The notes under the pieces: model-generated
What the model saw: only the letters and a program-made list of their open reading frames with translations
Told to the model about the DNA's origin: nothing
The model's database searches: none
In this document: positions 1 through 64,000 of the stretch, piece after piece
Layout: each line of letters begins with the position of its first letter
Position numbering within the stretch: position 1 is the stretch's first letter
DNA from: an uncultured Pelagibacteraceae bacterium
GTDB taxonomy: Bacteria; Pseudomonadota; Alphaproteobacteria; Pelagibacterales; Pelagibacteraceae
Length of the DNA: 64,000 nucleotides
Assembly (NCBI GenBank): GCA_902540235.1
Contig: CACBLI010000003.1
Coordinates: forward strand, 1-64,000
Direction: 5' to 3'
Position numbers and translations under genes: made by a program

Positions 1-17
1 CTAATTCTATCAATAAT

Positions 18-1205
18 TTATTGATAAATATAGTCTCTAGTAACAGGAGTTGATTGATAATTTTTCGTAAGTTGAAATTGATATACAACTTGATCACCCC
101 ATTTAAATGCCATTTCACAACCTGTTAAGTAAAACTCCCACATCCTAAAAAATTTTTCATCAAACATTTGTGTGATCTTTTGTTTGTTTTTAATACAATT
201 TTCTTTCCAATGTCTTAATGTGTGAGAGTAATGAAGTCTTAGAACCTCTATATCTGTAACGATAAGGCCCGCTTTTTCAATTGGGTTGGTAACTTCACTT
301 AAACTCGGTGTATACCCACCAGGAAAAATATATTTTGTTATCCAAGGATGTGGGTCTCGAGGAGGATCAACAGATCCGATGGTATGTATCAATGAAACAC
401 CATCATCTTTTAATAAATTTTCAATTTGATTAAAAAATTTTTTATAAAATTTTCTTCCTACATGCTCAAACATTCCAACACTTACTATTCTATCAAATTT
501 TTCTTTAAGTTCTCTATAATCCATCAATCTAAATTTTACTTGATTTTCCAAATTCATTTCTTTTGATTTTTTTTCACAAAAATTAAATTGATTTTCTGAT
601 AAAGTAATTCCGGTAACCTCACAACTTGCACTTTTTGCTATATCAAATGCTAATGAACCCCAACCACAACCTATGTCTAAAACTTTTTGATTTTTTTTAA
701 TATTTAATTTTTTTATAATATGTTGAATTTTATTATTTTGAGCAACTTCTAAACTATCAGTCTCTTTTTTGAAATAAGCACATGAATATTGTCTCTTTGG
801 ATCTAGAAATAAATCATATAAATCATCAGAAATATCATAATGATGGGAAACATTCATTTTAGATTTTTTAATAAAATTAAAATTTGTTAAGTATCTGTAA
901 GATCCTCTAAGTCTATTTATTATGTAACTAAAAAAATTCAAAGGCCCTCTTCCGAAATTCATTAATGCTAAATCTAAAAAATCACTTAAATTTCCATTTT
1001 CTATAATCAAATCTCCTTCGGTGTATGCCTCACCGAAATATAAGTCGGGGTGTAACAAAAGTTTGTAATGAAGCTTTTTATTCAAAAGTTTTATTTTCAT
1101 AGGCTGTTCTCCAGGACTGCCTATTATGTAATCTTTCGAGTAAGCGTCAGTCAAGATGAAACCACCTTTTTTAAAAATTTTATTTAAGAAACTTGCAAGA
1201 TACAT
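18..1205 (-). CDS. cfa: Cyclopropane-fatty-acyl-phospholipid synthase family methyltransferase
   Basis: A 395-residue SAM-dependent methyltransferase of the CFA synthase family, which methylenates double bonds of unsaturated acyl chains in membrane phospholipids. The SAM site is VLDIGCGWGS at 175-184. Other family hallmarks are HHYDISDDLYDLFLD at 121-135, YSCAYF at 140-145, MFEHVG at 245-250 and a late GCEMAF. Length matches the family (about 380-400), so it looks complete. It lies 1 bp downstream of the DapA/NAL-like gene on the same strand and is probably co-transcribed with it. Related family members can add other modifications to the acyl chain, so the exact lipid product is inferred. Confidence 0.9.
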   Translation of the reverse strand: MYLASFLNKIFKKGGFILTDAYSKDYIIGSPGEQPMKIKLLNKKLHYKLLLHPDLYFGEAYTEGDLIIENGNLSDFLDLALMNFGRGPLNFFSYIINRLRGSYRYLTNFNFIKKSKMNVSHHYDISDDLYDLFLDPKRQYSCAYFKKETDSLEVAQNNKIQHIIKKLNIKKNQKVLDIGCGWGSLAFDIAKSASCEVTGITLSENQFNFCEKKSKEMNLENQVKFRLMDYRELKEKFDRIVSVGMFEHVGRKFYKKFFNQIENLLKDDGVSLIHTIGSVDPPRDPHPWITKYIFPGGYTPSLSEVTNPIEKAGLIVTDIEVLRLHYSHTLRHWKENCIKNKQKITQMFDEKFFRMWEFYLTGCEMAFKWGDQVVYQFQLTKNYQSTPVTRDYIYQ

Positions 1206-1206
1206 T

Positions 1207-2091
1207 TTATGCTGCGAGAGGTGGTTTATTCGTAAAATTTAAATTTTTCAAAGCTTCAATTAAATTTTTTTGATCACTTTGATTTAAGATACTTAAAGGC
1301 GGTAGAACATTTTTATAAATTTCATTTTCTTGAGAACAAAAAGTATGTAAACCTGAAATCAAATTATATTTATCAAAAATAGCTCTTACCTCGCATAATT
1401 TTTTATTATTTAATTGTTTTGCACCTGAAAAAAAATCGTCATAAACTTTTCTTGAAAGCGCTGCTGTTACATTACACGTAGCTGTTATTATACCCGAACA
1501 TCCCAATTCTAAACCTTTTAATAATTTAAGTTCAGAACCAGGAAAGATAGAAAAATTATTTAATTTTAAATTTTCATATAAGTTATAAGAACTGTCTTTA
1601 ACCCCTACGATTTGATCAGGAAACCTTTTAACAAGCTCATTGACACATTTGATGCTAAATTTGTATCCAGATAATTTCTCAAAATTGTATAGAATAATTT
1701 TACATTCAGGAACGGCCTCTATAATTTTTTTGTAAAACTCCATGACCTCAGTATCACCGTATTTATAATAGGCTGGTGGCATTATTAAAAATTTGCTGAA
1801 ATTTAAAGAGCTTGCAATTTTAATTAAGTTAATAGTTTCACCAAGGGAATTTAAACCAGTGCCAATTAGGTGTTTGTCTTTATATTTGCTCTCTGAGAGT
1901 TTATTTAATAAGTTGATTTTTTCTGAAATTGAAATTAATTGTGCTTGTCCGGTACTACCAAATATTGCTGTTCCATGACAACCTTGATCAATAAGGCTTT
2001 CCGCATGATTGATTGTTTTTTCGATATTAAGACTTAAATCTGGATTGATAACAGACATTGTAGCAGCAAAAATTCCACTTATTTTTGTCAT
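1207..2091 (-). CDS. DapA/NAL-family aldolase (dihydrodipicolinate synthase / N-acetylneuraminate lyase superfamily)
   Basis: A 294-residue class I aldolase of the DHDPS/NAL superfamily. The Schiff-base lysine is K165 in VGVKDSS, the partner tyrosine is Y135, and the carboxylate-binding loop GSTGQ is at 45-49. The segment after the tyrosine reads YNFEKLSG. In true DapA this is YNxPxRTG, with the Arg that binds aspartate semialdehyde; here Leu140 stands in its place. LSG is the N-acetylneuraminate-lyase pattern. A pyruvate-type retro-aldol or dehydratase activity is therefore likely, but lysine biosynthesis is not, and the substrate is unknown. First gene of a probable two-gene unit with cfa; divergent from the glycosyltransferase at 2141. 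Confidence 0.8.
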   Translation of the reverse strand: MTKISGIFAATMSVINPDLSLNIEKTINHAESLIDQGCHGTAIFGSTGQAQLISISEKINLLNKLSESKYKDKHLIGTGLNSLGETINLIKIASSLNFSKFLIMPPAYYKYGDTEVMEFYKKIIEAVPECKIILYNFEKLSGYKFSIKCVNELVKRFPDQIVGVKDSSYNLYENLKLNNFSIFPGSELKLLKGLELGCSGIITATCNVTAALSRKVYDDFFSGAKQLNNKKLCEVRAIFDKYNLISGLHTFCSQENEIYKNVLPPLSILNQSDQKNLIEALKNLNFTNKPPLAA

Positions 2092-2140
2092 AATAAAATT
2101 TTATGTAAAAAGTATAGTTATAAAAGTTTATAAATACCAT

Positions 2141-3103
2141 ATGAAAATATTAGCAGTACAAAGTAGGAAGGGTATTGGTGATAATATTATTTTTTTACCC
2201 TTTATTAAGGCATTATCTAACAAATTCAATTCGCCTATAAGTTTACTTGTTAAAAAAAATTCTAAAGCTGATCAATATTTATATCAAACAAGTTATATTG
2301 ACAAAATAATCTTTTTAGAAAGAGATAATGAAATCAAAAATAGACATGATGGTCTTTTAGGCAGTTTAAATTTAATTAAAGATATTAAAAAATTTAATTT
2401 TGATAAAATTATCATTTTTAATTCATCTCTAAGATACAATTTAATTGCAAAATTTTCAGGGATCAAAGAAGTGTTTCAATATCCTTTATTTCAAAAAAAA
2501 CAACAACACATAACTGAAACTCCAAAAAAATTTATAAAAGAAAAATTTGAATTAACAGTTAAAGATGATCCAGAGATAGAAATAGATGATATGATAGCTC
2601 AAGAAACGATTGAAAAATTTCAAATTGATAAGAAAGAAATTAATATCCTTTTAGGAATAGGGGGCTCTGGTCCAACTAAAAGAATTCCTGCTAATACTTT
2701 TATTAAAGTGATTGATAAAATATCAAAAATAAAAAATTGTAAATTTTTTCTTGCAACAGGAAAAAACGAAGAAGAACAAGTTATTTTAAGTGATATTTTA
2801 AGCTCAGAATTTAGTGGTCTTTGTAAACCATTAGACAATTTTTCACTCAGAGAAATAATGCCATTAATAAAAAATTGTAACTTATCAATCTGCAACGACA
2901 CTAGTTTTAGTCATTTATCTGCAGCACTTGGGGTAAAGACTATAACTTTAATGGCAGATACACCATTAATTTATGGTAATTATAGCTCAAAGATGTTTCC
3001 AATAATCCCAGATGGAGAAGAGACAGTCTCACATAATACTTTGGGTAAAGAAAAAATTAGTTCTCAAAAAATATTTGATAAATTTATAGAAATTATCAAT
3101 TAG
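2141..3103 (+). CDS. Glycosyltransferase family 9 (heptosyltransferase-like)
   Basis: A 320-residue protein with the GT9 architecture (ADP-heptose:LPS heptosyltransferase family), probably adding a sugar to a surface glycan or LPS core. Visible features are the N-terminal acceptor loop KGIGDNIIFLPF, a central GIGGSGPTKRIP nucleotide-sugar region, and NDTSFSHLSAALG near 252-264, which corresponds to the conserved D-[TS]-x-x-x-H-x-AAALG motif. The reading frame stays open upstream to 2009, but that part overlaps the divergent aldolase gene and is hydrophobic filler. The ATG at 2141 opens directly into the typical MKILAVQSRKGIGD start. Donor and acceptor cannot be told from sequence. Its stop overlaps the stop of the convergent J-domain gene. 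Confidence 0.8.
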   Translation: MKILAVQSRKGIGDNIIFLPFIKALSNKFNSPISLLVKKNSKADQYLYQTSYIDKIIFLERDNEIKNRHDGLLGSLNLIKDIKKFNFDKIIIFNSSLRYNLIAKFSGIKEVFQYPLFQKKQQHITETPKKFIKEKFELTVKDDPEIEIDDMIAQETIEKFQIDKKEINILLGIGGSGPTKRIPANTFIKVIDKISKIKNCKFFLATGKNEEEQVILSDILSSEFSGLCKPLDNFSLREIMPLIKNCNLSICNDTSFSHLSAALGVKTITLMADTPLIYGNYSSKMFPIIPDGEETVSHNTLGKEKISSQKIFDKFIEIIN

Positions 3104-3603
3104 GAAATATCTTTTAATACAATATCTTTTGCCTCATTTACTATTGAAGATAATCGAGAAGTTTCTGGTGAAACGTCAGGGTGGATTTTTTTCTGGATTT
3201 TAACATAAGCTTTGTTTACATCTTCTTTTGTGATTTTTTTATTCATATCTAAATTTAAAATTTTATATGCTTCTGAAACTGAGATAGATGAGACATTATT
3301 TGAATTTGATTGATTAAATGAAAATCTTCCAGATCTTCTTAAAGTTTGAATTAATCTAAAGAGCGATATTATTTGAAAAATAGACATTCCCTTTAATTTT
3401 AAAAGCGCCAAACTAGCTAGCGTAAGGGGTAAAGTTAATAAAAATTTGCCACCAATCGCAAATAAAACTGATAGAATTATTAATCCAATAATTATCAAAA
3501 ACCTTAAGGTTTTTGATATTTTTTTAGCCGAAATATTGGTGATAAATTTCAACAGAAAATAAAAAATAGTCAATATTAATACTGTATAAATTATTATATT
3601 CAT
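3100..3603 (-). CDS. Membrane-anchored J-domain protein
   Basis: A 167-residue protein with hydrophobic segments at about 1-22 and 33-70, followed by a short C-terminal J-like domain (about 108-167) carrying the HPD signature at 141-143. The J domain lacks the Gly/Phe and zinc-finger parts of DnaJ. The layout, membrane anchor plus terminal J domain, resembles alphaproteobacterial relatives of the mitochondrial import protein Tim14/Pam18. It probably stimulates DnaK ATPase at the inner membrane; its client is unknown. Its start lies only 16 bp from the start of the divergent peptidase gene, so promoters must sit inside the neighbouring reading frames. Confidence 0.72.
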   Translation of the reverse strand: MNIIIYTVLILTIFYFLLKFITNISAKKISKTLRFLIIIGLIILSVLFAIGGKFLLTLPLTLASLALLKLKGMSIFQIISLFRLIQTLRRSGRFSFNQSNSNNVSSISVSEAYKILNLDMNKKITKEDVNKAYVKIQKKIHPDVSPETSRLSSIVNEAKDIVLKDIS

Positions 3604-3619
3604 ATAATCCTTCTCGACA

Positions 3620-5695
3620 ATGAAAGTACCACATCTTAGAAAAAAACCAGAAATAAAATCTTGTCACAACACTACATGGGAAGACAATTATAGCTGGATA
3701 CATCAAAAAAATATTTTAGAGATTTTAAAAGACAAAAATAAATTAGATCCTGAAGTAGAAAGATATTTAAATGAGGAAAATGAGTACACTAATCATCATC
3801 TAAAAGATACAAAGGATTATCAAAAAAAATTATTTGATGAAATTAAAGCACGAATTAAACTCGATGATGAGTCTTTACCTTTTAAAGATCATACCTTCGA
3901 ATACTGGACAAAGACAACTTCTGAAGGAAATTACTCTATTAAATTAAGAAAAAAAATAGGTACAAATGAAATTGAGGAAATATGGAACGGAGATAAAGAA
4001 AAAGAAAAATTAGGTGTAGAATATTTTGGCATTGGGGATCTTGAGGTAAGTCATGATGATAAATATTTAGCTTACTCTCTTGATATTAAAGGATCAGAGT
4101 ATTTTTCAATATTTATTAGAGAGATAGCTAACAATAAAATAATCTCTAAAGAAATCACCGACACATCCGGAAGCATACTTTTTAGCCTGGATAACAAATA
4201 TATTTTTTACTCAAAATTGGACAAAAATCACAGAGCAAGAAAAATTTTTAGACACGAGATAGGAAATTTTCAAAATACCGATGAACTAATTTTTGAGGAA
4301 AAAAGTGATGCTTTTACAGTTGGAATAGCCTTAAGCTCAGATGAAAAATACTATTTTATCTCAACTTCTGACCACAATACTTCAGAGCAATATTTCTTCA
4401 AAGTCGATGAAAAAAAACCTCAACCAAAAATAATTAAAAAAAGAAAAAAGGGTATTTTATACTCTGTTAGTTCTTGGGATAATAAATTTTATAATCATAC
4501 AAATGAAGGGGCAGAAGATTTTAAAATAGAAATTTCAGAAAGTCTTGAAAATCAAAAATGGAAATCTTTTATAAAACCAAAAAATGAGGTTTTAATTGGA
4601 AGCTGTATTTTTTTAAAAAATTGGATGATTCGATCTGAAACATCTAACGCGTTAGATAGATTATTCGTAAGACATATATCAAAAGAGTCAGAGGAAGAAC
4701 TGATTATTTCAAATGAAAAAGTTTGCGTTCCAAATATTTCTTTACGGCAAAAAGATAGAAATACTGATGAAGTTTATATTGGTTACTCTAGCCCAAAAAC
4801 TCCATCACGTGTTTACTTATATAATCTCTCTAAAAAAACTAAAAAATTGGTTAAAGAGCAGATAATTCCCTCAGGACATAATCCTAACGATTACGTTGTT
4901 GAAAGAATTGAATTTGAATCTCATGATGGAAGATTAGTGCCTCTTACTATAACCAGGCATAAAAAAACGAAGCTAGATGGATCAGCTAATTTATTGTTAT
5001 ATGGATATGGTTCTTATGGAAATTCAATAAGTCCAAGTTTTTCCTCAACACGATTAAGTTTGATAAATAGAGATATAATTTGGGCAACTGCACATATAAG
5101 AGGTGGCATGGAAAAAGGTATGAAATGGTGGAAAGAGGGTAAGCTTACTAATAAAAAAAATACTTTCGAAGATTATATATTTGCAGCAAAATATTTAATT
5201 CAAAATAAATATTCTAGTCGAGGAAAAATAATTGGTATGGGTGGTTCTGCTGGAGGTTTATTAATGGGTGCAGTGGTTAATCAAGCTCCAGAGTTATTTT
5301 TAGGAATTATAATGGCAGTTCCTTTTGTTGACTCTTTAACTACTAATTTAGATCATTCTTTACCTTTAACAATTGGAGAATTTGATGAATTTGGAAACGC
5401 AAAAGATAACAAAGAACATTTTGATTATATATTTTCTTATGCTCCCTATAATAATATTAAAAAAATGGATTATCCTAATATGTTAATCACGACAAGTTTA
5501 AGTGATAATAGAGTATTATTTGACGAACCAACAAAGTTTACAGCAAAACTCAGAGATTTTAAAACTGACAATAATTTATTACTTTTAAAAACAGAAATGA
5601 GCGCGGGTCATGGTGGTAAATCTGGAAGAGATGGTGCTATAGAGGAAATTGCATTGGATTATGCATTCGCATTAAAGATATCAAAAAAAATTTGA
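3620..5695 (+). CDS. ptrB: Prolyl oligopeptidase family serine peptidase (oligopeptidase B-like)
   Basis: A 691-residue S9A peptidase with an N-terminal beta-propeller (roughly 70-415) and a C-terminal alpha/beta-hydrolase domain. The nucleophile is S543 in GGSAGG. The likely Asp is D629 in SDNRVLFDEP and the His is H664 in SAGHGGKSG, giving a complete triad in the usual order. The start resembles oligopeptidase B (P-x-x-x-KK followed by D-x-Y-W). No signal peptide is visible, so it should cleave short peptides in the cytoplasm, classically after basic residues. Length fits the family. It stands alone between a divergent J-domain gene and hsp20. Confidence 0.87.
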   Translation: MKVPHLRKKPEIKSCHNTTWEDNYSWIHQKNILEILKDKNKLDPEVERYLNEENEYTNHHLKDTKDYQKKLFDEIKARIKLDDESLPFKDHTFEYWTKTTSEGNYSIKLRKKIGTNEIEEIWNGDKEKEKLGVEYFGIGDLEVSHDDKYLAYSLDIKGSEYFSIFIREIANNKIISKEITDTSGSILFSLDNKYIFYSKLDKNHRARKIFRHEIGNFQNTDELIFEEKSDAFTVGIALSSDEKYYFISTSDHNTSEQYFFKVDEKKPQPKIIKKRKKGILYSVSSWDNKFYNHTNEGAEDFKIEISESLENQKWKSFIKPKNEVLIGSCIFLKNWMIRSETSNALDRLFVRHISKESEEELIISNEKVCVPNISLRQKDRNTDEVYIGYSSPKTPSRVYLYNLSKKTKKLVKEQIIPSGHNPNDYVVERIEFESHDGRLVPLTITRHKKTKLDGSANLLLYGYGSYGNSISPSFSSTRLSLINRDIIWATAHIRGGMEKGMKWWKEGKLTNKKNTFEDYIFAAKYLIQNKYSSRGKIIGMGGSAGGLLMGAVVNQAPELFLGIIMAVPFVDSLTTNLDHSLPLTIGEFDEFGNAKDNKEHFDYIFSYAPYNNIKKMDYPNMLITTSLSDNRVLFDEPTKFTAKLRDFKTDNNLLLLKTEMSAGHGGKSGRDGAIEEIALDYAFALKISKKI

Positions 5696-5704
5696 TAATC
5701 TAAT

Positions 5705-5733
5705 CTTGAAAAAAAATAATTAGTAACCATATA
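5705..5733 (+). promoter_or_regulatory. Sigma-32-type heat-shock promoter candidate for hsp20
   Basis: CTTGAAA at 5705-5711 is followed after 13 bp by AACCATAT (5725-5732). This matches the RpoH consensus CTTGAAA-N13/14-CCCCATnT closely. The predicted transcription start is near 5740, exactly where the first leader hairpin begins. Assigned by eye; no expression data. Confidence 0.6.
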
Positions 5734-5739
5734 AATTCT

Positions 5740-5791
5740 GTAAGTTGCCTGATGGGGCTTACATAAATTAACTTGCTTAATATTAAGGAGG
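5740..5791 (+). promoter_or_regulatory. ROSE-like RNA thermometer in the hsp20 leader
   Basis: Two hairpins fill the predicted leader. Hairpin 1 pairs GTAAG (5740-5744) with CTTAC (5758-5762), extended by TT/GG and CC/GG pairs around a bulged G5747 and a TGAT loop. Hairpin 2 pairs TTGCT (5773-5777) and TA (5778-5779) with TA (5784-5785) and the Shine-Dalgarno AGGAG (5786-5790), with an ATAT loop. The TTGCT/AGGAG duplex contains an internal G.G opposition, which is the hallmark of ROSE thermometers (anti-SD UYGCU facing AGGA). ROSE elements repress small heat-shock genes in rhizobia at low temperature by hiding the ribosome site. Pairing was done by hand. Confidence 0.6.
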
Positions 5792-5795
5792 AAAA

Positions 5796-6242
5796 ATGAC
5801 AAGTAAGGACTTATCTATATTTAATTCTCTTAGGCCTTTTTCTATTGGTTTTGATGATATGTTCGACCAATTTGAAAATATGCTGGGGAATGGTGCTTTG
5901 ACTATGCAGTCAAACTACCCGCCATATAACATCAGAAAAACTGGAAAGGATAATTATGCTATAGAATTAGCTTTAGCTGGTTTTAACAAAAAAGATGTTG
6001 AGGTTGAGTTTGAGGATAATTTATTAACAGTAAGAACGAAACAGGTTAATAAATCTGAGGACAATAACACAGATGGTGAGATCATTCATAAAGGTATTTC
6101 TCAAAGACAATTCGCGCGATCATTTACTATTGCTGATGATGTAAAAGTTAATGGTGCTGAACTTAAAGATGGTCTTTTGACAATATCTTGTGAAAGAATT
6201 GTTCCAGAGCATAAGAAGAAAAAACTTATTGATATCAAATAA
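5796..6242 (+). CDS. hsp20: Small heat shock protein, Hsp20/IbpA family
   Basis: A 148-residue alpha-crystallin-domain chaperone of the IbpA class, which binds unfolding proteins without ATP and holds them for DnaK/ClpB. The crystallin domain spans about 42-135: YNIRKTGKDNYAIELALAGF, then KKDVEVEFEDNLLTV, closing with VKVNGAELKDGLLTISCER. The start begins SIFNSLRPFSIGFDDMFDQF, the usual IbpA N-terminus. The ATG at 5796 follows a strong AAGGAGG. That ribosome site is part of a ROSE-like hairpin and lies behind a sigma-32-like promoter, so control by both transcription and temperature-sensitive translation is likely. A clear terminator follows at 6253. Confidence 0.93.
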   Translation: MTSKDLSIFNSLRPFSIGFDDMFDQFENMLGNGALTMQSNYPPYNIRKTGKDNYAIELALAGFNKKDVEVEFEDNLLTVRTKQVNKSEDNNTDGEIIHKGISQRQFARSFTIADDVKVNGAELKDGLLTISCERIVPEHKKKKLIDIK

Positions 6243-6252
6243 ATAGACCTTG

Positions 6253-6283
6253 CTTGCGGAGATAACTTCTCCGCAAGTAATTT
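6253..6283 (+). terminator. Intrinsic terminator after hsp20
   Basis: A perfect 9-bp stem, CTTGCGGAG (6253-6261) with CTCCGCAAG (6269-6277), has a 7-nt loop and is followed by TAATTTTT. It is one of only two strong hairpin terminators seen in the window, and it separates hsp20 from the convergent lipoprotein gene. Confidence 0.85.
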
Positions 6284-6589
6284 TTAAAAACATCCATTAG
6301 AAACAAATCCAATTACAATAGAATTAGAATTTATTTCAAATCTTCTCTCACATGGTATCCCGTACTTTTTAGTATTATATACTAAAATTAAATTCCCTTT
6401 TTCGTTTTTAAAATCTTCACTAGGAGCACCTAATTCCATTTTTAGTAAACCGGATGTTTTACCAATGTATTTAGTCAATTTTTGATTTTCTTTTTCAACA
6501 ATCTCATCAGTTTTATTTTTAATAGTCTGACAGGCTGAGATAGTAAAAGACAAAATTAAAATTAAAATTATAGGTTTGAGATTTCTCAT
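6284..6589 (-). CDS. Small lipoprotein of unknown function
   Basis: A 101-residue protein with a signal peptide (about 1-19) and lipobox ISAC, the lipidated cysteine being C20. After a charged helical stretch (about 21-45) comes a compact domain with LLKMELGAPSEDF and LVYNTKKYGIPCERRF. The pattern of a short helix, a G-x-P turn and beta strands recalls the SmpA/OmlA (BamE) fold, where the corresponding region reads lxxxlGxP. That similarity is weak and no function is assigned. It probably sits on the periplasmic face of a membrane. Monocistronic; convergent with hsp20 and divergent from the purine permease. Confidence 0.7.
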   Translation of the reverse strand: MRNLKPIILILILSFTISACQTIKNKTDEIVEKENQKLTKYIGKTSGLLKMELGAPSEDFKNEKGNLILVYNTKKYGIPCERRFEINSNSIVIGFVSNGCF

Positions 6590-6716
6590 TTAATCATGAT
6601 AACAAGTAGGACAAACTATAAATATAAACTTCTTAGTTGTATTGTGTGAATAAGATAATAATTTACGGGGAATTTTTAGCGAGAATCAAATAATTAGAAC
6701 GAATATAGGAGGAAAA

Positions 6717-8027
6717 ATGTTAGATAAATATTTTAATTATAAAAAACATAAAACGAATTTTAAAACAGAAGTAATTGCTGGAGTTACAACTTTTTTAACT
6801 ATGGCATACATAATGTTTTTAAATCCTTTCATACTATCAGGAGAATTTGCCGGTCCAGAAAAGGGTTTTTTTGATTTTGGTGCAGTCTTTACTGCTACTA
6901 TTGTGGCTACCGCTCTCGCGTGTTTCATAATGGCCTTTTACGGTAAAACTTGGCCAATTGGTTTAGCCCCAGGAATGGGAATTAATGCTTTTGTTGCATT
7001 TGGTGTAGTTGCAGGTATGGGTTACACTCCTCAAGCAGCTTTAGGAGCTGTTTTGGTTGCAGGTGTTCTATTTTTGATTATTTCTTTAACGCCAATACGA
7101 GCATGGTTAATTAATTCTATCCCAAGAAGTTTAAAATTAGGAATTGGAGCTGGAATTGGTTTGTTTTTAGCAATTATTGGTCTTGAAATAATGGGAGTAG
7201 TTGCAGACCATCCTGTTACATTAGTCACTTTGGGAGATATAAAAAATCCACTTATCATTTTAGGATGTCTAGCATTTGTATCAATGATTGTGATGGAAAA
7301 ACTTAATATTAAAGGAAATATTATTATTGGTATCATAGTCTTTAGCATTATTGCTTGGGCTTCTGGTCTTGCAAAATTCAACGGTGTAGTTGGAAGCATA
7401 CCGCCAATGACTTACCTAATGGATTTTGATTTAACTGCAGCATTTACTGCTGGAATGTCTACGGTTATATTTACTTTATTATTTATAGACTTTTTTGATA
7501 CGGCTGGAACTCTAACATCAGTTGCCAATGTTGCAGGTAAAGTTGATAAAAAAGGGAAGGTCCAAGATATTGAAAAAGCGATGATGTCAGATAGTGTTGG
7601 AACTGTAGCAGGTGCATTGATGGGTACTACCACAGTTACAAGTTATGTAGAGTCTGGAGCAGGAGTAAAAGCTGGCGGCAGAACTGGAATGACTTCCTTA
7701 GTGATAGGACTTTTATTTTTAGCTTGTTTATTTCTTTCTCCTTTAGCTACAAGCCTTCCTAAAGAGATTGATGGCGCAGCCCTACTATATGTTGCAGTTT
7801 TATTTGTTAGAAATATCACTGACATAGAGTGGGACGATATTGCTGAATCAGCTCCGGCAGTTTTAGCCATGATATCAATGCCTTTGACATATAGTATAAG
7901 TAATGGAATTGCTTTAGCATTTATTTCTTATGCTTTAATCAAAATATTTACTGGTAAATTTTCAACAACTTCACCAGCAATTTGGGTTATTGCTATCTTA
8001 AGCTTCATAAGTTTTATTGTAGCTTAA
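6717..8027 (+). CDS. NCS2-family purine permease (AzgA/PbuG-like)
   Basis: A 436-residue inner-membrane transporter of the AzgA-like branch of the nucleobase:cation symporters, expected to import adenine, guanine or hypoxanthine with protons. About 12-14 hydrophobic segments are visible. Family signatures are GMGINAFVAFGVVAG near 88-102, FFDTAGTLTSVANVAG and TTTVTSYVESGAGV. It starts at an ATG preceded by AGGAGG. The 127-bp region upstream shows no purine riboswitch that I can recognise. It faces a purine-type phosphoribosyltransferase across a shared terminator, so uptake and salvage are probably linked, although the two genes are on opposite strands. Confidence 0.88.
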   Translation: MLDKYFNYKKHKTNFKTEVIAGVTTFLTMAYIMFLNPFILSGEFAGPEKGFFDFGAVFTATIVATALACFIMAFYGKTWPIGLAPGMGINAFVAFGVVAGMGYTPQAALGAVLVAGVLFLIISLTPIRAWLINSIPRSLKLGIGAGIGLFLAIIGLEIMGVVADHPVTLVTLGDIKNPLIILGCLAFVSMIVMEKLNIKGNIIIGIIVFSIIAWASGLAKFNGVVGSIPPMTYLMDFDLTAAFTAGMSTVIFTLLFIDFFDTAGTLTSVANVAGKVDKKGKVQDIEKAMMSDSVGTVAGALMGTTTVTSYVESGAGVKAGGRTGMTSLVIGLLFLACLFLSPLATSLPKEIDGAALLYVAVLFVRNITDIEWDDIAESAPAVLAMISMPLTYSISNGIALAFISYALIKIFTGKFSTTSPAIWVIAILSFISFIVA

Positions 8028-8036
8028 AGATTTTAA

Positions 8037-8066
8037 AAAAAGGGCTAGTTTTACCTAGCCCTTTTT
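8037..8066. terminator. Bidirectional terminator between the purine permease and phosphoribosyltransferase genes
   Basis: A 12-bp stem, AAAAAGGGCTAG (8037-8048) with CTAGCCCTTTTT (8055-8066), has the loop TTTTAC. The A-tract and T-tract on either side make it work in both directions, and the stop codon of the minus-strand gene lies within the 3' arm. Confidence 0.88.
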
Positions 8067-8582
8067 ATTTTTTTCTATAATTTTTTTTATAGATATTTCT
8101 TCATAGTGCTCTGTTGGTTGAACAATCCAAGGATCAGAGTTCAATTTTATAGGACAAAAATCTGGTTCAAATGTTGATGATTTTTTTTTCCACAAACACG
8201 CTGTTTTTACCTCTTTTATAAAGTCTTTTGTTGGTCCATAGTTTTTTAACCATTCAATACTTTTATTAAGCGTTAATCCTGTGTCAGATAAATCGTCAAT
8301 TAAGAGTACTCGTTTAAAATCCTCATTATTTGCTAAAGAGCTTATTTCCCTTGCAAACATTAATTCTCCTTGCTTATCTTCAGTGCCTTTTCCAGAGTAA
8401 CTTTGAATTACTATATAGGCTATTGGTAACTTTAAAATTCGTGACAAAATATCTATGATGGGTGCAGCACCTCTCATTATTCCAACAAGTACTGTTGGTT
8501 TATAATTTTGATGTATAAGTATTGCTAATTTTTCAACAATCTTGTTATATTCTTCAAAAGTGACTATTAATTTATTTGTCAT
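8055..8582 (-). CDS. Purine phosphoribosyltransferase (xanthine/hypoxanthine-guanine type)
   Basis: A 175-residue type I phosphoribosyltransferase, converting a purine base and PRPP to the nucleotide. The PRPP loop RVLLIDDLSDTGLTL is at 91-105, with the two acidic residues and the following D-T-G in place. The N-terminal VGIMRGAAPIIDILSRIL at 33-50 is the usual pyrophosphate-binding strand-loop-helix. Length and the C-terminal tryptophan region (SDPWIVQPTEHYEE) resemble Gpt-like xanthine/hypoxanthine enzymes. Base specificity cannot be read from sequence. It converges with a purine permease, which supports a role in salvage. Confidence 0.82.
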   Translation of the reverse strand: MTNKLIVTFEEYNKIVEKLAILIHQNYKPTVLVGIMRGAAPIIDILSRILKLPIAYIVIQSYSGKGTEDKQGELMFAREISSLANNEDFKRVLLIDDLSDTGLTLNKSIEWLKNYGPTKDFIKEVKTACLWKKKSSTFEPDFCPIKLNSDPWIVQPTEHYEEISIKKIIEKNKKG

Positions 8583-8624
8583 TAAAATTTGGTATCACAA
8601 AAAAAAAATTAAAAAAGGAGAATT

Positions 8625-8912
8625 ATGAAGGGTTATTGGGTTTGTATATATGAAAAAATCAATAATTTAGAAAAACTTAAGGAGTATGCAGTTAAAGCTA
8701 AGCCAGCTATAGAGAAATTTTCTGGTAAATTCCTAGTTAGAGGTGGAAAAAATAGAACTAATGATGGAGTTAAGTCGCCCAGAACTGTTGTGGTTGAGTT
8801 TCCTAATTATGATACTGCCTTAAAGTGCTACGACTCAAAAGACTATCAAGAAGCTCATAATATTTTAAAAGGTCATGTCGTAAGACATCATCAGCTTGTC
8901 GAGGGTAATTAA
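8625..8912 (+). CDS. DUF1330-family protein
   Basis: A 95-residue protein of the DUF1330 dimeric alpha/beta-barrel group, with typical segments AKPAIEKFSGKFLVRGGK (about 26-43) and RTVVVEFPNYDTALKCYDS (about 54-72). No catalytic residues are defined for the family and no biochemical role is assigned. It has a good ribosome site (AAAGGAGAATT) and its own promoter region between two divergent genes. Its last four bases overlap the end of the convergent glycosylase gene. Confidence 0.8.
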   Translation: MKGYWVCIYEKINNLEKLKEYAVKAKPAIEKFSGKFLVRGGKNRTNDGVKSPRTVVVEFPNYDTALKCYDSKDYQEAHNILKGHVVRHHQLVEGN

Positions 8913-9544
8913 TACTGTATCGGCTCTGGATCAATACTACGCCAAAGATACCATGTTGCGACCGAACAATATGGTGAAAACCTTTTATTCAATAAATTGA
9001 TAAATGAATCTGGTGGTAAATAATTCTTATTATAATTTTTTGAGATTGCTCTTAATAAGCCTATATCTTGTATTGGCCAAATGTTTGGTCTGTTGTAAGT
9101 AAATAATAATATCATCTCAGCCGACCACCTTCCAATTTGTTTTAATTTAGAAAGATAAATTATCGCCTCTTCATCATTCATGCTGACAATAAGTTTTGGG
9201 TCAAAGCTATTATCTAATATTTGTCTAGATAAGCTTTTTATTCCATTAACTTTTTGTTTACTTAATCCACAACTTTTTAATTGAATTGAGGACAATTTTT
9301 TAACTGTTTTTGCGTTGATTTTGTTCTTACATTTTTTTTTAAATTTTAAAAAGACTGAATTTGCAGCTGCTACACTTATTTGCTGTCCAATTATACTCTT
9401 GCATAATGAAAAGAAAATATCACGTCTAGATGTTAATATTATCTCTGTAGGGCTTTCATATCTTTTGATTAATTTTGCCATAACTTTATCTTTTTGGGAT
9501 AAATACCTTTTTGCTTTATTCCAATATTTAGGAATATTAGTCAT
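8909..9544 (-). CDS. alkA: DNA-3-methyladenine glycosylase II-like (HhH-GPD)
   Basis: A 211-residue base-excision glycosylase of the HhH-GPD superfamily. SIIGQQIS at 50-57 and the helix-hairpin-helix LKQIGRWSAEMIL at 134-146 are present. The catalytic aspartate is D160 in WPIQDIGLLRA. It lacks the N-terminal beta domain of E. coli AlkA (282 residues), like the shorter form common in alphaproteobacteria, so it is not truncated for its subgroup. It should remove alkylated purines from DNA. The start overlaps the end of the upstream DMT transporter by 8 bp, suggesting co-translation. Confidence 0.87.
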   Translation of the reverse strand: MTNIPKYWNKAKRYLSQKDKVMAKLIKRYESPTEIILTSRRDIFFSLCKSIIGQQISVAAANSVFLKFKKKCKNKINAKTVKKLSSIQLKSCGLSKQKVNGIKSLSRQILDNSFDPKLIVSMNDEEAIIYLSKLKQIGRWSAEMILLFTYNRPNIWPIQDIGLLRAISKNYNKNYLPPDSFINLLNKRFSPYCSVATWYLWRSIDPEPIQY

Positions 9545-10421
9545 TTAAAGGCTCAGGGGTAATAACTTTCTTTTTGTAAATCTCTCTTCTAAAAATTATT
9601 AATGTTGAAATTATTACTAAGAAAGCTCCAAAAAGTGTTTTGATCGTTGGAATTTCATCCCAAATTAAATAGCCAAAAATTATTGCAAAAACTAACGCTA
9701 AGTATTTAAGCGGAGTAACAAGTGAGACTTCTGAGTATTTGTAAGACTGACTTAACCACAAATTGGCAACTCCTCCAAAAATTCCAACAAAAGATAATAA
9801 AATCAAATGATTAAAACTTGGCATAACCCACCCATGTGGAATAGTGAAAAAACTTAATATCATAATTGATAGAGAAAAATAAAAAGAAATTAACCATACT
9901 GGTTCAGTTGAGGAGAGTTGTCTGATTGTTATTGCTACATAAGAAAGTCCTAAACAAAAAATTATTGGAAAAATATAATAAATATTTAACTCACTTAGTC
10001 CCGGTTCTGTAATAATCAAAATTCCAATGAAACCTATAATCACTGCTAGCCATCTAAAAATACCAACTTTTTCACTCAATAAAAAAATTGAGAAGATTGT
10101 AGTAAATATCGGTGCTGCAAAAGATATACTTACAACTGTTGCTAAAGGTAATTCTCGCAATGCAATAAATATTGATACTAGAGCAATTAATCCAGAAGTG
10201 CATCTTAGCAAATGTAAACCTGGTCTCTTAGTCTGATAAAAATTATGGAGCCTTTCCTTTGGAATAATAAAAAAATAAAAAATTATTCCAAAAAAGCCTC
10301 TAAAAAACAATACTTGCCCAATTGGATAATCAACAGACCATTTGACTATAATATCCATTAAAGAAAAGGCACAAATGGACATAAACATGTACAAAAAACC
10401 CAATTGATTTTTACTAAGCAT
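9537..10421 (-). CDS. EamA/DMT-superfamily transporter
   Basis: A 294-residue inner-membrane protein with about ten hydrophobic helices arranged as two EamA repeats (about 8-140 and 150-280), the standard layout of the 10-TMS drug/metabolite transporter family. The N-terminus MSICAFSLMDIIVKW and the second-repeat YLALVFAIIFGYLIWDEIP are typical. Substrates in this family include amino acids, purines and other small metabolites, and none can be inferred here. It probably starts a two-gene unit with the glycosylase gene and is divergent from msrA. Confidence 0.82.
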   Translation of the reverse strand: MLSKNQLGFLYMFMSICAFSLMDIIVKWSVDYPIGQVLFFRGFFGIIFYFFIIPKERLHNFYQTKRPGLHLLRCTSGLIALVSIFIALRELPLATVVSISFAAPIFTTIFSIFLLSEKVGIFRWLAVIIGFIGILIITEPGLSELNIYYIFPIIFCLGLSYVAITIRQLSSTEPVWLISFYFSLSIMILSFFTIPHGWVMPSFNHLILLSFVGIFGGVANLWLSQSYKYSEVSLVTPLKYLALVFAIIFGYLIWDEIPTIKTLFGAFLVIISTLIIFRREIYKKKVITPEPLND

Positions 10422-10456
10422 ATGAATAATTTGTAAATTAATTTATTTGATAATCA

Positions 10457-10900
10457 ATGGAAATAGCAGTTTTAGCATTAGGATGTTTTTGGGGACCAGA
10501 AATTAAATTTAGTAAAATCGATGGAATTATCAAAACTGAGGTTGGTTATTGTGGTGGCGATAGCCCTACAACTACTTATAAAGAAGTATGCACAGGCAAC
10601 ACAAACCATGCTGAAGTTGTCAAACTTGATTTTGATGAAAAAATAATAAGCTATGAAAAGATTTTGAAAATTTTTTTTCAAATCCATGATCCAACTACTT
10701 TAAACTCTCAAGGGCCAGATTTTGGTACACAATACAGAAGTGAGATTTTTTACTTAAATGATAAGCAAAAAATTATAGCTGAAGAAGTGTTGAAAGATAC
10801 AAATGAAAGATTATCAGGGAAAGTTGTTACAAAAATTTCTTTACTTAAGAATTACTGTACAGCTGAGGAATACCATCAAAAATATTTAGAAAAAAGATAA
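10457..10900 (+). CDS. msrA: Peptide methionine sulfoxide reductase A
   Basis: A 147-residue MsrA, reducing methionine-S-sulfoxide in proteins or free form. The catalytic motif GCFWG is at 9-13 with nucleophile C10. The protein ends NYCTAEEYHQKYLEKR, where C134 occupies the region of a resolving cysteine. It is compact compared with the 155-215 residues usual for the family and has almost nothing N-terminal to the active site. An additional cysteine, C32, lies in VGYCGG where alanine is common. It precedes the sulfurtransferase gene by 1 bp, so the two are almost certainly one transcript. Confidence 0.92.
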   Translation: MEIAVLALGCFWGPEIKFSKIDGIIKTEVGYCGGDSPTTTYKEVCTGNTNHAEVVKLDFDEKIISYEKILKIFFQIHDPTTLNSQGPDFGTQYRSEIFYLNDKQKIIAEEVLKDTNERLSGKVVTKISLLKNYCTAEEYHQKYLEKR

Positions 10901-10901
10901 A

Positions 10902-11717
10902 ATGTCTCTGGTAGAAACTGACTGGCTAGATCAAAATCTTAATGACGTCAAAATAATTGATTGTTCATGGCATATGCCCCAAACTAAAAGAGTTGGTTTC
11001 GAAGAATACAAAAAAGTGCATATTCCAAATGCAATTTTTTTTGATCTAGATAAAAATTCAAAAAAAAATACTAGCTTACCTCATATGTTAGTAGAAAAAA
11101 CAGACTGGGAAGAAATAGTATCTAAAATGGGAATTAAAAATGATGATAAAATCATCATTTACGATAACTCTGATGTTATTAGCTCATGTAGATGTTGGTT
11201 TAATTTTATTTATTTTGGACACAACTCTGAAATGGTCCATGTGTTAAATGGGGGATTAAAAAAATGGATAAAAGAAAAAAGAAAAATTACTGAGGATTTA
11301 AAAAAAATTGAAATAAGTGAATACAAAGGATCAGAAAATAAAGAATTGATAAAAAATATGATAATGATTGATCAAAATATAGATACGCAAGAATTCAAAG
11401 TAATTGATGCAAGAAGTAGAGAAAGATTTGAAGGAAAAATACCAGAGCCAAGAAAGGGTTTACGAAGTGGTAACATAAAGAATTCTTGGTGTTTGCCTTT
11501 TAATGAATGTTTAAATGATGACAAAACTTTCAAAAACAAAAAAGATCTTCAAATGATTTTTGATGCTTATATAAAAAATAGTCAAGAAACAGAGATTGTT
11601 TTCTCATGTGGATCTGGTGTTACTGCATGTGTTTTGGCACTAGCTTATTCTTTAATAAATGATAAATATCGTCCATGTATTTACGATGGCTCTTGGGCTG
11701 AGTATGGGAAAATTTAA
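10902..11717 (+). CDS. sseA: Thiosulfate/3-mercaptopyruvate sulfurtransferase
   Basis: A 271-residue protein with two rhodanese domains (about 1-125 and 155-270). The catalytic loop in the second domain is CGSGVTA, with persulfide cysteine C236. The CG[ST]GVTA form is typical of 3-mercaptopyruvate sulfurtransferases, whereas thiosulfate enzymes usually carry CRKGVT. It would transfer sulfur to cyanide, thioredoxin or another acceptor in the cytoplasm. It is transcribed right after msrA and just before the RND adaptor gene. Confidence 0.87.
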   Translation: MSLVETDWLDQNLNDVKIIDCSWHMPQTKRVGFEEYKKVHIPNAIFFDLDKNSKKNTSLPHMLVEKTDWEEIVSKMGIKNDDKIIIYDNSDVISSCRCWFNFIYFGHNSEMVHVLNGGLKKWIKEKRKITEDLKKIEISEYKGSENKELIKNMIMIDQNIDTQEFKVIDARSRERFEGKIPEPRKGLRSGNIKNSWCLPFNECLNDDKTFKNKKDLQMIFDAYIKNSQETEIVFSCGSGVTACVLALAYSLINDKYRPCIYDGSWAEYGKI

Positions 11718-11723
11718 ACGAAT

Positions 11724-12593
11724 ATGAAAAGATCTACAAAAATTATTTCTATTATATCAATATTTTTTTTAATTATAGCAAGTGTGATAATTGCGAGAGC
11801 AATGATTGGTAGCCACTTCAAAAAAAAATTCAGCAAACAACCACCCCCGGGAATAATAGTTACCGAGGTAAAAAAACATGAATTTTCTGAAAAAATAGAA
11901 ACTTTTGGGACTGCTGTTTCAAAAAGATCTAAAACTTTTAAAATTAAGAAAGAAGATCTATATGAGGATTTGAAATTCAAAGATTTTGTAAAAGAGGGTG
12001 ATATTTTAATAAAGCTTAAAAGTGGAAATATCTTAGCTCCTTTTGATGGTGTACTAGGATATACTGGCTTAACTGAAGATATACTTGTCTCTGACAATAT
12101 ATTCATAATAACACTAGACGATAACTCAACAATCTATTCAGATATAAAAATTCCTGAAAATTATTCTGCCTCTATTCAAAAAGAGTTACCTGTAGATGTG
12201 AGGATTTCAAGTTATAAAGATAAAATTTTTCAAGGTGAAATAGATTTTGTCTCAAGCAGAATAAATGCAGATACAAGAAGTTTATTATGTAGAATTAAAG
12301 TAAAAAATGAAAATTTAGAATTAATTTCAGGATCTTTATTAGAAGTGAGTATTAAATTTAATTTAAGAAATTCTGTAGGAGTGCCAGATACGAGTATTAT
12401 GGTAGAAGGTGATAAATCATTTGTCTATAAGATTTCAGACAAAAATATTGCAAATAAAATAAATGTCACTACAGGGATAAGATCTAATAAAAATGTTGAA
12501 ATTATCTCTGGGTTAAATGAAGGGGACATTATAGTAGCCGAAGGTCTAAAAAAAGTTCGACCTAAAGGGAAAATTAAACCTATAATCAAATAA
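11724..12593 (+). CDS. RND efflux periplasmic adaptor, hairpin-less
   Basis: A 289-residue membrane-fusion protein with an N-terminal membrane anchor (about 8-28). The order is: linker, lipoyl half-motif VKEGDILIKLKS, second half-motif GNILAPFDGVLG, beta-barrel (about 125-205) and membrane-proximal domain ending AEGLKKVRPKGK. The two lipoyl halves are adjacent, so the 50-100-residue alpha-helical hairpin that normally lies between them and reaches the outer-membrane channel is absent. This explains the short length compared with the usual 350-400. The gene is fused head to tail with the permease gene (stop and start adjoin), so they form one system. Adaptors without the hairpin are known, for example Borrelia BesA. 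Confidence 0.82.
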   Translation: MKRSTKIISIISIFFLIIASVIIARAMIGSHFKKKFSKQPPPGIIVTEVKKHEFSEKIETFGTAVSKRSKTFKIKKEDLYEDLKFKDFVKEGDILIKLKSGNILAPFDGVLGYTGLTEDILVSDNIFIITLDDNSTIYSDIKIPENYSASIQKELPVDVRISSYKDKIFQGEIDFVSSRINADTRSLLCRIKVKNENLELISGSLLEVSIKFNLRNSVGVPDTSIMVEGDKSFVYKISDKNIANKINVTTGIRSNKNVEIISGLNEGDIIVAEGLKKVRPKGKIKPIIK

Positions 12594-15500
12594 ATGTTCA
12601 TCACTGAATTAAGCATTAAAAGACCGACAGTATCCTGGGTAATGTCTCTAATTTTAATTATTTTTGGTTTATTCGTTTTTTGGAAATTACCTGTTAGAGA
12701 GCTACCAAGTGGTATTCAGCCACCTGTTGTTCAGGTACAAGTTGATTACAAATCTGCTTCAGCTTCTATTGTTGATCAAGAGATAACTCAAGTAGTAGAA
12801 GATGTCATCGGCGGTGCAGAAGGTATAAAAAATATTGACTCTAAATCAGAGAATGGAAGAAGCACTATAAACATTGAATTTGATACAAGCATAGATTTAG
12901 ATAATGCTGCGAATGATATTAGAGAGCGTGTAGCAAGAATTACTGACAATCTTCCCTCTGAGTCTAATCCTCCCCAAATATTGAAAAGAGCAGCGGGCTT
13001 TACAACAACAATGTGGTTATCTTTGTCATCATCAACTTGGAGCGATTTAGAACTAGGAGATTATGCTGAGCGTTTTTTAATAGACCAATTTTCTAGTGTA
13101 AAAAATGTTGGGAGAATAAGAGTTGGAGGATTAAGAGAGCTGAGTATAAGAGTATGGGTTGATCCAATTAAATTAGCAGCAAATGACCTGACTATACAAG
13201 AAGTTGAAATCGCATTACGTGGGGAAAATATAAGTCTACCAGCCGGAACGCTAGAAGCAGATAATATTGATCTTACTCTAAATTTAGACAAATCTTACAA
13301 CGATATTGAGTCCATTAAACAATTACCTATAAAAAAAAATGACAACAAGGTTATTTTATTATCAGATGTTGCAAATATAGAATTCGGCCCAGTTTCAGAA
13401 AAAACTCTTTTTAAAGCTCAAACAAGAGATCAAATAAATTTAAAGACTGTTGGAATAGGTATTTATGCAAAAAGTGGGGCTTCCACAGTTGAACTTTCAA
13501 AAAATATTAAAAAAAAAATCATTGAGGTTAAAAAGTCTTTGCCTGAAGAACTAGATTTAAGAGTCTCTTTTAATAGGGCAAATTATGTTGAAGCGGCCAT
13601 TGAAGAAGTTTACAAAACTCTCATAATTGCTTTTGTTTTAGTTGTATTAATAATTTACTTATTCTTAGGAAGCCTAAAAGCGGTAGTGGTACCTGCCATT
13701 GCTTTACCTGTTAGTTTAATAGCCTCATTTTTAGGACTTTATATATTTGGACTATCAATAAATATTTTTGTTCTCTTAAGTTTTATCCTGGCAATAGGCA
13801 TTATTACTGACGACTCGGTGATTATGACAGATGCAATATACAGAAGGATAGAAAACGGAGAAACACCTTTAGTGGCAGCATATAGAGGTTCTAAACAAAT
13901 TTCATTTGCGATAGTAGCCACAACTTTAATTTTGGTAGCTGTTTTTTTACCTCTGATTTTTATAAAGGGTATAACAGGAACGTTGTTTAAAGAAACTGCC
14001 ATCGCATTGTCTTTTTCAATTATTATATCCTCTTTCGTAGCACTGACCTTATCACCGATGCTTGCAAGTAAATTTTTAAACAAGAAAAAATCTAAGAAAA
14101 TTTTTGTTCAAAAATTTGATAAAATCTTTTCTAGTTTTTCTAATTTTTATGAGGATTCATTAGAAGTTGTTGTAAATAAAGCTAAATCAGTTGGTGTTTT
14201 TATAATATTCATAATGATCACATCAGCGTTATTATTTAATTTTTCAAAGAAAGAATTATTGCCTATGGAAGACCGTGGGGCTTACTTAATTATTGGAGCA
14301 ACAGATGAGGGAAGTTCATTTGAGTATACTCAAGAGCAAGCTCAAAAGGTTGAGGCAAGGTTGCTTCCGCTCCTCCAAGCTGATAATAGTCCATATTCAA
14401 GATTTATAATGAGAGTTCCAGGTTTTGGAAATTCTGCGAATTCATATAATAGTTTTATAATTATTGCTCTCCTCGATGATTGGAAAAAAAGGGAAAAAAG
14501 TCAGCAAGTTGTCCTTAGAGAAGCAATTGGAAAAATTGTAACTTTACCACAGGCTTTAGCATTCCCTATATCGCCTCAATCAATACGAGTATCCAACTAC
14601 AACAAACCTGTTCAGATGGTAATCTATGGAAATACTTATGATGAATTAGAGTTAATACAAAAAAAAGTAATTAGAGCACTCAGATCTAATAAAAATTTAT
14701 CAAGAATTGAGTCAGATTACAATCGAAATAAACCTGAAGTAAAATTAATTGTAAACAAAAATAAAGCTAAAGATCTAGGAGTTTCAACTAAAACAATAGG
14801 TGAAACGCTTGAGACTTTATACGGTGGCAAAAAGATCACAACCTTTAATAAATTAGGCAAAGAATATCCAATAATTGTTCAGCAATACATATCTGATAGG
14901 AGAAACAAAGATGGAATTTCTAAAATATTTGTGCGTTCCGAAACAAACACAAAACTGATTTCCATGGCAAATCTTATAAGTTTTAAGAATGAAGGAACTG
15001 CTAAACAACTGGCTCGATATAACCGACAAAGAGCAGTGACTATCTCGGCAAACATAAATGAAGGCTATACTTTAACTGAAGCAATAAAGTTCTTTGAAAA
15101 TGTAATGTCCGATATAGCCCCAAAAAATCAAATTACTTGGAAGGGAAAATCTGAGGAAATTAAGGAAACGAGTAATGAATTATTTATGATATTTGCTTTA
15201 GCCTTACTGACTGCTTATTTAGTAATGGCTGCAACATTCAACTCTTTTATACATCCATTTATAATAATACTGACTGTCCCATTGGCTATTTTTGGAGGAT
15301 TAGTATTTATTCTTTTTTTAAATAGTTCAGTGAATATTTTTTCTCAAATCGCTTTGATCATATTAATAGGCATTTCAACAAAAAATAGTATTTTAATTGT
15401 CGATTATGCTAATCAAATAAGAGCAACAGGAAAAAATATTATTTCAGCAGTTAAAGAAGCGTGTTTAATAAGATTTAGACCTATAATAATGACATCATTA

Positions 15501-15722
15501 AGTACAATGATCGCGATGTTACCTTTAGTTATAGGAAATATTGGCCCAGGTGCTGGGGAAGGTTCGAGATTAGCAGTAGGTTCAACAATCTTAGGAGGAA
15601 TGATAATTTCAACATTTTTTACTTTATATGTTACACCAACAATGTATATAGCATTAGCTAAAAATACCAAAAGAATTGACTCGGTTGATTTAGAGTTAAG
15701 GAGAGAATTGTTTAAAAAATAA
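12594..15722 (+). CDS. RND-family efflux permease (AcrB/HAE1-like)
   Basis: A 1042-residue proton-driven RND pump with 12 predicted membrane helices and two large periplasmic loops (about 35-335 and 555-865). The proton-relay residues are present: D406 and D407 in helix 4 (GIITDDSVIMTDA) and K930 in helix 10 (GISTKNSILIVDYA). Family signatures include FITELSIKRPTVSWV at the start and RFRPIIMTSLSTM in the C-terminal half. No TolC-type gene lies in the window, so the outer-membrane partner is either elsewhere or unused. The 3' end overlaps the convergent lytic transglycosylase gene by 11 bp. Substrate unknown. Confidence 0.92.
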   Translation: MFITELSIKRPTVSWVMSLILIIFGLFVFWKLPVRELPSGIQPPVVQVQVDYKSASASIVDQEITQVVEDVIGGAEGIKNIDSKSENGRSTINIEFDTSIDLDNAANDIRERVARITDNLPSESNPPQILKRAAGFTTTMWLSLSSSTWSDLELGDYAERFLIDQFSSVKNVGRIRVGGLRELSIRVWVDPIKLAANDLTIQEVEIALRGENISLPAGTLEADNIDLTLNLDKSYNDIESIKQLPIKKNDNKVILLSDVANIEFGPVSEKTLFKAQTRDQINLKTVGIGIYAKSGASTVELSKNIKKKIIEVKKSLPEELDLRVSFNRANYVEAAIEEVYKTLIIAFVLVVLIIYLFLGSLKAVVVPAIALPVSLIASFLGLYIFGLSINIFVLLSFILAIGIITDDSVIMTDAIYRRIENGETPLVAAYRGSKQISFAIVATTLILVAVFLPLIFIKGITGTLFKETAIALSFSIIISSFVALTLSPMLASKFLNKKKSKKIFVQKFDKIFSSFSNFYEDSLEVVVNKAKSVGVFIIFIMITSALLFNFSKKELLPMEDRGAYLIIGATDEGSSFEYTQEQAQKVEARLLPLLQADNSPYSRFIMRVPGFGNSANSYNSFIIIALLDDWKKREKSQQVVLREAIGKIVTLPQALAFPISPQSIRVSNYNKPVQMVIYGNTYDELELIQKKVIRALRSNKNLSRIESDYNRNKPEVKLIVNKNKAKDLGVSTKTIGETLETLYGGKKITTFNKLGKEYPIIVQQYISDRRNKDGISKIFVRSETNTKLISMANLISFKNEGTAKQLARYNRQRAVTISANINEGYTLTEAIKFFENVMSDIAPKNQITWKGKSEEIKETSNELFMIFALALLTAYLVMAATFNSFIHPFIIILTVPLAIFGGLVFILFLNSSVNIFSQIALIILIGISTKNSILIVDYANQIRATGKNIISAVKEACLIRFRPIIMTSLSTMIAMLPLVIGNIGPGAGEGSRLAVGSTILGGMIISTFFTLYVTPTMYIALAKNTKRIDSVDLELRRELFKK

Positions 15723-16311
15723 TATATTTATTCTTATTAAGATTATTTTTACATCCAGACAGTTGTTTTTTATAAATATTAGACTGTTTCTCTACTTTTT
15801 TGGCTAATTTAATCACTTTTTTATTTTTTTTATAATATTTATAATTTCCCCATCCCTCATGATAAGCAAGATACTGTCTAAATGCATCTTTTTTTGAAAT
15901 TTTGAGAATATTTTCAGTTTTACTTGTATACCATCCAATAAAATCAACACTGTCCTTAAATCTCGCTCTTGTTGCAAATTTATTTCCTGTTTCTTTTTTA
16001 TACTGTTCCCATGTCCCTCTAACTGCCTGTGAATATCCAAATGAGCTTGAGGGTCTTTTAAAAGGTATTACTTTAAAAATTTTTTGTCTTGGAGGCTTAG
16101 CTAACCAGTCAAAATCGGACTCCATTTTAATTATTGCTAATTGAATATATATTGGTGTACCCCATTCTCTTTCTACCTTTTTGGTATGTTTGTACCAGAG
16201 ATATCTTTCATTAAAAATAGAACAGCTATTAGCTGTATTATTAGGTATTGATGAGCATCCAGTTAGTAAAAATATAATTAAGATTAATAATTTATTTTTT
16301 AAAATAACCAT
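15712..16311 (-). CDS. Lipoprotein with lytic transglycosylase (SLT-like) domain
   Basis: A 199-residue lipoprotein with lipobox LLTGC (lipidated C19). A lysozyme-like domain follows: IIKMESDFDW with probable catalytic Glu E64, SSFGYSQAVRGTWEQYKKE at 89-107, and YHEGWGNY at 150-157, which matches the YH-G motif of SLT enzymes. It should cleave peptidoglycan glycan strands at the membrane, releasing 1,6-anhydro-muropeptides. Its start overlaps the upstream VanZ-like gene by 20 bp, so the two are probably co-expressed. The family assignment rests on motif order only. Confidence 0.8.
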   Translation of the reverse strand: MVILKNKLLILIIFLLTGCSSIPNNTANSCSIFNERYLWYKHTKKVEREWGTPIYIQLAIIKMESDFDWLAKPPRQKIFKVIPFKRPSSSFGYSQAVRGTWEQYKKETGNKFATRARFKDSVDFIGWYTSKTENILKISKKDAFRQYLAYHEGWGNYKYYKKNKKVIKLAKKVEKQSNIYKKQLSGCKNNLNKNKYIIF

Positions 16312-16687
16312 ATTTCTTTATAAGAATATTACTTATAATTACAATAAAGACACCTAATAAATTTCCTAATAAATCTGACCACTCAAAGCTTCTCTCTGGA
16401 ATAATTAAATGAAATGTTTCTAAGATAATCGAAAGAAGAATTAGATAAATTGCTAACAATCTAATATGTTTTTTTTTTATAAAGCTTAAAAAACCTATTA
16501 TTGAAATTAGAGTAAAGACATAAAAGTGATTCGAGGATACAAAAAAATCTGGTGTTAGTTGTGGTTGAATATTTTTATTATCATATATAATTATCCCCAA
16601 TAAACTTCCAGGAAAAAGATACAAAAATATCAAAATAACGTTTAAAAAATAAAAAATTATTTTAAATTTGGAAAAAAAATTAGTCAT
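16292..16687 (-). CDS. VanZ-like membrane protein
   Basis: A 131-residue integral membrane protein with four hydrophobic segments. The signature ERSFEWSDLLGNLLGVFI near 98-115 matches the R-x-F-x-x-x-D-x-x-x-N-x-x-G motif of the VanZ-like family. Functions in this family are poorly defined (teicoplanin resistance and envelope roles have been proposed), so none is assigned. It overlaps the following lytic transglycosylase gene by 20 bp, which hints at an envelope function. Divergent from gpmA with a 45-bp gap. Confidence 0.72.
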   Translation of the reverse strand: MTNFFSKFKIIFYFLNVILIFLYLFPGSLLGIIIYDNKNIQPQLTPDFFVSSNHFYVFTLISIIGFLSFIKKKHIRLLAIYLILLSIILETFHLIIPERSFEWSDLLGNLLGVFIVIISNILIKKYGYFKK

Positions 16688-16732
16688 TTAATTATATAGT
16701 TTTATTTATAAATATATTTTAAAAATAACAAC

Positions 16733-17446
16733 ATGAGTTTTTTAATATTAGTAAGACATGGTCAAAGTGTTTGGAATCTTGAAAATAGATTTACTGGCTG
16801 GGTAGATGTTGACCTTACTAAAAATGGAATGTTAGAGGCTGAAAAAGCAGGTTTTTTAATTAAAAATAAAAATATTAAAATTGATAAATATTTTTCATCT
16901 CTACAGTTAAGAGCAAATAATACTTTAAAGATAATACAAAAAATTTTAAATGATGAGCATGATTTCCCTAAAGCGTGGCAACTAAATGAAAGACATTATG
17001 GAGCCCTAACTGGTCTTAATAAAATAGAAATGGCTCAAAAAATTGGTGAAGATAAAATATTTGAGTTTCGAAGATCCTGGGACACAAAACCTGAACCACT
17101 AGATAAAAAAAGCCCTTACCATCCATTTAATATTGAAACTTACAAAAATATACCAAAAGAAATAATTCCAGACACCGAGTCACTGAAAGATACATATGAA
17201 AGGGTTCTCAAATACTTTCATGACGAAATTGAAAAAATACTTTTAAATAAGAATGTATTAGTTTCAGCTCATGGCAATTCAATAAGAGCATTATGTAAGT
17301 ATTTATTTAAACTAGATAGTTCTCAAATCTCTAAGTTAGAAATACCAACAGGGAATCCTCTCATAATAGAGTTCGATGATAAATTCAAAATAAAAAATTG
17401 TGAGTACTTAGATAAAGAAAGATCTAAAGATCTTCTAATTTTCTAA
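16733..17446 (+). CDS. gpmA: 2,3-bisphosphoglycerate-dependent phosphoglycerate mutase
   Basis: A 237-residue histidine-phosphatase-superfamily enzyme interconverting 3- and 2-phosphoglycerate. The phospho-acceptor is H9 in LVRHGQSVWN. RFTGWVDVDLTKNG, LNERHYGALTG and the second catalytic histidine in SAHGNSIRAL are all in place. Length is typical of the dPGM form. It is divergent from the VanZ-like gene, and its last 23 bp overlap the convergent nucleotidyltransferase gene, the longest tail-to-tail overlap in the window. Confidence 0.94.
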   Translation: MSFLILVRHGQSVWNLENRFTGWVDVDLTKNGMLEAEKAGFLIKNKNIKIDKYFSSLQLRANNTLKIIQKILNDEHDFPKAWQLNERHYGALTGLNKIEMAQKIGEDKIFEFRRSWDTKPEPLDKKSPYHPFNIETYKNIPKEIIPDTESLKDTYERVLKYFHDEIEKILLNKNVLVSAHGNSIRALCKYLFKLDSSQISKLEIPTGNPLIIEFDDKFKIKNCEYLDKERSKDLLIF

Positions 17447-18113
17447 AAGTTTCTAAATTTGTTAGATGATAAAATTGATGAACACTTTCAAAACCATTTA
17501 ATTCATTATTTTTCATCAATTCATTCCAAATTTCAGTTACAGAGAAATTTTTAACTTCATATTTATTAAATAAATTTTTATTTAAAATTTGGCAACCAAT
17601 ATAAATAAAGTTTGTTGTATCTTCTCTGTATATTAAATTATCTTTAAGATTAAAATCACCTGAGAGATTTTTATCAAAACTCAGTGTCTTATTGGTAAGT
17701 AGAAGAGCGTTGTTAAGTTTATTTGAAAAATAAAAATTCTGCATTTTAATAATTTCTTCATGATAGGTCTTATTCCATAGAGTGTCAGGATTAAAAATAA
17801 TGAAATCCTCATCAGAAGATTTTTTCATCATATTTAATATCCCACCACCTGTATCCAAAATTTCTTTACCATCTTCAACTATCTGAATTTCGATTTGAAA
17901 ATTTTTTTTTTTAATAAAGCTAATTATTTGATCACTTAAATGAAATGTATTTAAAAAAATTTTTTTAATACCAAGTTTAATAACTAAGTTAATACAGTTT
18001 TCCAATAATGTAACATTATTAAGTTCAAGGAGTGGTTTTGGAATTTTTTCTGTCAATGGATTTAACCTCTCACCAAAACCTGCACACAGTATTAGAGCTG
18101 TTCTAATTTGCAT
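17424..18113 (-). CDS. murU: Nucleotidyltransferase, MurU-like (N-acetylmuramate-1-phosphate uridylyltransferase)
   Basis: A 229-residue sugar-nucleotidyltransferase. The signature LCAGFGERLNPLTEKIPKPL lies at 9-28 and the metal-binding FNPDT follows near 130. Similar proteins are often labelled mannose-1-phosphate guanylyltransferase. Here the gene directly follows, with an 11-bp overlap, an AmgK-type sugar kinase. That pairing defines the AmgK-MurU anomeric peptidoglycan-recycling pathway, in which MurU makes UDP-MurNAc from MurNAc-1-phosphate. The specific assignment rests on this context. Confidence 0.75.
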   Translation of the reverse strand: MQIRTALILCAGFGERLNPLTEKIPKPLLELNNVTLLENCINLVIKLGIKKIFLNTFHLSDQIISFIKKKNFQIEIQIVEDGKEILDTGGGILNMMKKSSDEDFIIFNPDTLWNKTYHEEIIKMQNFYFSNKLNNALLLTNKTLSFDKNLSGDFNLKDNLIYREDTTNFIYIGCQILNKNLFNKYEVKNFSVTEIWNELMKNNELNGFESVHQFYHLTNLETFRKLEDL

Positions 18114-19056
18114 TTAATTCTTTTTTAAAATTTTGATTTAAAAGTTTTTTTAATTCTGAAAAAATTTGATTATCAATTCTAATACGAATTAACTCCCAAG
18201 CTCTAGGAATTAATTTTGAATAACCCTTTTTGCCATCTCTTATTCTAAGACGAGTAAATATTCCAATAATTTTGAGATTTCTCATAACTGATAAAATATC
18301 AAAATCGTTTTTAAATTTTGATTTATTTAAATTATGTTGTCTATCAATATAATATTTGTAAATTTTATTTTTGAATGTAACTGGAGTTTTCAATCTTACA
18401 TCATCTATTAAAGAAGCTAAATCATATGCTTTATTTCCAATCAGAGCGTCCTGGCTATCTATTACTCCAATTCGATTATTTACTAACATTAAATTGGATA
18501 TATGAAAATCTCTATGAACAAAAACGTTATTTTTTAATTGGAGGTTGGAGATTAATTTTTTAGTTATTCTTTTAAAATTCTTATTAAATTCATCTCTGTT
18601 TTTTTTTATTAGTTTTTTTTTAGTATACCAGTCACAAAATAACTGAGCTTCTTTTAAAAGAATTAATTTATCATATTTTGGTATTATATATTTTTTCTTT
18701 TTAAAATCTTTAATACCTTTATTTTTTATAGATTGTATTTGCATCAAAGTTTTTAATATTTTCTTAAAATATCTAATTTTATTATTTTTTTTTTTTAATA
18801 AAATTTTAAAAATTGTATTATCACCGAAATCTTGAATTTCTATATAACCCTTTTTATAGTTTTCCTTGTATAAATTTGGAGCCAGTATTTTATTTTTATT
18901 TAAAATTTTATTAATTGCGTCATACACAATCAAATTTTTAAATTTTTCTTTCTTTGCAAAAACTACGATAGAACTTTTATTTTTGATTTTATTTCGAAAA
19001 AACTTTCTAAAAGATGCATCTCCTTCGATTGGTTTTAAATTTTGAAACTTATACAT
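18103..19056 (-). CDS. amgK: Aminoglycoside-phosphotransferase-fold kinase, AmgK-like
   Basis: A 317-residue kinase of the APH/choline kinase fold. The catalytic loop VHRDFHISNLM is at 180-190 with D183, and the metal-binding GVIDSQDALIG is at 197-207 with D200. The start EGDASFRKFFR is characteristic of the AmgK group, which phosphorylates MurNAc and GlcNAc at the anomeric carbon. It lies between tsaE and the MurU-like gene, the usual alphaproteobacterial location. Resistance to aminoglycosides is not implied. Confidence 0.78.
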   Translation of the reverse strand: MYKFQNLKPIEGDASFRKFFRNKIKNKSSIVVFAKKEKFKNLIVYDAINKILNKNKILAPNLYKENYKKGYIEIQDFGDNTIFKILLKKKNNKIRYFKKILKTLMQIQSIKNKGIKDFKKKKYIIPKYDKLILLKEAQLFCDWYTKKKLIKKNRDEFNKNFKRITKKLISNLQLKNNVFVHRDFHISNLMLVNNRIGVIDSQDALIGNKAYDLASLIDDVRLKTPVTFKNKIYKYYIDRQHNLNKSKFKNDFDILSVMRNLKIIGIFTRLRIRDGKKGYSKLIPRAWELIRIRIDNQIFSELKKLLNQNFKKELNAN

Positions 19057-19067
19057 TCGATTTATAT

Positions 19068-19520
19068 CTAATTAAGACCCTTAACTTGAACTGTTCTTAT
19101 TTGATAATCATTCTCATATGTAAAAGTCAATTCTATCAGATTTTTTGGTTTTTCTTGAATTAATTGTGGCCATTCGATTAAAGTGATTGATCTAGAACTA
19201 TCATCAAATAAACCTAAATTTTTTACTTCATTTACAGATTTAAGTCTAAATAGATCATAATGATTTATTTTTATCTGCTTAATTTGATACTCGTTCAATA
19301 TATTAAAAGTAGGACTGGTTACCTCAGATGGTTCTAATTTGTTTTTCTTTTCAATAATGTTAATCAAATATTTTACAAATGTGGTCTTACCTACACCTAT
19401 CTCACCGTATAAGAAAATTATATCTCCAACTTTAATTTTTGATGAAAGAGTATCAGCAAATTCTTTTGTTATATTTTCTGAGTTTAACTTTATTTTTGTG
19501 CTCTTAGTAGCGGTAAGCAT
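19068..19520 (-). CDS. tsaE: tRNA threonylcarbamoyladenosine biosynthesis protein TsaE
   Basis: A P-loop ATPase of about 150 residues required, with TsaB/TsaD/TsaC, for the t6A37 modification of ANN-decoding tRNAs. Walker A is [11 protein letters not shown], followed by [19 protein letters not shown] and LIEWP, all TsaE hallmarks. An ATG 30 bp further upstream (19550) would add ten residues. The internal ATG at 19520 is preferred because it gives the usual distance to Walker A and reduces overlap with ahcY to 17 bp. Neither start has a clear ribosome site, which fits translation coupled to ahcY. Confidence 0.9.
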
Positions 19521-20790
19521 CTGGTTTATAAGGGCCTTCAACCTTAACACTAATATAATCTGCCTGATCCTTTGATAATTTAGTCAACTTTGCACCTACC
19601 TTTTTAAGATGTAATGTGGCAACTTTCTCATCCAAGTGTTTTGGCAATACATAAACTTTTTTTTCGTAATTTTTAGAATTATTCCATAATTCGATTTGTG
19701 CAATAACTTGATTTGTAAATGAGGCGCTCATAACAAAGCTAGGGTGTCCTGTTGCACAACCTAAATTTACTAACCTGCCCTCTGCAAGTAAAATTATTCT
19801 TTTTTTGCTTGGTAAAGTTATTTCGTGTACTTGAGGTTTAATTTCATCCCATTTATAGTTTTTAAGTGCATCAACCTGTATCTCATTATCAAAATGTCCA
19901 ATATTACATAAAATAGCCCGATCTTTCATTTCTCTCATGTGATCAGCTGTAACGATATCTTTATTGCCAGTTGCAGTTACAACAATATCTGCTTCACTTA
20001 TCATATCGTCCATCGTCACTACTTCATATCCTTCCATAGCTGCTTGTAATGCACATATTGGATCTGTTTCTGTAATCATTACTCTTGCACCTGATTGTCT
20101 TAAAGATGCTGCACTGCCTTTTCCAACATCTCCAAAGCCTGCTACAATTGCTACTTTTCCTGACATCATTACATCTGTAGCTCGTTTAATTCCATCAACT
20201 AAACTCTCTCTACATCCGTATAAATTATCAAATTTTGATTTTGTAACAGAGTCATTAACATTAATTGCAGGCACTAACAAAGTTTTCTCCTTTTCCATTT
20301 TTTTTAGCGCTAATACACCGGTGGTGGTCTCTTCAGATAAACCTTTCACATCTTTCATTAAGTCTTTATATTCTTTATGCATTAAAGCTGTTAAATCTCC
20401 TCCATCATCCAGAATCATGTTTGGTTTCCAATCCTTTTTACCTTCGATAGTTTGTTTAACGCACCACCAATATTCGTCCTCTGTTTCGCCTTTCCATGCA
20501 TATACTGGTATTCCAGCTTTTGCTATTGCTGCTGCTGCGTGGTCTTGGGTTGAGAAAATATTACAAGATGACCATCTCACCTCAGCTCCAAGATGAACTA
20601 ATGTTTCGATTAATACTGCTGTTTGTATTGTCATATGAAGACAGCCAACAATTTTTGCTCCTTTAAGAGGATGCTTTCCAACATACTCTTCCCTCAAAGC
20701 CATCAATCCAGGCATTTCACTTTCAGCTATTGAAATTTCTTTACGTCCAAATTCTGCTTGAGATAAATCTTTTACTTTGAAATCTTCCAT
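19504..20790 (-). CDS. ahcY: Adenosylhomocysteinase
   Basis: A 428-residue NAD-dependent S-adenosylhomocysteine hydrolase, splitting SAH to homocysteine and adenosine and so relieving product inhibition of methyltransferases. The NAD-binding loop [10 protein letters not shown] is near the middle, the substrate domain has [15 protein letters not shown], and the conserved C-terminus ends KPDAYRY. Length fits the compact bacterial form. It lies 45 bp downstream of chvG on the same strand. With metX, metW and msrA in the window it forms part of the methionine/methyl cycle. Confidence 0.97.
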
Positions 20791-20835
20791 GAAAGATCTT
20801 CTAGCAATAAAGAATTAATTAATCAATAGAACTCT

Positions 20836-22377
20836 TTAAACTTTAGGGAACTCTATTTCAATTTTTGCTCCTTTTTGATCAGTTCTATTGGAAGCTTTAA
20901 TTGTAGCATTATGCAAATCCACTAAATTTTTTACTATATTCAAACCTAATCCAGAATGTTGTCCAAATTTATCAGGCCTATTACTATAAAATCTATTGAA
21001 AATCTTTTTTGTATCTTTTTCTATAAAACCTTTACCTTCGTCAAGTATATTCACAACCACATTGTCTTTGTCTGATTTAAATATTTTTACTAAAACTTCT
21101 TTATTATCCTCACTAAAAGATACTGCGTTATCCAAAAGATTTGCTATCATCTGCTCAATTCTATTCTCAATTCCATTAATCAGATAATTTTTTTTTTGAT
21201 CATTTTTATAAGAAATTTTTATTCCTCTCTTTAATTTATAAAGATTATTAAAATCATCTACAACAGATTTTATAATCGGTTCAATATCTATTTTTTTAAT
21301 ATTCTCCTTACTAAGTGCAACTTCATCCTTTAATATTTGAGAGTAATCAGTGATTAATCTCTCAATTCTTTGAACATCATGACTTAGTATGTCGATCAAT
21401 TTAATCCTTTGAGCAATGTCATTTGTGTCATGTAGAATTTCTGAAGCACTTTTTAAAGATGCAAGTGGATTTCTTATTTCATGGACCAGATCTGTAGAAA
21501 AATTTTCAGCATGTCTTATTCTTTTTTGTAGTTCAAGTGTCATGTCATCTAAAGAACTAGACAATAAACCGAGCTCATCATTTCTCAGTTTTAAATTGTC
21601 TATATTTGTTGTTTTTTGTTTTTTATCTTTAATTGTTTTTGTATAACTAACTAGATTTTTAATTGGTTTTAAAAAATATCTATTCAAAACAAAAGAAAAA
21701 ATTAATATTACTATACCTACAGCAATAGCAGTTCTAATGATAAAAGTTTTTCTCTCATCAATTGCTGCTTTTATATCATTAGCATTTTCGCTTATAGCTA
21801 AATAACCGATATTTTTGCCATTTTGCATTACATTTTTGATAGTAGTTAATTTGAATTTATTAAATTCTTCTTGAGTGAATGTAAATGGTATCCCAAAGTC
21901 CTTTGAGGTAGAATAATTTAACAATATATCATTTAAAGAAACTGTCTTTTTTTTTCCAATATCTATATTTTTCTTTTCCGCTATTTCTTTTGATTTCTTC
22001 TCATTTAAGGTTTCTAATTCTATAATATCAAGTCTTGTAGAAAATGATCTAGGATCCAGATCTAAAGTATCTGTATCACCGACTAAATCTAAATTATTGT
22101 CAAAAAATATTACTCTATCAAGATTCTGAAATAAAAATCTTGTAGACAATAAAAATCGTCTGATATCTTCCTCAACAAAATCAACATTTAGTCTCGTTAA
22201 ATTACTTATTGTATTATTAATCACTTCAATATGATTAGAAGATTTTTTTTTTATCAGGTTGGGTTGTACATTTTTTATATAAATAAATGTAAATAATCCA
22301 ATAATCGTAAAAAAAATTAGATTAATAAATAGAAATTTTTTTAGTATAGATAAATCTTTAAGTATTTTGTTGAACAT
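20836..22377 (-). CDS. chvG: ChvG-type sensor histidine kinase
   Basis: A 513-residue membrane sensor. Hydrophobic segments at about 16-36 and 213-233 enclose a periplasmic sensor domain of about 175 residues, followed by HAMP (about 235-288). The phospho-accepting H299 is in VHEIRNPLASL, and the ATPase domain carries N, G1 (DEGKGF) and G2 (GLGLNIV) boxes. Together with the regulator immediately upstream (shared base at 22377) it matches the alphaproteobacterial ChvG-ChvI/BatS-BatR system, which responds to acid or envelope stress in rhizobia. The signal in this organism is unknown. Confidence 0.85.
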   Translation of the reverse strand: MFNKILKDLSILKKFLFINLIFFTIIGLFTFIYIKNVQPNLIKKKSSNHIEVINNTISNLTRLNVDFVEEDIRRFLLSTRFLFQNLDRVIFFDNNLDLVGDTDTLDLDPRSFSTRLDIIELETLNEKKSKEIAEKKNIDIGKKKTVSLNDILLNYSTSKDFGIPFTFTQEEFNKFKLTTIKNVMQNGKNIGYLAISENANDIKAAIDERKTFIIRTAIAVGIVILIFSFVLNRYFLKPIKNLVSYTKTIKDKKQKTTNIDNLKLRNDELGLLSSSLDDMTLELQKRIRHAENFSTDLVHEIRNPLASLKSASEILHDTNDIAQRIKLIDILSHDVQRIERLITDYSQILKDEVALSKENIKKIDIEPIIKSVVDDFNNLYKLKRGIKISYKNDQKKNYLINGIENRIEQMIANLLDNAVSFSEDNKEVLVKIFKSDKDNVVVNILDEGKGFIEKDTKKIFNRFYSNRPDKFGQHSGLGLNIVKNLVDLHNATIKASNRTDQKGAKIEIEFPKV

Positions 22378-23084
22378 CAGCTAACATTCCACCTATAACC
22401 ACTCCCATATCTTGTTTCAATAGCTGAAAATTCAGGATCAACCTTTTTAAATTTTTTTCTAATTCTTTTTACGTGACTATCGATTGTTCTATCTTCAATA
22501 TCTGTGTCTTCCCTATATGCTATATCCATTAATTGTCCCCTCTCCTTGATAATTCCAGGTCTTTTAGCCAATTCTTTAACTAACAAAAATTCAGTGGTTG
22601 TTAATTTATCTGGTAACTGTTTACCATCCCATTCACATTCAAGTTGGGATGGGTCCAACTTTAGTTTTCCATGGGATATAATACTTTTATTTTCTTCAAT
22701 AGAGTCCTTGGTATCTTTCTTTCTAAGTTGAACTCTTATTCTCTCAATAAGCACTTTAATAGAAAAACCTCCTGATTTTTTTACAAAATCATCAGCGCCC
22801 AATTTTAATCCGAGTAACTCATCAATTTCGTCATCCTTGGATGTTAAAAAAATTACTGGTAAGGAGGTTTTTTTTCTTAATTTTTTTAGTAACTCTTCGC
22901 CATCCATTTTGGGCATTTTAATATCAACTATTGCAAGATCAGGCGGTGTTCTTGTTAGACCTATTAGCGCGCTTTCACCATCAATATATGTCTGAACTTT
23001 GAATCCTTCTTTCTCCAACGCAATACTTAAACTAGTCAAAATATTACGATCATCATCTATTAATGCGATTACTTGTTTATGCAT
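22377..23084 (-). CDS. chvI: ChvI-type response regulator
   Basis: A 235-residue OmpR/PhoB-family regulator. The receiver domain has acidic D10-D12, phospho-acceptor D54 in AIVDIKMP and the conserved lysine in GADDFVKKSGG. A winged-helix DNA-binding domain covers about 140-233, ending ETRYGSGYRW. The insertion KKSGGFSIKVLIERI after the receiver is characteristic of ChvI. Start and stop overlap by one base with chvG, so the two proteins are made together. Confidence 0.88.
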   Translation of the reverse strand: MHKQVIALIDDDRNILTSLSIALEKEGFKVQTYIDGESALIGLTRTPPDLAIVDIKMPKMDGEELLKKLRKKTSLPVIFLTSKDDEIDELLGLKLGADDFVKKSGGFSIKVLIERIRVQLRKKDTKDSIEENKSIISHGKLKLDPSQLECEWDGKQLPDKLTTTEFLLVKELAKRPGIIKERGQLMDIAYREDTDIEDRTIDSHVKRIRKKFKKVDPEFSAIETRYGSGYRWNVS

Positions 23085-23134
23085 AGGACAATATAAAAAT
23101 ACTAAATTGTTCTAATTTGGGCAATCAAATTTAA

Positions 23135-25909
23135 TTAATGAAGTTCACCCCAATTATCACCTATATTCAAATCTACAGTTAATGGTATTGAAAATGAGTG
23201 GTGTTCGCTTTTAACTACGCTAGACATTTCTTCGATTATAATTTTACTGATTCTTTTCACTTCTTCTTTAGAAGTTTCAAAAATAAGCTCATCATGAATT
23301 TGAAGTAACATTTTCGTTTTTTTATTTTTTTGCTCTTTAAGTCTTTTGTCAAGCCTGATCATCGCCAATCTCATAATTTCAGACGCAGATCCTTGAATTG
23401 GAGCATTTATGGCGGCACGTTCTTGGAAGTTTCTAACATTATAGTTTTTGTCATTGATATTTATGAAATGAGATTTTCTTCCAAAGATATTATTCACATA
23501 ACCACTTTTTCTACAAAATTTGATTGTTTTATCCATATATGATTTTATTTCTGGAAACTTAGCAAAATATGCATTCAAAAATTCCTCAGCGTCTTGGTTA
23601 GATACGTTTATTTGTTTGGCTAACCCATATTGAGAGATACCGTAAATAATACCAAAGTTTATTGCTTTTGCTTTTCTTCTTTGATCTTCATTAACTTTAT
23701 TGATACCAATATTAAATATCTGGCTAGCTGTTAAAGAATGAATATCCTCGTTATTTCTAAAAGCTTTTTTTAATTCTTTAACATCAGCTAAATCAGCTAA
23801 AATTCTCATTTCAATTTGATTATAATCTGCTGAAATTAATGAGAGACCCTTTTCTGCAATGAATGCTTTCCTAATATCCTTGCCGTCCTCAGACTTTATG
23901 GGAATATTCTGTAAATTTGGATCACTTGAAGCTAGTCTTCCTGTTGTAGTCGCTGCCAGTAAAAAGGAGGTATGTATTCTTTTAGTTTTTGGATTAATGT
24001 GCTCTGGAAGAGTGTCCGAATAAGTATTCTTTAATTTTGAGATTTGCCTCCAATCTAAAACTAATTGTGGAAACTTATGGCCTTTAAAAGCTAAATCTTC
24101 TAATACTGATGCACTAGTTGCAAAGCTTCCTTTTTTGGTTTTTTTTAAGTCTGAAATCTTAAGATCATTATACAAAATCTCACCAAGCTGTTTTGGAGAT
24201 GCAATATTAAATTCTTTTTTTGATATTTTATAAACTTCACGTTGAATTTTTTCAATTTTTTTCCCAAATTTTAAAGACAGAGTCTTTAGAAAATCATTGT
24301 CAATTTTAATACCTTCTATTTCCATATCAGCTAAAATTTTTATCATTGGTTTTTCAAATGTTTCGTAAATATTGATCATTTTCTCTTCTTTCAAACTTTT
24401 ATTAAATTTTTTATATAATCTAAAAGTAACATCAGCGTCTTCTGCTGCATAGTCTTTGGCCTTTTCTAAATCAACAAAACTAAAATTAATTTCTTTTTTT
24501 CCAGTACCAACTAAGTCTTTAAATGCTATCGGTTTATGATTTAAATGAATTTCGGATAAAGTATCCATATTGTGTCTATTTTTACCAGAGTCTAACACGT
24601 ACGACATAAGCATGGTATCCTCCATAGATGTAATCTTAATACCGTGTTTAAATAGAACAATGAAATCAAACTTAATATTTTGCCCTATTTTTTTTATACT
24701 CGGGTCTTCGAGCAAAGGTTTAAGTTTTTTTAATGTTTGATCTTTATCAATATTTTTTTTTGATTTATGCCCTAGAGGAATATAGCAAGCTTTACCAATT
24801 TTAGAACTAAGTGAAATTCCAATAAGATCTGCTTGATGAGGATCTAGGGAACTTGTTTCTGTATCTACCGCCACTTCTCCTGCTTCCTCAGCCTCTTTAA
24901 TCCAGCTGTCGATTTCTTCAAGATTTGTTATTAAATAATATTTTTTTCTATCAATAGCTTTTTGTTTTTCGTCAGTTTTAACAATATCTTTTTCTGAGGT
25001 AAGTTTCGGTTCACCATAAGCTGAAATTGCTGAGCTTAACAATCTATTAAACTCCATTTCTCTTAAAAATTTATAAAGTTTATCTTTATCGATTTCCTTT
25101 AATTGAAAATCTGTTAAAGACCTGTCTACAGGAGCATCATTTTTTAAAGTAACTAATTTCTTACTAATTAATGCTTTGTCTTTATTCTCAATAATTGTTT
25201 CTCTTCTTTTATTCTGCTTAATTTCATTAGCAGATTTTAAAAGTGTTTCTAAATTTCCATATTTATTTATCAATTCTGCTGCTGTTTTTACTCCTATACC
25301 AGGCACACCGGGAACATTATCACTGCTGTCTCCAGCTAAAGCCTGAACATCAATTACTTTTGAAGAGTCTACTCCAAACTTTTTTTGTACATCTTCATCA
25401 GAAATAAATCTATTTTTCATCGGATCATAAATTCGGACATTTTTTTTGAATAATTGCATTAAATCCTTATCTGAAGATACAATTGTAACATTTGCACCTT
25501 TTTTTAAAATTTGGTCTACATAGGTTGCAATAAGGTCATCTGCTTCATAGTTGGCGAGCTCGACTGAAGGTAGATTAAATGCCAAAACAGATTTTCTAAT
25601 GTATTCAAATTGTGGAGCTAAATCGTCTGGTGCTTCAGATCGGTTCGCTTTATAGTCACGGTAAATTTCATTTCTAAAAGTTTTTCTTGCTGAGTCAAAA
25701 ATAACTGCAAAGTGTGTGGGCTTTTGTTTATTTTGATTTGATTTAGAATCTTCTAATAATTTAAATAACATGCTGCAAAATCCACTTACAGCACCGGTTG
25801 GTAGTCCGTCACTTTTACGTGTTAAAGGTGGTAGAGCATAATAAGCCCTAAAAATATAACCTGAGCCGTCAATCAGATAAAAGTGATCAGATTTTTGAAT
25901 TTTACTCAT
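23135..25909 (-). CDS. polA: DNA polymerase I
   Basis: A 924-residue full-length Pol I. The 5'-nuclease domain (about 1-300) contains FDSARKTFRNEIYRDYKANR and the H3TH region VPGVPGIGVKTA. The 3'-5' exonuclease domain (about 330-530) retains its metal ligands: VDTETSSLDP, GQNIKFDF and YAAEDADVTFRL, so proofreading should be active. The polymerase domain (about 560-924) has motif A DYNQIEMRILADL, a motif B region with RRKAKAINFGIIYG, and motif C QIHDELIFE. It functions in repair and Okazaki-fragment processing. Single gene between chvI and the divergent bioY. Confidence 0.97.
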   Translation of the reverse strand: MSKIQKSDHFYLIDGSGYIFRAYYALPPLTRKSDGLPTGAVSGFCSMLFKLLEDSKSNQNKQKPTHFAVIFDSARKTFRNEIYRDYKANRSEAPDDLAPQFEYIRKSVLAFNLPSVELANYEADDLIATYVDQILKKGANVTIVSSDKDLMQLFKKNVRIYDPMKNRFISDEDVQKKFGVDSSKVIDVQALAGDSSDNVPGVPGIGVKTAAELINKYGNLETLLKSANEIKQNKRRETIIENKDKALISKKLVTLKNDAPVDRSLTDFQLKEIDKDKLYKFLREMEFNRLLSSAISAYGEPKLTSEKDIVKTDEKQKAIDRKKYYLITNLEEIDSWIKEAEEAGEVAVDTETSSLDPHQADLIGISLSSKIGKACYIPLGHKSKKNIDKDQTLKKLKPLLEDPSIKKIGQNIKFDFIVLFKHGIKITSMEDTMLMSYVLDSGKNRHNMDTLSEIHLNHKPIAFKDLVGTGKKEINFSFVDLEKAKDYAAEDADVTFRLYKKFNKSLKEEKMINIYETFEKPMIKILADMEIEGIKIDNDFLKTLSLKFGKKIEKIQREVYKISKKEFNIASPKQLGEILYNDLKISDLKKTKKGSFATSASVLEDLAFKGHKFPQLVLDWRQISKLKNTYSDTLPEHINPKTKRIHTSFLLAATTTGRLASSDPNLQNIPIKSEDGKDIRKAFIAEKGLSLISADYNQIEMRILADLADVKELKKAFRNNEDIHSLTASQIFNIGINKVNEDQRRKAKAINFGIIYGISQYGLAKQINVSNQDAEEFLNAYFAKFPEIKSYMDKTIKFCRKSGYVNNIFGRKSHFININDKNYNVRNFQERAAINAPIQGSASEIMRLAMIRLDKRLKEQKNKKTKMLLQIHDELIFETSKEEVKRISKIIIEEMSSVVKSEHHSFSIPLTVDLNIGDNWGELH

Positions 25910-25955
25910 TATAAATAAATATAGATTATGTATTGAAATAAGAGTATTATTTTTT

Positions 25956-26507
25956 ATGGACCTAATAAAGCAAAATACTCACACACAAATAATTAAATCA
26001 GTAATTGTAATTTTTTTTGGTTCGGTAATGCTCGCAATCTCTGCAAAAATTAAAATACCTTTTTATCCAGTGCCTATGACAATGCAAACCTTTATGGTTT
26101 TATTCTTAGGTGTCTGCTTTGGATACAAAATCGCAATTTCCACAGTTGGATTATATTTAATTGAGGGTGTTCTAGGATTGCCAGTTTTTTCTAATTCTCC
26201 TGAAAGAGGTGTGGGTTTAGTTTATTTCACTGGCCCTACTATGGGCTACCTTATAGGATTCGTCTTTGCTAGTTTTTTAGCTTCGTTTGTTAAAATCAAA
26301 GATAATTATTTTATTATTTTTATTAAATTAGTAGTATCAGTTTCAATAATTTATATCTTAGGGGTGTTATGGCTAGGAACTCTAATAGGTTGGGATAAAC
26401 CTATTTTTCAATTAGGAGTAACACCATTCTTGTTAGCAGAATTATTTAAGATTGTTTTGCTTACAGTCATTTCCAAGTATGTTTTAAAATTTAGAAAATT
26501 TATTTAG
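25956..26507 (+). CDS. bioY: Biotin transporter BioY
   Basis: A 183-residue membrane protein with about six helices, the substrate-binding (S) component for biotin uptake. The signature PFYPVPMTMQTFMVLFLG is at about 32-49 and GPTMGYLIGFVFASF at about 88-102. No bioM/bioN energising subunits lie nearby, so it either acts alone or with shared ECF components elsewhere. A biotin importer fits a streamlined organism that may not make the vitamin. Convergent with regA; the two overlap by 8 bp. Confidence 0.92.
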   Translation: MDLIKQNTHTQIIKSVIVIFFGSVMLAISAKIKIPFYPVPMTMQTFMVLFLGVCFGYKIAISTVGLYLIEGVLGLPVFSNSPERGVGLVYFTGPTMGYLIGFVFASFLASFVKIKDNYFIIFIKLVVSVSIIYILGVLWLGTLIGWDKPIFQLGVTPFLLAELFKIVLLTVISKYVLKFRKFI

Positions 26508-27063
26508 GGGATCTTTTTGAAAGAATTCTTTGAAGAGTTCTCCTATGCATTTTTAATCTTCTAGCTGTTTCGGATACGTTCCTATTGCACAATTCAAACA
26601 CTCTGTGAATATGCTCCCATTTTACCCTGTCTGCTGACATTGGATTTTCTGGTGGAGCCGCTTTTTTTGATGGATCAGCTAACAAAGCTTTTTCAACATC
26701 GTCTGCATCTGCTGGTTTTGCTAAATAGTCAATCGCCCCTTCTTTAATAGCAGCTACTGCTGTTGGAATATTTCCATAGCCAGTTAACATTATAATTCTG
26801 CTAGATGAATTGGTATTTTGGATTTCTTTAACTACCTCTAATCCATTTCCATCTCCCAACCTAAGATCTACTACCGCGAAACCTGGTTTTTTAGATTTGA
26901 CTGTATCTATGCCTTTTTTTACACCTTCAGCTTGAATAACCTCAAAACCCTTCTTTTCCATAGCTCGTGCCAACCTTTCTCTGAAAGGATTATCGTCATC
27001 AACAATAAGTAAGGATTTATTGTCGAAATCAGCTAAGTTTTGTAATGGTGCTTCATTTTTCAT
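26500..27063 (-). CDS. regA: RegA/PrrA/ActR-family redox response regulator
   Basis: A 187-residue two-domain regulator of the RegA (PrrA, ActR) family. The receiver has LLIVDDD at 18-24, phospho-acceptor D66 in VVDLRLGDG and the lysine in YLAKPAD. A proline-bearing linker (APPENPMSADRVKWEHI) leads to a Fis-type helix-turn-helix ending NVSETARRLKMHRRTLQRIL. RegA regulators control respiration, carbon fixation and related redox genes in alphaproteobacteria. The cognate kinase RegB, usually a neighbour, is not in this window. Divergent from the polyamine operon. Confidence 0.92.
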   Translation of the reverse strand: MKNEAPLQNLADFDNKSLLIVDDDNPFRERLARAMEKKGFEVIQAEGVKKGIDTVKSKKPGFAVVDLRLGDGNGLEVVKEIQNTNSSSRIIMLTGYGNIPTAVAAIKEGAIDYLAKPADADDVEKALLADPSKKAAPPENPMSADRVKWEHIHRVFELCNRNVSETARRLKMHRRTLQRILSKRSPK

Positions 27064-27209
27064 GAATTATATATGGATATTTTTTTCCACAATTCAATAG
27101 GCCATTATTTGCTTTACATTAATTAACTAATGAATTAACTGCTGAAATTATTAAAGTTTTTTAAATAAAAAGACTTTTTTTATTAAATTTTTTTTAGGGG
27201 GCATTTTAG
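27064..27209. promoter_or_regulatory. Divergent intergenic region between regA and the polyamine operon
   Basis: One of the two longest spacers in the window (146 bp). It contains a tandem 12-bp near-repeat at 27121-27144 (AATTAACTAATG, AATTAACTGCTG) and long A/T runs before TTTAGGGGGC just upstream of the decarboxylase start. I could not place a convincing -35/-10 pair, nor recognise a known polyamine-gene leader RNA. The repeat could be a regulator site or chance in A+T-rich DNA. Confidence 0.35.
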
Positions 27210-28394
27210 ATGCAAAAATTTAAGTCGGTTGAAGAATTAGTAGCTCAACTGAAACCTGACAAACCAGTCTACTGTATAAGAAAGAATTCTATTCTTTCCG
27301 CTTCTAAGTACTTTCAAAAAAATTTCCCAGGTGAGATATTATACGCTGTAAAAACAAACCCTCATAAAGAAGTAATTAAAACTCTTATTGAAAGTGGAAT
27401 AAAACAATTTGATGTAGCTTCAATAGAGGAAATAAAAGCTGTAAGAAAATTTAGCCACTCAGCTAAATGTTCTTATATGCACACAATAAAAAGTAAAAAC
27501 AGTATATTCGAAGCATACTTTAAATATGGGATAAAGACATTTGCTTTAGATACTAAAGACGAACTTATTAAGATTATGAAAAACACAAATAACGCTAGAG
27601 ATCTTGAATTATTTGTAAGAGTCGCTGTATCGAATGAACACGCAGAAATAGATTTATCTAAAAAATTTGGTGCCTTAAATTCTGAAGCAGTAGGATTATT
27701 AAGATTAGTAAAACAATACGCGAAAAAAATCGGGTTAAGTTTCCATGTTGGATCTCAGTGCATGCATCCTATTTCTTATCACAAAGGTATCACTGAAATT
27801 GGAAATATCATTAAAAAAACTAAAATTATTCCTGATTATATTAATGTTGGCGGTGGTTTTCCCACGATATACCCTGACTTAATTCCACAATCTTTAAATA
27901 ATTATCTAAATGAAATTAAAAAAAGTTTAGAAAATTTAAGATTAAATGATAAGACAGAAATTATTTGTGAGCCTGGAAGAGCCCTGGTAGCAGAAAGTGG
28001 ATCTACCATAGTGAGAGTTAATCTAAAAAAGAAACAAAAACTTTATATAAATGATGGAACCTATGGAACACTTTTTGATGCTGGAACTCCAAACATAGTT
28101 TTTCCATCTAAAATGATTAAAGATAGCTCGAGCAAAATTATTTCCAAAAAATTGACGGCGTTCGATTTTTATGGTCCTACTTGCGACAGTATGGATTATA
28201 TGAAGGGTCCTTTTTTACTTCCAAACAATATTAAAGAAAATGATTATATTGAGCTTGGGCAACTAGGGGCTTACGGATTAACTTTTAGAACACAGTTTAA
28301 TGGATTCTTTTCAGACGAAATTTATGAAGTAGAGGACCAACCAATTATGACGCTTTATGATAAAGATGTTAATAAAGCTACATTGGTTGCATAA
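27210..28394 (+). CDS. Ornithine/lysine/arginine decarboxylase, fold-type III PLP enzyme
   Basis: A 394-residue decarboxylase of the eukaryotic-type ornithine decarboxylase/diaminopimelate decarboxylase fold. The PLP lysine is K48 in ILYAVKTNPH. Other marks are SFHVGSQC, the phosphate-binding GGGFP, CEPGRALVAESG, and the dimer-active-site GPTCDSMDY with its catalytic cysteine. It makes putrescine, or possibly cadaverine or agmatine, in the cytoplasm. It heads a three-gene operon with a deoxyhypusine-synthase-like enzyme and an agmatinase-family protein. Ornithine is the best guess for the substrate, but specificity is not proven by sequence. Confidence 0.85.
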   Translation: MQKFKSVEELVAQLKPDKPVYCIRKNSILSASKYFQKNFPGEILYAVKTNPHKEVIKTLIESGIKQFDVASIEEIKAVRKFSHSAKCSYMHTIKSKNSIFEAYFKYGIKTFALDTKDELIKIMKNTNNARDLELFVRVAVSNEHAEIDLSKKFGALNSEAVGLLRLVKQYAKKIGLSFHVGSQCMHPISYHKGITEIGNIIKKTKIIPDYINVGGGFPTIYPDLIPQSLNNYLNEIKKSLENLRLNDKTEIICEPGRALVAESGSTIVRVNLKKKQKLYINDGTYGTLFDAGTPNIVFPSKMIKDSSSKIISKKLTAFDFYGPTCDSMDYMKGPFLLPNNIKENDYIELGQLGAYGLTFRTQFNGFFSDEIYEVEDQPIMTLYDKDVNKATLVA

Positions 28395-29437
28395 TGTCAG
28401 AAGATAAAAAATTTGGTCATAACAGTAAAAAAGATTTTTTAAAAAATCCGGTCCAACACATTGATATAACTTCCTTTGATTCACAAAAAATTATAGCCTC
28501 AATGGAAAAAATGTCTTTTGTTTCAAGAGAGACCGCTAATGCCGCTAAAATATATAATCAAATGATAAAAGATAAAGATTGTACTATTTTTTTAACATTA
28601 GCAGGCTCTACCTCTGCAGCGGGATGCATGCATATCTACAGAGATATGGTGAAATACAATATGGTAGATGCAATTGTTGCAACTGGAGCATCAATAATTG
28701 ATATGGATTTTTTTGAAGCCTTAGGATTTAAACATTATCAGGGTTCCCAATTTCAAGACGACACTGAACTGAGAAAAAATTATATTGATAGAATTTATGA
28801 CACATACATTGATGAAGATGAATTACAAATTTGTGATAAAAAGATTTGTGAAATTGCTGATGGATTAGATCCTAGAAATTATACATCAAGAGAGTTTATT
28901 CATGAAATGGGTAAATATCTTAAAAAAAATTCTATCAAAAAAGACTCTTTGATTGAAACTGCTTTTGATCACAACGTACCAATATTTTGTCCAGCCTTTA
29001 CTGATTCTAGTGCTGGTTTTGGTTTAGTAATCCATCAAGAAAAAAACCCTAAGAAACACATTACAATAGACTCGATAAGGGAATTTAGAGAATTGACTGA
29101 AATAAAGATTAAATCAAAAAGTTCGGGTTTATTTATGATTGGTGGCGGTGTGCCAAAAAACTTTATTCAGGATACAGTTATATGTGCAGAACTTTTAGGT
29201 AAAGAAGTTGAAATGCACAAATATGCAGTTCAAATTACTGTTGCAGACTCAAGAGATGGTGCTTGTAGTAGTTCAACTTTGAAAGAAGCTAGTTCCTGGG
29301 GTAAAGTCGATGTTACAAAAGAGCAAATGGTCTTTGCAGAGGCAACCAGTGTATTACCTTTAATTGCAAGTGATGCTTATCACAAAGGTGCATGGAAAAA
29401 TAGAGACAGAAAAAACTTTACGAAAATTTTTGGATAA
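28394..29437 (+). CDS. Deoxyhypusine synthase-like protein (possible homospermidine synthase)
   Basis: A 347-residue member of the deoxyhypusine synthase family. The family's active-site lysine is conserved as K304 in ASSWGKVD, and the NAD-binding Rossmann core shows FLTLAGSTSAAG and GASIIDMDF. Bacteria lack eIF5A, the eukaryotic substrate, and bacterial relatives typically make homospermidine or another polyamine by transferring the spermidine/putrescine aminobutyl group. The gene shares one base with the upstream decarboxylase stop and overlaps the agmatinase gene, so it belongs to a polyamine pathway. Exact product is inferred. Confidence 0.85.
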   Translation: MSEDKKFGHNSKKDFLKNPVQHIDITSFDSQKIIASMEKMSFVSRETANAAKIYNQMIKDKDCTIFLTLAGSTSAAGCMHIYRDMVKYNMVDAIVATGASIIDMDFFEALGFKHYQGSQFQDDTELRKNYIDRIYDTYIDEDELQICDKKICEIADGLDPRNYTSREFIHEMGKYLKKNSIKKDSLIETAFDHNVPIFCPAFTDSSAGFGLVIHQEKNPKKHITIDSIREFRELTEIKIKSKSSGLFMIGGGVPKNFIQDTVICAELLGKEVEMHKYAVQITVADSRDGACSSSTLKEASSWGKVDVTKEQMVFAEATSVLPLIASDAYHKGAWKNRDRKNFTKIFG

Positions 29438-30323
29438 AACCTTGCAGTATCTTTCAAATAAAAAAGGATTTCTAGGGATAGATAATAAATTTAACTTTAA
29501 GGAAAAAGTTGTAGTAGTTCCTTTCGGTTTAGAAAAAACTGTAAGTTATGGTAGTGGAACTAAAAATGGTCCAAAAGAAATAATCAAAGCCTCACATCAA
29601 GTTGAATTATACGATGAAGAATTAAATTGTGAACCTTTTAGAAAGATTGGAATAAAAACTTTAAAATTTTTTAAAATTGATAAAAACATTAAAAAAGCCT
29701 TAAAAAAAATAGCAGATATAAATAATAGATTGTTAACAAAAAAACTTTTTCCCATGACACTTGGTGGAGAACACTCAATTACTGCAGGATGCATTGTTCC
29801 ATTTGTAAAAAAATATAAAAAAATATGTATTTTACATTTTGATGCTCATGCTGATTTAAGAGAAAATTATAATGGGGAGAAATTTTCACATGCATCAGCT
29901 ATGAGAAGATGTTTAGATTATAAAAATGTATCGATAATTTCATTTGGAATTAGAAATATATCTCAGGAAGAGATACCATTTTTAAAAAAGAACAAGTCTA
30001 GAATTAATATTTTTTGGGCAAAAGATAAGGCAAAGTGGAATTTTAAAAAATTTAAAAGGCTTATAAAAAATAAAACTGTTTATCTAACTTTCGATGTTGA
30101 TGGTTTAGATTCAAGTATTATGCCTGCAACTGGTACTCCTGAGCCCGGTGGCTTATTATGGGACGAAGCATTAAGCATTATAAAAATTGCCACAAAAAAT
30201 TCAAATATTGTTGGAGCTGATGTTAATGAACTTGCACCGATAAAAGGATTCAATTCCTACAATTTTTTAGTTGCTAAATTAGTTTATAAAATTCTATCCT
30301 TGAAATTCCTGTCAAAAAATTAA
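29430..30323 (+). CDS. speB: Agmatinase/arginase (ureohydrolase) family protein
   Basis: A ureohydrolase that should hydrolyse agmatine or a related guanidino compound to urea and an amine. The dinuclear manganese ligands are all present: H115 (GGEHSIT), D138/H140/D142 (FDAHADL) and D222/D224 (TFDVDGLD), followed by PATGTPEPGG. The frame is open back to an ATG at 29364, deep inside the upstream gene. The TTG at 29430, giving an 8-bp overlap with the upstream stop, is preferred, though no clear ribosome site marks either. From TTG the protein has 297 residues, normal for the family. It could act on agmatine, feeding putrescine to the operon. Confidence 0.85.
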   Translation: MDKTLQYLSNKKGFLGIDNKFNFKEKVVVVPFGLEKTVSYGSGTKNGPKEIIKASHQVELYDEELNCEPFRKIGIKTLKFFKIDKNIKKALKKIADINNRLLTKKLFPMTLGGEHSITAGCIVPFVKKYKKICILHFDAHADLRENYNGEKFSHASAMRRCLDYKNVSIISFGIRNISQEEIPFLKKNKSRINIFWAKDKAKWNFKKFKRLIKNKTVYLTFDVDGLDSSIMPATGTPEPGGLLWDEALSIIKIATKNSNIVGADVNELAPIKGFNSYNFLVAKLVYKILSLKFLSKN

Positions 30324-30868
30324 ACTGGCTTAAGTGTTTTTAATAACAATCTGAATGGAATTAACATTAGCAATGCTACAAAAATTTTTACACTTAAATC
30401 TCCCAAAGACAAGGTGACCCAGGGAACACCTGTTCCATAAAAAGAAATTGAAAAAAATATAAATGTATCAACTGTTGAGCCTATCAATGACGAAGTTAGA
30501 GGTGCAACAAACCATTTCTTTTGCCTTAATTTATCAAAAATTTGAACATCTAACAATTGTGCAAATAAAAATGCCGTACCCGATCCAATGGCAATCCTTA
30601 TTGATATTAAATCTGTGAAATTTGTTGAAAATAAAAGGGTAAAACTAATACCAATTGCAAAACCAATATAAACTATTTTTCTAGCGACTACCTTGCCAAA
30701 TGATCTATTGGCTAAATCTGTTATCAAAAAAGCAATAGGGTAGCTAAATGCTCCATAAGTTAAAATTTCATTTAAACCATAATAATTAATGGGAAACTGT
30801 ACCAGATAATTGGAGGCTAATACAACAACTCCCATTAAAAATGAGAGTATTAAAAATATCTTTTTCAT
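30320..30868 (-). CDS. Queuosine precursor transporter, YhhQ/VUT family
   Basis: A 182-residue membrane protein with about six helices and the YhhQ/VUT_1 signatures VVLASNYLVQFPINYYGLNE near the start, YPIAFLITDLANRSFG near 46-61 and QLLDVQIFDKLR near 104-115. The family imports 7-cyano-7-deazaguanine or queuine for queuosine modification of tRNA. It shares one base with the stop of rpmB and is probably read from the rpmB promoter. Convergent with the agmatinase gene (4-bp overlap). Confidence 0.87.
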   Translation of the reverse strand: MKKIFLILSFLMGVVVLASNYLVQFPINYYGLNEILTYGAFSYPIAFLITDLANRSFGKVVARKIVYIGFAIGISFTLLFSTNFTDLISIRIAIGSGTAFLFAQLLDVQIFDKLRQKKWFVAPLTSSLIGSTVDTFIFFSISFYGTGVPWVTLSLGDLSVKIFVALLMLIPFRLLLKTLKPV

Positions 30869-31182
30869 TAATTTGTTTTAGATTGAACTTGTTTTTTTTG
30901 AAATGGAGATTTAATAAGCAGATTTTTTTTCAATTTTTTTAATCTTGGTGATAAGTTTTTATTTTTAACAGTTTTAAGAAACTCATCAAAACTCCCTTTT
31001 TTGTCAACAGATCTTACACCTGCATTACTAACTGTGAGTTTCATACTCCTTTTTAATAGTTCACTAGTAAACTTAACTTTTTTTAAGTTAGGTAAAAACC
31101 TTCTTTTTGTCTTATTATTTGCGTGACTTACGTTGTGACCTTTAAGAGGTATTTTACCAGTGAGTTCGCATTTTTTTGACAT
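30868..31182 (-). CDS. rpmB: 50S ribosomal protein L28
   Basis: A 104-residue L28 of the large ribosomal subunit. The N-terminus [20 protein letters not shown] is followed by [15 protein letters not shown] and the conserved [14 protein letters not shown] lysine-rich C-terminal tail of about 25 residues makes it longer than the 78-residue E. coli protein, as is usual in alphaproteobacteria. A strong promoter lies directly upstream. L33 is not adjacent. Confidence 0.95.
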
Positions 31183-31194
31183 AAATACAACGAG

Positions 31195-31223
31195 TATATA
31201 AAGAGAGATTTCTAAAGCGTCAA
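31195..31223 (-). promoter_or_regulatory. Sigma-70-type promoter of rpmB
   Basis: On the minus strand, TTGACG (31223-31218) is followed after 17 bp by TATATA (31200-31195), near-consensus housekeeping elements. They lie in the 52-bp spacer between pyrD and rpmB and give a leader of only about 6-8 nt. Confidence 0.6.
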
Positions 31224-31234
31224 GTTTATATATT

Positions 31235-32287
31235 TTAAGAATTTGTTTTTTTTCCTATTATTTCACTAAAGTGCTTAACACCATCTTTTAACATCAATTC
31301 CTTTAGCTCTTTTTTAATTAGGTTCACAATATTAGGTCCTCTGTAAACCATCCCTGTATAAAGTTGGATGTAACTCGCTCCAGCCAAAAACTTCTTATAA
31401 GCACTAATTCCTGAGTCTACGCCCCCAACACCAATGATTTTAATTTTATCACCTATAATTTCATAAAATTTTCCTATCAATTTTGTTGATTTTTCCTCAA
31501 TTGGTTTACCTGAAAGGCCACCTTTTTGATGTTTTTGAATATCATTAAGTTCGTCTCTAGTTGAGTCTGATGTATTAGATAAAATTACTCCTTCTATATT
31601 GTTTCTTAAAAGAACATCGGATATTTTTGGTATTTCTTGGTCTTTTATATCAGGCGAAACCTTAACAACAATTGGAATATTTGATTTGAGATTTGCTTTT
31701 TCATCATTAATTATTTTTAGTAATTCATTCAACTTATTCTTATCATGAAAATTTCTAAGCTCTTCTGTATTGGGAGATGAAATGTTAATTGTAATATAAT
31801 CAGCGATTCTATGAAAGGCTTTTAAACATTCAACATAGTCGTTGTGTCTATTATTTGTATCTTTATTAGGACCTATATTAATACCAAGTAAGCCAATCTG
31901 TTTGTTTAATGAAATTCTATCAGCAATATTTTTTGCACCAAAATTATTAAAACCCAATCTATTTATTAAAGCTTCATCTTTCACTAGCCTAAATACTCTA
32001 GGTTTAGGATTACCATATTGTCTTAAGGGGGTCACAGTTCCTGCTTCTACGAAACCAAATCCAAGTTTAAACAATGAATTGTAAACCTCTCCATTTTTAT
32101 CGAATCCAGCTGCTACTCCAATAGGATTAGGTATATCTTTGTTGAATAATTTAGTTTTAAATAAATCGTAATCTTTGCTTGTATCAAAAATATTTGGAAC
32201 AAAATTTAATTTTAATGATTTTATTGCTAAACTATGTGCTATTTCAGGATCGAGTTTAAAGATTAAAGATCTTAAATTTGAGAACAT
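31235..32287 (-). CDS. pyrD: Dihydroorotate dehydrogenase (quinone), class 2
   Basis: A 350-residue FMN enzyme oxidising dihydroorotate to orotate with quinone, the fourth step of pyrimidine synthesis. The membrane-associating N-terminal helix (about 1-25) identifies class 2. Core motifs are [31 protein letters not shown], the active-site NISSPNT (class 2 uses Ser) and the FMN-phosphate site GVGGVDSG. Its start shares one base with the stop of lysK, so it is translated from the same message. Confidence 0.96.
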
Positions 32288-33849
32288 TATTTGATTCTAC
32301 TTATTATAAGATCTTTAGTTTCTTTAACACCAAAAAAACTTATAAAAAAACCCATCCGAGGACCGTTTTCGTCCCCAAAAACAACCTCGTAAATCAGTTT
32401 AAACCAATCTCTTAAATTTTCTGAGTATCCGTTATCTTTTCCGGTTGAATAAATTAATGTTTGGATATCTTCTGGAGACATTTTATCGTTACATTCATCG
32501 AGTGTTTTAGATAAAGCTAATAATGCCTTTTTTTCGCGTTCATTAGGCGTTTTATAGATCTTTTTGCTTTTAATCACATCGTTAAAATATTTTATTGCAT
32601 ACCCGACTAAATTATTAAATATAGGTTGTTCTTTTTCAGAGATATTTACTTTATACTTTTTTACAAACTTCCATAAAAGTTCCTTATTTTCAGCATTGCT
32701 TGTTTCAACTAAATTTAATAACATCGAAAATGACATAATCATTTTTTCCTTAGGAACTTTTCCGTTATGAACATGCCAAACCGGATTCATCAATAATTGT
32801 AGTTCATCTTGAGTTTTAGCTTTTTCTATGAACTCAAGATATTCATCAACAGCTTTTGGAACTATCTTATTGTAAAGTTTTTTTGCTCTTTTTGGATTTT
32901 GATACATATAAAGTGATAAACTCTCTGGAGAAGCGTAATCTAACCATTGTTCTATTGTTATTCCATTACCTTTTGATTTAGAAATCTTCTCGCCTTTTTC
33001 ATCCAAAAAAAGCTCATAAGCAAAACCTGATGGGTTCTTTTTTCCAATCAATTTAATTATCTTGGTTGATAATATTGCACTTTCTATTAAATCTTTTCCA
33101 TACATTTCAAAGTCTACATCGAGAGCAAACCACCTCATTGCCCAATCGACCTTCCATTGTAATTTACAACGACCATCTAAAATACTAGATGCTAAATCTT
33201 TTCCATTATTATCAAATATTATCTCTGACTTTTTTTTATTAATTTCTTTCATGGGAATTTCTAAAACTTGATTCGTATCTGGGCAAATTGGTAAAAACGG
33301 ACAATAAGTTTTTTGTCGTTCCTTACCAAGAGTAGGTAAAATAATATTCATAATCCCTTCATAATTTTCTAAAATAATTTCTAAAGTTGGATTAAAAAAA
33401 CCTGATTTATAGAGTTTAGTAGAGCTCTTAAAATCGTATTTAAAATTGAAATTATCTAAAAAGCTTTTTAGTTTTTCATTATTATGTTCACCAAAACTAT
33501 CATATTTGTTAAAAGGGTCTGGAACTTGTGTTAAAGATTTATGAAGATTTTTTTCTAAAATTTCTTTATTTGGCACATTATCTGGCACTTTTCTAAGACC
33601 ATCCATATCATCTGAAAATGTAATTATCTCTGTTGGAAAATCGGTTAAATGTTTTAAAGCATTAACTAACATTGATGTTCTGGCAACTTCACCGAAAGTT
33701 CCAATGTGTGGAAGCCCACTAGGTCCATAACCTGTTTGCAGAGTAATTTTTCCTTTTTTTTCAATAATAGACTTCCTCTCTCTAAGTATTTTTTTTGCTT
33801 CAACAAACGGCCAAGCACTCGTTTTATCTAAATTTTCTTTTTTAATCAT
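32287..33849 (-). CDS. lysS: Lysyl-tRNA synthetase, class I
   Basis: A 520-residue class I LysRS (LysK type), charging tRNA-Lys. The HIGH-equivalent HIGT is at 48-51 within GYGPSGLPHIGT, and the KMSKS-equivalent KISKS is at 288-292. The class I enzyme is normal in alphaproteobacteria, where most other bacteria use the unrelated class II form. A C-terminal helical anticodon-binding region (about 370-520) completes it. Upstream partner of pyrD. Confidence 0.95.
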   Translation of the reverse strand: MIKKENLDKTSAWPFVEAKKILRERKSIIEKKGKITLQTGYGPSGLPHIGTFGEVARTSMLVNALKHLTDFPTEIITFSDDMDGLRKVPDNVPNKEILEKNLHKSLTQVPDPFNKYDSFGEHNNEKLKSFLDNFNFKYDFKSSTKLYKSGFFNPTLEIILENYEGIMNIILPTLGKERQKTYCPFLPICPDTNQVLEIPMKEINKKKSEIIFDNNGKDLASSILDGRCKLQWKVDWAMRWFALDVDFEMYGKDLIESAILSTKIIKLIGKKNPSGFAYELFLDEKGEKISKSKGNGITIEQWLDYASPESLSLYMYQNPKRAKKLYNKIVPKAVDEYLEFIEKAKTQDELQLLMNPVWHVHNGKVPKEKMIMSFSMLLNLVETSNAENKELLWKFVKKYKVNISEKEQPIFNNLVGYAIKYFNDVIKSKKIYKTPNEREKKALLALSKTLDECNDKMSPEDIQTLIYSTGKDNGYSENLRDWFKLIYEVVFGDENGPRMGFFISFFGVKETKDLIISRIK

Positions 33850-33937
33850 GAATAATTCAAATATAATCTAAAATTAATGGTCAAGTTTATTCTTATAGAG
33901 TTGAAATTTATTTACCATAAAATAATCTCTTTTCAAA

Positions 33938-35377
33938 ATGTCTAATTATAAAACAGTTTTTTTTACTTTAGGAATATTACAGATAATTCTTGGAATTTTT
34001 ATGTTCATTCCAATAATAGCTCAATTTTTTTATCAAGAGATTGACTCATCTTTTTTTGGCGCCTCTATAGTAACAATTATTTTTGGTACATTATTTTTCT
34101 TATCAAACCTTGATCACGAAAATAAATTAAATTTACAGCAAGCCTTCTTATTAACTGCTTTATCTTGGTTAAGTGTAGCGATTTTTGGATCTTTACCTTT
34201 TTTTTTCTCTAATTTAGATTTTTCATTCACTAATGCTTTTTTTGAGAGTATGTCTGGTATAACTACTACTGGCTCAACAGTCATTGCAAATCTAGAAAAT
34301 ATGCCTAAAAGTATTCTTTTATGGAGAGCGATACTGCAATGGTTGGGTGGGATAGGAATTATTATTATGGCAATAACACTTATGCCTATCATGAATGTAG
34401 GCGGTATGCAATTGTTCAAAATTTCAAGTAATGACTCATCAGAAAAAGTACTTCCTAAGTCAAAAGAAATTGCCCTTAGATTAATATATATTTATTCAGG
34501 TCTAACAGTGATGTGTGCGTTTACTTATTACGGATTTGGTATGAACATTTTTGATAGTCTAACTCATTCAATGACCACCTTGGCTACTGGAGGTTTCTCA
34601 AATTACAATGAGTCGATTGGTTTTTTTGATAGCTTGGCTATTGAAACCTCAGCTATGATCTTTATAATTCTTGGTAGCTTACCATTTATTACATATATTA
34701 AATTCATTAATGGAAATAGAAATATCTTTTTTTCAGATACTCAAATAAGAACTTTTTTTAAAATAATATTCATTAGTATTATAATTTTGTCAGTGTATTT
34801 AATCTTTGATAATTCAAACTCTTATAATACGCGTTCAATATTTTTTAATGTTATTTCAATTCTTACAGGCACAGGTTATGTTAATGCGCAATTTGATAAC
34901 TGGGGTAGTTTCTCCTTATTGATATTTTTGTCTTTAATGTTTATCGGCGGATGTGCAGGCTCAACAACATGTGGTATTAAAATTTTTAGACTACAAATAT
35001 TATATTTGTTTATAATAAATCAAATTAAAAAAATAATTTATTCTAAAGGAGTATTCATTATAAAATATAATCAAAGTTCACTTAATGAAAAATTTATATC
35101 GTCTATAATTTCTTTTATATTTTTTTACTTTGTAATTTTTTTTGTTTTGACAGCTTTACTTTCTTTAACCGGTCTAGATTTTATTACAGCTATTTCTGGT
35201 GCTGCAACCTCAATCTCTAATGTTGGGCCAGGACTTGGTCCAGAGATAGGTCCTAATGGTAATTTTGCATCCTTGCCTGATGTGTCTAAGTGGATCTTAT
35301 CATTAGGTATGATACTAGGAAGGTTAGAATTGTTTGCAATATTAGTTTTATTTTTACCATCTTTTTGGAGAAATTAA
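33938..35377 (+). CDS. trkH: Trk/Ktr-type potassium uptake protein TrkH
   Basis: A 479-residue membrane channel subunit for potassium uptake. The four pore loops are recognisable: SGITTTGSTV (P1), LATGGFSN (P2), LTGTGYVN (P3) and ISNVGPGLGP (P4), each with the filter glycine. Ten or more membrane helices are visible. The partner TrkA that gates it is not in the window. It leads a four-gene plus-strand run with AmpG, a NlpC/P60 peptidase and a sulfotransferase. The next start is 2 bp after its stop, although a functional link is not obvious. Confidence 0.93.
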   Translation: MSNYKTVFFTLGILQIILGIFMFIPIIAQFFYQEIDSSFFGASIVTIIFGTLFFLSNLDHENKLNLQQAFLLTALSWLSVAIFGSLPFFFSNLDFSFTNAFFESMSGITTTGSTVIANLENMPKSILLWRAILQWLGGIGIIIMAITLMPIMNVGGMQLFKISSNDSSEKVLPKSKEIALRLIYIYSGLTVMCAFTYYGFGMNIFDSLTHSMTTLATGGFSNYNESIGFFDSLAIETSAMIFIILGSLPFITYIKFINGNRNIFFSDTQIRTFFKIIFISIIILSVYLIFDNSNSYNTRSIFFNVISILTGTGYVNAQFDNWGSFSLLIFLSLMFIGGCAGSTTCGIKIFRLQILYLFIINQIKKIIYSKGVFIIKYNQSSLNEKFISSIISFIFFYFVIFFVLTALLSLTGLDFITAISGAATSISNVGPGLGPEIGPNGNFASLPDVSKWILSLGMILGRLELFAILVLFLPSFWRN

Positions 35378-35379
35378 TA

Positions 35380-36756
35380 ATGATAGAATTTAAAAAACAA
35401 TCCTTTTCAGAAACTTTTTCTATTTATTTTGATATGAGAATGTTAAAGATTTTGTTATTAGGCGCAATTTCTGGTCTACCTTGGGTATTAATTGGAAGTA
35501 GTCTTAGCTTGTGGTTAAAAGAAGATGGGTTAAGTAGATCGACAATAGGATGGGCAGGCTTAATTTTTGGTGTTTATGCGTTTAATTATTTATGGGCACC
35601 TTTAATAGATAGAATACAAATACCCTTTTTAACAAAAAAAATCGGTCATAGAAGAGGATGGATAGTTTTAATGCAAATTTTTATTTTACTGTCACTTATT
35701 TTGTGGAGTATATCTGATCCAACACTAAATCTAGCTTTTGTAATTTTTGTAGGATTAATTATTGCAGTTGCCTCCGCCACTCAAGACATAACTGTAGATG
35801 CTTTAAGAATCGAACAAATAGGAGAAAACGAGGGAAAATCAATGGCAGCTGGTGCAGCAATGGCTGTTGTTGGGTGGTGGAGTGGTTATAAACTTGGAGG
35901 TGTCCTGTCTTTATTTTCTGCTGAATTTTTACAAAATAGGGGCTTTGAAAATTATTGGCAATTAACATTTCTAATTATGTGTATATTAATTATTTTAATG
36001 AATGTTGGTTTGATGTTCATAAATGAAACAATTGTAAATGAGAGACAAAGTAAACAAAAAGAAAATGATAAATCAATTTCAAATCGAATTGGAGAAAAAA
36101 ATCTTTTTACACAATTTTTGACTTGGATTGGAGGAACAATAAGTGGTCCTATAATCAGTTTTTTTAAAAAAAACAGTTTTTCTATTGCAATAGGAATTCT
36201 TAGTTTTGTTTTTCTTTTCAAAGTAGGTGAGGCTTTTTTAGGAAGAATGTCGATAATTTTTTACAAAGAAATTGGTTTTAGTAAATCTGATATTGCTATT
36301 TATTCAAAAACCTTAGGATGGATTACAACTGTAGTGTTCACGCTTTTAGGAGGTTTGTTTGTTATAAGATCTGGTGTTTTAAAGGCTATGTTTATGGCGG
36401 GGATTTTTATGGCAGGCACAAATCTTTTATTTAGTGTTCTTGCATGGTCTGAAAAATCAGAAATTTTATTTGCTATTGCTGTAATTTTTGATGACATAGC
36501 TGCGGCTTTCGCAACAGTTGCTTTTGTTGCTTTTATTTCTCTTTTAGTAGACAGAACATATACAGCAACTCAATATGCTCTCTTAGCATCAATAGGTACA
36601 GCGGGCAGGACAACTCTGGCTTCATCCTCGGGAGCACTTGTAGATTGGCTAAATGGTGATTGGGGTATATTTTTTATATTAACAGCATTGATGGTAATTC
36701 CATCTCTTATTATATTGTGGATAATGAGGAACAAACTCAAACTTAGTGAAAAATAA
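35380..36756 (+). CDS. ampG: AmpG-like muropeptide/MFS permease
   Basis: A 458-residue major-facilitator protein with about 12-14 membrane helices. The start ILLLGAISGLPWVLIGSSLS, the ATQDITVDALRIE segment and the GTAGRTTLASSSGALVDWLN region near the C-terminus match AmpG, which carries GlcNAc-anhydroMurNAc peptides into the cytoplasm for cell-wall recycling. The frame extends 30 codons upstream, but the ATG at 35380, just after the trkH stop and behind GGAG, is the sensible start. The peptidase gene downstream overlaps it by 11 bp and supports a muropeptide role. Confidence 0.83.
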   Translation: MIEFKKQSFSETFSIYFDMRMLKILLLGAISGLPWVLIGSSLSLWLKEDGLSRSTIGWAGLIFGVYAFNYLWAPLIDRIQIPFLTKKIGHRRGWIVLMQIFILLSLILWSISDPTLNLAFVIFVGLIIAVASATQDITVDALRIEQIGENEGKSMAAGAAMAVVGWWSGYKLGGVLSLFSAEFLQNRGFENYWQLTFLIMCILIILMNVGLMFINETIVNERQSKQKENDKSISNRIGEKNLFTQFLTWIGGTISGPIISFFKKNSFSIAIGILSFVFLFKVGEAFLGRMSIIFYKEIGFSKSDIAIYSKTLGWITTVVFTLLGGLFVIRSGVLKAMFMAGIFMAGTNLLFSVLAWSEKSEILFAIAVIFDDIAAAFATVAFVAFISLLVDRTYTATQYALLASIGTAGRTTLASSSGALVDWLNGDWGIFFILTALMVIPSLIILWIMRNKLKLSEK

Positions 36757-37480
36757 TTTTTTTAATAAACCTATTGGAAATATTAATTTGAGGCCATCTT
36801 TAAATTCAGAGGTAACATCTCAAATTTTATATGGCGAAAAATTTGAAATTTTATCAAGAAATAAAGGGTGGATAAAGATTAAAACTAAATATGATAACTA
36901 CACTGGCTTTATAAAAGACCATAAATTTTTAAAAAAGTTTAAACCAACAAATAAAGTTAATAAACTTAAGTCAAGAATATTTAAAAAAAAGGGTAACAAG
37001 TTTTTACAAACAAAAAAGTTTCTATATTTTGGTTCAGGTATCTCAGTCCTTAACAAAAGAAAAATGTTTTTTGAATTTGAAAAAAACAAGTGGATTAGAA
37101 TTTGTGACACTAAAAAGATTAATCATTTTGAAAAAAACTTTATAGAAATTTTAAAATCATTTTTGAATATTAGATATTTGTGGGGTGGAAAATCTTCTGA
37201 GGGCATTGACTGTTCTGCGTTGATACAGATCTTCTTTTATTATAATAGAATATTTTTTCCAAGAGATTCTATGGATCAACTGAAATACTGTAAAAAAAAC
37301 ATAAATAAAAAGAATTTCAAAAAAAATATTATTTTTTGGAAAGGTCACGTGGCATACCGTTTAAGTAAAAGAAGCTTAATTCATGCTTATGGTCCAAAGA
37401 AAAAGGTTGTGATAATGGATATAAAGGAAACTATTAATAAAATTTTTAAAGATACAAAATTGAGACCAATACATATTTAA
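36746..37480 (+). CDS. NlpC/P60-family cell-wall peptidase with SH3-like domains, cytosolic
   Basis: A 244-residue C40 peptidase. N-terminal SH3-like modules (about 8-60 and 85-125) precede the catalytic domain: YLWGGKSSEGIDCSAL with nucleophile C156, then KGHVAYRL (H201) and LIHAYG (H213). It begins at GTG. There is no signal peptide or lipobox, so it probably stays in the cytoplasm, like gamma-D-glutamyl-diamino acid endopeptidases that trim imported muropeptides. Direct overlap with the AmpG-like permease gene supports that function. Lysine-rich composition is shared with its neighbours. Confidence 0.83.
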   Translation: MKNNFFNKPIGNINLRPSLNSEVTSQILYGEKFEILSRNKGWIKIKTKYDNYTGFIKDHKFLKKFKPTNKVNKLKSRIFKKKGNKFLQTKKFLYFGSGISVLNKRKMFFEFEKNKWIRICDTKKINHFEKNFIEILKSFLNIRYLWGGKSSEGIDCSALIQIFFYYNRIFFPRDSMDQLKYCKKNINKKNFKKNIIFWKGHVAYRLSKRSLIHAYGPKKKVVIMDIKETINKIFKDTKLRPIHI

Positions 37481-39027
37481 TGCTTACTGATATAGAATTA
37501 AAAAAAAAAGTTGAAATTTTAACTAACAAACTAAAAGTGGGTCTATTTAAAGATGTTATAAATGAATCAAAACTTTTACTGAAAAAAAGAAAACATCAAG
37601 TTCTATTCAATTTATTAAGCATTTCTTATCAAAGTTTAGGTCAACATGATAAATCTATAGAAATAATGGAAACAGCTTTAAAAGCCAATTCTAGAAATCC
37701 TCATTTTTTAAATAATATTGGCCTTTCACATTTTAGATTAAATAATTTTAAAGAGGCAGAAAATTTTTTTAAAAGAGGTTTAGCTGAAGCACCAAAATAT
37801 ATAAACATTTTGAATAATTTAGGAAATCTTAAAAGTTATCTCAACTTTAATGAGTCAGCTATTGAGTATTTTAATAAAATTTTAAAAATTAATGATAAAT
37901 TAATTGAACCATATTACAATTTAGCAATTAATTATGAGGCTTTAGGTGAATTTGAAAAATCTTCAGAATGTCTAAGAAAAATTTTAAATTTAAATCCAAA
38001 ATTTACAGATGCGGATCGAATGCTATCAAATATGACAAAATATTCAAATAACCATACACATTATTCCAATATCAAGAATAAATTAGAAAATATTGAATTA
38101 AATGAAATACAAAAATCTCATTTATATTTTGCTTTGGGAAAATATTTCGAAGATATTAATAATTATGAGGAGTCTTTTAAAAATTACTCACATGCAAATA
38201 AAATAATTAAAAAAAAAACAAATTATAAAATTCAAAAGCAAAAAAACGAATTTATTAAAATCAAAAATTTTAATTACGATAATTTAAATATTCCAAACAT
38301 AGACGACTGTAGAAAATTAATTTTTATCGTGGGAATGCCCAGGTCCGGGACATCATTGGTTGAGCAAATTTTGTCTTCTCATCCTGAAGTATTTGGTGGA
38401 GGTGAATTGCCGTTTTTGAACATTGAGATAGATCAGATTTTTTTAAAATTTGAAAAAAATAATCATTTAAATAAGGATGAAATACATGATTTAATTATAG
38501 AATGTAGAAAAAAATATTTAGAAAGAATCTCAAATTATAATGTTTCGTCTAAGGTTTTTACTGACAAAGCCCCTCTTAATTTTAGATTTGTTGGTTTTAT
38601 TAAATATATTTTTCCTAATGCAAAAATAATAAATTGTCGAAGAGATCCTATGGATATAATTTGGTCAAACTTTAAAAATTATTTTCCAAATTCGATGCCA
38701 TTTACAAATGACCTAGAAGACATCGCAAATTTTTATAGGTTATACCAGGATTTGGTAACTTTTTTAAGGGAAAAATTCCCTGAAATTATTTATGATATTG
38801 AATATTCAAATCTTGTTGAAAATCCCGAAATCGAAATTAAAAAATTATTAAATTTTTGTGAATTAAAATGGGATAATAATTGTCTGAGTCACGACAAAAA
38901 TAAAAGAGCAATTAAAACAGCAAGTTCGACCCAAGCAAGAAAACCTATTTATAAAACAGCTGTAAAATCTTCTGATCGGTACAAAACTTATCTTAAAAAT
39001 GTTAAATCAATAATTGAAGCTAATTAG
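37480..39027 (+). CDS. TPR-repeat sulfotransferase
   Basis: A 515-residue fusion. Residues about 40-190 contain tandem tetratricopeptide repeats (for example NNLGNLKSYLNFNESAIEYF). Residues about 280-500 are a sulfotransferase domain with PAPS-binding loop VGMPRSGTSLVEQIL (284-298), an invariant-type FTDKAP, and the 3'-phosphate site RDPMDIIWSNF. It should transfer sulfate from PAPS to a protein or small molecule; the acceptor is unknown. No signal peptide is visible, so it is cytoplasmic. It shares one base with the peptidase stop and ends the trkH-ampG transcript. Such TPR-sulfotransferases are common in marine bacteria but poorly characterised. Confidence 0.85.
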   Translation: MLTDIELKKKVEILTNKLKVGLFKDVINESKLLLKKRKHQVLFNLLSISYQSLGQHDKSIEIMETALKANSRNPHFLNNIGLSHFRLNNFKEAENFFKRGLAEAPKYINILNNLGNLKSYLNFNESAIEYFNKILKINDKLIEPYYNLAINYEALGEFEKSSECLRKILNLNPKFTDADRMLSNMTKYSNNHTHYSNIKNKLENIELNEIQKSHLYFALGKYFEDINNYEESFKNYSHANKIIKKKTNYKIQKQKNEFIKIKNFNYDNLNIPNIDDCRKLIFIVGMPRSGTSLVEQILSSHPEVFGGGELPFLNIEIDQIFLKFEKNNHLNKDEIHDLIIECRKKYLERISNYNVSSKVFTDKAPLNFRFVGFIKYIFPNAKIINCRRDPMDIIWSNFKNYFPNSMPFTNDLEDIANFYRLYQDLVTFLREKFPEIIYDIEYSNLVENPEIEIKKLLNFCELKWDNNCLSHDKNKRAIKTASSTQARKPIYKTAVKSSDRYKTYLKNVKSIIEAN

Positions 39028-39919
39028 ATCTACCAAAATCAGGTTTGTTAATATCTTGTTTTAATTTTATTATTTGAGATCTAACTTTTTTCGCTTTAGT
39101 GAGTTTATTAATAATTGATTTATTTTTTTTTAATTGAATATCTTTTTTGAAATCTTTTAGATTCTTTATAAAAATATCGATAGTTTTCGATATATTATGA
39201 CCATTATCAAAAAAAATATCTCTCCACATAATTTCATTAGATGCTGCGATTCTTGAAAAATCTCTTAAACCCCCAGCGCTATATTTGATGAGGTCCATTT
39301 TTATTTTTTTTTCATAATCTTTTGCAGATTTAACTAAATTATAAGCTATCAAATGAGGTAAATGACTTGTAATTGAGAAGATCTGATCATGTTTTTCAGG
39401 ACTCATTAAAACAGTTTTTGAGCCAATTTTTTTCCAAAAGGAGTTTAAAAATCTTAGATGTTTAGGATTTGTTTTTTTATCTTTGATCAAAACACACCAT
39501 TTATCAACAAACATATTTTCTTTTCCATGTTCTGGTCCACTCACCTCAGATCCTGCGATAGGATGACTTTGAATCCAATTAATTCCTTTCTTTAAAAATT
39601 TCTTAATAATTTTTGATGACTTAATTTTTGCAGAACCAATATCAGTTATAATTGTATTTGGTGATATGAGGTTATTCATTTTTAATATAAGTTTTTTATA
39701 TTCGCTCATAGGTGTACAAAAAATAATCATATCTGAATTCATTACACCATCTTTGAGCGATCTAGAAATTATGACTGGTAATTTTAATTTTCTAATTTTA
39801 ACAATATTTGATTTAGATTTTTCATAAATAAAAATTTTTTTTGCTAATTTTTTTTTTTCAATTCTTCTGACTAAAGAAGATCCTAGCAAACCACAACCTA
39901 TAATAAATACCTTTTTCAT
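39020..39919 (-). CDS. tyrA: Prephenate/arogenate dehydrogenase
   Basis: A 299-residue NAD(P)-dependent dehydrogenase of tyrosine synthesis. It has an N-terminal Rossmann domain (VFIIGCGLLGSSLVRRI), FCTPMSEYKK, TDIGSAK, the substrate histidine region HPIAGSEVSGPEHG and the second domain signature SHLPHLIAYNLV. No chorismate mutase or ACT domain is attached, the usual alphaproteobacterial cyclohexadienyl form. It follows hisC with a 4-bp overlap. Whether prephenate or arogenate is preferred is not clear. Confidence 0.93.
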   Translation of the reverse strand: MKKVFIIGCGLLGSSLVRRIEKKKLAKKIFIYEKSKSNIVKIRKLKLPVIISRSLKDGVMNSDMIIFCTPMSEYKKLILKMNNLISPNTIITDIGSAKIKSSKIIKKFLKKGINWIQSHPIAGSEVSGPEHGKENMFVDKWCVLIKDKKTNPKHLRFLNSFWKKIGSKTVLMSPEKHDQIFSITSHLPHLIAYNLVKSAKDYEKKIKMDLIKYSAGGLRDFSRIAASNEIMWRDIFFDNGHNISKTIDIFIKNLKDFKKDIQLKKNKSIINKLTKAKKVRSQIIKLKQDINKPDFGRSN

Positions 39920-41001
39920 TTCTTAAAAATATTTTCAGTTGCTTTCATAAATTTTAAATTTTCTTTTTTTGATCCAACAGTCAATCTCAACATATTTTTT
40001 ATCTTATAGCTATTTTCTGTGGATCTTAATATTATTCCAGTATTCTTCAATTTTTCATAAAAATATTTAGCACTAATTTTGCATTTTTTAAAATTCAATA
40101 ACAAAAAATTAGCAGAAACTTTATTAGAACTAATTTTGTATTTATTTAAAAAATATTTTAGTTTTGTTGCATAAAAAAAATTGTGATTAATTGATCGAGA
40201 TATGAATTTATTATCTTTAAGTGACTCTACAGCAGCTTTTTGTGCAACCTCATTGACATTAAATGGGGGCTTTATCACATTTAAAGCTCTAATAATTTTT
40301 TTTGATCCATAACCCCACCCTATTCTTAAAGATGATAACCCATAAATTTTTGAGAAAGTCCTTAGTATAAAAACATTTTGTTTATTTTTAAATAAATCTA
40401 AACCGGATTTATAATCTCTATTTTTCATATACTCAGCATACGCATCATCAATAACTAATAAAATATTTTTCTTTAGTTTTTTTCTTAATTCAATTAATTC
40501 TAGCTTTGATAAATAAGTGCCAGTTGGATTATTTGGATTAGCCAAAAAAACGATTTTTGTTTTTTTGGTAACTTTTTTAATTATTTCTGGAACAGAAACT
40601 TTGAAGTTTTTTTCTTTTGAAAAAATAACATTCGCACCAACTATTTTTGCGTAAATTCTGTACATCAAAAAACTAAATTTTGGAACAATTACCTCATCTT
40701 TCGGTTTTAAAATAAGCTGACATAGCATTTGAATTACTTCATCAGAACCTGCTCCACAAATAATTTTTTCTGTATCGCAATTAAATTTTTTAGAAATTTG
40801 GTTTCTTAATATGCTAGACTTACCATCTGGATACCTAAAAAGTTTTAGGTTTTTTGATGATAGAATCTTTTTTACTCTAGTGCTAACACCAAGTGCAGAC
40901 TCATTAGCAGAAAGTTTTATAATTTCTTTAAAATTTCTGATACTTGATTTACCAGGCTCATAAGCTTCAATATTGAATTTTTTAAATTTTATAGTTGTCA
41001 T
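39916..41001 (-). CDS. hisC: Histidinol-phosphate aminotransferase
   Basis: A 361-residue fold-type I PLP enzyme. Motifs are NPNNPTG at 155-161, DDAYAEY at 185-191, Schiff-base lysine K218 in RTFSKIYGLSSLRIGWGYG, and an arginine near the end in MLRLTVGSK. Besides histidine synthesis, HisC paralogs next to tyrA often work as aromatic aminotransferases making tyrosine and phenylalanine. The direct coupling to tyrA here suggests that role, alone or in addition. Confidence 0.9.
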   Translation of the reverse strand: MTTIKFKKFNIEAYEPGKSSIRNFKEIIKLSANESALGVSTRVKKILSSKNLKLFRYPDGKSSILRNQISKKFNCDTEKIICGAGSDEVIQMLCQLILKPKDEVIVPKFSFLMYRIYAKIVGANVIFSKEKNFKVSVPEIIKKVTKKTKIVFLANPNNPTGTYLSKLELIELRKKLKKNILLVIDDAYAEYMKNRDYKSGLDLFKNKQNVFILRTFSKIYGLSSLRIGWGYGSKKIIRALNVIKPPFNVNEVAQKAAVESLKDNKFISRSINHNFFYATKLKYFLNKYKISSNKVSANFLLLNFKKCKISAKYFYEKLKNTGIILRSTENSYKIKNMLRLTVGSKKENLKFMKATENIFKK

Positions 41002-41076
41002 GTTTTTAAATTTAAGCCCCTTTATAAATAAAATAACAATTTTTTATATAGTATTAGTTAAAATATTTTTTTAAAA

Positions 41077-41105
41077 TTGACATACTAATTAAGTTCTTGT
41101 ACAAA
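41077..41105 (+). promoter_or_regulatory. Sigma-70-type promoter of metX
   Basis: TTGACA (41077-41082), a perfect -35 hexamer, is followed after 17 bp by TACAAA (41100-41105). The predicted transcript starts near 41112, at the first base pairs of the SAM-II aptamer, so the aptamer occupies the extreme 5' end of the RNA. Confidence 0.65.
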
Positions 41106-41108
41106 AGC

Positions 41109-41160
41109 TTCGCGCTGATTTACCTGAATTGCGAGCGCTTTAAAAAAACCGCTAAAAAAG
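41109..41160 (+). promoter_or_regulatory. SAM-II riboswitch
   Basis: The sequence from TTCGCGCTGATTTACC to GCTAAAAAAG follows the SAM-II consensus closely. P1 pairs GCGCT (41112-41116) with AGCGC (41134-41138), and the loop TTTA (41119-41122) pairs with TAAA (41141-41144) to make the pseudoknot. The conserved 3' GCTAAAAA is present at 41151-41158. SAM-II binds S-adenosylmethionine and lowers expression of metA/metX genes in alphaproteobacteria; published structures came from a marine metagenome sequence very similar to this. Identification is by consensus, not by covariance search. Confidence 0.9.
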
Positions 41161-41194
41161 TTTTTTTCTCACAATTCAATTTTCAGCTTTTATT

Positions 41195-42319
41195 ATGGAT
41201 ATTAAACAAAATATAAAAACGTTGATTGTTGAAAAACCACTCAAATTAGATTGTGGTCAGATTATCAATAATTTCCCGTTAGCATATGAAACTTATGGTT
41301 CGCTAAATCATGAAAAAGATAATGCGATTTTGGTATTTCATGCTTTAACTGGTGATCAATTTGTAACAGGTATAAATCCAGTGACCAAAAAGGATGGTTG
41401 GTGGTCTTACGCAGTAGGTTCGGGTAAGTCGATAGATACAGATAAATATTTTGTAATCTGTGCAAATGTAATAGGTGGATGTATGGGGTCTTTTGGGCCT
41501 AGCCATGAAAATCCCAAGACAAAAAAAAATTATGGGACAGATTTCCCAGTTATCACAATTAATGACATGGTAAATGCACAAATTAACTTGTTAGATTTTT
41601 TTGGAATAAAAAAACTTTTTTCAATTGTAGGTGGTTCAATGGGTGGAATGCAAGTCCTACAATTTATTAGTAATTATCCTGATAAAACGAAAACAGCAAT
41701 ACCAATTGCTTGTACTTCAAGTCATTCAGCTCAAAATATTGCTTTTAATGAACTTGGCAGACAAGCCATTGCAGCAGATCATAATTGGTCAGATGGAAAT
41801 TATAATTCAAGAAACCTTGTGCCTGATAAAGGATTAGCTGTTGCTAGAATGGCTGCACATATCACTTATCTCTCAAAAAAAGGGCTTCAGGAAAAATTTG
41901 GAAGAAAACTTCAAGAAAGAGATGATTTGAAATTTGGTTTTGATGCTGACTTTCAAATTGAAAGTTATCTTAGATACCAAGGTTCAGTATTTGTAGATCG
42001 GTTCGATGCGAACAGCTATTTATATATTACCAGAGCCATGGATTATTTTGATTTAGTAAAACAATTTAATGGCAATCTATCTGACGCTTTTAAAGATACT
42101 AAAGCGAAATTTTTCATAATATCTTTTACCTCAGATTGGCTTTATCCAACACAAGAAAATAAAGACATTGTAATTGCCTTAAACGCTGTTGGTGCAAATG
42201 TAGGTTTTGTTGAAATTGAGTCTGATAAAGGTCACGATTCTTTTTTGCTTAATATTCCAGATTTCCTAAAAGCTCTAAAAAACTTTTTAGATAAATCTTA
42301 TGCAGAAAAACTTTCATGA
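41195..42319 (+). CDS. metX: Homoserine O-acetyltransferase
   Basis: A 374-residue alpha/beta-hydrolase that acetylates homoserine, the committed step of methionine synthesis by sulfhydrylation. The nucleophile S148 is in VGGSMGGMQ. The triad aspartate lies in TSDWLYP and the histidine in SDKGHDSFLL. The oxyanion-side signatures NVIGGCMGSFGP and YRGS-type LRYQGSVF are present. No ribosome-binding site precedes the ATG. The 193-bp upstream gap holds a promoter and a SAM-II riboswitch, so feedback repression by SAM is expected. Co-transcribed with metW (4-bp overlap). Confidence 0.95.
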   Translation: MDIKQNIKTLIVEKPLKLDCGQIINNFPLAYETYGSLNHEKDNAILVFHALTGDQFVTGINPVTKKDGWWSYAVGSGKSIDTDKYFVICANVIGGCMGSFGPSHENPKTKKNYGTDFPVITINDMVNAQINLLDFFGIKKLFSIVGGSMGGMQVLQFISNYPDKTKTAIPIACTSSHSAQNIAFNELGRQAIAADHNWSDGNYNSRNLVPDKGLAVARMAAHITYLSKKGLQEKFGRKLQERDDLKFGFDADFQIESYLRYQGSVFVDRFDANSYLYITRAMDYFDLVKQFNGNLSDAFKDTKAKFFIISFTSDWLYPTQENKDIVIALNAVGANVGFVEIESDKGHDSFLLNIPDFLKALKNFLDKSYAEKLS

Positions 42320-42912
42320 AACCAGAATATAAAATTATTTCAGATTTAATCGAAAAAAATGCAAAAGTTCTTGACGTAGGATGTGATGATGGAACTTTGA
42401 TGGAGTTTTTAAAAACAAATAAAAATGTCAATATCAGGGGAATTGAAATTTCAAAAAAAAAAGTGCAAACTTGTATTGCTAAGGGTCTTACAGTTATCGA
42501 GGGGAATGCAGAATTTGATTTAAAGCAATTTCCAAATGACTCTTTTGAGTATGTTGTTCTTGGACAAACTTTACAAGCTTTTATAAATCCTGAGATAGTA
42601 ATTAAAGAACTTTTACGAGTTGGCAACAGAGCTATAGTAACTATTCCAAATTTCGGACATTGGAAAGTAAGATTAAATTTATTATTTAAAGGAACAATGC
42701 CAATTACAAACTCTTTGCCTAATGATTGGTATAACACACCGAACATTCACATGTGTACTATAAAAGATTTTGTTAAATTTTCTGAGATTATTGACTTTAA
42801 AATTTTTAAATCTTTAGCGTTAATCAATGAAAACGTTTCTGATATTAATAACTCAAATCTTATTTTTAAAAATTTATTTGGAGAACTTGGGATATTTTTA
42901 ATAGAAAAATAA
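42316..42912 (+). CDS. metW: Methionine biosynthesis protein MetW
   Basis: A 198-residue methyltransferase-fold protein with the SAM-type loop VLDVGCDDGTLMEFL (about 17-31) and the MetW signatures LRVGNRAIVTIPNFGHWKVR and WYNTPNIHMCTIKDF. MetW works with MetX in many proteobacteria and is needed for homoserine acetylation, although its own reaction is not settled. Overlap with metX and the usual metXW order support the call. It lies one base before gloB. Confidence 0.93.
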   Translation: MKPEYKIISDLIEKNAKVLDVGCDDGTLMEFLKTNKNVNIRGIEISKKKVQTCIAKGLTVIEGNAEFDLKQFPNDSFEYVVLGQTLQAFINPEIVIKELLRVGNRAIVTIPNFGHWKVRLNLLFKGTMPITNSLPNDWYNTPNIHMCTIKDFVKFSEIIDFKIFKSLALINENVSDINNSNLIFKNLFGELGIFLIEK

Positions 42913-43632
42913 ATGAAAATTGAAATTATTAAATGTCTGCAGGATAATTATAGTTACTTAATTATTGATGATGAAAATCAAACTGCTTGTGTTGTTGACC
43001 CTGGCGAATCTACACCAATTATCAATTATCTTGATAAGTCAAAAATAAATTTAAAATTTATTCTTAATACACACCATCATTATGATCATGTAGGGGGAAA
43101 TCTTGAATTAAAAAAAAAGTATAATTGTAAAGTGGTCGGATTTATTGGAGATAAAAATCGTATACCCGAGATCGATATATCTCTTGAGGACAAACAAATT
43201 TGGAAACAAGATAATTTTGAGGCAAAAATTTATCATGTTCCAGGTCATACATCCGGACATATCGCTTTTCATTTTTTTAAAGAAAAAAAAATTTTCACAG
43301 GTGATACTCTATTTTCTTTAGGATGTGGAAGAATTTTTGAAGGAACACATGAACAAATGTTTAATTCACTTAAAAAAATTAAATCATTGCCAAATGATAC
43401 AGAAATATATTGTGGCCATGAATATACTTTACAAAACTCAAATTTTTGTATTGCCAATGACTCTAGTAATTTAAAATTAAAAAATAAAATCCTAGAGATT
43501 AATAGAAAACTTAAAAATGCATTGCCAACTATACCAAGTACTTTAGCTGATGAGTTAGAATGTAATATATTTCTTAAAGCAAAAGATTTAGAGAGTTTTT
43601 CAAAATTAAGAGATTTAAAGGATAATTTCTAG
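42913..43632 (+). CDS. gloB: Hydroxyacylglutathione hydrolase (glyoxalase II)
   Basis: A 239-residue metallo-beta-lactamase-fold thioesterase hydrolysing S-lactoylglutathione to lactate and glutathione. The dinuclear metal motif NTHHHYDHVGG is at 52-62, with further ligands in VPGHTSGHIAF, FTGDTLFSLGCGR and YCGHEYT. The C-terminal glutathione-binding helices (NSNFCIANDSSNLKLKNKI) complete the family pattern. It starts on the base after the metW stop and is probably on the metX transcript, although no methionine link is known. Confidence 0.94.
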   Translation: MKIEIIKCLQDNYSYLIIDDENQTACVVDPGESTPIINYLDKSKINLKFILNTHHHYDHVGGNLELKKKYNCKVVGFIGDKNRIPEIDISLEDKQIWKQDNFEAKIYHVPGHTSGHIAFHFFKEKKIFTGDTLFSLGCGRIFEGTHEQMFNSLKKIKSLPNDTEIYCGHEYTLQNSNFCIANDSSNLKLKNKILEINRKLKNALPTIPSTLADELECNIFLKAKDLESFSKLRDLKDNF

Positions 43633-43641
43633 TTAATAAGC

Positions 43642-43669
43642 TTGACTAAAGAAATGCCCCGACTATATT
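43642..43669 (+). promoter_or_regulatory. Sigma-70-type promoter of the rplU operon
   Basis: TTGACT (43642-43647) is followed after 16 bp by TATATT (43664-43669), close to consensus, in the 58-bp spacer before rplU. It gives a leader of about 15 nt, too short for a ribosomal-protein autoregulatory structure. Confidence 0.6.
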
Positions 43670-43690
43670 GCCTCATAAAAAATCAAATTT

Positions 43691-44089
43691 ATGTCATACG
43701 CAGTTATAAAAACGGGTGGAAAACAATATAAAGTGAAGTCCGGTGAAATTTTAAAAATTGAAAGACTACCAGACTCAAAATCTGACACTAAAATTGAATT
43801 TAATGATATATTGGCATACGGCGATAATAAAGTTATAGAAATAGGTTCACCAACAATTCAAGGTGCCAAAGTAGAGGCAAACCTAATAAAAAATAGTAAA
43901 AATAGAACAGTACTTATTTTCAAAAAAAGGAGAAGACAAAATTCAAGACGAAAAAATGGTCATAGACAAGAATATTCTATGATTAGAATAAATAAAATTT
44001 TTTCAAAAGATGGTAAAATTTTATCTGAAGCTGAAAAAATTTCTAAACCAACAAAAAAAGATCCTGCGAAAAAGGAATTGAAGAAATAA
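43691..44089 (+). CDS. rplU: 50S ribosomal protein L21
   Basis: A 132-residue L21 of the large subunit. The start YAVIKTGGKQYKVKSGEILK and KKRRRQNSRRKNGHRQEYS are diagnostic. A lysine-rich tail of about 30 residues extends it beyond the 103-residue E. coli protein. It is first in a run of nine closely spaced genes (rplU-rpmA-obgE-proB-proA-nadD-rsfS-ctpA-rppH) behind its own promoter. Confidence 0.96.
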   Translation: MSYAVIKTGGKQYKVKSGEILKIERLPDSKSDTKIEFNDILAYGDNKVIEIGSPTIQGAKVEANLIKNSKNRTVLIFKKRRRQNSRRKNGHRQEYSMIRINKIFSKDGKILSEAEKISKPTKKDPAKKELKK

Positions 44090-44101
44090 AAGGAATAAAA
44101 T

Positions 44102-44356
44102 ATGGCTACAAAAAAAGCTGGTGGATCATCAAGGAATGGTAGAGATAGTGCCGGCAGAAGACTTGGTGTAAAAAAATATGGTGGTCAAAACGTCATTCCC
44201 GGCAACATAATTGTAAGACAAAGAGGTACTAAAATATTTCCAGGAAAAAATGTGGGTATGGGAAAAGATCACTCAATTTTTTCAGTAATAAAAGGTAAAG
44301 TTGTTTTTAAAAAAACAAAATCCGATAGAACTTTTGTTTCAGTAAAACCCAATTAA
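44102..44356 (+). CDS. rpmA: 50S ribosomal protein L27
   Basis: An 84-residue L27, complete. [20 protein letters not shown] is the typical N-terminus reaching the peptidyl transferase centre, followed by [20 protein letters not shown]. No cleavable N-terminal extension, such as that of Firmicutes, is present. Preceded by AAAGGAAT; 12 bp after rplU. Confidence 0.97.
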
Positions 44357-44374
44357 TATTACAACTCAAAATAG

Positions 44375-46462
<2,088 letters not shown>

Positions 46463-46463
<1 letters not shown>

Positions 46464-47713
46464 TGAAAAAGCTACTAACTAATATCGGAAAAAAATCAAA
46501 AAAAGCATTTAATAAAAGGTTAAGTACAAAAAAAAAAGACAAAGTTTTGAAAGATTATCGTCTTCTAATCATAAAAAATAAAAAATTGATAATTAATGAA
46601 AATAAAAAAGATGTTAAGAATGCCTATAAAAAAGGTATTAAAGATAATTTAATCCAAAGATTGATATTAAATGATAAAAAAATAATTGCGATAACCAATT
46701 CTATAAGAAAAATTATTAGTTTAAAGGATCCTACAAATGTTGTTTTAGAAAAATGGAAAAGACCTAATGGTTTGGTAATATCAAAAATATCTATACCTAT
46801 TGGTGTAATTGGTGTCATATACGAAAGTAGACCTAATGTTACAGCAGATGTTGCATCATTATGTTTTAAGTCTGGGAATGCTGTAATTTTAAAAGGTGGA
46901 TCTGAAGCATATTATTCTAATCTTATTCTGACAAAATTCTTTAGAAAATCACTAAGGAAAAATAACGTCGATGAAAATTTTATTCAGTTTTTAACACTAA
47001 AAAAAAGAAGTGTTGTTGATTTTCTTCTACAAAAAATGAGTAAATTTATTGATGTAATAATTCCAAGAGGTGGGAAAGGTTTAGTTAAAAAAGTACAGGA
47101 TTTATCATCTGTTCCAACAATTGGTCATTTAGAAGGTATTTGTCATTCTTATGTAGATAAAAATGCAAATCCAAAAATTGCAAATAAAATAGTTCAAAAT
47201 GCTAAAATGAGGAATACCGCAATATGTGGAGCAACCGAAACAATTCTTTTACATGAAAAAATAATTAAGAAATTTGGAAATAAAATTTTAAAAAATTTAG
47301 AAGAAAATGGATGTAAAATTATTGGCGATAATAAGATTAGAAAACTTTATGATAAAAAGATTCAGAAAGCTTCAATAAAAGATTGGTCAAAAGAATATTT
47401 ATCACCTGCTGTCTCTGTGAAATCAGTAAAAAATATAGATGAAGCTATAGTTCACATTAACAAATATGGAACCATGCATACAGATTGTATTATTACTCAA
47501 AACAAAAAAGCAGCAAAAAAATTTTTAAATGAGGTAAAAAGCTCAATAGCTATGCACAATACTTCAACACAATTTGCAGATGGAGGTGAGTTTGGATTTG
47601 GTGGTGAGGTGGGAATCTCAACTAACACGCTTCCGCCTAGAGGACCAGTTGGACTTAATCAACTTATTTCCTACAAATATCAAGTCACTAGTAAAGGTCA
47701 AATAAGGAAATAA
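46463..47713 (+). CDS. proA: Glutamate-5-semialdehyde dehydrogenase (gamma-glutamyl phosphate reductase)
   Basis: A 416-residue NADPH-dependent reductase of the aldehyde dehydrogenase superfamily, the second step of proline synthesis. The catalytic cysteine is C255 in NTAICGATETILLHE. Other signatures are GVIGVIYESRPNVTADVASL, KGGSEAYYSN and the C-terminal FADGGEFGFGGEVGISTNTL. Complete by length. Confidence 0.96.
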
Positions 47714-47714
47714 T

Positions 47715-48233
47715 TTGAATTTAAAAAAAAAAAAAATTGGAATTTTGGGTGGTTCATTTGATCCTGCACACAAAGGTCATCTAGCTATATCTAAAGAAGC
47801 AGTAAAAAGGTTTAAACTTAAAAAAATTATATGGGCAATTACAAAAAAAAACCCTTTTAAGAAACAAAGTAGAATTAAAGTTTTAGATAGAATTAAATTT
47901 TGTAAAAAATTGATAGGAAAAAATAAATCTATTAAAGTACAGTTTTACGAAGACAGAATTAAATCAAATAAAACTTTTGACTTAATCAATTACCTAACTA
48001 AGAAACAAAAATATGATATCTACTTTATAATGGGTGCAGATAATCTAATTAATTTTCATAAATGGTACAAATGGAAATCAATTTTGCAAAAATGTGATAT
48101 TTTGGTTTTTGACCGCCATGGCTATAAAAAAAAATCTTTAAATTCTATGACATTTAAAAGGTTAAAGAGTAATCTTAAATTTATCGAGTTTAATAAAGTC
48201 AATATTTCATCTTCTCAATTAAGAAAAATTTGA
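47715..48233 (+). CDS. nadD: Nicotinate-nucleotide adenylyltransferase
   Basis: A 172-residue nucleotidyltransferase making deamido-NAD from nicotinate mononucleotide. The ATP site is GGSFDPAHKGHLAI with the (H/T)xGH motif, and IMGADNLINFHKW and ISSSQLRK (the ISSTxIR equivalent) follow. It begins at TTG, one base after the proA stop. It is slightly short, the C-terminus ending right after the nucleotide-binding motif, where many NadD proteins carry about 20 more residues. Confidence 0.93.
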   Translation: MNLKKKKIGILGGSFDPAHKGHLAISKEAVKRFKLKKIIWAITKKNPFKKQSRIKVLDRIKFCKKLIGKNKSIKVQFYEDRIKSNKTFDLINYLTKKQKYDIYFIMGADNLINFHKWYKWKSILQKCDILVFDRHGYKKKSLNSMTFKRLKSNLKFIEFNKVNISSSQLRKI

Positions 48234-48250
48234 TAAAGTTTAAATTTTTA

Positions 48251-48601
48251 ATGGATAAAATATCAGAGCTCAAAAAAATCATTATACAAACCTTAGATAT
48301 CAATAAAGCATTGGATATAGTCAGTATTGATTTAAAACATAAAAGTTCTATGGCTGATTATATGATAATAGCCAGTGGCACCTCATCTAGACATATTCAA
48401 TCTTTGTCCGAGCAAGTTTTAGATAAATTAAAGGATAATGGTATTAAAGATTCAAAAATTGAAGGTAAAGATAGTAATGAATGGAAATTAGTAGATGGTA
48501 TTGATCTAGTAATTCATATTTTTCATCCTGAAAAAAGAAAATTTTATGAGTTAGAAAAAATGTGGGCAGAATTAATCCCAAAAGAAAAATTAATAATATA
48601 A
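48251..48601 (+). CDS. rsfS: Ribosomal silencing factor RsfS
   Basis: A 116-residue RsfS/Iojap protein, which binds L14 and blocks subunit joining when nutrients are short. Signatures are ADYMIIASGTSSRHIQSLSE and EWKLVDGIDLVIHIFHPEKR. The frame is open from a TTG at 48230 that overlaps nadD, but the ATG at 48251 gives the usual length and start. Downstream neighbours normally include rlmH; here ctpA follows immediately with one shared base. Confidence 0.92.
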   Translation: MDKISELKKIIIQTLDINKALDIVSIDLKHKSSMADYMIIASGTSSRHIQSLSEQVLDKLKDNGIKDSKIEGKDSNEWKLVDGIDLVIHIFHPEKRKFYELEKMWAELIPKEKLII

Positions 48602-49737
48602 TGAAAAAAAAAATTTTTATAATAATCACTCTATTGGATTTATTTTTTTTCCAACTTGTAAATTCATCTGAACAAAACATTTATAAAAAAATTGATTTGT
48701 TTGGTGAAGTTCTTGAAAAAATTAATAAAGAATATGTTGATGAGATTAATCAGTCAGAAAGTATGGACTCTGCTATAAACGGTCTCCTCCAGTCTTTAGA
48801 TCCATATTCTGCTTATATGTCACCTGAAGTTTTTAATGAAATGCAAACTGAAACAAGTGGAAAATTTGGTGGACTTGGTATTGAAGTAAGTATGGAGTCT
48901 GGTGTTGTAAAAGTTATATCACCTATTGACGACACACCAACCTCTAAAGCTGGTATTAAAGCAGGAGACTATATTGTCAAAATAAATGAAATTCAAGTTC
49001 AAGGAAAATCTTTGAGCGAGGCAGTAGATTTAATGAGGGGCCCAGTTGGTTCTGCAATTGAACTAACAATTAGAAGAAGGGGTGAGAGAAAAGCTCTAAC
49101 ATTTAAAATTGTAAGAGAAATAATACAAATCCAATCTGTAAAAGCAGACTTATTAGAAAAAAATATTGGATATATAAGATTAACTTCTTTTAATGAAAAT
49201 AGTGATACCCAAGTAGAAAAACAAATTAAAGAATTAGAAAAAAATAAAAATGTAAAAGGATACATTTTAGATTTAAGAAACAACCCAGGTGGTCTGCTGT
49301 CCCAAGCGATTAAAATTTCTGACTTTTTTTTAAATAATGGGGAAATAGTATCCACAAAAAGTAGAAAAGCCTCTGAAAATAGAAAATGGTTTGCTAAAAA
49401 AGGTGATTTAACAAATGGAAAATTGTTAATTGTATTAATAAATTATGGTTCGGCCTCAGCGTCTGAAATTGTAGCAGGTGCTTTAAAGGATCATAAAAGA
49501 GCAATTCTTTTAGGTGAAAATAGTTTTGGAAAAGGATCAGTGCAATCAATAATACCTTTAAAAAATGATGGGGCTATTAGGTTAACAATAGCTAAATATT
49601 ACCTTCCCTCAGGAAAATCTATCTCAGAAGTAGGTGTTTCTCCAGATATTGAAATTGCAGAGGAAACTGATGAATTCAGAATTAAAACAGAAACAGATAA
49701 TCAATTAAACTACGCTATAAAACTACTCAACGGTTAA
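48601..49737 (+). CDS. ctpA: Carboxy-terminal processing protease CtpA (S41)
   Basis: A 378-residue periplasmic protease with a signal peptide (about 1-20, ending near LVNSSEQ). The PDZ domain (about 85-165) contains GGLGIEVSMESG and AGIKAGDYIVKI. The catalytic dyad is S286 in GSASASEI and K311 in SFGKGSVQS, separated by 25 residues as in known CTPs. The frame extends 13 codons upstream into rsfS, but the ATG at 48601 begins the signal peptide. It probably trims envelope proteins or peptidoglycan hydrolases. Confidence 0.94.
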   Translation: MKKKIFIIITLLDLFFFQLVNSSEQNIYKKIDLFGEVLEKINKEYVDEINQSESMDSAINGLLQSLDPYSAYMSPEVFNEMQTETSGKFGGLGIEVSMESGVVKVISPIDDTPTSKAGIKAGDYIVKINEIQVQGKSLSEAVDLMRGPVGSAIELTIRRRGERKALTFKIVREIIQIQSVKADLLEKNIGYIRLTSFNENSDTQVEKQIKELEKNKNVKGYILDLRNNPGGLLSQAIKISDFFLNNGEIVSTKSRKASENRKWFAKKGDLTNGKLLIVLINYGSASASEIVAGALKDHKRAILLGENSFGKGSVQSIIPLKNDGAIRLTIAKYYLPSGKSISEVGVSPDIEIAEETDEFRIKTETDNQLNYAIKLLNG

Positions 49738-49738
49738 G

Positions 49739-50215
49739 GTGAAAGAAAAATTTAAAAATTTACCTTTAAGAAATGGAGTAGGTATTGTTGTTTTAAATAA
49801 TAAGAACGAAGTTTTTGTAGCAAAAAGAATAGATAATCCTAAAAATTATTGGCAAATGCCTCAAGGTGGAGTTGATGATGGTGAGGATTTTTTAACCGCT
49901 GCTTATAGAGAACTTGAGGAAGAAACAAGTATAAAAAATGTAAAACTCATTAAAGAAATTGATGGCACAATGACATATGAACTCCCTGATCATTTACTGG
50001 GTATAATTTGGAAAGGAAGATATAAAGGTCAAAAACAAAAATGGTTTTTGATGAGATATTTAGGTGATGACAAAGATATAAATATTAAAACAAAAAAACC
50101 TGAATTTTTAGAATGGAAATGGATTGATCTTGATATGATAACAGATGTTGCAGTAGATTTTAAAAGTCACGTATATGAGGAAATTAAAGATAAAGTTAAG
50201 AAAATAATTAATTAA
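49739..50215 (+). CDS. rppH: RNA pyrophosphohydrolase
   Basis: A 158-residue Nudix hydrolase. The box GGVDDGEDFLTAAYREL continues EEETSI and fits Gx5Ex7REUxEExGU with Thr at the final Gly position. RNPKNYWQMPQGG-type NPKNYWQMPQGG and KGQKQKWFLMRYLG are typical of RppH/IalA, which removes pyrophosphate from RNA 5' ends to start mRNA decay. It starts at GTG one base after the ctpA stop and ends the rplU operon, overlapping atpC tail to tail by 8 bp. Confidence 0.93.
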   Translation: MKEKFKNLPLRNGVGIVVLNNKNEVFVAKRIDNPKNYWQMPQGGVDDGEDFLTAAYRELEEETSIKNVKLIKEIDGTMTYELPDHLLGIIWKGRYKGQKQKWFLMRYLGDDKDINIKTKKPEFLEWKWIDLDMITDVAVDFKSHVYEEIKDKVKKIIN

Positions 50216-50599
50216 GCGATTTTAAAACTTCAATTTTTTGATCAATTAAAAATCTCGATTGATCATCAATTTCTTGTTTACTAGCCTCTTCCTCTGCTAC
50301 TTTAATTAGATTCAATAACCTACTTTTTTCTATTTTTTTTAAGTCAAAAATTGAGCTTGTTAATACGGATAAATTGTTGTTCTTAAATTCAAATATTCCA
50401 TCTTCTACATAGAATTTATGCTCTCCGGACTTGGCATGAATAGTTAATATACCTGGTTTTAAAAAAGAAATTATAGAAATATGATCTTTAAGTATTCCCA
50501 TTTCACCCTCAAATGCAGGGACTATTACTTCCGTAACATCTTCTTTCGACAAGAAAGACGTCTCAGGATTGACTATTTCTACTTTAAATTCCTCACTCA

Positions 50600-50600
<1 letters not shown>
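50208..50600 (-). CDS. atpC: ATP synthase F1 epsilon subunit
   Basis: A 130-residue epsilon subunit linking the c-ring to the gamma shaft and restraining ATP hydrolysis. The N-terminal beta-sandwich is clear: VEIVNPETSFLSKEDVTEVI and VPAFEGEMGILKDHISIISF. The C-terminal helical part is short (about 85-130). Its start shares one base with the atpD stop. Last gene of atpHAGDC. Confidence 0.95.
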
Positions 50601-52896
<2,296 letters not shown>

Positions 52897-52902
52897 AAAT
52901 TA

Positions 52903-54438
52903 TTAAGACTTAAAATTTTTCTTTAATTTAATTATTATATCGATTAATTTTTTTTCAGTTTCATCATCTAATTTTCCAGAACTTAAAATTGCTTCTATGA
53001 TTTCAGGTTGATCAGCTTTACAGCTTTCAATTATTTTATTCTCAAAGTCTACAATTTCTTTTAAATCTAGATCATCTAAATAACCTTTTACACCACAAAA
53101 TATTGAAATTACCTGTTCTGCAACTGTCATAGGAGAAAATTGATTTTGTTTTAAAAGCTCTGTTAACTTAGAACCTCTATTCAAAAGTTGCTGTGTTGAA
53201 GCATCTAAATCAGAACCAAATTGTGCAAATGCTGCCATTTCTCTGTATTGGGCTAATTCTAGTTTCATAGATCCAGAAACTTTTTTCATTGCTTTAGTTT
53301 GGGCAGCAGATCCAACCCTTGAAACTGATAAACCAACATTGATTGCAGGCCTAATACCTTGATTAAATAATTCTGTTTCCAAAAATATTTGCCCGTCTGT
53401 AATCGATATTACATTAGTAGGTATATATGCAGAGACATCACCCCCTTGCGTTTCAATAATAGGTAACGCTGTTAGAGACCCGCCGCCATGTTCATCACTT
53501 AACTTAGCAGCCCTTTCAAGTAGTCTACTATGTAAATAGAATACATCACCTGGGTAAGCCTCTCTTCCCGGAGGTCTTCTTAAAATTAATGACATTTGTC
53601 TATAAGCGACAGCTTGTTTTGATAGATCATCATAAATTATTAAGGCATGCATTCCATTATCTCTAAAGTATTCACCCATTGCACAACCTGTATATGGGGC
53701 TAAAAATTGTAGTGGCGCTGAATCTGAAGCTGTTGCAGCAACAATTGTTGTATATTCCATTGCGCCTGCTTCTTCTAAAGTTTTCTGTATTTGTCTAACG
53801 GTTGATCTTTTTTGTCCTATAGCGACATAAATACAATAAAGTTTTTGTTTCTCATCACCAGACTCGTTTATTTTTTTTTGGTTTATAATTGTATCAACAG
53901 CAACAGCCGTTTTTCCTGTTTGTCTATCTCCGATGATTAGTTCACGTTGTCCTCTTCCAATTGGTACTAGACTATCTATTGATTTTAAGCCTGTTTGCAT
54001 TGGCTCACTTACCGATTGTCTTGGTATAATTCCTGGCGCTTTAACTTCTACTCTGCTTTTTTTTACAGATTTATCAAGAGCTCCTTTTCCATCAATAGGA
54101 TTTCCAAGGCCATCGACTACTCTACCCAGTAGCTCTTTTCCAACTGGAGTGTCCACAATACTTCCTGTCCTTTTAACAACATCTCCCTCTTTAATATTTC
54201 GATCGTCACCAAATATCACAACACCTACATTTTCGCTCTCTAAATTCAAAGCCATTCCTTTAGAGCTATCAGAAAATTCAACCATTTCTCCTGCCTGAAC
54301 ATTATCCAAACCATAAATTCTTGCTATTCCATCACCAACAGACAAAACTTGACCTACTTCAGATATTTCTGCTTTTTCACCAAAGTTTTTAATTTGCTCT
54401 TTTAATATTTTTGTTACTTCTGAAGGATTAATTTCCAT
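52903..54438 (-). CDS. atpA: ATP synthase F1 alpha subunit
   Basis: A 511-residue regulatory nucleotide-binding subunit that alternates with beta in the hexamer. The P-loop is [13 protein letters not shown], followed by [34 protein letters not shown] and the arginine-finger region [15 protein letters not shown]-type [14 protein letters not shown]. Complete by length. One base separates it from atpH. Confidence 0.98.
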
Positions 54439-54439
54439 A

Positions 54440-54997
54440 TTATACCTCTATCATCTTATTTTCTATTTGTTGTAATTTATTTTTTATAGAAGTGTCGATC
54501 ATTGTACTTCCTACTTGCACAATCAAGCCACCAATCAAACTTTGGTCGTACTTATAGTTTAATTTTATTTTTGATTTAAAATTATTTGAAAGTTCTTCAG
54601 TAATTTTGTTAATCTCAGTTTCAGATAGTTGTTTTGCGGAATTAATTTCTGCTTTAATCTCGCCTCTTTTTTCAGAACATATTTCTTCAAAACTTTTAAG
54701 AATTTGTTCTATATAAAAAAATCTTCGCTTTTTAACCAAAAAACATAAAAAATTTTTAAATAAATTTTCTAATTTAAAATTTTCGGATATTTTATTTATA
54801 ATGTTAGTCAAATTATCTTGGCTTACTGTTGGGTCTTTAATAAGTTTATTGAACTCATCATTAATATTAATCAAATTTATTAGTTCAGATGAGTTTTTCT
54901 CAATGTTCTCGAGTAAATCGGACTCACTAGCTAGTTCATATAAAGCTAAAGAATATCTATTAGCTGATGTGTCAGAAAATCCTTTATTACTACTCAA
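54440..54997 (-). CDS. atpH: ATP synthase F1 delta subunit
   Basis: A 185-residue stator subunit (OSCP equivalent) holding F1 to the peripheral stalk. The N-terminal domain begins with the family pattern [14 protein letters not shown], and the C-terminal part carries [20 protein letters not shown] and [12 protein letters not shown]. First gene of the F1 operon, 105 bp from priA, with promoter-like elements in that gap. Confidence 0.94.
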
Positions 54998-55022
54998 TTT
55001 GTTGCCTAAGATTTGATTATTA

Positions 55023-55068
55023 ATTATATAAACACGATTTAATTAGCATATGACCAAATACTGTTCAA
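55023..55068 (-). promoter_or_regulatory. Promoter candidates upstream of atpH
   Basis: In the 105-bp gap between priA and atpH, the minus strand has TTGAAC (55068-55063), a 17-bp spacer and TAATTA (55045-55040). A perfect TATAAT lies closer to the gene (55028-55023) but has no recognisable -35. Either could drive atpHAGDC. No terminator hairpin is visible between the priA stop and these elements. Confidence 0.4.
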
Positions 55069-55102
55069 GCAACACATTCGTCCAAAATGACTTTTTTTTA
55101 GT

Positions 55103-57058
55103 TTAATTGAAGCTAATTGGATCAACATCAACTGAAAGTTTTATTCCTGAGGGAAATTTATAATTATAGATTACTGAAGCTAGAGAATTTTGCAATTTTA
55201 AAGATTTTTGGCCACGTATTAATAATCTAATTCTATATTTCCGTTTAATTTTAAATATAGGAGCACTGACTGGTCCTAAAACTTTACCTTTAATTTTATT
55301 CACGATGAAACTCTTAAAATTTAGAGCTTCTTTTTCTAATTTAATATTATTTTCACCAGTTAAGATTAAAGAAATAAATCTTTGAAAAGGAGGTAGATTA
55401 TTTTTTCTTCTAATTTCTATTTCCTTGTTTAAAAAAACATGAGGGTTATTGCTTGTTATGTCTAAAATCATATTATTATTTGTATTGTAAGTTTGAAAAT
55501 AAACAGTTGAAGAATTACCTGCTCGCCCAGCTCTTCCAGATAATTGATGATATAACTGTAAATTTTTCTCTGCTACTCTTAGATCGTGTCCTTGTGATGA
55601 TAAATCAATATCAACCACAACAATACAATTTAAATTTGGAAAATGGAAACCTTTTGAAATCAATTGGGTGCCAACCAAAATTTCAATTTCATTATTTACG
55701 ATTTTTTCAAGTATATTTCCCGAACTTTTTTTATTCATTGTGTCGCTCGAAAAAATTTCAATTTTTTTTGATGGAAAGTATTTTTTAACTTCTTCAGAAA
55801 TTCTTTCAACACCAGGTCCTGTAAATTTGAAATCACATTTTTTACCTTTTGAACAATCTTTTATCAAAGAAGACTTGAAACCACAGTAGTGACATAAGAG
55901 ATTATTCTTATTTTTGTGGTATACAAGATTAATAGAACAATTTGGGCATGAATAACTGCTTAAACATTTGATACAAAAAACATTAGGTGAAAAGCCTCTT
56001 CGATTTAAAAAAAATAAAACTTGATCTTTTTTTTTTAAATGATGATTAACTTTTTCAATTATATTTTTAGAAAGCCAAGATTGTTTACCTAACTTTACGT
56101 TATTTAAATTAATTATTTCATAGTTAGGCAAAGAAGCGTTTTGATATCGGCGATTCAATTGTGAACAAGTGTATTTCTTTTTTTTTATATTTTCATATGT
56201 TTCAATTGATGGCACTGCTGTAACTAAATTTATTGGTATATTCTCAAACAATGCCCTAGAAATAGCCATATCTCGAGCATTATATATTATTCCCTCATCT
56301 TGTTTATAAGACTGGTCGTGTTCCTCATCAACTATAATTAGTCCTAGCTTCTTAAATGGTAAGAATAATGATGATCTTGCTCCTATAACAACTTTTATTT
56401 TATTATTAATAATCCCATTCCAAATTATTTCTCTATTTTTTTTTGTGATTCCCGAATGCCAAATCGCTGGTGAAAAGCCAAAAAATTCTTGAAATTTTTT
56501 TTCAAATTGGTTCGTTAAACCAATCTCTGGTAGCATTATCAAACCTTGGTATCCCCGTTTTAAAATTTTTTTCAATGCTTCGAAGTACACGATCGTTTTT
56601 CCTGAGCCTGTCACACCCTGTAACACGTGGACATTAAATTTTTGATTATATTTATTTATTTGATTTAATGAGTCCTCTTGTTCTTTTGTTAAATTTAAAG
56701 GGTAATCTTTTATCTTTGAGTCGAAATTTTTATAAAACTTTATATCGAACTTGTGTGCAGTTTGGCCACTCAATAGAGCAAGTTTTAGCGCCATACCTTT
56801 TGGCACAATATTATACTCTGAAAACCAATTTAAAAATTTTACAATATTTTCATTCAGTCTTGGAACATCAAGTTTTTTTATTACTCTTTTAATTTTAAAA
56901 TCTTTATTTTTCTTTTCTTCGAAATTATCCCAAACCACACCTGTTTTTTTTGATTTCCCAAAAGGTACTTCTACAAAGTCTCCAATATTTAATTTTAAAT
57001 CACTTTCATAAGTAAATGGATAATTAAAAATATTTGGTAAAAGAATCGGAAACTTCAT
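55103..57058 (-). CDS. priA: Primosomal protein N' (replication restart helicase PriA)
   Basis: A 651-residue helicase reloading the replisome at stalled forks. The N-terminal DNA-binding domain (about 1-100) is shorter than in E. coli (732 residues overall). Helicase motifs are I LQGVTGSGKT, II VDEEHDQSYKQ and the late LVGTQLISKGFHFPNL and QLSGRAGRAG. Between them lie the zinc-binding cysteines, CIKC, CPNC and CHYC followed by CSKGKKC, all eight being present. 22 bp after lpd, so probably on the suc transcript. Confidence 0.95.
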   Translation of the reverse strand: MKFPILLPNIFNYPFTYESDLKLNIGDFVEVPFGKSKKTGVVWDNFEEKKNKDFKIKRVIKKLDVPRLNENIVKFLNWFSEYNIVPKGMALKLALLSGQTAHKFDIKFYKNFDSKIKDYPLNLTKEQEDSLNQINKYNQKFNVHVLQGVTGSGKTIVYFEALKKILKRGYQGLIMLPEIGLTNQFEKKFQEFFGFSPAIWHSGITKKNREIIWNGIINNKIKVVIGARSSLFLPFKKLGLIIVDEEHDQSYKQDEGIIYNARDMAISRALFENIPINLVTAVPSIETYENIKKKKYTCSQLNRRYQNASLPNYEIINLNNVKLGKQSWLSKNIIEKVNHHLKKKDQVLFFLNRRGFSPNVFCIKCLSSYSCPNCSINLVYHKNKNNLLCHYCGFKSSLIKDCSKGKKCDFKFTGPGVERISEEVKKYFPSKKIEIFSSDTMNKKSSGNILEKIVNNEIEILVGTQLISKGFHFPNLNCIVVVDIDLSSQGHDLRVAEKNLQLYHQLSGRAGRAGNSSTVYFQTYNTNNNMILDITSNNPHVFLNKEIEIRRKNNLPPFQRFISLILTGENNIKLEKEALNFKSFIVNKIKGKVLGPVSAPIFKIKRKYRIRLLIRGQKSLKLQNSLASVIYNYKFPSGIKLSVDVDPISFN

Positions 57059-57080
57059 ATACGAATAATATGAAAAAATT

Positions 57081-58481
57081 TTAAGAGTGTATTGCCCTTT
57101 TATCTACAGATAATGCTGCTTCTTTTACCGCTTCAGAGAAAGTAGGATGTGCATGGCAAGTTCTAGCAATATCCTCTGAGCTAGCACCAAATTCCATTGC
57201 AACACCAATTTCAGCGATCAATTCTCCTGCATGTGGACCAATTAAGTGTGCACCCAATACTTTATCAGTTTTTTCATCTGCTAGAATTTTTACAAATCCC
57301 TCTGCATCATCAATCGCTTTTGCTCTAGAATTAGCCATAAATGAAAATTTACCAATTTTATATTTTATATTTAATTCTTTAAGTTGTTCTTCTGTTTTTC
57401 CAATAGAAGCAACTTCTGGGGTGGTGTAGATTACTCCTGGAATAGTATCGTAATTTACGTGTCCTGATTGACCTGCTATATTTTCTGCAACAGCAATACC
57501 TTCATCTTCTGCTTTATGCGCTAGCATAGGTCCAGCTATTACATCTCCTATCGCATAAATGTTATCTTGATTTGTTTTAAAGTTTTTATCTGTTTTAATT
57601 CTATTTTTTTTATCTAAATCAATATTTACTTTATCTAAATTTAATCCAATTGTATTTGGTTTCCTGCCAACTGAAACTAAAACAACGTCACAGTCAAAAT
57701 CCTTTTTTTTACCCTCTTTATCTGATGTGGAAACTATTGCATTTATGCTATTATTTTTAATTTGTTCTACTTTGTGCTGCAAATGAAAATTTATTTTTTG
57801 TTTTTTAAGAATTTTCATAAACTCCGTTGAAATTTCTTTATCCATACCAGGTGTAATATGATCTAAATACTCAACCACATGAACCTCAGTTCCAAGTCTG
57901 GACCAGACTGATCCCATCTCAAGACCAATATATCCTCCTCCAACTACAACCATTTTTTTTGGAACTTGCTCTAATTTTAATGCACCAGTTGAGGATACAA
58001 TAACTTTTTCATCAAATTTTACGCCTGGCAAAGATACAGGTAAGGAACCTGTTGCAATTATAATTTTATCTGCTTCTACATGTGTTTCTTTATTCTCACT
58101 ATCTTTAATCAGAATTTCATTTTTTGATTTGAAACTTCCAGTACCTTTAAAGTAAGTAACTTTATTTTTTTTAAGTAAAAATTCCACACCTTTGGTCAAA
58201 ACTGTAACCGCTTTATCTTTGCTCTTCATCATTTTTGGTAAATTTAATTTTACCTGTCCAACCTCAATCCCTTTATTTGATAAATCTTTAACTTTATGAA
58301 ATTCTTCAGATAAATTAAGCAAACTCTTAGATGGTATACAGCCTATATTCAAACATGTTCCACCTAATGAACCTCTAGACTCTATACATGCGGTTTTCAG
58401 ACCTAACTGTGCAAGTCTAATTGCACAAACATAACCTCCAGGGCCACCTCCTATAACAACTGCTTGAAATTTTTCTGCCAT
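57081..58481 (-). CDS. lpd: Dihydrolipoyl dehydrogenase (E3)
   Basis: A 466-residue FAD disulfide reductase reoxidising lipoamide for 2-oxoglutarate dehydrogenase and possibly other complexes. The FAD site VIGGGPGGYVCAIRLAQLG, redox pair GGTCLNIGCIPSK, NAD site VVVGGGYIGLEMGSVWSRLG and the C-terminal base in CHAHPTFSEA are intact. It follows sucB with no gap, supporting its use with the OGDH complex. Confidence 0.97.
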   Translation of the reverse strand: MAEKFQAVVIGGGPGGYVCAIRLAQLGLKTACIESRGSLGGTCLNIGCIPSKSLLNLSEEFHKVKDLSNKGIEVGQVKLNLPKMMKSKDKAVTVLTKGVEFLLKKNKVTYFKGTGSFKSKNEILIKDSENKETHVEADKIIIATGSLPVSLPGVKFDEKVIVSSTGALKLEQVPKKMVVVGGGYIGLEMGSVWSRLGTEVHVVEYLDHITPGMDKEISTEFMKILKKQKINFHLQHKVEQIKNNSINAIVSTSDKEGKKKDFDCDVVLVSVGRKPNTIGLNLDKVNIDLDKKNRIKTDKNFKTNQDNIYAIGDVIAGPMLAHKAEDEGIAVAENIAGQSGHVNYDTIPGVIYTTPEVASIGKTEEQLKELNIKYKIGKFSFMANSRAKAIDDAEGFVKILADEKTDKVLGAHLIGPHAGELIAEIGVAMEFGASSEDIARTCHAHPTFSEAVKEAALSVDKRAIHS

Positions 58482-59759
58482 TTAAATATCTAAAAATAAT
58501 CTCCTTGGATCCTCTAAATTTTCTTTTATCATTTTTAAAAAAGAGACTGACTCTTTTCCATCTATAATTCTGTGATCATATGACAAAGCTAAATACATAA
58601 TTGGTCTAATTTTTATCTCTCCATCAATTGCTGTTGGTCTGTCGACTATATTGTGCATACCTAATACCCCGGACTGAGGTAAGTTTAATATTGGGGTAGA
58701 CAACATCGAGCCATAAACACCTCCATTGCTTATGGTAAAAGTCCCCCCTTGGAGGTCTTCTATAGTCAGTTTTCCCTCTCTTGCTTTTTCTGAAATATCT
58801 TTAATATTTTTTTCAATATCTGCAAAAGATAGTTCATCAGCATTTTTCAAAACTGGGACGACTAATCCTTTATCAGTTCCTACTGCAAAACTTATATTGT
58901 AATAATTTTTGTAAATAATTTCATCACCCTCTATCTCAGCATTTACCGCTGGAAAATTCTTCAGCGCAACGACACACGCTTTAACAAAAAAGGACATAAA
59001 CCCAAGTTTAATCCCATAACGACTTTGAAAATCTTCCTGATTTTCTTTTCTTATATCCATTATATTAGTCATATCGACTTCATTAAAAGTAGTTAATAAA
59101 GCTGCATTTTCTTGTGCCTGTTTTAATCTCTTTGCTATGGTTTGTCTCAGCCTGGTCATTTTGATTCTCTCTTCTTGGCCATATTTAATTTTTCTCTCTG
59201 ACGGAGGTGGATTGACTCCCATTAAATCAATCAAATCACCTTTCAAAACTCTGCCATCTTTTCCTGAGCCTTTTATATTTTTAATATCAATTTTATTCTC
59301 ACTTACAATTTTTCTAACTGCTGGAGATAAATTTAAATTTTTTTTAGGTTCTTCAATTTGTTTCGTTAATATTAGGGGCTCATCTAAATTTTGATTATCT
59401 TGTTCTTTTTTATCTTCTATGACTGGGGAGATAAATAACTCCTCTTTTTTTTCTTCAACATTAGGTTCTATAGATTTTGTCTCTTTAACATCGTCCTTTT
59501 TTATTATTTCACCATTTGTAGATATTGAACCTAAAGTAGCACCAACTTCAACAACAGAACCATCTTTAGAAATTATCTTATCTAAAACACCTGAGGCGGG
59601 AGAGGGGACTTCTAAATTTACTTTATCTGTTTCCAATTCTACAATAGGCTCATCTGCTTCAACTGCATCGCCTTCGCTTTTTAACCATTTAGAGACTGTT
59701 GCCTCTACAATGCTTTCGCCAAGTACTGGAACCAAAATTTTTTCACTCATTTTACTCAA
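58482..59759 (-). CDS. sucB: Dihydrolipoyl succinyltransferase (E2 of 2-oxoglutarate dehydrogenase)
   Basis: A 425-residue E2. One lipoyl domain (about 5-80) has K46 in [12 protein letters not shown] charged linker is followed by the E3-binding domain ([20 protein letters not shown], about 146-165) and the catalytic domain with the histidine in [11 protein letters not shown]. It transfers the succinyl group to CoA. The ATG three codons in could also serve as start. The gene overlaps sucA by 8 bp. Confidence 0.97.
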
Positions 59760-62625
59760 AAACTTTCTTCAGAATTTCTTGCTGTTGTGACATATGTCTC
59801 TTTAAATATCCTGTTGCAGGTGATGCATCAGGACTTCTTCCAATATAAGAAATCATATTATTACTAGCCTTAATATTATCTAATGTCCATTGTATATAAT
59901 CTCTAACAGAAAACCATGCACCCATATTTTTAGGCTCTTCTTGACACCAATAAAAATTAGCATTTTTTGAGTAGGGTTTAAGCTCTTCAGCTAACGTTTT
60001 TGCAGGAAATGGGTAGAGTTGTTCAATTCTAAAAAACACCACATCATTTCTTTTTAATTTTTCTCGTTCCTCTAATAGATCGAAATAAATCTTTCCTGAG
60101 CAAAGAATTACCTTATTTATTTTTTTTGTTTTTTTCAGCTTTATGAAACCCTTTAGTTTTGGATCCATAGCATGATCCCATAAAATTCTATGAAATGAAT
60201 TTTTTTTACTAAAATCCTCTAAGTTTGATGTACAGTGTTTGTGTCGTAATAGTGATTTTGGTGTCATTATAATTAATGGTTTTCTAAAATCTCTGTGCAT
60301 TTGTCTTCGTAATGCATGAAAATAATTTGCAGGAGTTGTACAGTTCATAACCTGCATGTTATCATTTGAACACAGTTGTAAAAATCTTTCTAGTCTTGCA
60401 GAAGAATGTTCAGGTCCTTGACCTTCATATCCATGAGGCAGTAGCATAACTAAGCCAGATGCTCTTGACCACTTTCTTTCTCCAGAGGCGATAAATTGAT
60501 CAATTACTACTTGTGCACCATTTGCAAAGTCACCAAATTGTGCCTCCCAAATTGTAAGTGTATTTGGCTCTACTAAACTGTAACCATACTCGAAACCTAA
60601 AACTGCTAGTTCAGATAAAAAACTGTCAACAACCTCAAATTTTTTTTGTCTTTCTGAAATATTATTTAAAGGTATATATCTTGAATTATCCAATTGATTT
60701 CTTAAAACAGAATGTCTTTGACTAAATGTTCCTCTACCAGTGTCTTGGCCAACTAATCTAACAGGATAGCCTTCCTCTAAAAGTGAACCAAAGGCTAAGG
60801 ACTCTGCTGTGGACCAGTCGATTTCTGCTCCTTTTAAAACGTTATTTTTTCTAATATCTAGAATTTTTGATATAGTTTTGTGTATATTAATCTCTTTTGG
60901 AATTGAATTAATTTTTTCTGAAATCTCTATCAGCTTTTTTAAATCTGACCCTGTAACCCCCCTTTTATCTTTTCCTTCATCAGGTTTATATCTAGACCAG
61001 GTTCCCTCAAACCACTCAATTTTTGGTTTATAATTTTTTGCATTTTTAAATTGCTCATCCAACAAATCTTTGAATTTTTTAATTGAAGCGTCTAAAAATT
61101 CTTTAGAAATTGAATTTTCATTAACCAATTTTTCACCGTAAACTCTTATTGCGGATGGATGAGAGCGTATTTTTTTATACATTAATGGTTGAGTAAATGA
61201 TGGTTCGTCACCCTCATTGTGTCCAAATCTCCTATAACAAATCAAATCAATAACAACATCTCGGTTAAATTTTAACCTAAAGTCAGTAGCGATTCTTGCT
61301 GCATAAACCACAGCCTCTGGGTCATCACCATTAACATGAATAATTGGAGCTTCAACCATTTTAGCAATATCTGAGGGATACGGGGATGATCTAGCAAATC
61401 TTGGGCTTGTGGTAAAACCAATTTGATTATTAATTATAATATGAATGGTTCCACCTGTATTGTGTCCTGGTAGTCCTGACATTGCAAAACACTCTGCTAC
61501 AACTCCTTGTCCAGCAAAAGCAGCGTCTCCATGAATTAAAATTGGAATTACTTTTTTTCTCTCTTTGTCTTTATGAAAAAATTGCTTAGCCCTTGTCTGG
61601 CCTAAAACAACTGGATTTACTGCCTCTAAATGTGAAGGGTTATCAGTTAAACTTACATGAACTGAATTTCCATCAAACTCTCTATTTGAAGAAGCTCCTA
61701 AGTGATATTTTACATCTCCAGTATCATCCTCTGATTTTGAGCTTATTTCACCTGCAAATTCATTAAATATTCTTTTATAAGATTTTTGTAAAACATTAGC
61801 TAATACATTCAATCTACCTCTGTGTGACATTCCAATTTTAACTTCTTTGATATTTGATTGTCCCCCAATCTTAATTATTTGTTCAAGTGCGGGTATCAAG
61901 CTTTCGCCTCCATCAAGACCAAATCTTTTTGTTCCCACATATTTAGTATGTAAAAACTTTTCAAAACCCTCTGCTTGTATTAATTTATTTAGAATTGCTT
62001 CCTTCCCATTTTGAGTAAATTTAAAGTCATCATTTTTTTCAACTCTATCTCTAAACCATTTTCTTTCTGTAGGATTAGAGATATGCATGTATTCATAACC
62101 AAGCGAACCACAATATTTTTCTCTTAAAAAAGCCAATATTTCATTTATATTTGAATGCTCTTTATTTATTACACCGTCTAAAAAAATTTTTTTGTTATAG
62201 TCCTCTTTTTTAAATCCATAAGACTCTGGGTGAAGTTCATCTAAATACTCAGACTTTAACATGCCCAAAGGATCTAATTTAGCAATTAAATGCCCTCGTT
62301 GCCTATACGATCTAATCATGGCAACAGCTTTTATTGAGTTTGCATTTGACTTAACTAAGTCTTGGTTATCTTTAAAATTATTTTCATTATTTTGAACTTG
62401 AGATTGACTTACAGAAAATTTTTTAGCTGGACTCCAAGATGGACCATTAATCTCATCAACAATGGTTTCAAATTCATCTCCAATTTCATTAAAATAGCTT
62501 CTCCAGCTGTTAGGTAATGACGGGTCATTATTTACAAATTTCATGTACATCTCATCTATAAATGTACTATTTGATTTACTTAAGAAATCTGTTTTCTTTA
62601 ATTCGAAATTTTTAGAAGAAGACAT
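59752..62625 (-). CDS. sucA: 2-oxoglutarate dehydrogenase E1 component
   Basis: A 957-residue ThDP enzyme decarboxylating 2-oxoglutarate, the entry to the succinyl half of the TCA cycle. The N-terminal E2-binding helix contains [15 protein letters not shown]-type [14 protein letters not shown]. The ThDP/Mg site has [15 protein letters not shown] and [12 protein letters not shown]. The transketolase-like part shows [15 protein letters not shown] and [20 protein letters not shown]. Complete by length; 32 bp downstream of sucD. Confidence 0.97.
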
Positions 62626-62657
62626 TTGTAGTTAATATAAACCTAGCGAAAAATATT

Positions 62658-63533
62658 TCAATTAGACAATTTATTGAACAATGTTTTTCCAATTTTTGAG
62701 GGTGAGTTTGCCATAGTTATTCCACATTCCTCCATCTTTTTCATTTTTTCCTCTGCACCTCCCTTACCTCCAGAAATTATTGCACCAGCGTGACCCATCC
62801 TTCTTCCTGGTGGAGCTGTGATACCAGCAATAAATCCAACAATTGGTTTTTTTATTTTATGATTCTTTATAAAGTCTGCAGCCTCTTCCTCTGCAGTTCC
62901 TCCAATTTCTCCAATCATTAGTATAGACTGTGTTTCCTCATCATTTAAAAATAAATCTAAACAATCTATAAAATTTGTACCGTTAATAGGATCACCACCA
63001 ATTCCAATACAAGTCGATTGGCCTAAGCCATTTTCAGTAGTTTGAGCAACCGCTTCGTAAGTTAAAGTACCAGATCTTGATACTATTCCCACGCTTCCTT
63101 TTTTATGAATATTACCTGGCATTATTCCAATCTTACATTCCTCTGGTGTAATAATTCCTGGGCAATTTGGACCTATTAATCTACTTTTTGATTTTGATAA
63201 TCTTTGTTTCACTTTTAACATATCTTGGATGGGAATACCCTCGGTAATACAAACAATCAGCTCAATTGATGCATCAATTGATTCAATAATTGCTTCAGCT
63301 GCAAATTTAGCTGGTACATAAATCATAGAAGCATTAGCATTCTCAGCATCTTTCGCCTCTTTCACCGTATTAAAAACAGGTAATCCTAAATGTTTTTGAC
63401 CACCTTTTTTTGGAGTAACACCACCAACTAATTTTGTTCCGTATTTGATAGCTTGTTCAGAATGAAAAGTGCCGTGTGAACCAGTAAAACCTTGGCAAAT
63501 TAGTCTAGTGTTCTTATTTACTAAAACTGACAT
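62658..63533 (-). CDS. sucD: Succinyl-CoA synthetase alpha subunit
   Basis: A 291-residue alpha subunit coupling succinyl-CoA hydrolysis to nucleotide triphosphate formation. The CoA-binding Rossmann domain begins with [17 protein letters not shown], followed by [20 protein letters not shown]. The phosphohistidine is H248 in [14 protein letters not shown]. It starts on the base after the sucC stop, as expected for an obligate 1:1 complex. Confidence 0.98.
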
Positions 63534-64000
63534 TTATTTTATAGCCTCAACAATCTTTTTTGCTGCATCGTCAAGGTTTTCAGCAGAAATTAATTTTAAA
63601 CCTGAATTATCTAAAATTTCTTTACCCTCTTTAAAATTTGTACCAGCTAATCTTACAACTAGTGGAACTTCAATATTAATTTCTTTTGCTGCATCCACTA
63701 CACCTTGAGCGAGGACATCACATCTCATAATGCCGCCAAAAATATTAATCAAAATTCCTTTTACATTTTTATCAGACAAAATAATCTTAAATGCAGCAGA
63801 AACTTTTTCTTTAGAGGCTCCTCCTCCAACATCTAAAAAATTTGCTGGCTCTTCTCCATATTGTTTAATTATGTCCATTGTGGCCATAGCTAAACCGGCA
63901 CCATTAACCATACATCCAATATTTCCATCTAATTTTATATATGCTAGATCATATTTGCTAGCTTCAATTTCTGCAGGTTCTTCTTCATTCAAATCTCTTA
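63534..64000 (-). CDS. sucC: Succinyl-CoA synthetase beta subunit (partial, 3' end)
   Basis: The C-terminal 155 or so residues of the ATP-grasp beta subunit; the gene runs off the right edge of the window. Visible are the nucleotide/CoA ligase region [53 protein letters not shown] and [17 protein letters not shown]. The full-length family is about 386-400 residues, so about 60% is missing. Heads the sucCDAB-lpd(-priA) transcript. Confidence 0.96.

Follow-up and report, generated by a model that had tools for sequence, protein, structure and literature searches.

A short ROSE-type two-hairpin leader on hsp20 of SAR11 bacteria and marine phages, a putative RNA thermometer

The hsp20 locus and its leader

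The window, that is the whole 64,000-nucleotide stretch of DNA analysed here (contig CACBLI010000003.1, positions 1 to 64,000 of the forward strand), belongs to a SAR11 genome and encodes a small heat-shock protein of the Hsp20/IbpA type. As judged from the open reading frame (ORF) and its profile matches, this gene occupies positions 5796–6242 of the + strand, begins with an ATG at 5796 and specifies 148 amino acids; no other PF00011 gene was found in the assembly, which measures 1.16 Mb and is 90% complete. The IbpA model is the best match of the gene product, but with a score below its curated cut-off, and among 567 hsp20 relatives in named genomes the best 80 belong, by title, without exception to Pelagibacteraceae, Pelagibacterales or Candidatus Pelagibacter. 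An oligopeptidase-B-like gene upstream ends at 5695, leaving 100 bases between the two genes. The segment 5705–5798 contains a sigma-32-like promoter and a 56-nt leader with two hairpins, in which a UUGCU motif lies opposite the Shine-Dalgarno (SD) sequence.

Direct reading identified a -35-like box, CTTGAAA (5705–5711, + strand), which was also recovered in the comparison of SAR11 leaders, followed after 13 bases by a -10-like box, AACCATAT (5725–5732, + strand), of the same sigma-32-type promoter. Of 194 distinct SAR11 leaders that could be anchored, 186 have TTGAA located 39–42 nt upstream of the bulged G of hairpin I and 140 carry a CCxATAT-like -10 box, and the genome of the window encodes RpoH (362.8 bits, above the cut-off). 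These observations support the sigma-32-like promoter of the original prediction. The position of the boxes points to a transcription start around the first base of hairpin I, at about 5740.

Minimum free energy (MFE) folding of 5739–5801 gave exactly two hairpins at −13.6 kcal/mol, compared with −8.27 kcal/mol (sd 2.17) for shuffled sequences (z −2.46; 2/200 equally good). Hairpin I (5740–5762, + strand), as defined by the MFE fold and covariation, comprises nine pairs and a bulged G5747, with U5739-A5763 as an optional outer pair. Hairpin II (5772–5790, + strand), in the register of the Rfam consensus, consists of C5772-G5790, U5773-A5789, U5774.G5788, a bulged G5775, C5776-G5787, U5777-A5786, U5778-A5785 and A5779-U5784. 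The ROSE motif UUGCU, acting as the putative anti-SD (5773–5777, + strand; direct reading and conservation), faces the SD AAGGAGG (5785–5791, + strand), which was read directly and has an SD match at 218/219 SAR11 loci. In the MFE fold hairpin II takes an alternative register on the + strand, ending at G5791 and placing G5775 opposite G5788. The predicted 56-nt leader with two hairpins and TTGCT facing the SD was thus recovered, whereas the internal G.G opposition proposed with it is one of two readings, present in the MFE fold and replaced in the consensus of the Rfam family ROSE_3 by a bulged G5775 and a U5774.G5788 pair.

A search with the Rfam ROSE covariance models matched 5739–5801 to ROSE_3 (RF02523), which we take to be the family of short ROSE-like elements of Pseudomonas ibpA. 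The alignment covers model positions 1–69 of 69 with the two-hairpin consensus and scores 35.1 bits (E 1.4e-5 for 500 bases, 7.4e-6 for the genome), below the gathering score of 43 bits. No Rfam family reached its own cut-off within the window, and both ROSE (RF00435) and ROSE_2 (RF01832) were absent among matches up to E 10 in 5500–6000. When 197 genomes of the family were scanned with stricter filters, the ROSE_3 gathering cut-off was reached in none and only the window was found at E 0.05. The Rfam model, rather than the element, appears to be the limiting factor, because the motif and the SD are present at nearly all SAR11 loci. Judged by its motif, its SD pairing with one unpaired or opposed G and its location before hsp20, the window leader is a ROSE-type element, and the match to ROSE_3, the compensatory changes and the conservation of the motif described below all bear out this part of the original prediction.

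Conservation in SAR11 and constraint in the coding region

A total of 219 SAR11 hsp20 loci (205 distinct 62-nt strings) was examined, excluding a duplicate of the window locus. Of the two overlapping sets behind them, one covers the 197 family genomes, 136 with hsp20 and 61 in which none was found, and the other is the best 80 of 567 relatives in named genomes. U(U/C)GCU and the SD occur together at 216 of the 219 loci, the motif being TTGCT in 212 and TCGCT in four of these. Of the three exceptions, L188 is cut by a contig end, L141 represents a distant second copy and L076 carries a UGUCU form. The ORF upstream of L076 resembles a phage-type peptidase, and its contig may be viral. Hairpin I follows a strict pattern at 189/219 loci and a looser anchor at 211 of the 216.

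Analysis of 42 representative SAR11 leaders revealed pair-keeping changes on both sides in eight of the nine pairs of hairpin I. Over the whole structure 39 compensatory cells were counted, against 10.4 in shuffled alignments and 3–21 when the arms were slid, and the covariation score of hairpin I was 0.315 versus 0.188 in shuffles (0/500) and 0.058–0.114 in slid controls, all with kinship among the leaders ignored. Hairpin II is almost without compensatory change (1/6 pairs in the same 42 leaders), because the SD and the motif hardly vary. The outer bases of its two arms do vary together: the mean contiguous extension of the SD/anti-SD match was 1.712 in 59 distinct SAR11 hairpins versus 1.425 after re-dealing the arms, and 2.333 versus 1.857 in 36 viral hairpins (0/2000 in each case, kinship again ignored). 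The objection that covariation might be lacking among relatives is thus answered for hairpin I, while hairpin II offers only this outer-arm association.

A covariance model (R1) was trained on SAR11 leaders only. On the genome of the window, whose leader is part of the training set, it gave 71.3 bits for that leader and 20.1 bits for the next-best place. Over 385 genomes of the class R1 produced 22 matches, 17 of them outside the family; 11 of the 17 precede hsp20, and the six that do not were taken as chance.

Sequence constraint continues beyond the start codon. Codons 1–4 of the window gene (5796–5807, + strand) read ATG ACA AGT AAG, and codon counts, a duplex test and an alternative fold all drew attention to AAGUAAG (5801–5807), which can pair with CUUGCUU (5772–5778). 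MTSK starts were found in 177 of 208 distinct SAR11 coding sequences (CDS), every one of them spelled ATG ACA AGT AAG. In 120 CDS of the same length, just three of the 140 codons scored, namely codons 2, 3 and 4, lack any synonymous change, and in those CDS ACA accounts for 41% of Thr, AGT for 7% of Ser and AAG for 20% of Lys codons. As a control, the first 12 codons of the neighbouring permease gene (58 starts) are wholly invariant only where Lys is encoded by AAA, already the choice for 98% of Lys.

The mean duplex energy of AAGUAAG:CUUGCUU was −8.32 versus −2.01 for synonymous recodings, 3% of which were equally strong (16 arm-start combinations). This test gave a clear result for MTSK starts and one MSKN leader; for other SAR11 starts and the phage groups the excess of anti-SD:CDS pairing over recodings was unclear, Melnitz coming nearest among the phage groups with 8.5% of recodings equally strong. 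The claim of such pairing is restricted to MTSK SAR11. In fold predictions of the window leader with 12 coding bases, this third pairing, between the UUGCU arm and codons 3–4, wins at ≤25 °C. Codons 3–4 are thus likely a second partner of the UUGCU arm, which would enclose both the SD and the AUG, although ribosome or protein contacts could also be the cause of the constraint on codons 2–4. Judged by this synonymous constraint, ROSE-type elements may be able to continue past the start codon into the gene.

The element on hsp20 of marine phages

Hsp20 relatives were found at 68 viral-contig loci and in 505 phage records, most of which belong to phages of Synechococcus, Prochlorococcus, Pelagibacter and Methylophilales. 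R1 was run on 82 loci, the 68 viral-contig loci and 14 phage records chosen from the top of the list. Three of these (L273, L288 and L289) have no leader, as the contig starts inside the gene, which left 79 loci, three with a partial leader. A match at the hsp20 start was obtained for 75/79 at E up to 1 and for 66 at E up to 0.01, and the element precedes hsp20 of pelagiphages, an OM43 phage and cyanophages. L274, L278, L279 and L301 (MED4-213) gave no match at the hsp20 start, and matches elsewhere were observed in L274, L226 and L229. The 75 include L297, 'Pseudomonas phage Y7', an unverified record scoring 69.2 bits with ROSE_3, which served as the Pseudomonas-type yardstick below.

When 13 records (11 isolates and two viral contigs) were scanned end to end with R1, the top-scoring site was the hsp20 leader in 12, with a narrow lead in the case of HTVC008M (24.4 versus 22.6 bits); MED4-213 gave no R1 match along its whole length, and a sub-threshold ROSE_3 match exists in it. 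A further 15 phage records were taken at even spread from the list, bringing the phage records examined to 29 of the 505. One of them, 'Campylobacter phage A11a' (L332), was not counted among the phages, because its hsp20 resembles enterobacterial ibpA; residue 93 of its Hsp20 is Arg. Of the remaining 14 records, 13 matched at the hsp20 start with E ≤0.011, and S-TIM66 gave no R1 match there. In Sf-CH3 the annotated hsp20 start lies upstream of the start implied by the R1 match. With Rfam, none of 13 isolate-phage leaders reached a cut-off, two of them (L294 and L301) having matches below it, and nothing was detected up to E 1 in five viral contigs scanned.

The 78 viral and phage R1 matches (58 distinct) exhibit changes on both sides in nine of nine hairpin I pairs. 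The whole structure holds 170 compensatory cells, against 54.5 in shuffled and 13–32 in slid alignments, and the hairpin I covariation score is 0.543 versus 0.201 in shuffles (0/500) and 0.034–0.111 in slid controls, with kinship ignored. These values refer to alignment A3, which was fitted to the structure by the model and contains three off-target matches. Pair counts were taken from A3 in preference to A2, a MAFFT alignment of 27 phage leaders in which the part 3' of hairpin I had been wrongly aligned. In the closely related phage leaders L239 and L249 an extra U in the arm accompanies an extra G after the SD.

Two leader-only DNA patterns, A and B, written from leaders already known, were scanned over the viral collection, where some contigs of the 68 loci above recur. 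Among the matches listed, pattern A was followed by an Hsp20 ORF in 117 cases and cut by a contig end in three, and pattern B by an Hsp20 ORF in 104, a contig end in five and another ORF in 11. In ten of these 11 a small ORF (69–76 aa) comes first and hsp20 follows, so that, among the matches listed, hsp20 follows in 231 of the 232 viral cases that could be read, L477 being the exception. The small protein was considered as a second target and rejected, since the hsp20 frame begins 149–231 nt past the match in 10/10 contigs. Three of the small ORFs were scanned and gave no good family match, and one, searched against the phage records, had no relative there.

In 13 of the 75 viral leaders U(U/C)GCU is replaced by UGUCU, and one, L295, has UCGCU and no GGAG. 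The UGUCU form still folds onto the SD with one unpaired G, placed one position further out; of six distinct folds, this G is opposite an A in four and bulged in two. On an Hsp20 tree of 61 rows, built by a quick method with 23/58 inner branches left open and poorly set starts for the alphaproteobacterial L314, L319 and L324, the UGUCU rows occupy two places parted by a starred branch (L257/L268, and L277/L280 with L076). The form would have either arisen twice or moved between genes. The same tree mixes SAR11 and pelagiphage proteins in one supported group and sets the cyanophages apart; the virus label needs nine changes, at least three of them forced by starred branches. Repeated movement of hsp20 between hosts and phages is likely on this tree, where three changes could also represent one gain and two losses.

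The phage leaders differ from those of SAR11 in their promoters. TATAAATA is present in 27/49 distinct viral leaders, at −17 to −20 in 21/49, versus 5/194 distinct anchored SAR11 leaders, and TTGAA in 11/49 of the viral ones. T4 late promoters have about six bases between box and start, and the box position in the 21/49 leaders would set the transcription start at the first base of hairpin I. The exact TATAAATA box was seen in pelagiphage-type and OM43-phage leaders and in S-CRM01; it is absent from 7/8 cyanophage leaders listed, which have related diverged forms instead (TTAAATA, TATAATTA). TATAAAT is a known T4 late promoter box, and hsp20 is a core gene of 16 cyanophages, where it may serve capsid maturation (PMC3037559). 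Only for some of the phages is a late promoter a firm reading. As sigma-32-type and T4-type boxes precede the same hairpin I start, the RNA element appears to have been kept while the promoter differs.

Predicted temperature response, mechanism and relation to known systems

Nearest-neighbour folding of 198 SAR11 leaders with 12 coding bases gave a mean unpaired SD of 0.60 at 5 °C and 0.57 at 45 °C, and the corresponding values for 51 viral leaders were 0.35 and 0.37. The SAR11 SDs are not predicted to be specially masked, because upstream-shuffled leaders leave the SD less free at 5 °C (0.48 in the first 80 versus 0.60), while viral SDs are slightly more masked than shuffled ones (0.35 versus 0.42 at 5 °C). 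The SD of the window with 12 coding bases is predicted to be open at 0.98 at 5 °C and 0.44 at 45 °C, opposite to thermometer behaviour, since pairing with the coding region prevails at low temperature. With 30 coding bases the direction becomes thermometer-like, the anti-SD:SD pairing of the window falling from 0.99 at 5 °C to 0.87 at 45 °C. At this length the anti-SD C of 71 viral leaders pairs with the CDS at 0.53–0.59 versus 0.19–0.25 with the SD, and in 119 SAR11 leaders the CDS pairing climbs from 0.33 at 5 °C to 0.61 at 45 °C. Hairpin II has an MFE at 37 °C of −4.4 kcal/mol in the window, −3.0 as the SAR11 median, −2.5 as the viral median and −4.7 in the Pseudomonas-type leader, and values of −4.1 to −7.6 kcal/mol are given for Pseudomonas hairpins (PMC3669281).

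These calculations lean against simple masking and opening on warming. Nearest-neighbour models handle an unpaired or opposed G poorly, and even the Pseudomonas-type leader, whose relatives are proved thermometers, was predicted to go only from 0.01 to 0.21 unpaired SD between 5 and 45 °C. The case for thermosensing is made by the tested Pseudomonas elements of the same plan, which are thermometers. The shift of melting to low ambient temperatures put forward in the original prediction was not recovered, the averaged curves being flat, that of the window with 12 coding bases running in the wrong direction and the outcome depending on the coding length included. Its cold-ocean setting gained no support either: the nearest hsp20 loci (best 80 of 567) are mostly from single-cell genomes with AG- or AH- names, and such a name, AG-901-N13, appears in the GORG-Tropics set from surface water between 40N and 40S (PMC11247762). 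The window would accordingly seem to come from warm water.

Given the element as observed, with its conservation, covariation, phage copies and codon constraint, we consider it probable that translation of SAR11 hsp20 is controlled by this leader, acting as a short ROSE-type element of two hairpins, and that the same element controls hsp20 of marine phages, masking and opening of the SD being the presumed mode of action. A sigma-32-type promoter would produce the hsp20 mRNA, starting at around the first base of hairpin I, which would form a stable 5' stem like its Pseudomonas counterpart. The UUGCU arm of hairpin II would mask the SD through a weak helix broken by one G, and warming would free the ribosome site. 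In most SAR11 the arm may alternatively engage codons 3–4, enclosing SD and AUG. Marine phages would use the same element on their own hsp20, partly behind a T4-type late promoter box, with the RNA control kept and the promoter changed.

Autoregulation by the protein has to be considered as a serious addition or rival to RNA melting. The structure could chiefly be a binding site for Hsp20, with temperature acting via the amount of free Hsp20, and both modes could be combined. Escherichia coli IbpA represses its own translation via the 5'-UTR in a manner requiring arginine 93 (PMC10474464), the aligned residue is Arg in 216/216 SAR11 and 88/89 viral Hsp20 proteins, and a lack of predicted masking and melting would suit such a mechanism. 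However, the same arginine is present in 11 other alphaproteobacterial proteins aligned, where it may serve the fold, and Pseudomonas leaders built on this plan need no protein to melt in vitro (PMC3669281); as the chief explanation, we regard binding by Hsp20 as rather unlikely.

It is still less probable that hairpin I alone is functional, as an mRNA-stabilising 5' stem, with hairpin II a by-product of a strong SD beside a U-rich arm. Covariation is indeed concentrated in hairpin I, in SAR11 and viruses alike, and hairpin II is predicted to be weak, with SAR11 SDs no more masked than in shuffled leaders, but U(U/C)GCU is kept at all but three of the 219 SAR11 loci, the UGUCU form retains its pairing to the SD in six distinct hairpins and the outer SD and anti-SD bases vary together. 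Ordinary conservation of the DNA or of the encoded protein near a strong start site, devoid of RNA function, would fit an AT-rich genome and compact spacing, yet it is contradicted by the compensatory changes in 8/9 (SAR11) and 9/9 (viral) hairpin I pairs and by codons 2–4, uncommon and nevertheless invariant, where the permease keeps only its common Lys form (98%). We judge this last explanation very improbable.

A wider reading joins these strands, and we offer it tentatively, as possible rather than probable. Marine T4-like phages, including many cyanophages, would carry a putative ROSE thermometer on hsp20, in some behind a late promoter, such that late chaperone synthesis depends on water temperature. 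The SAR11 element would be a three-partner switch in which the UUGCU arm pairs with either the SD or codons 3–4, and phage Hsp20, retaining the IbpA-type arginine, could act on the hsp20 mRNA of the host and vice versa. Few marine organisms are as abundant as SAR11 and its phages. If heat-sensing is true, bacterium and viruses share a protein-free temperature control of a chaperone gene, and how marine warming affects infection could then be tested at the molecular level. The ROSE class would then be added to the phage RNA thermometers, on a gene that is core to T4-like cyanophages (PMC11182007, PMC3037559).

Among the literature matches listed, mostly outside subscription journals, no title or abstract opening describes an hsp20 thermometer of SAR11 or marine phages. 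The main text of a structured-RNA study of 'Ca. P. ubique' (PMC2704228) contains no words starting with heat, hsp or ibpA, 'thermo' three times (once in thermodynamics) and 'rose' once. As to phage small heat-shock proteins, 'untranslated' is absent from the accessible text of PMC3827213 and PMC5028025, and 'thermometer' from that of the latter, 'thermo' occurring once in the former.

In comparison with known systems, the closest relative is the ibpA leader of Pseudomonas, a short two-hairpin ROSE-like RNA thermometer whose hairpin II opens between 25 and 42 °C (PMC3669281). The minimal two-hairpin version that had been envisaged for a streamlined bacterium is present in SAR11, but not new as a type. 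Both elements share two hairpins, a stable hairpin I, U(U/C)GCU opposite the SD, the gene family and a sigma-32-type promoter (PMC3669281). Unlike the Pseudomonas element, SAR11 hairpin II is AT-rich and weaker, the leader scores below the Rfam cut-off, the UUGCU arm is complementary to codons 3–4 in most SAR11, and marine phages carry copies, partly behind T4-type boxes. Classical rhizobial ROSE elements (RF00435, RF01832) likewise place a UUGCU:SD hairpin before small heat-shock genes, with three to four hairpins versus two in SAR11 (PMC3669281). ROSE-G resembles the MFE register of the window in that an unpaired G faces a G of the SD, whereas its motif is CUGCU and it lies upstream of ABC-transporter genes (PMC12857270). 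The phage UGUCU form, with its unpaired G one position further out, represents a third arrangement beside ROSE-G and UUGCU.

The handful of phage RNA thermometers so far includes lambda cIII, SPbeta blyA and the sigma-70 gene of a gut phage (PMC11182007). As in these cases, a thermometer-type leader is found here on a phage gene, and the gut element is also common to phage and host; the blyA and sigma-70 thermometers are of the fourU type and none of the three is on a small heat-shock gene, in contrast to the ROSE type on hsp20 described here (PMC11182007). Glutamine riboswitches of the phages Melnitz and Mosig are structured control RNAs in the same marine phages, but they sense a ligand and lie off hsp20, the Melnitz one with a tmRNA gene; the main text of that paper names hsp20 once and thermometers never (PMC9004378). 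Set against these systems, the SAR11 copy is by its plan a new member of the short ROSE-like group, though under the Rfam cut-off, and its novelty lies in the phage copies and in the coding-region pairing.

R1-like elements outside the Pelagibacteraceae

Matches to R1, the covariance model built from SAR11 hsp20 leaders only, were also found beyond the Pelagibacteraceae, and 11 of these 17 matches place an R1-like element immediately 5' of hsp20 (loci L314-L321, L324, L326 and L328), spanning several other alphaproteobacterial families. The corresponding assembled genomes are 1.1-1.6 Mb in size, except that of L324 (2.4 Mb).

Start region and surroundings of viral hsp20 genes

Among the viral-contig hsp20 genes, 41 of 65 begin with ATGACCAAT (for example, L224 and L242), and, with ACC lying 3' of GGAGGTT, the start codon could be enclosed by a short GGUU/GACC hairpin. 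Some pelagiphage-type leaders carry a near-perfect inverted repeat (GGGGGTTG ... CAATCCCC) 5' of the late-promoter-like box, a T4-type element upstream of hairpin I, as observed in L292 (1381-1500) and, upstream of hsp20, in L224 and L232-L235; this repeat could act as an operator. In ten other viral loci (L482, L483, L501, L514, L527, L528, L533, L536, L548 and L580), an ORF of 69-76 aa lies between the ROSE-like leader and hsp20, and scanning three of these small ORFs gave no good family match.

Loci of apparently mixed bacterial and viral character

L076, a 27,292-base contig binned as SAR11, contains an hsp20 gene whose leader has UGUCU in place of the U(U/C)GCU anti-SD motif and which adjoins an ORF of phage-like appearance; the contig is probably a viral sequence inside the SAR11 bin. 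Two unverified phage records, MG065691.1 ('Campylobacter phage A11a', L332) and OQ572409.1 ('Pseudomonas phage Y7', L297), each contain an hsp20 gene that resembles bacterial ibpA and is preceded by its own ROSE-like leader; these regions may be host DNA.
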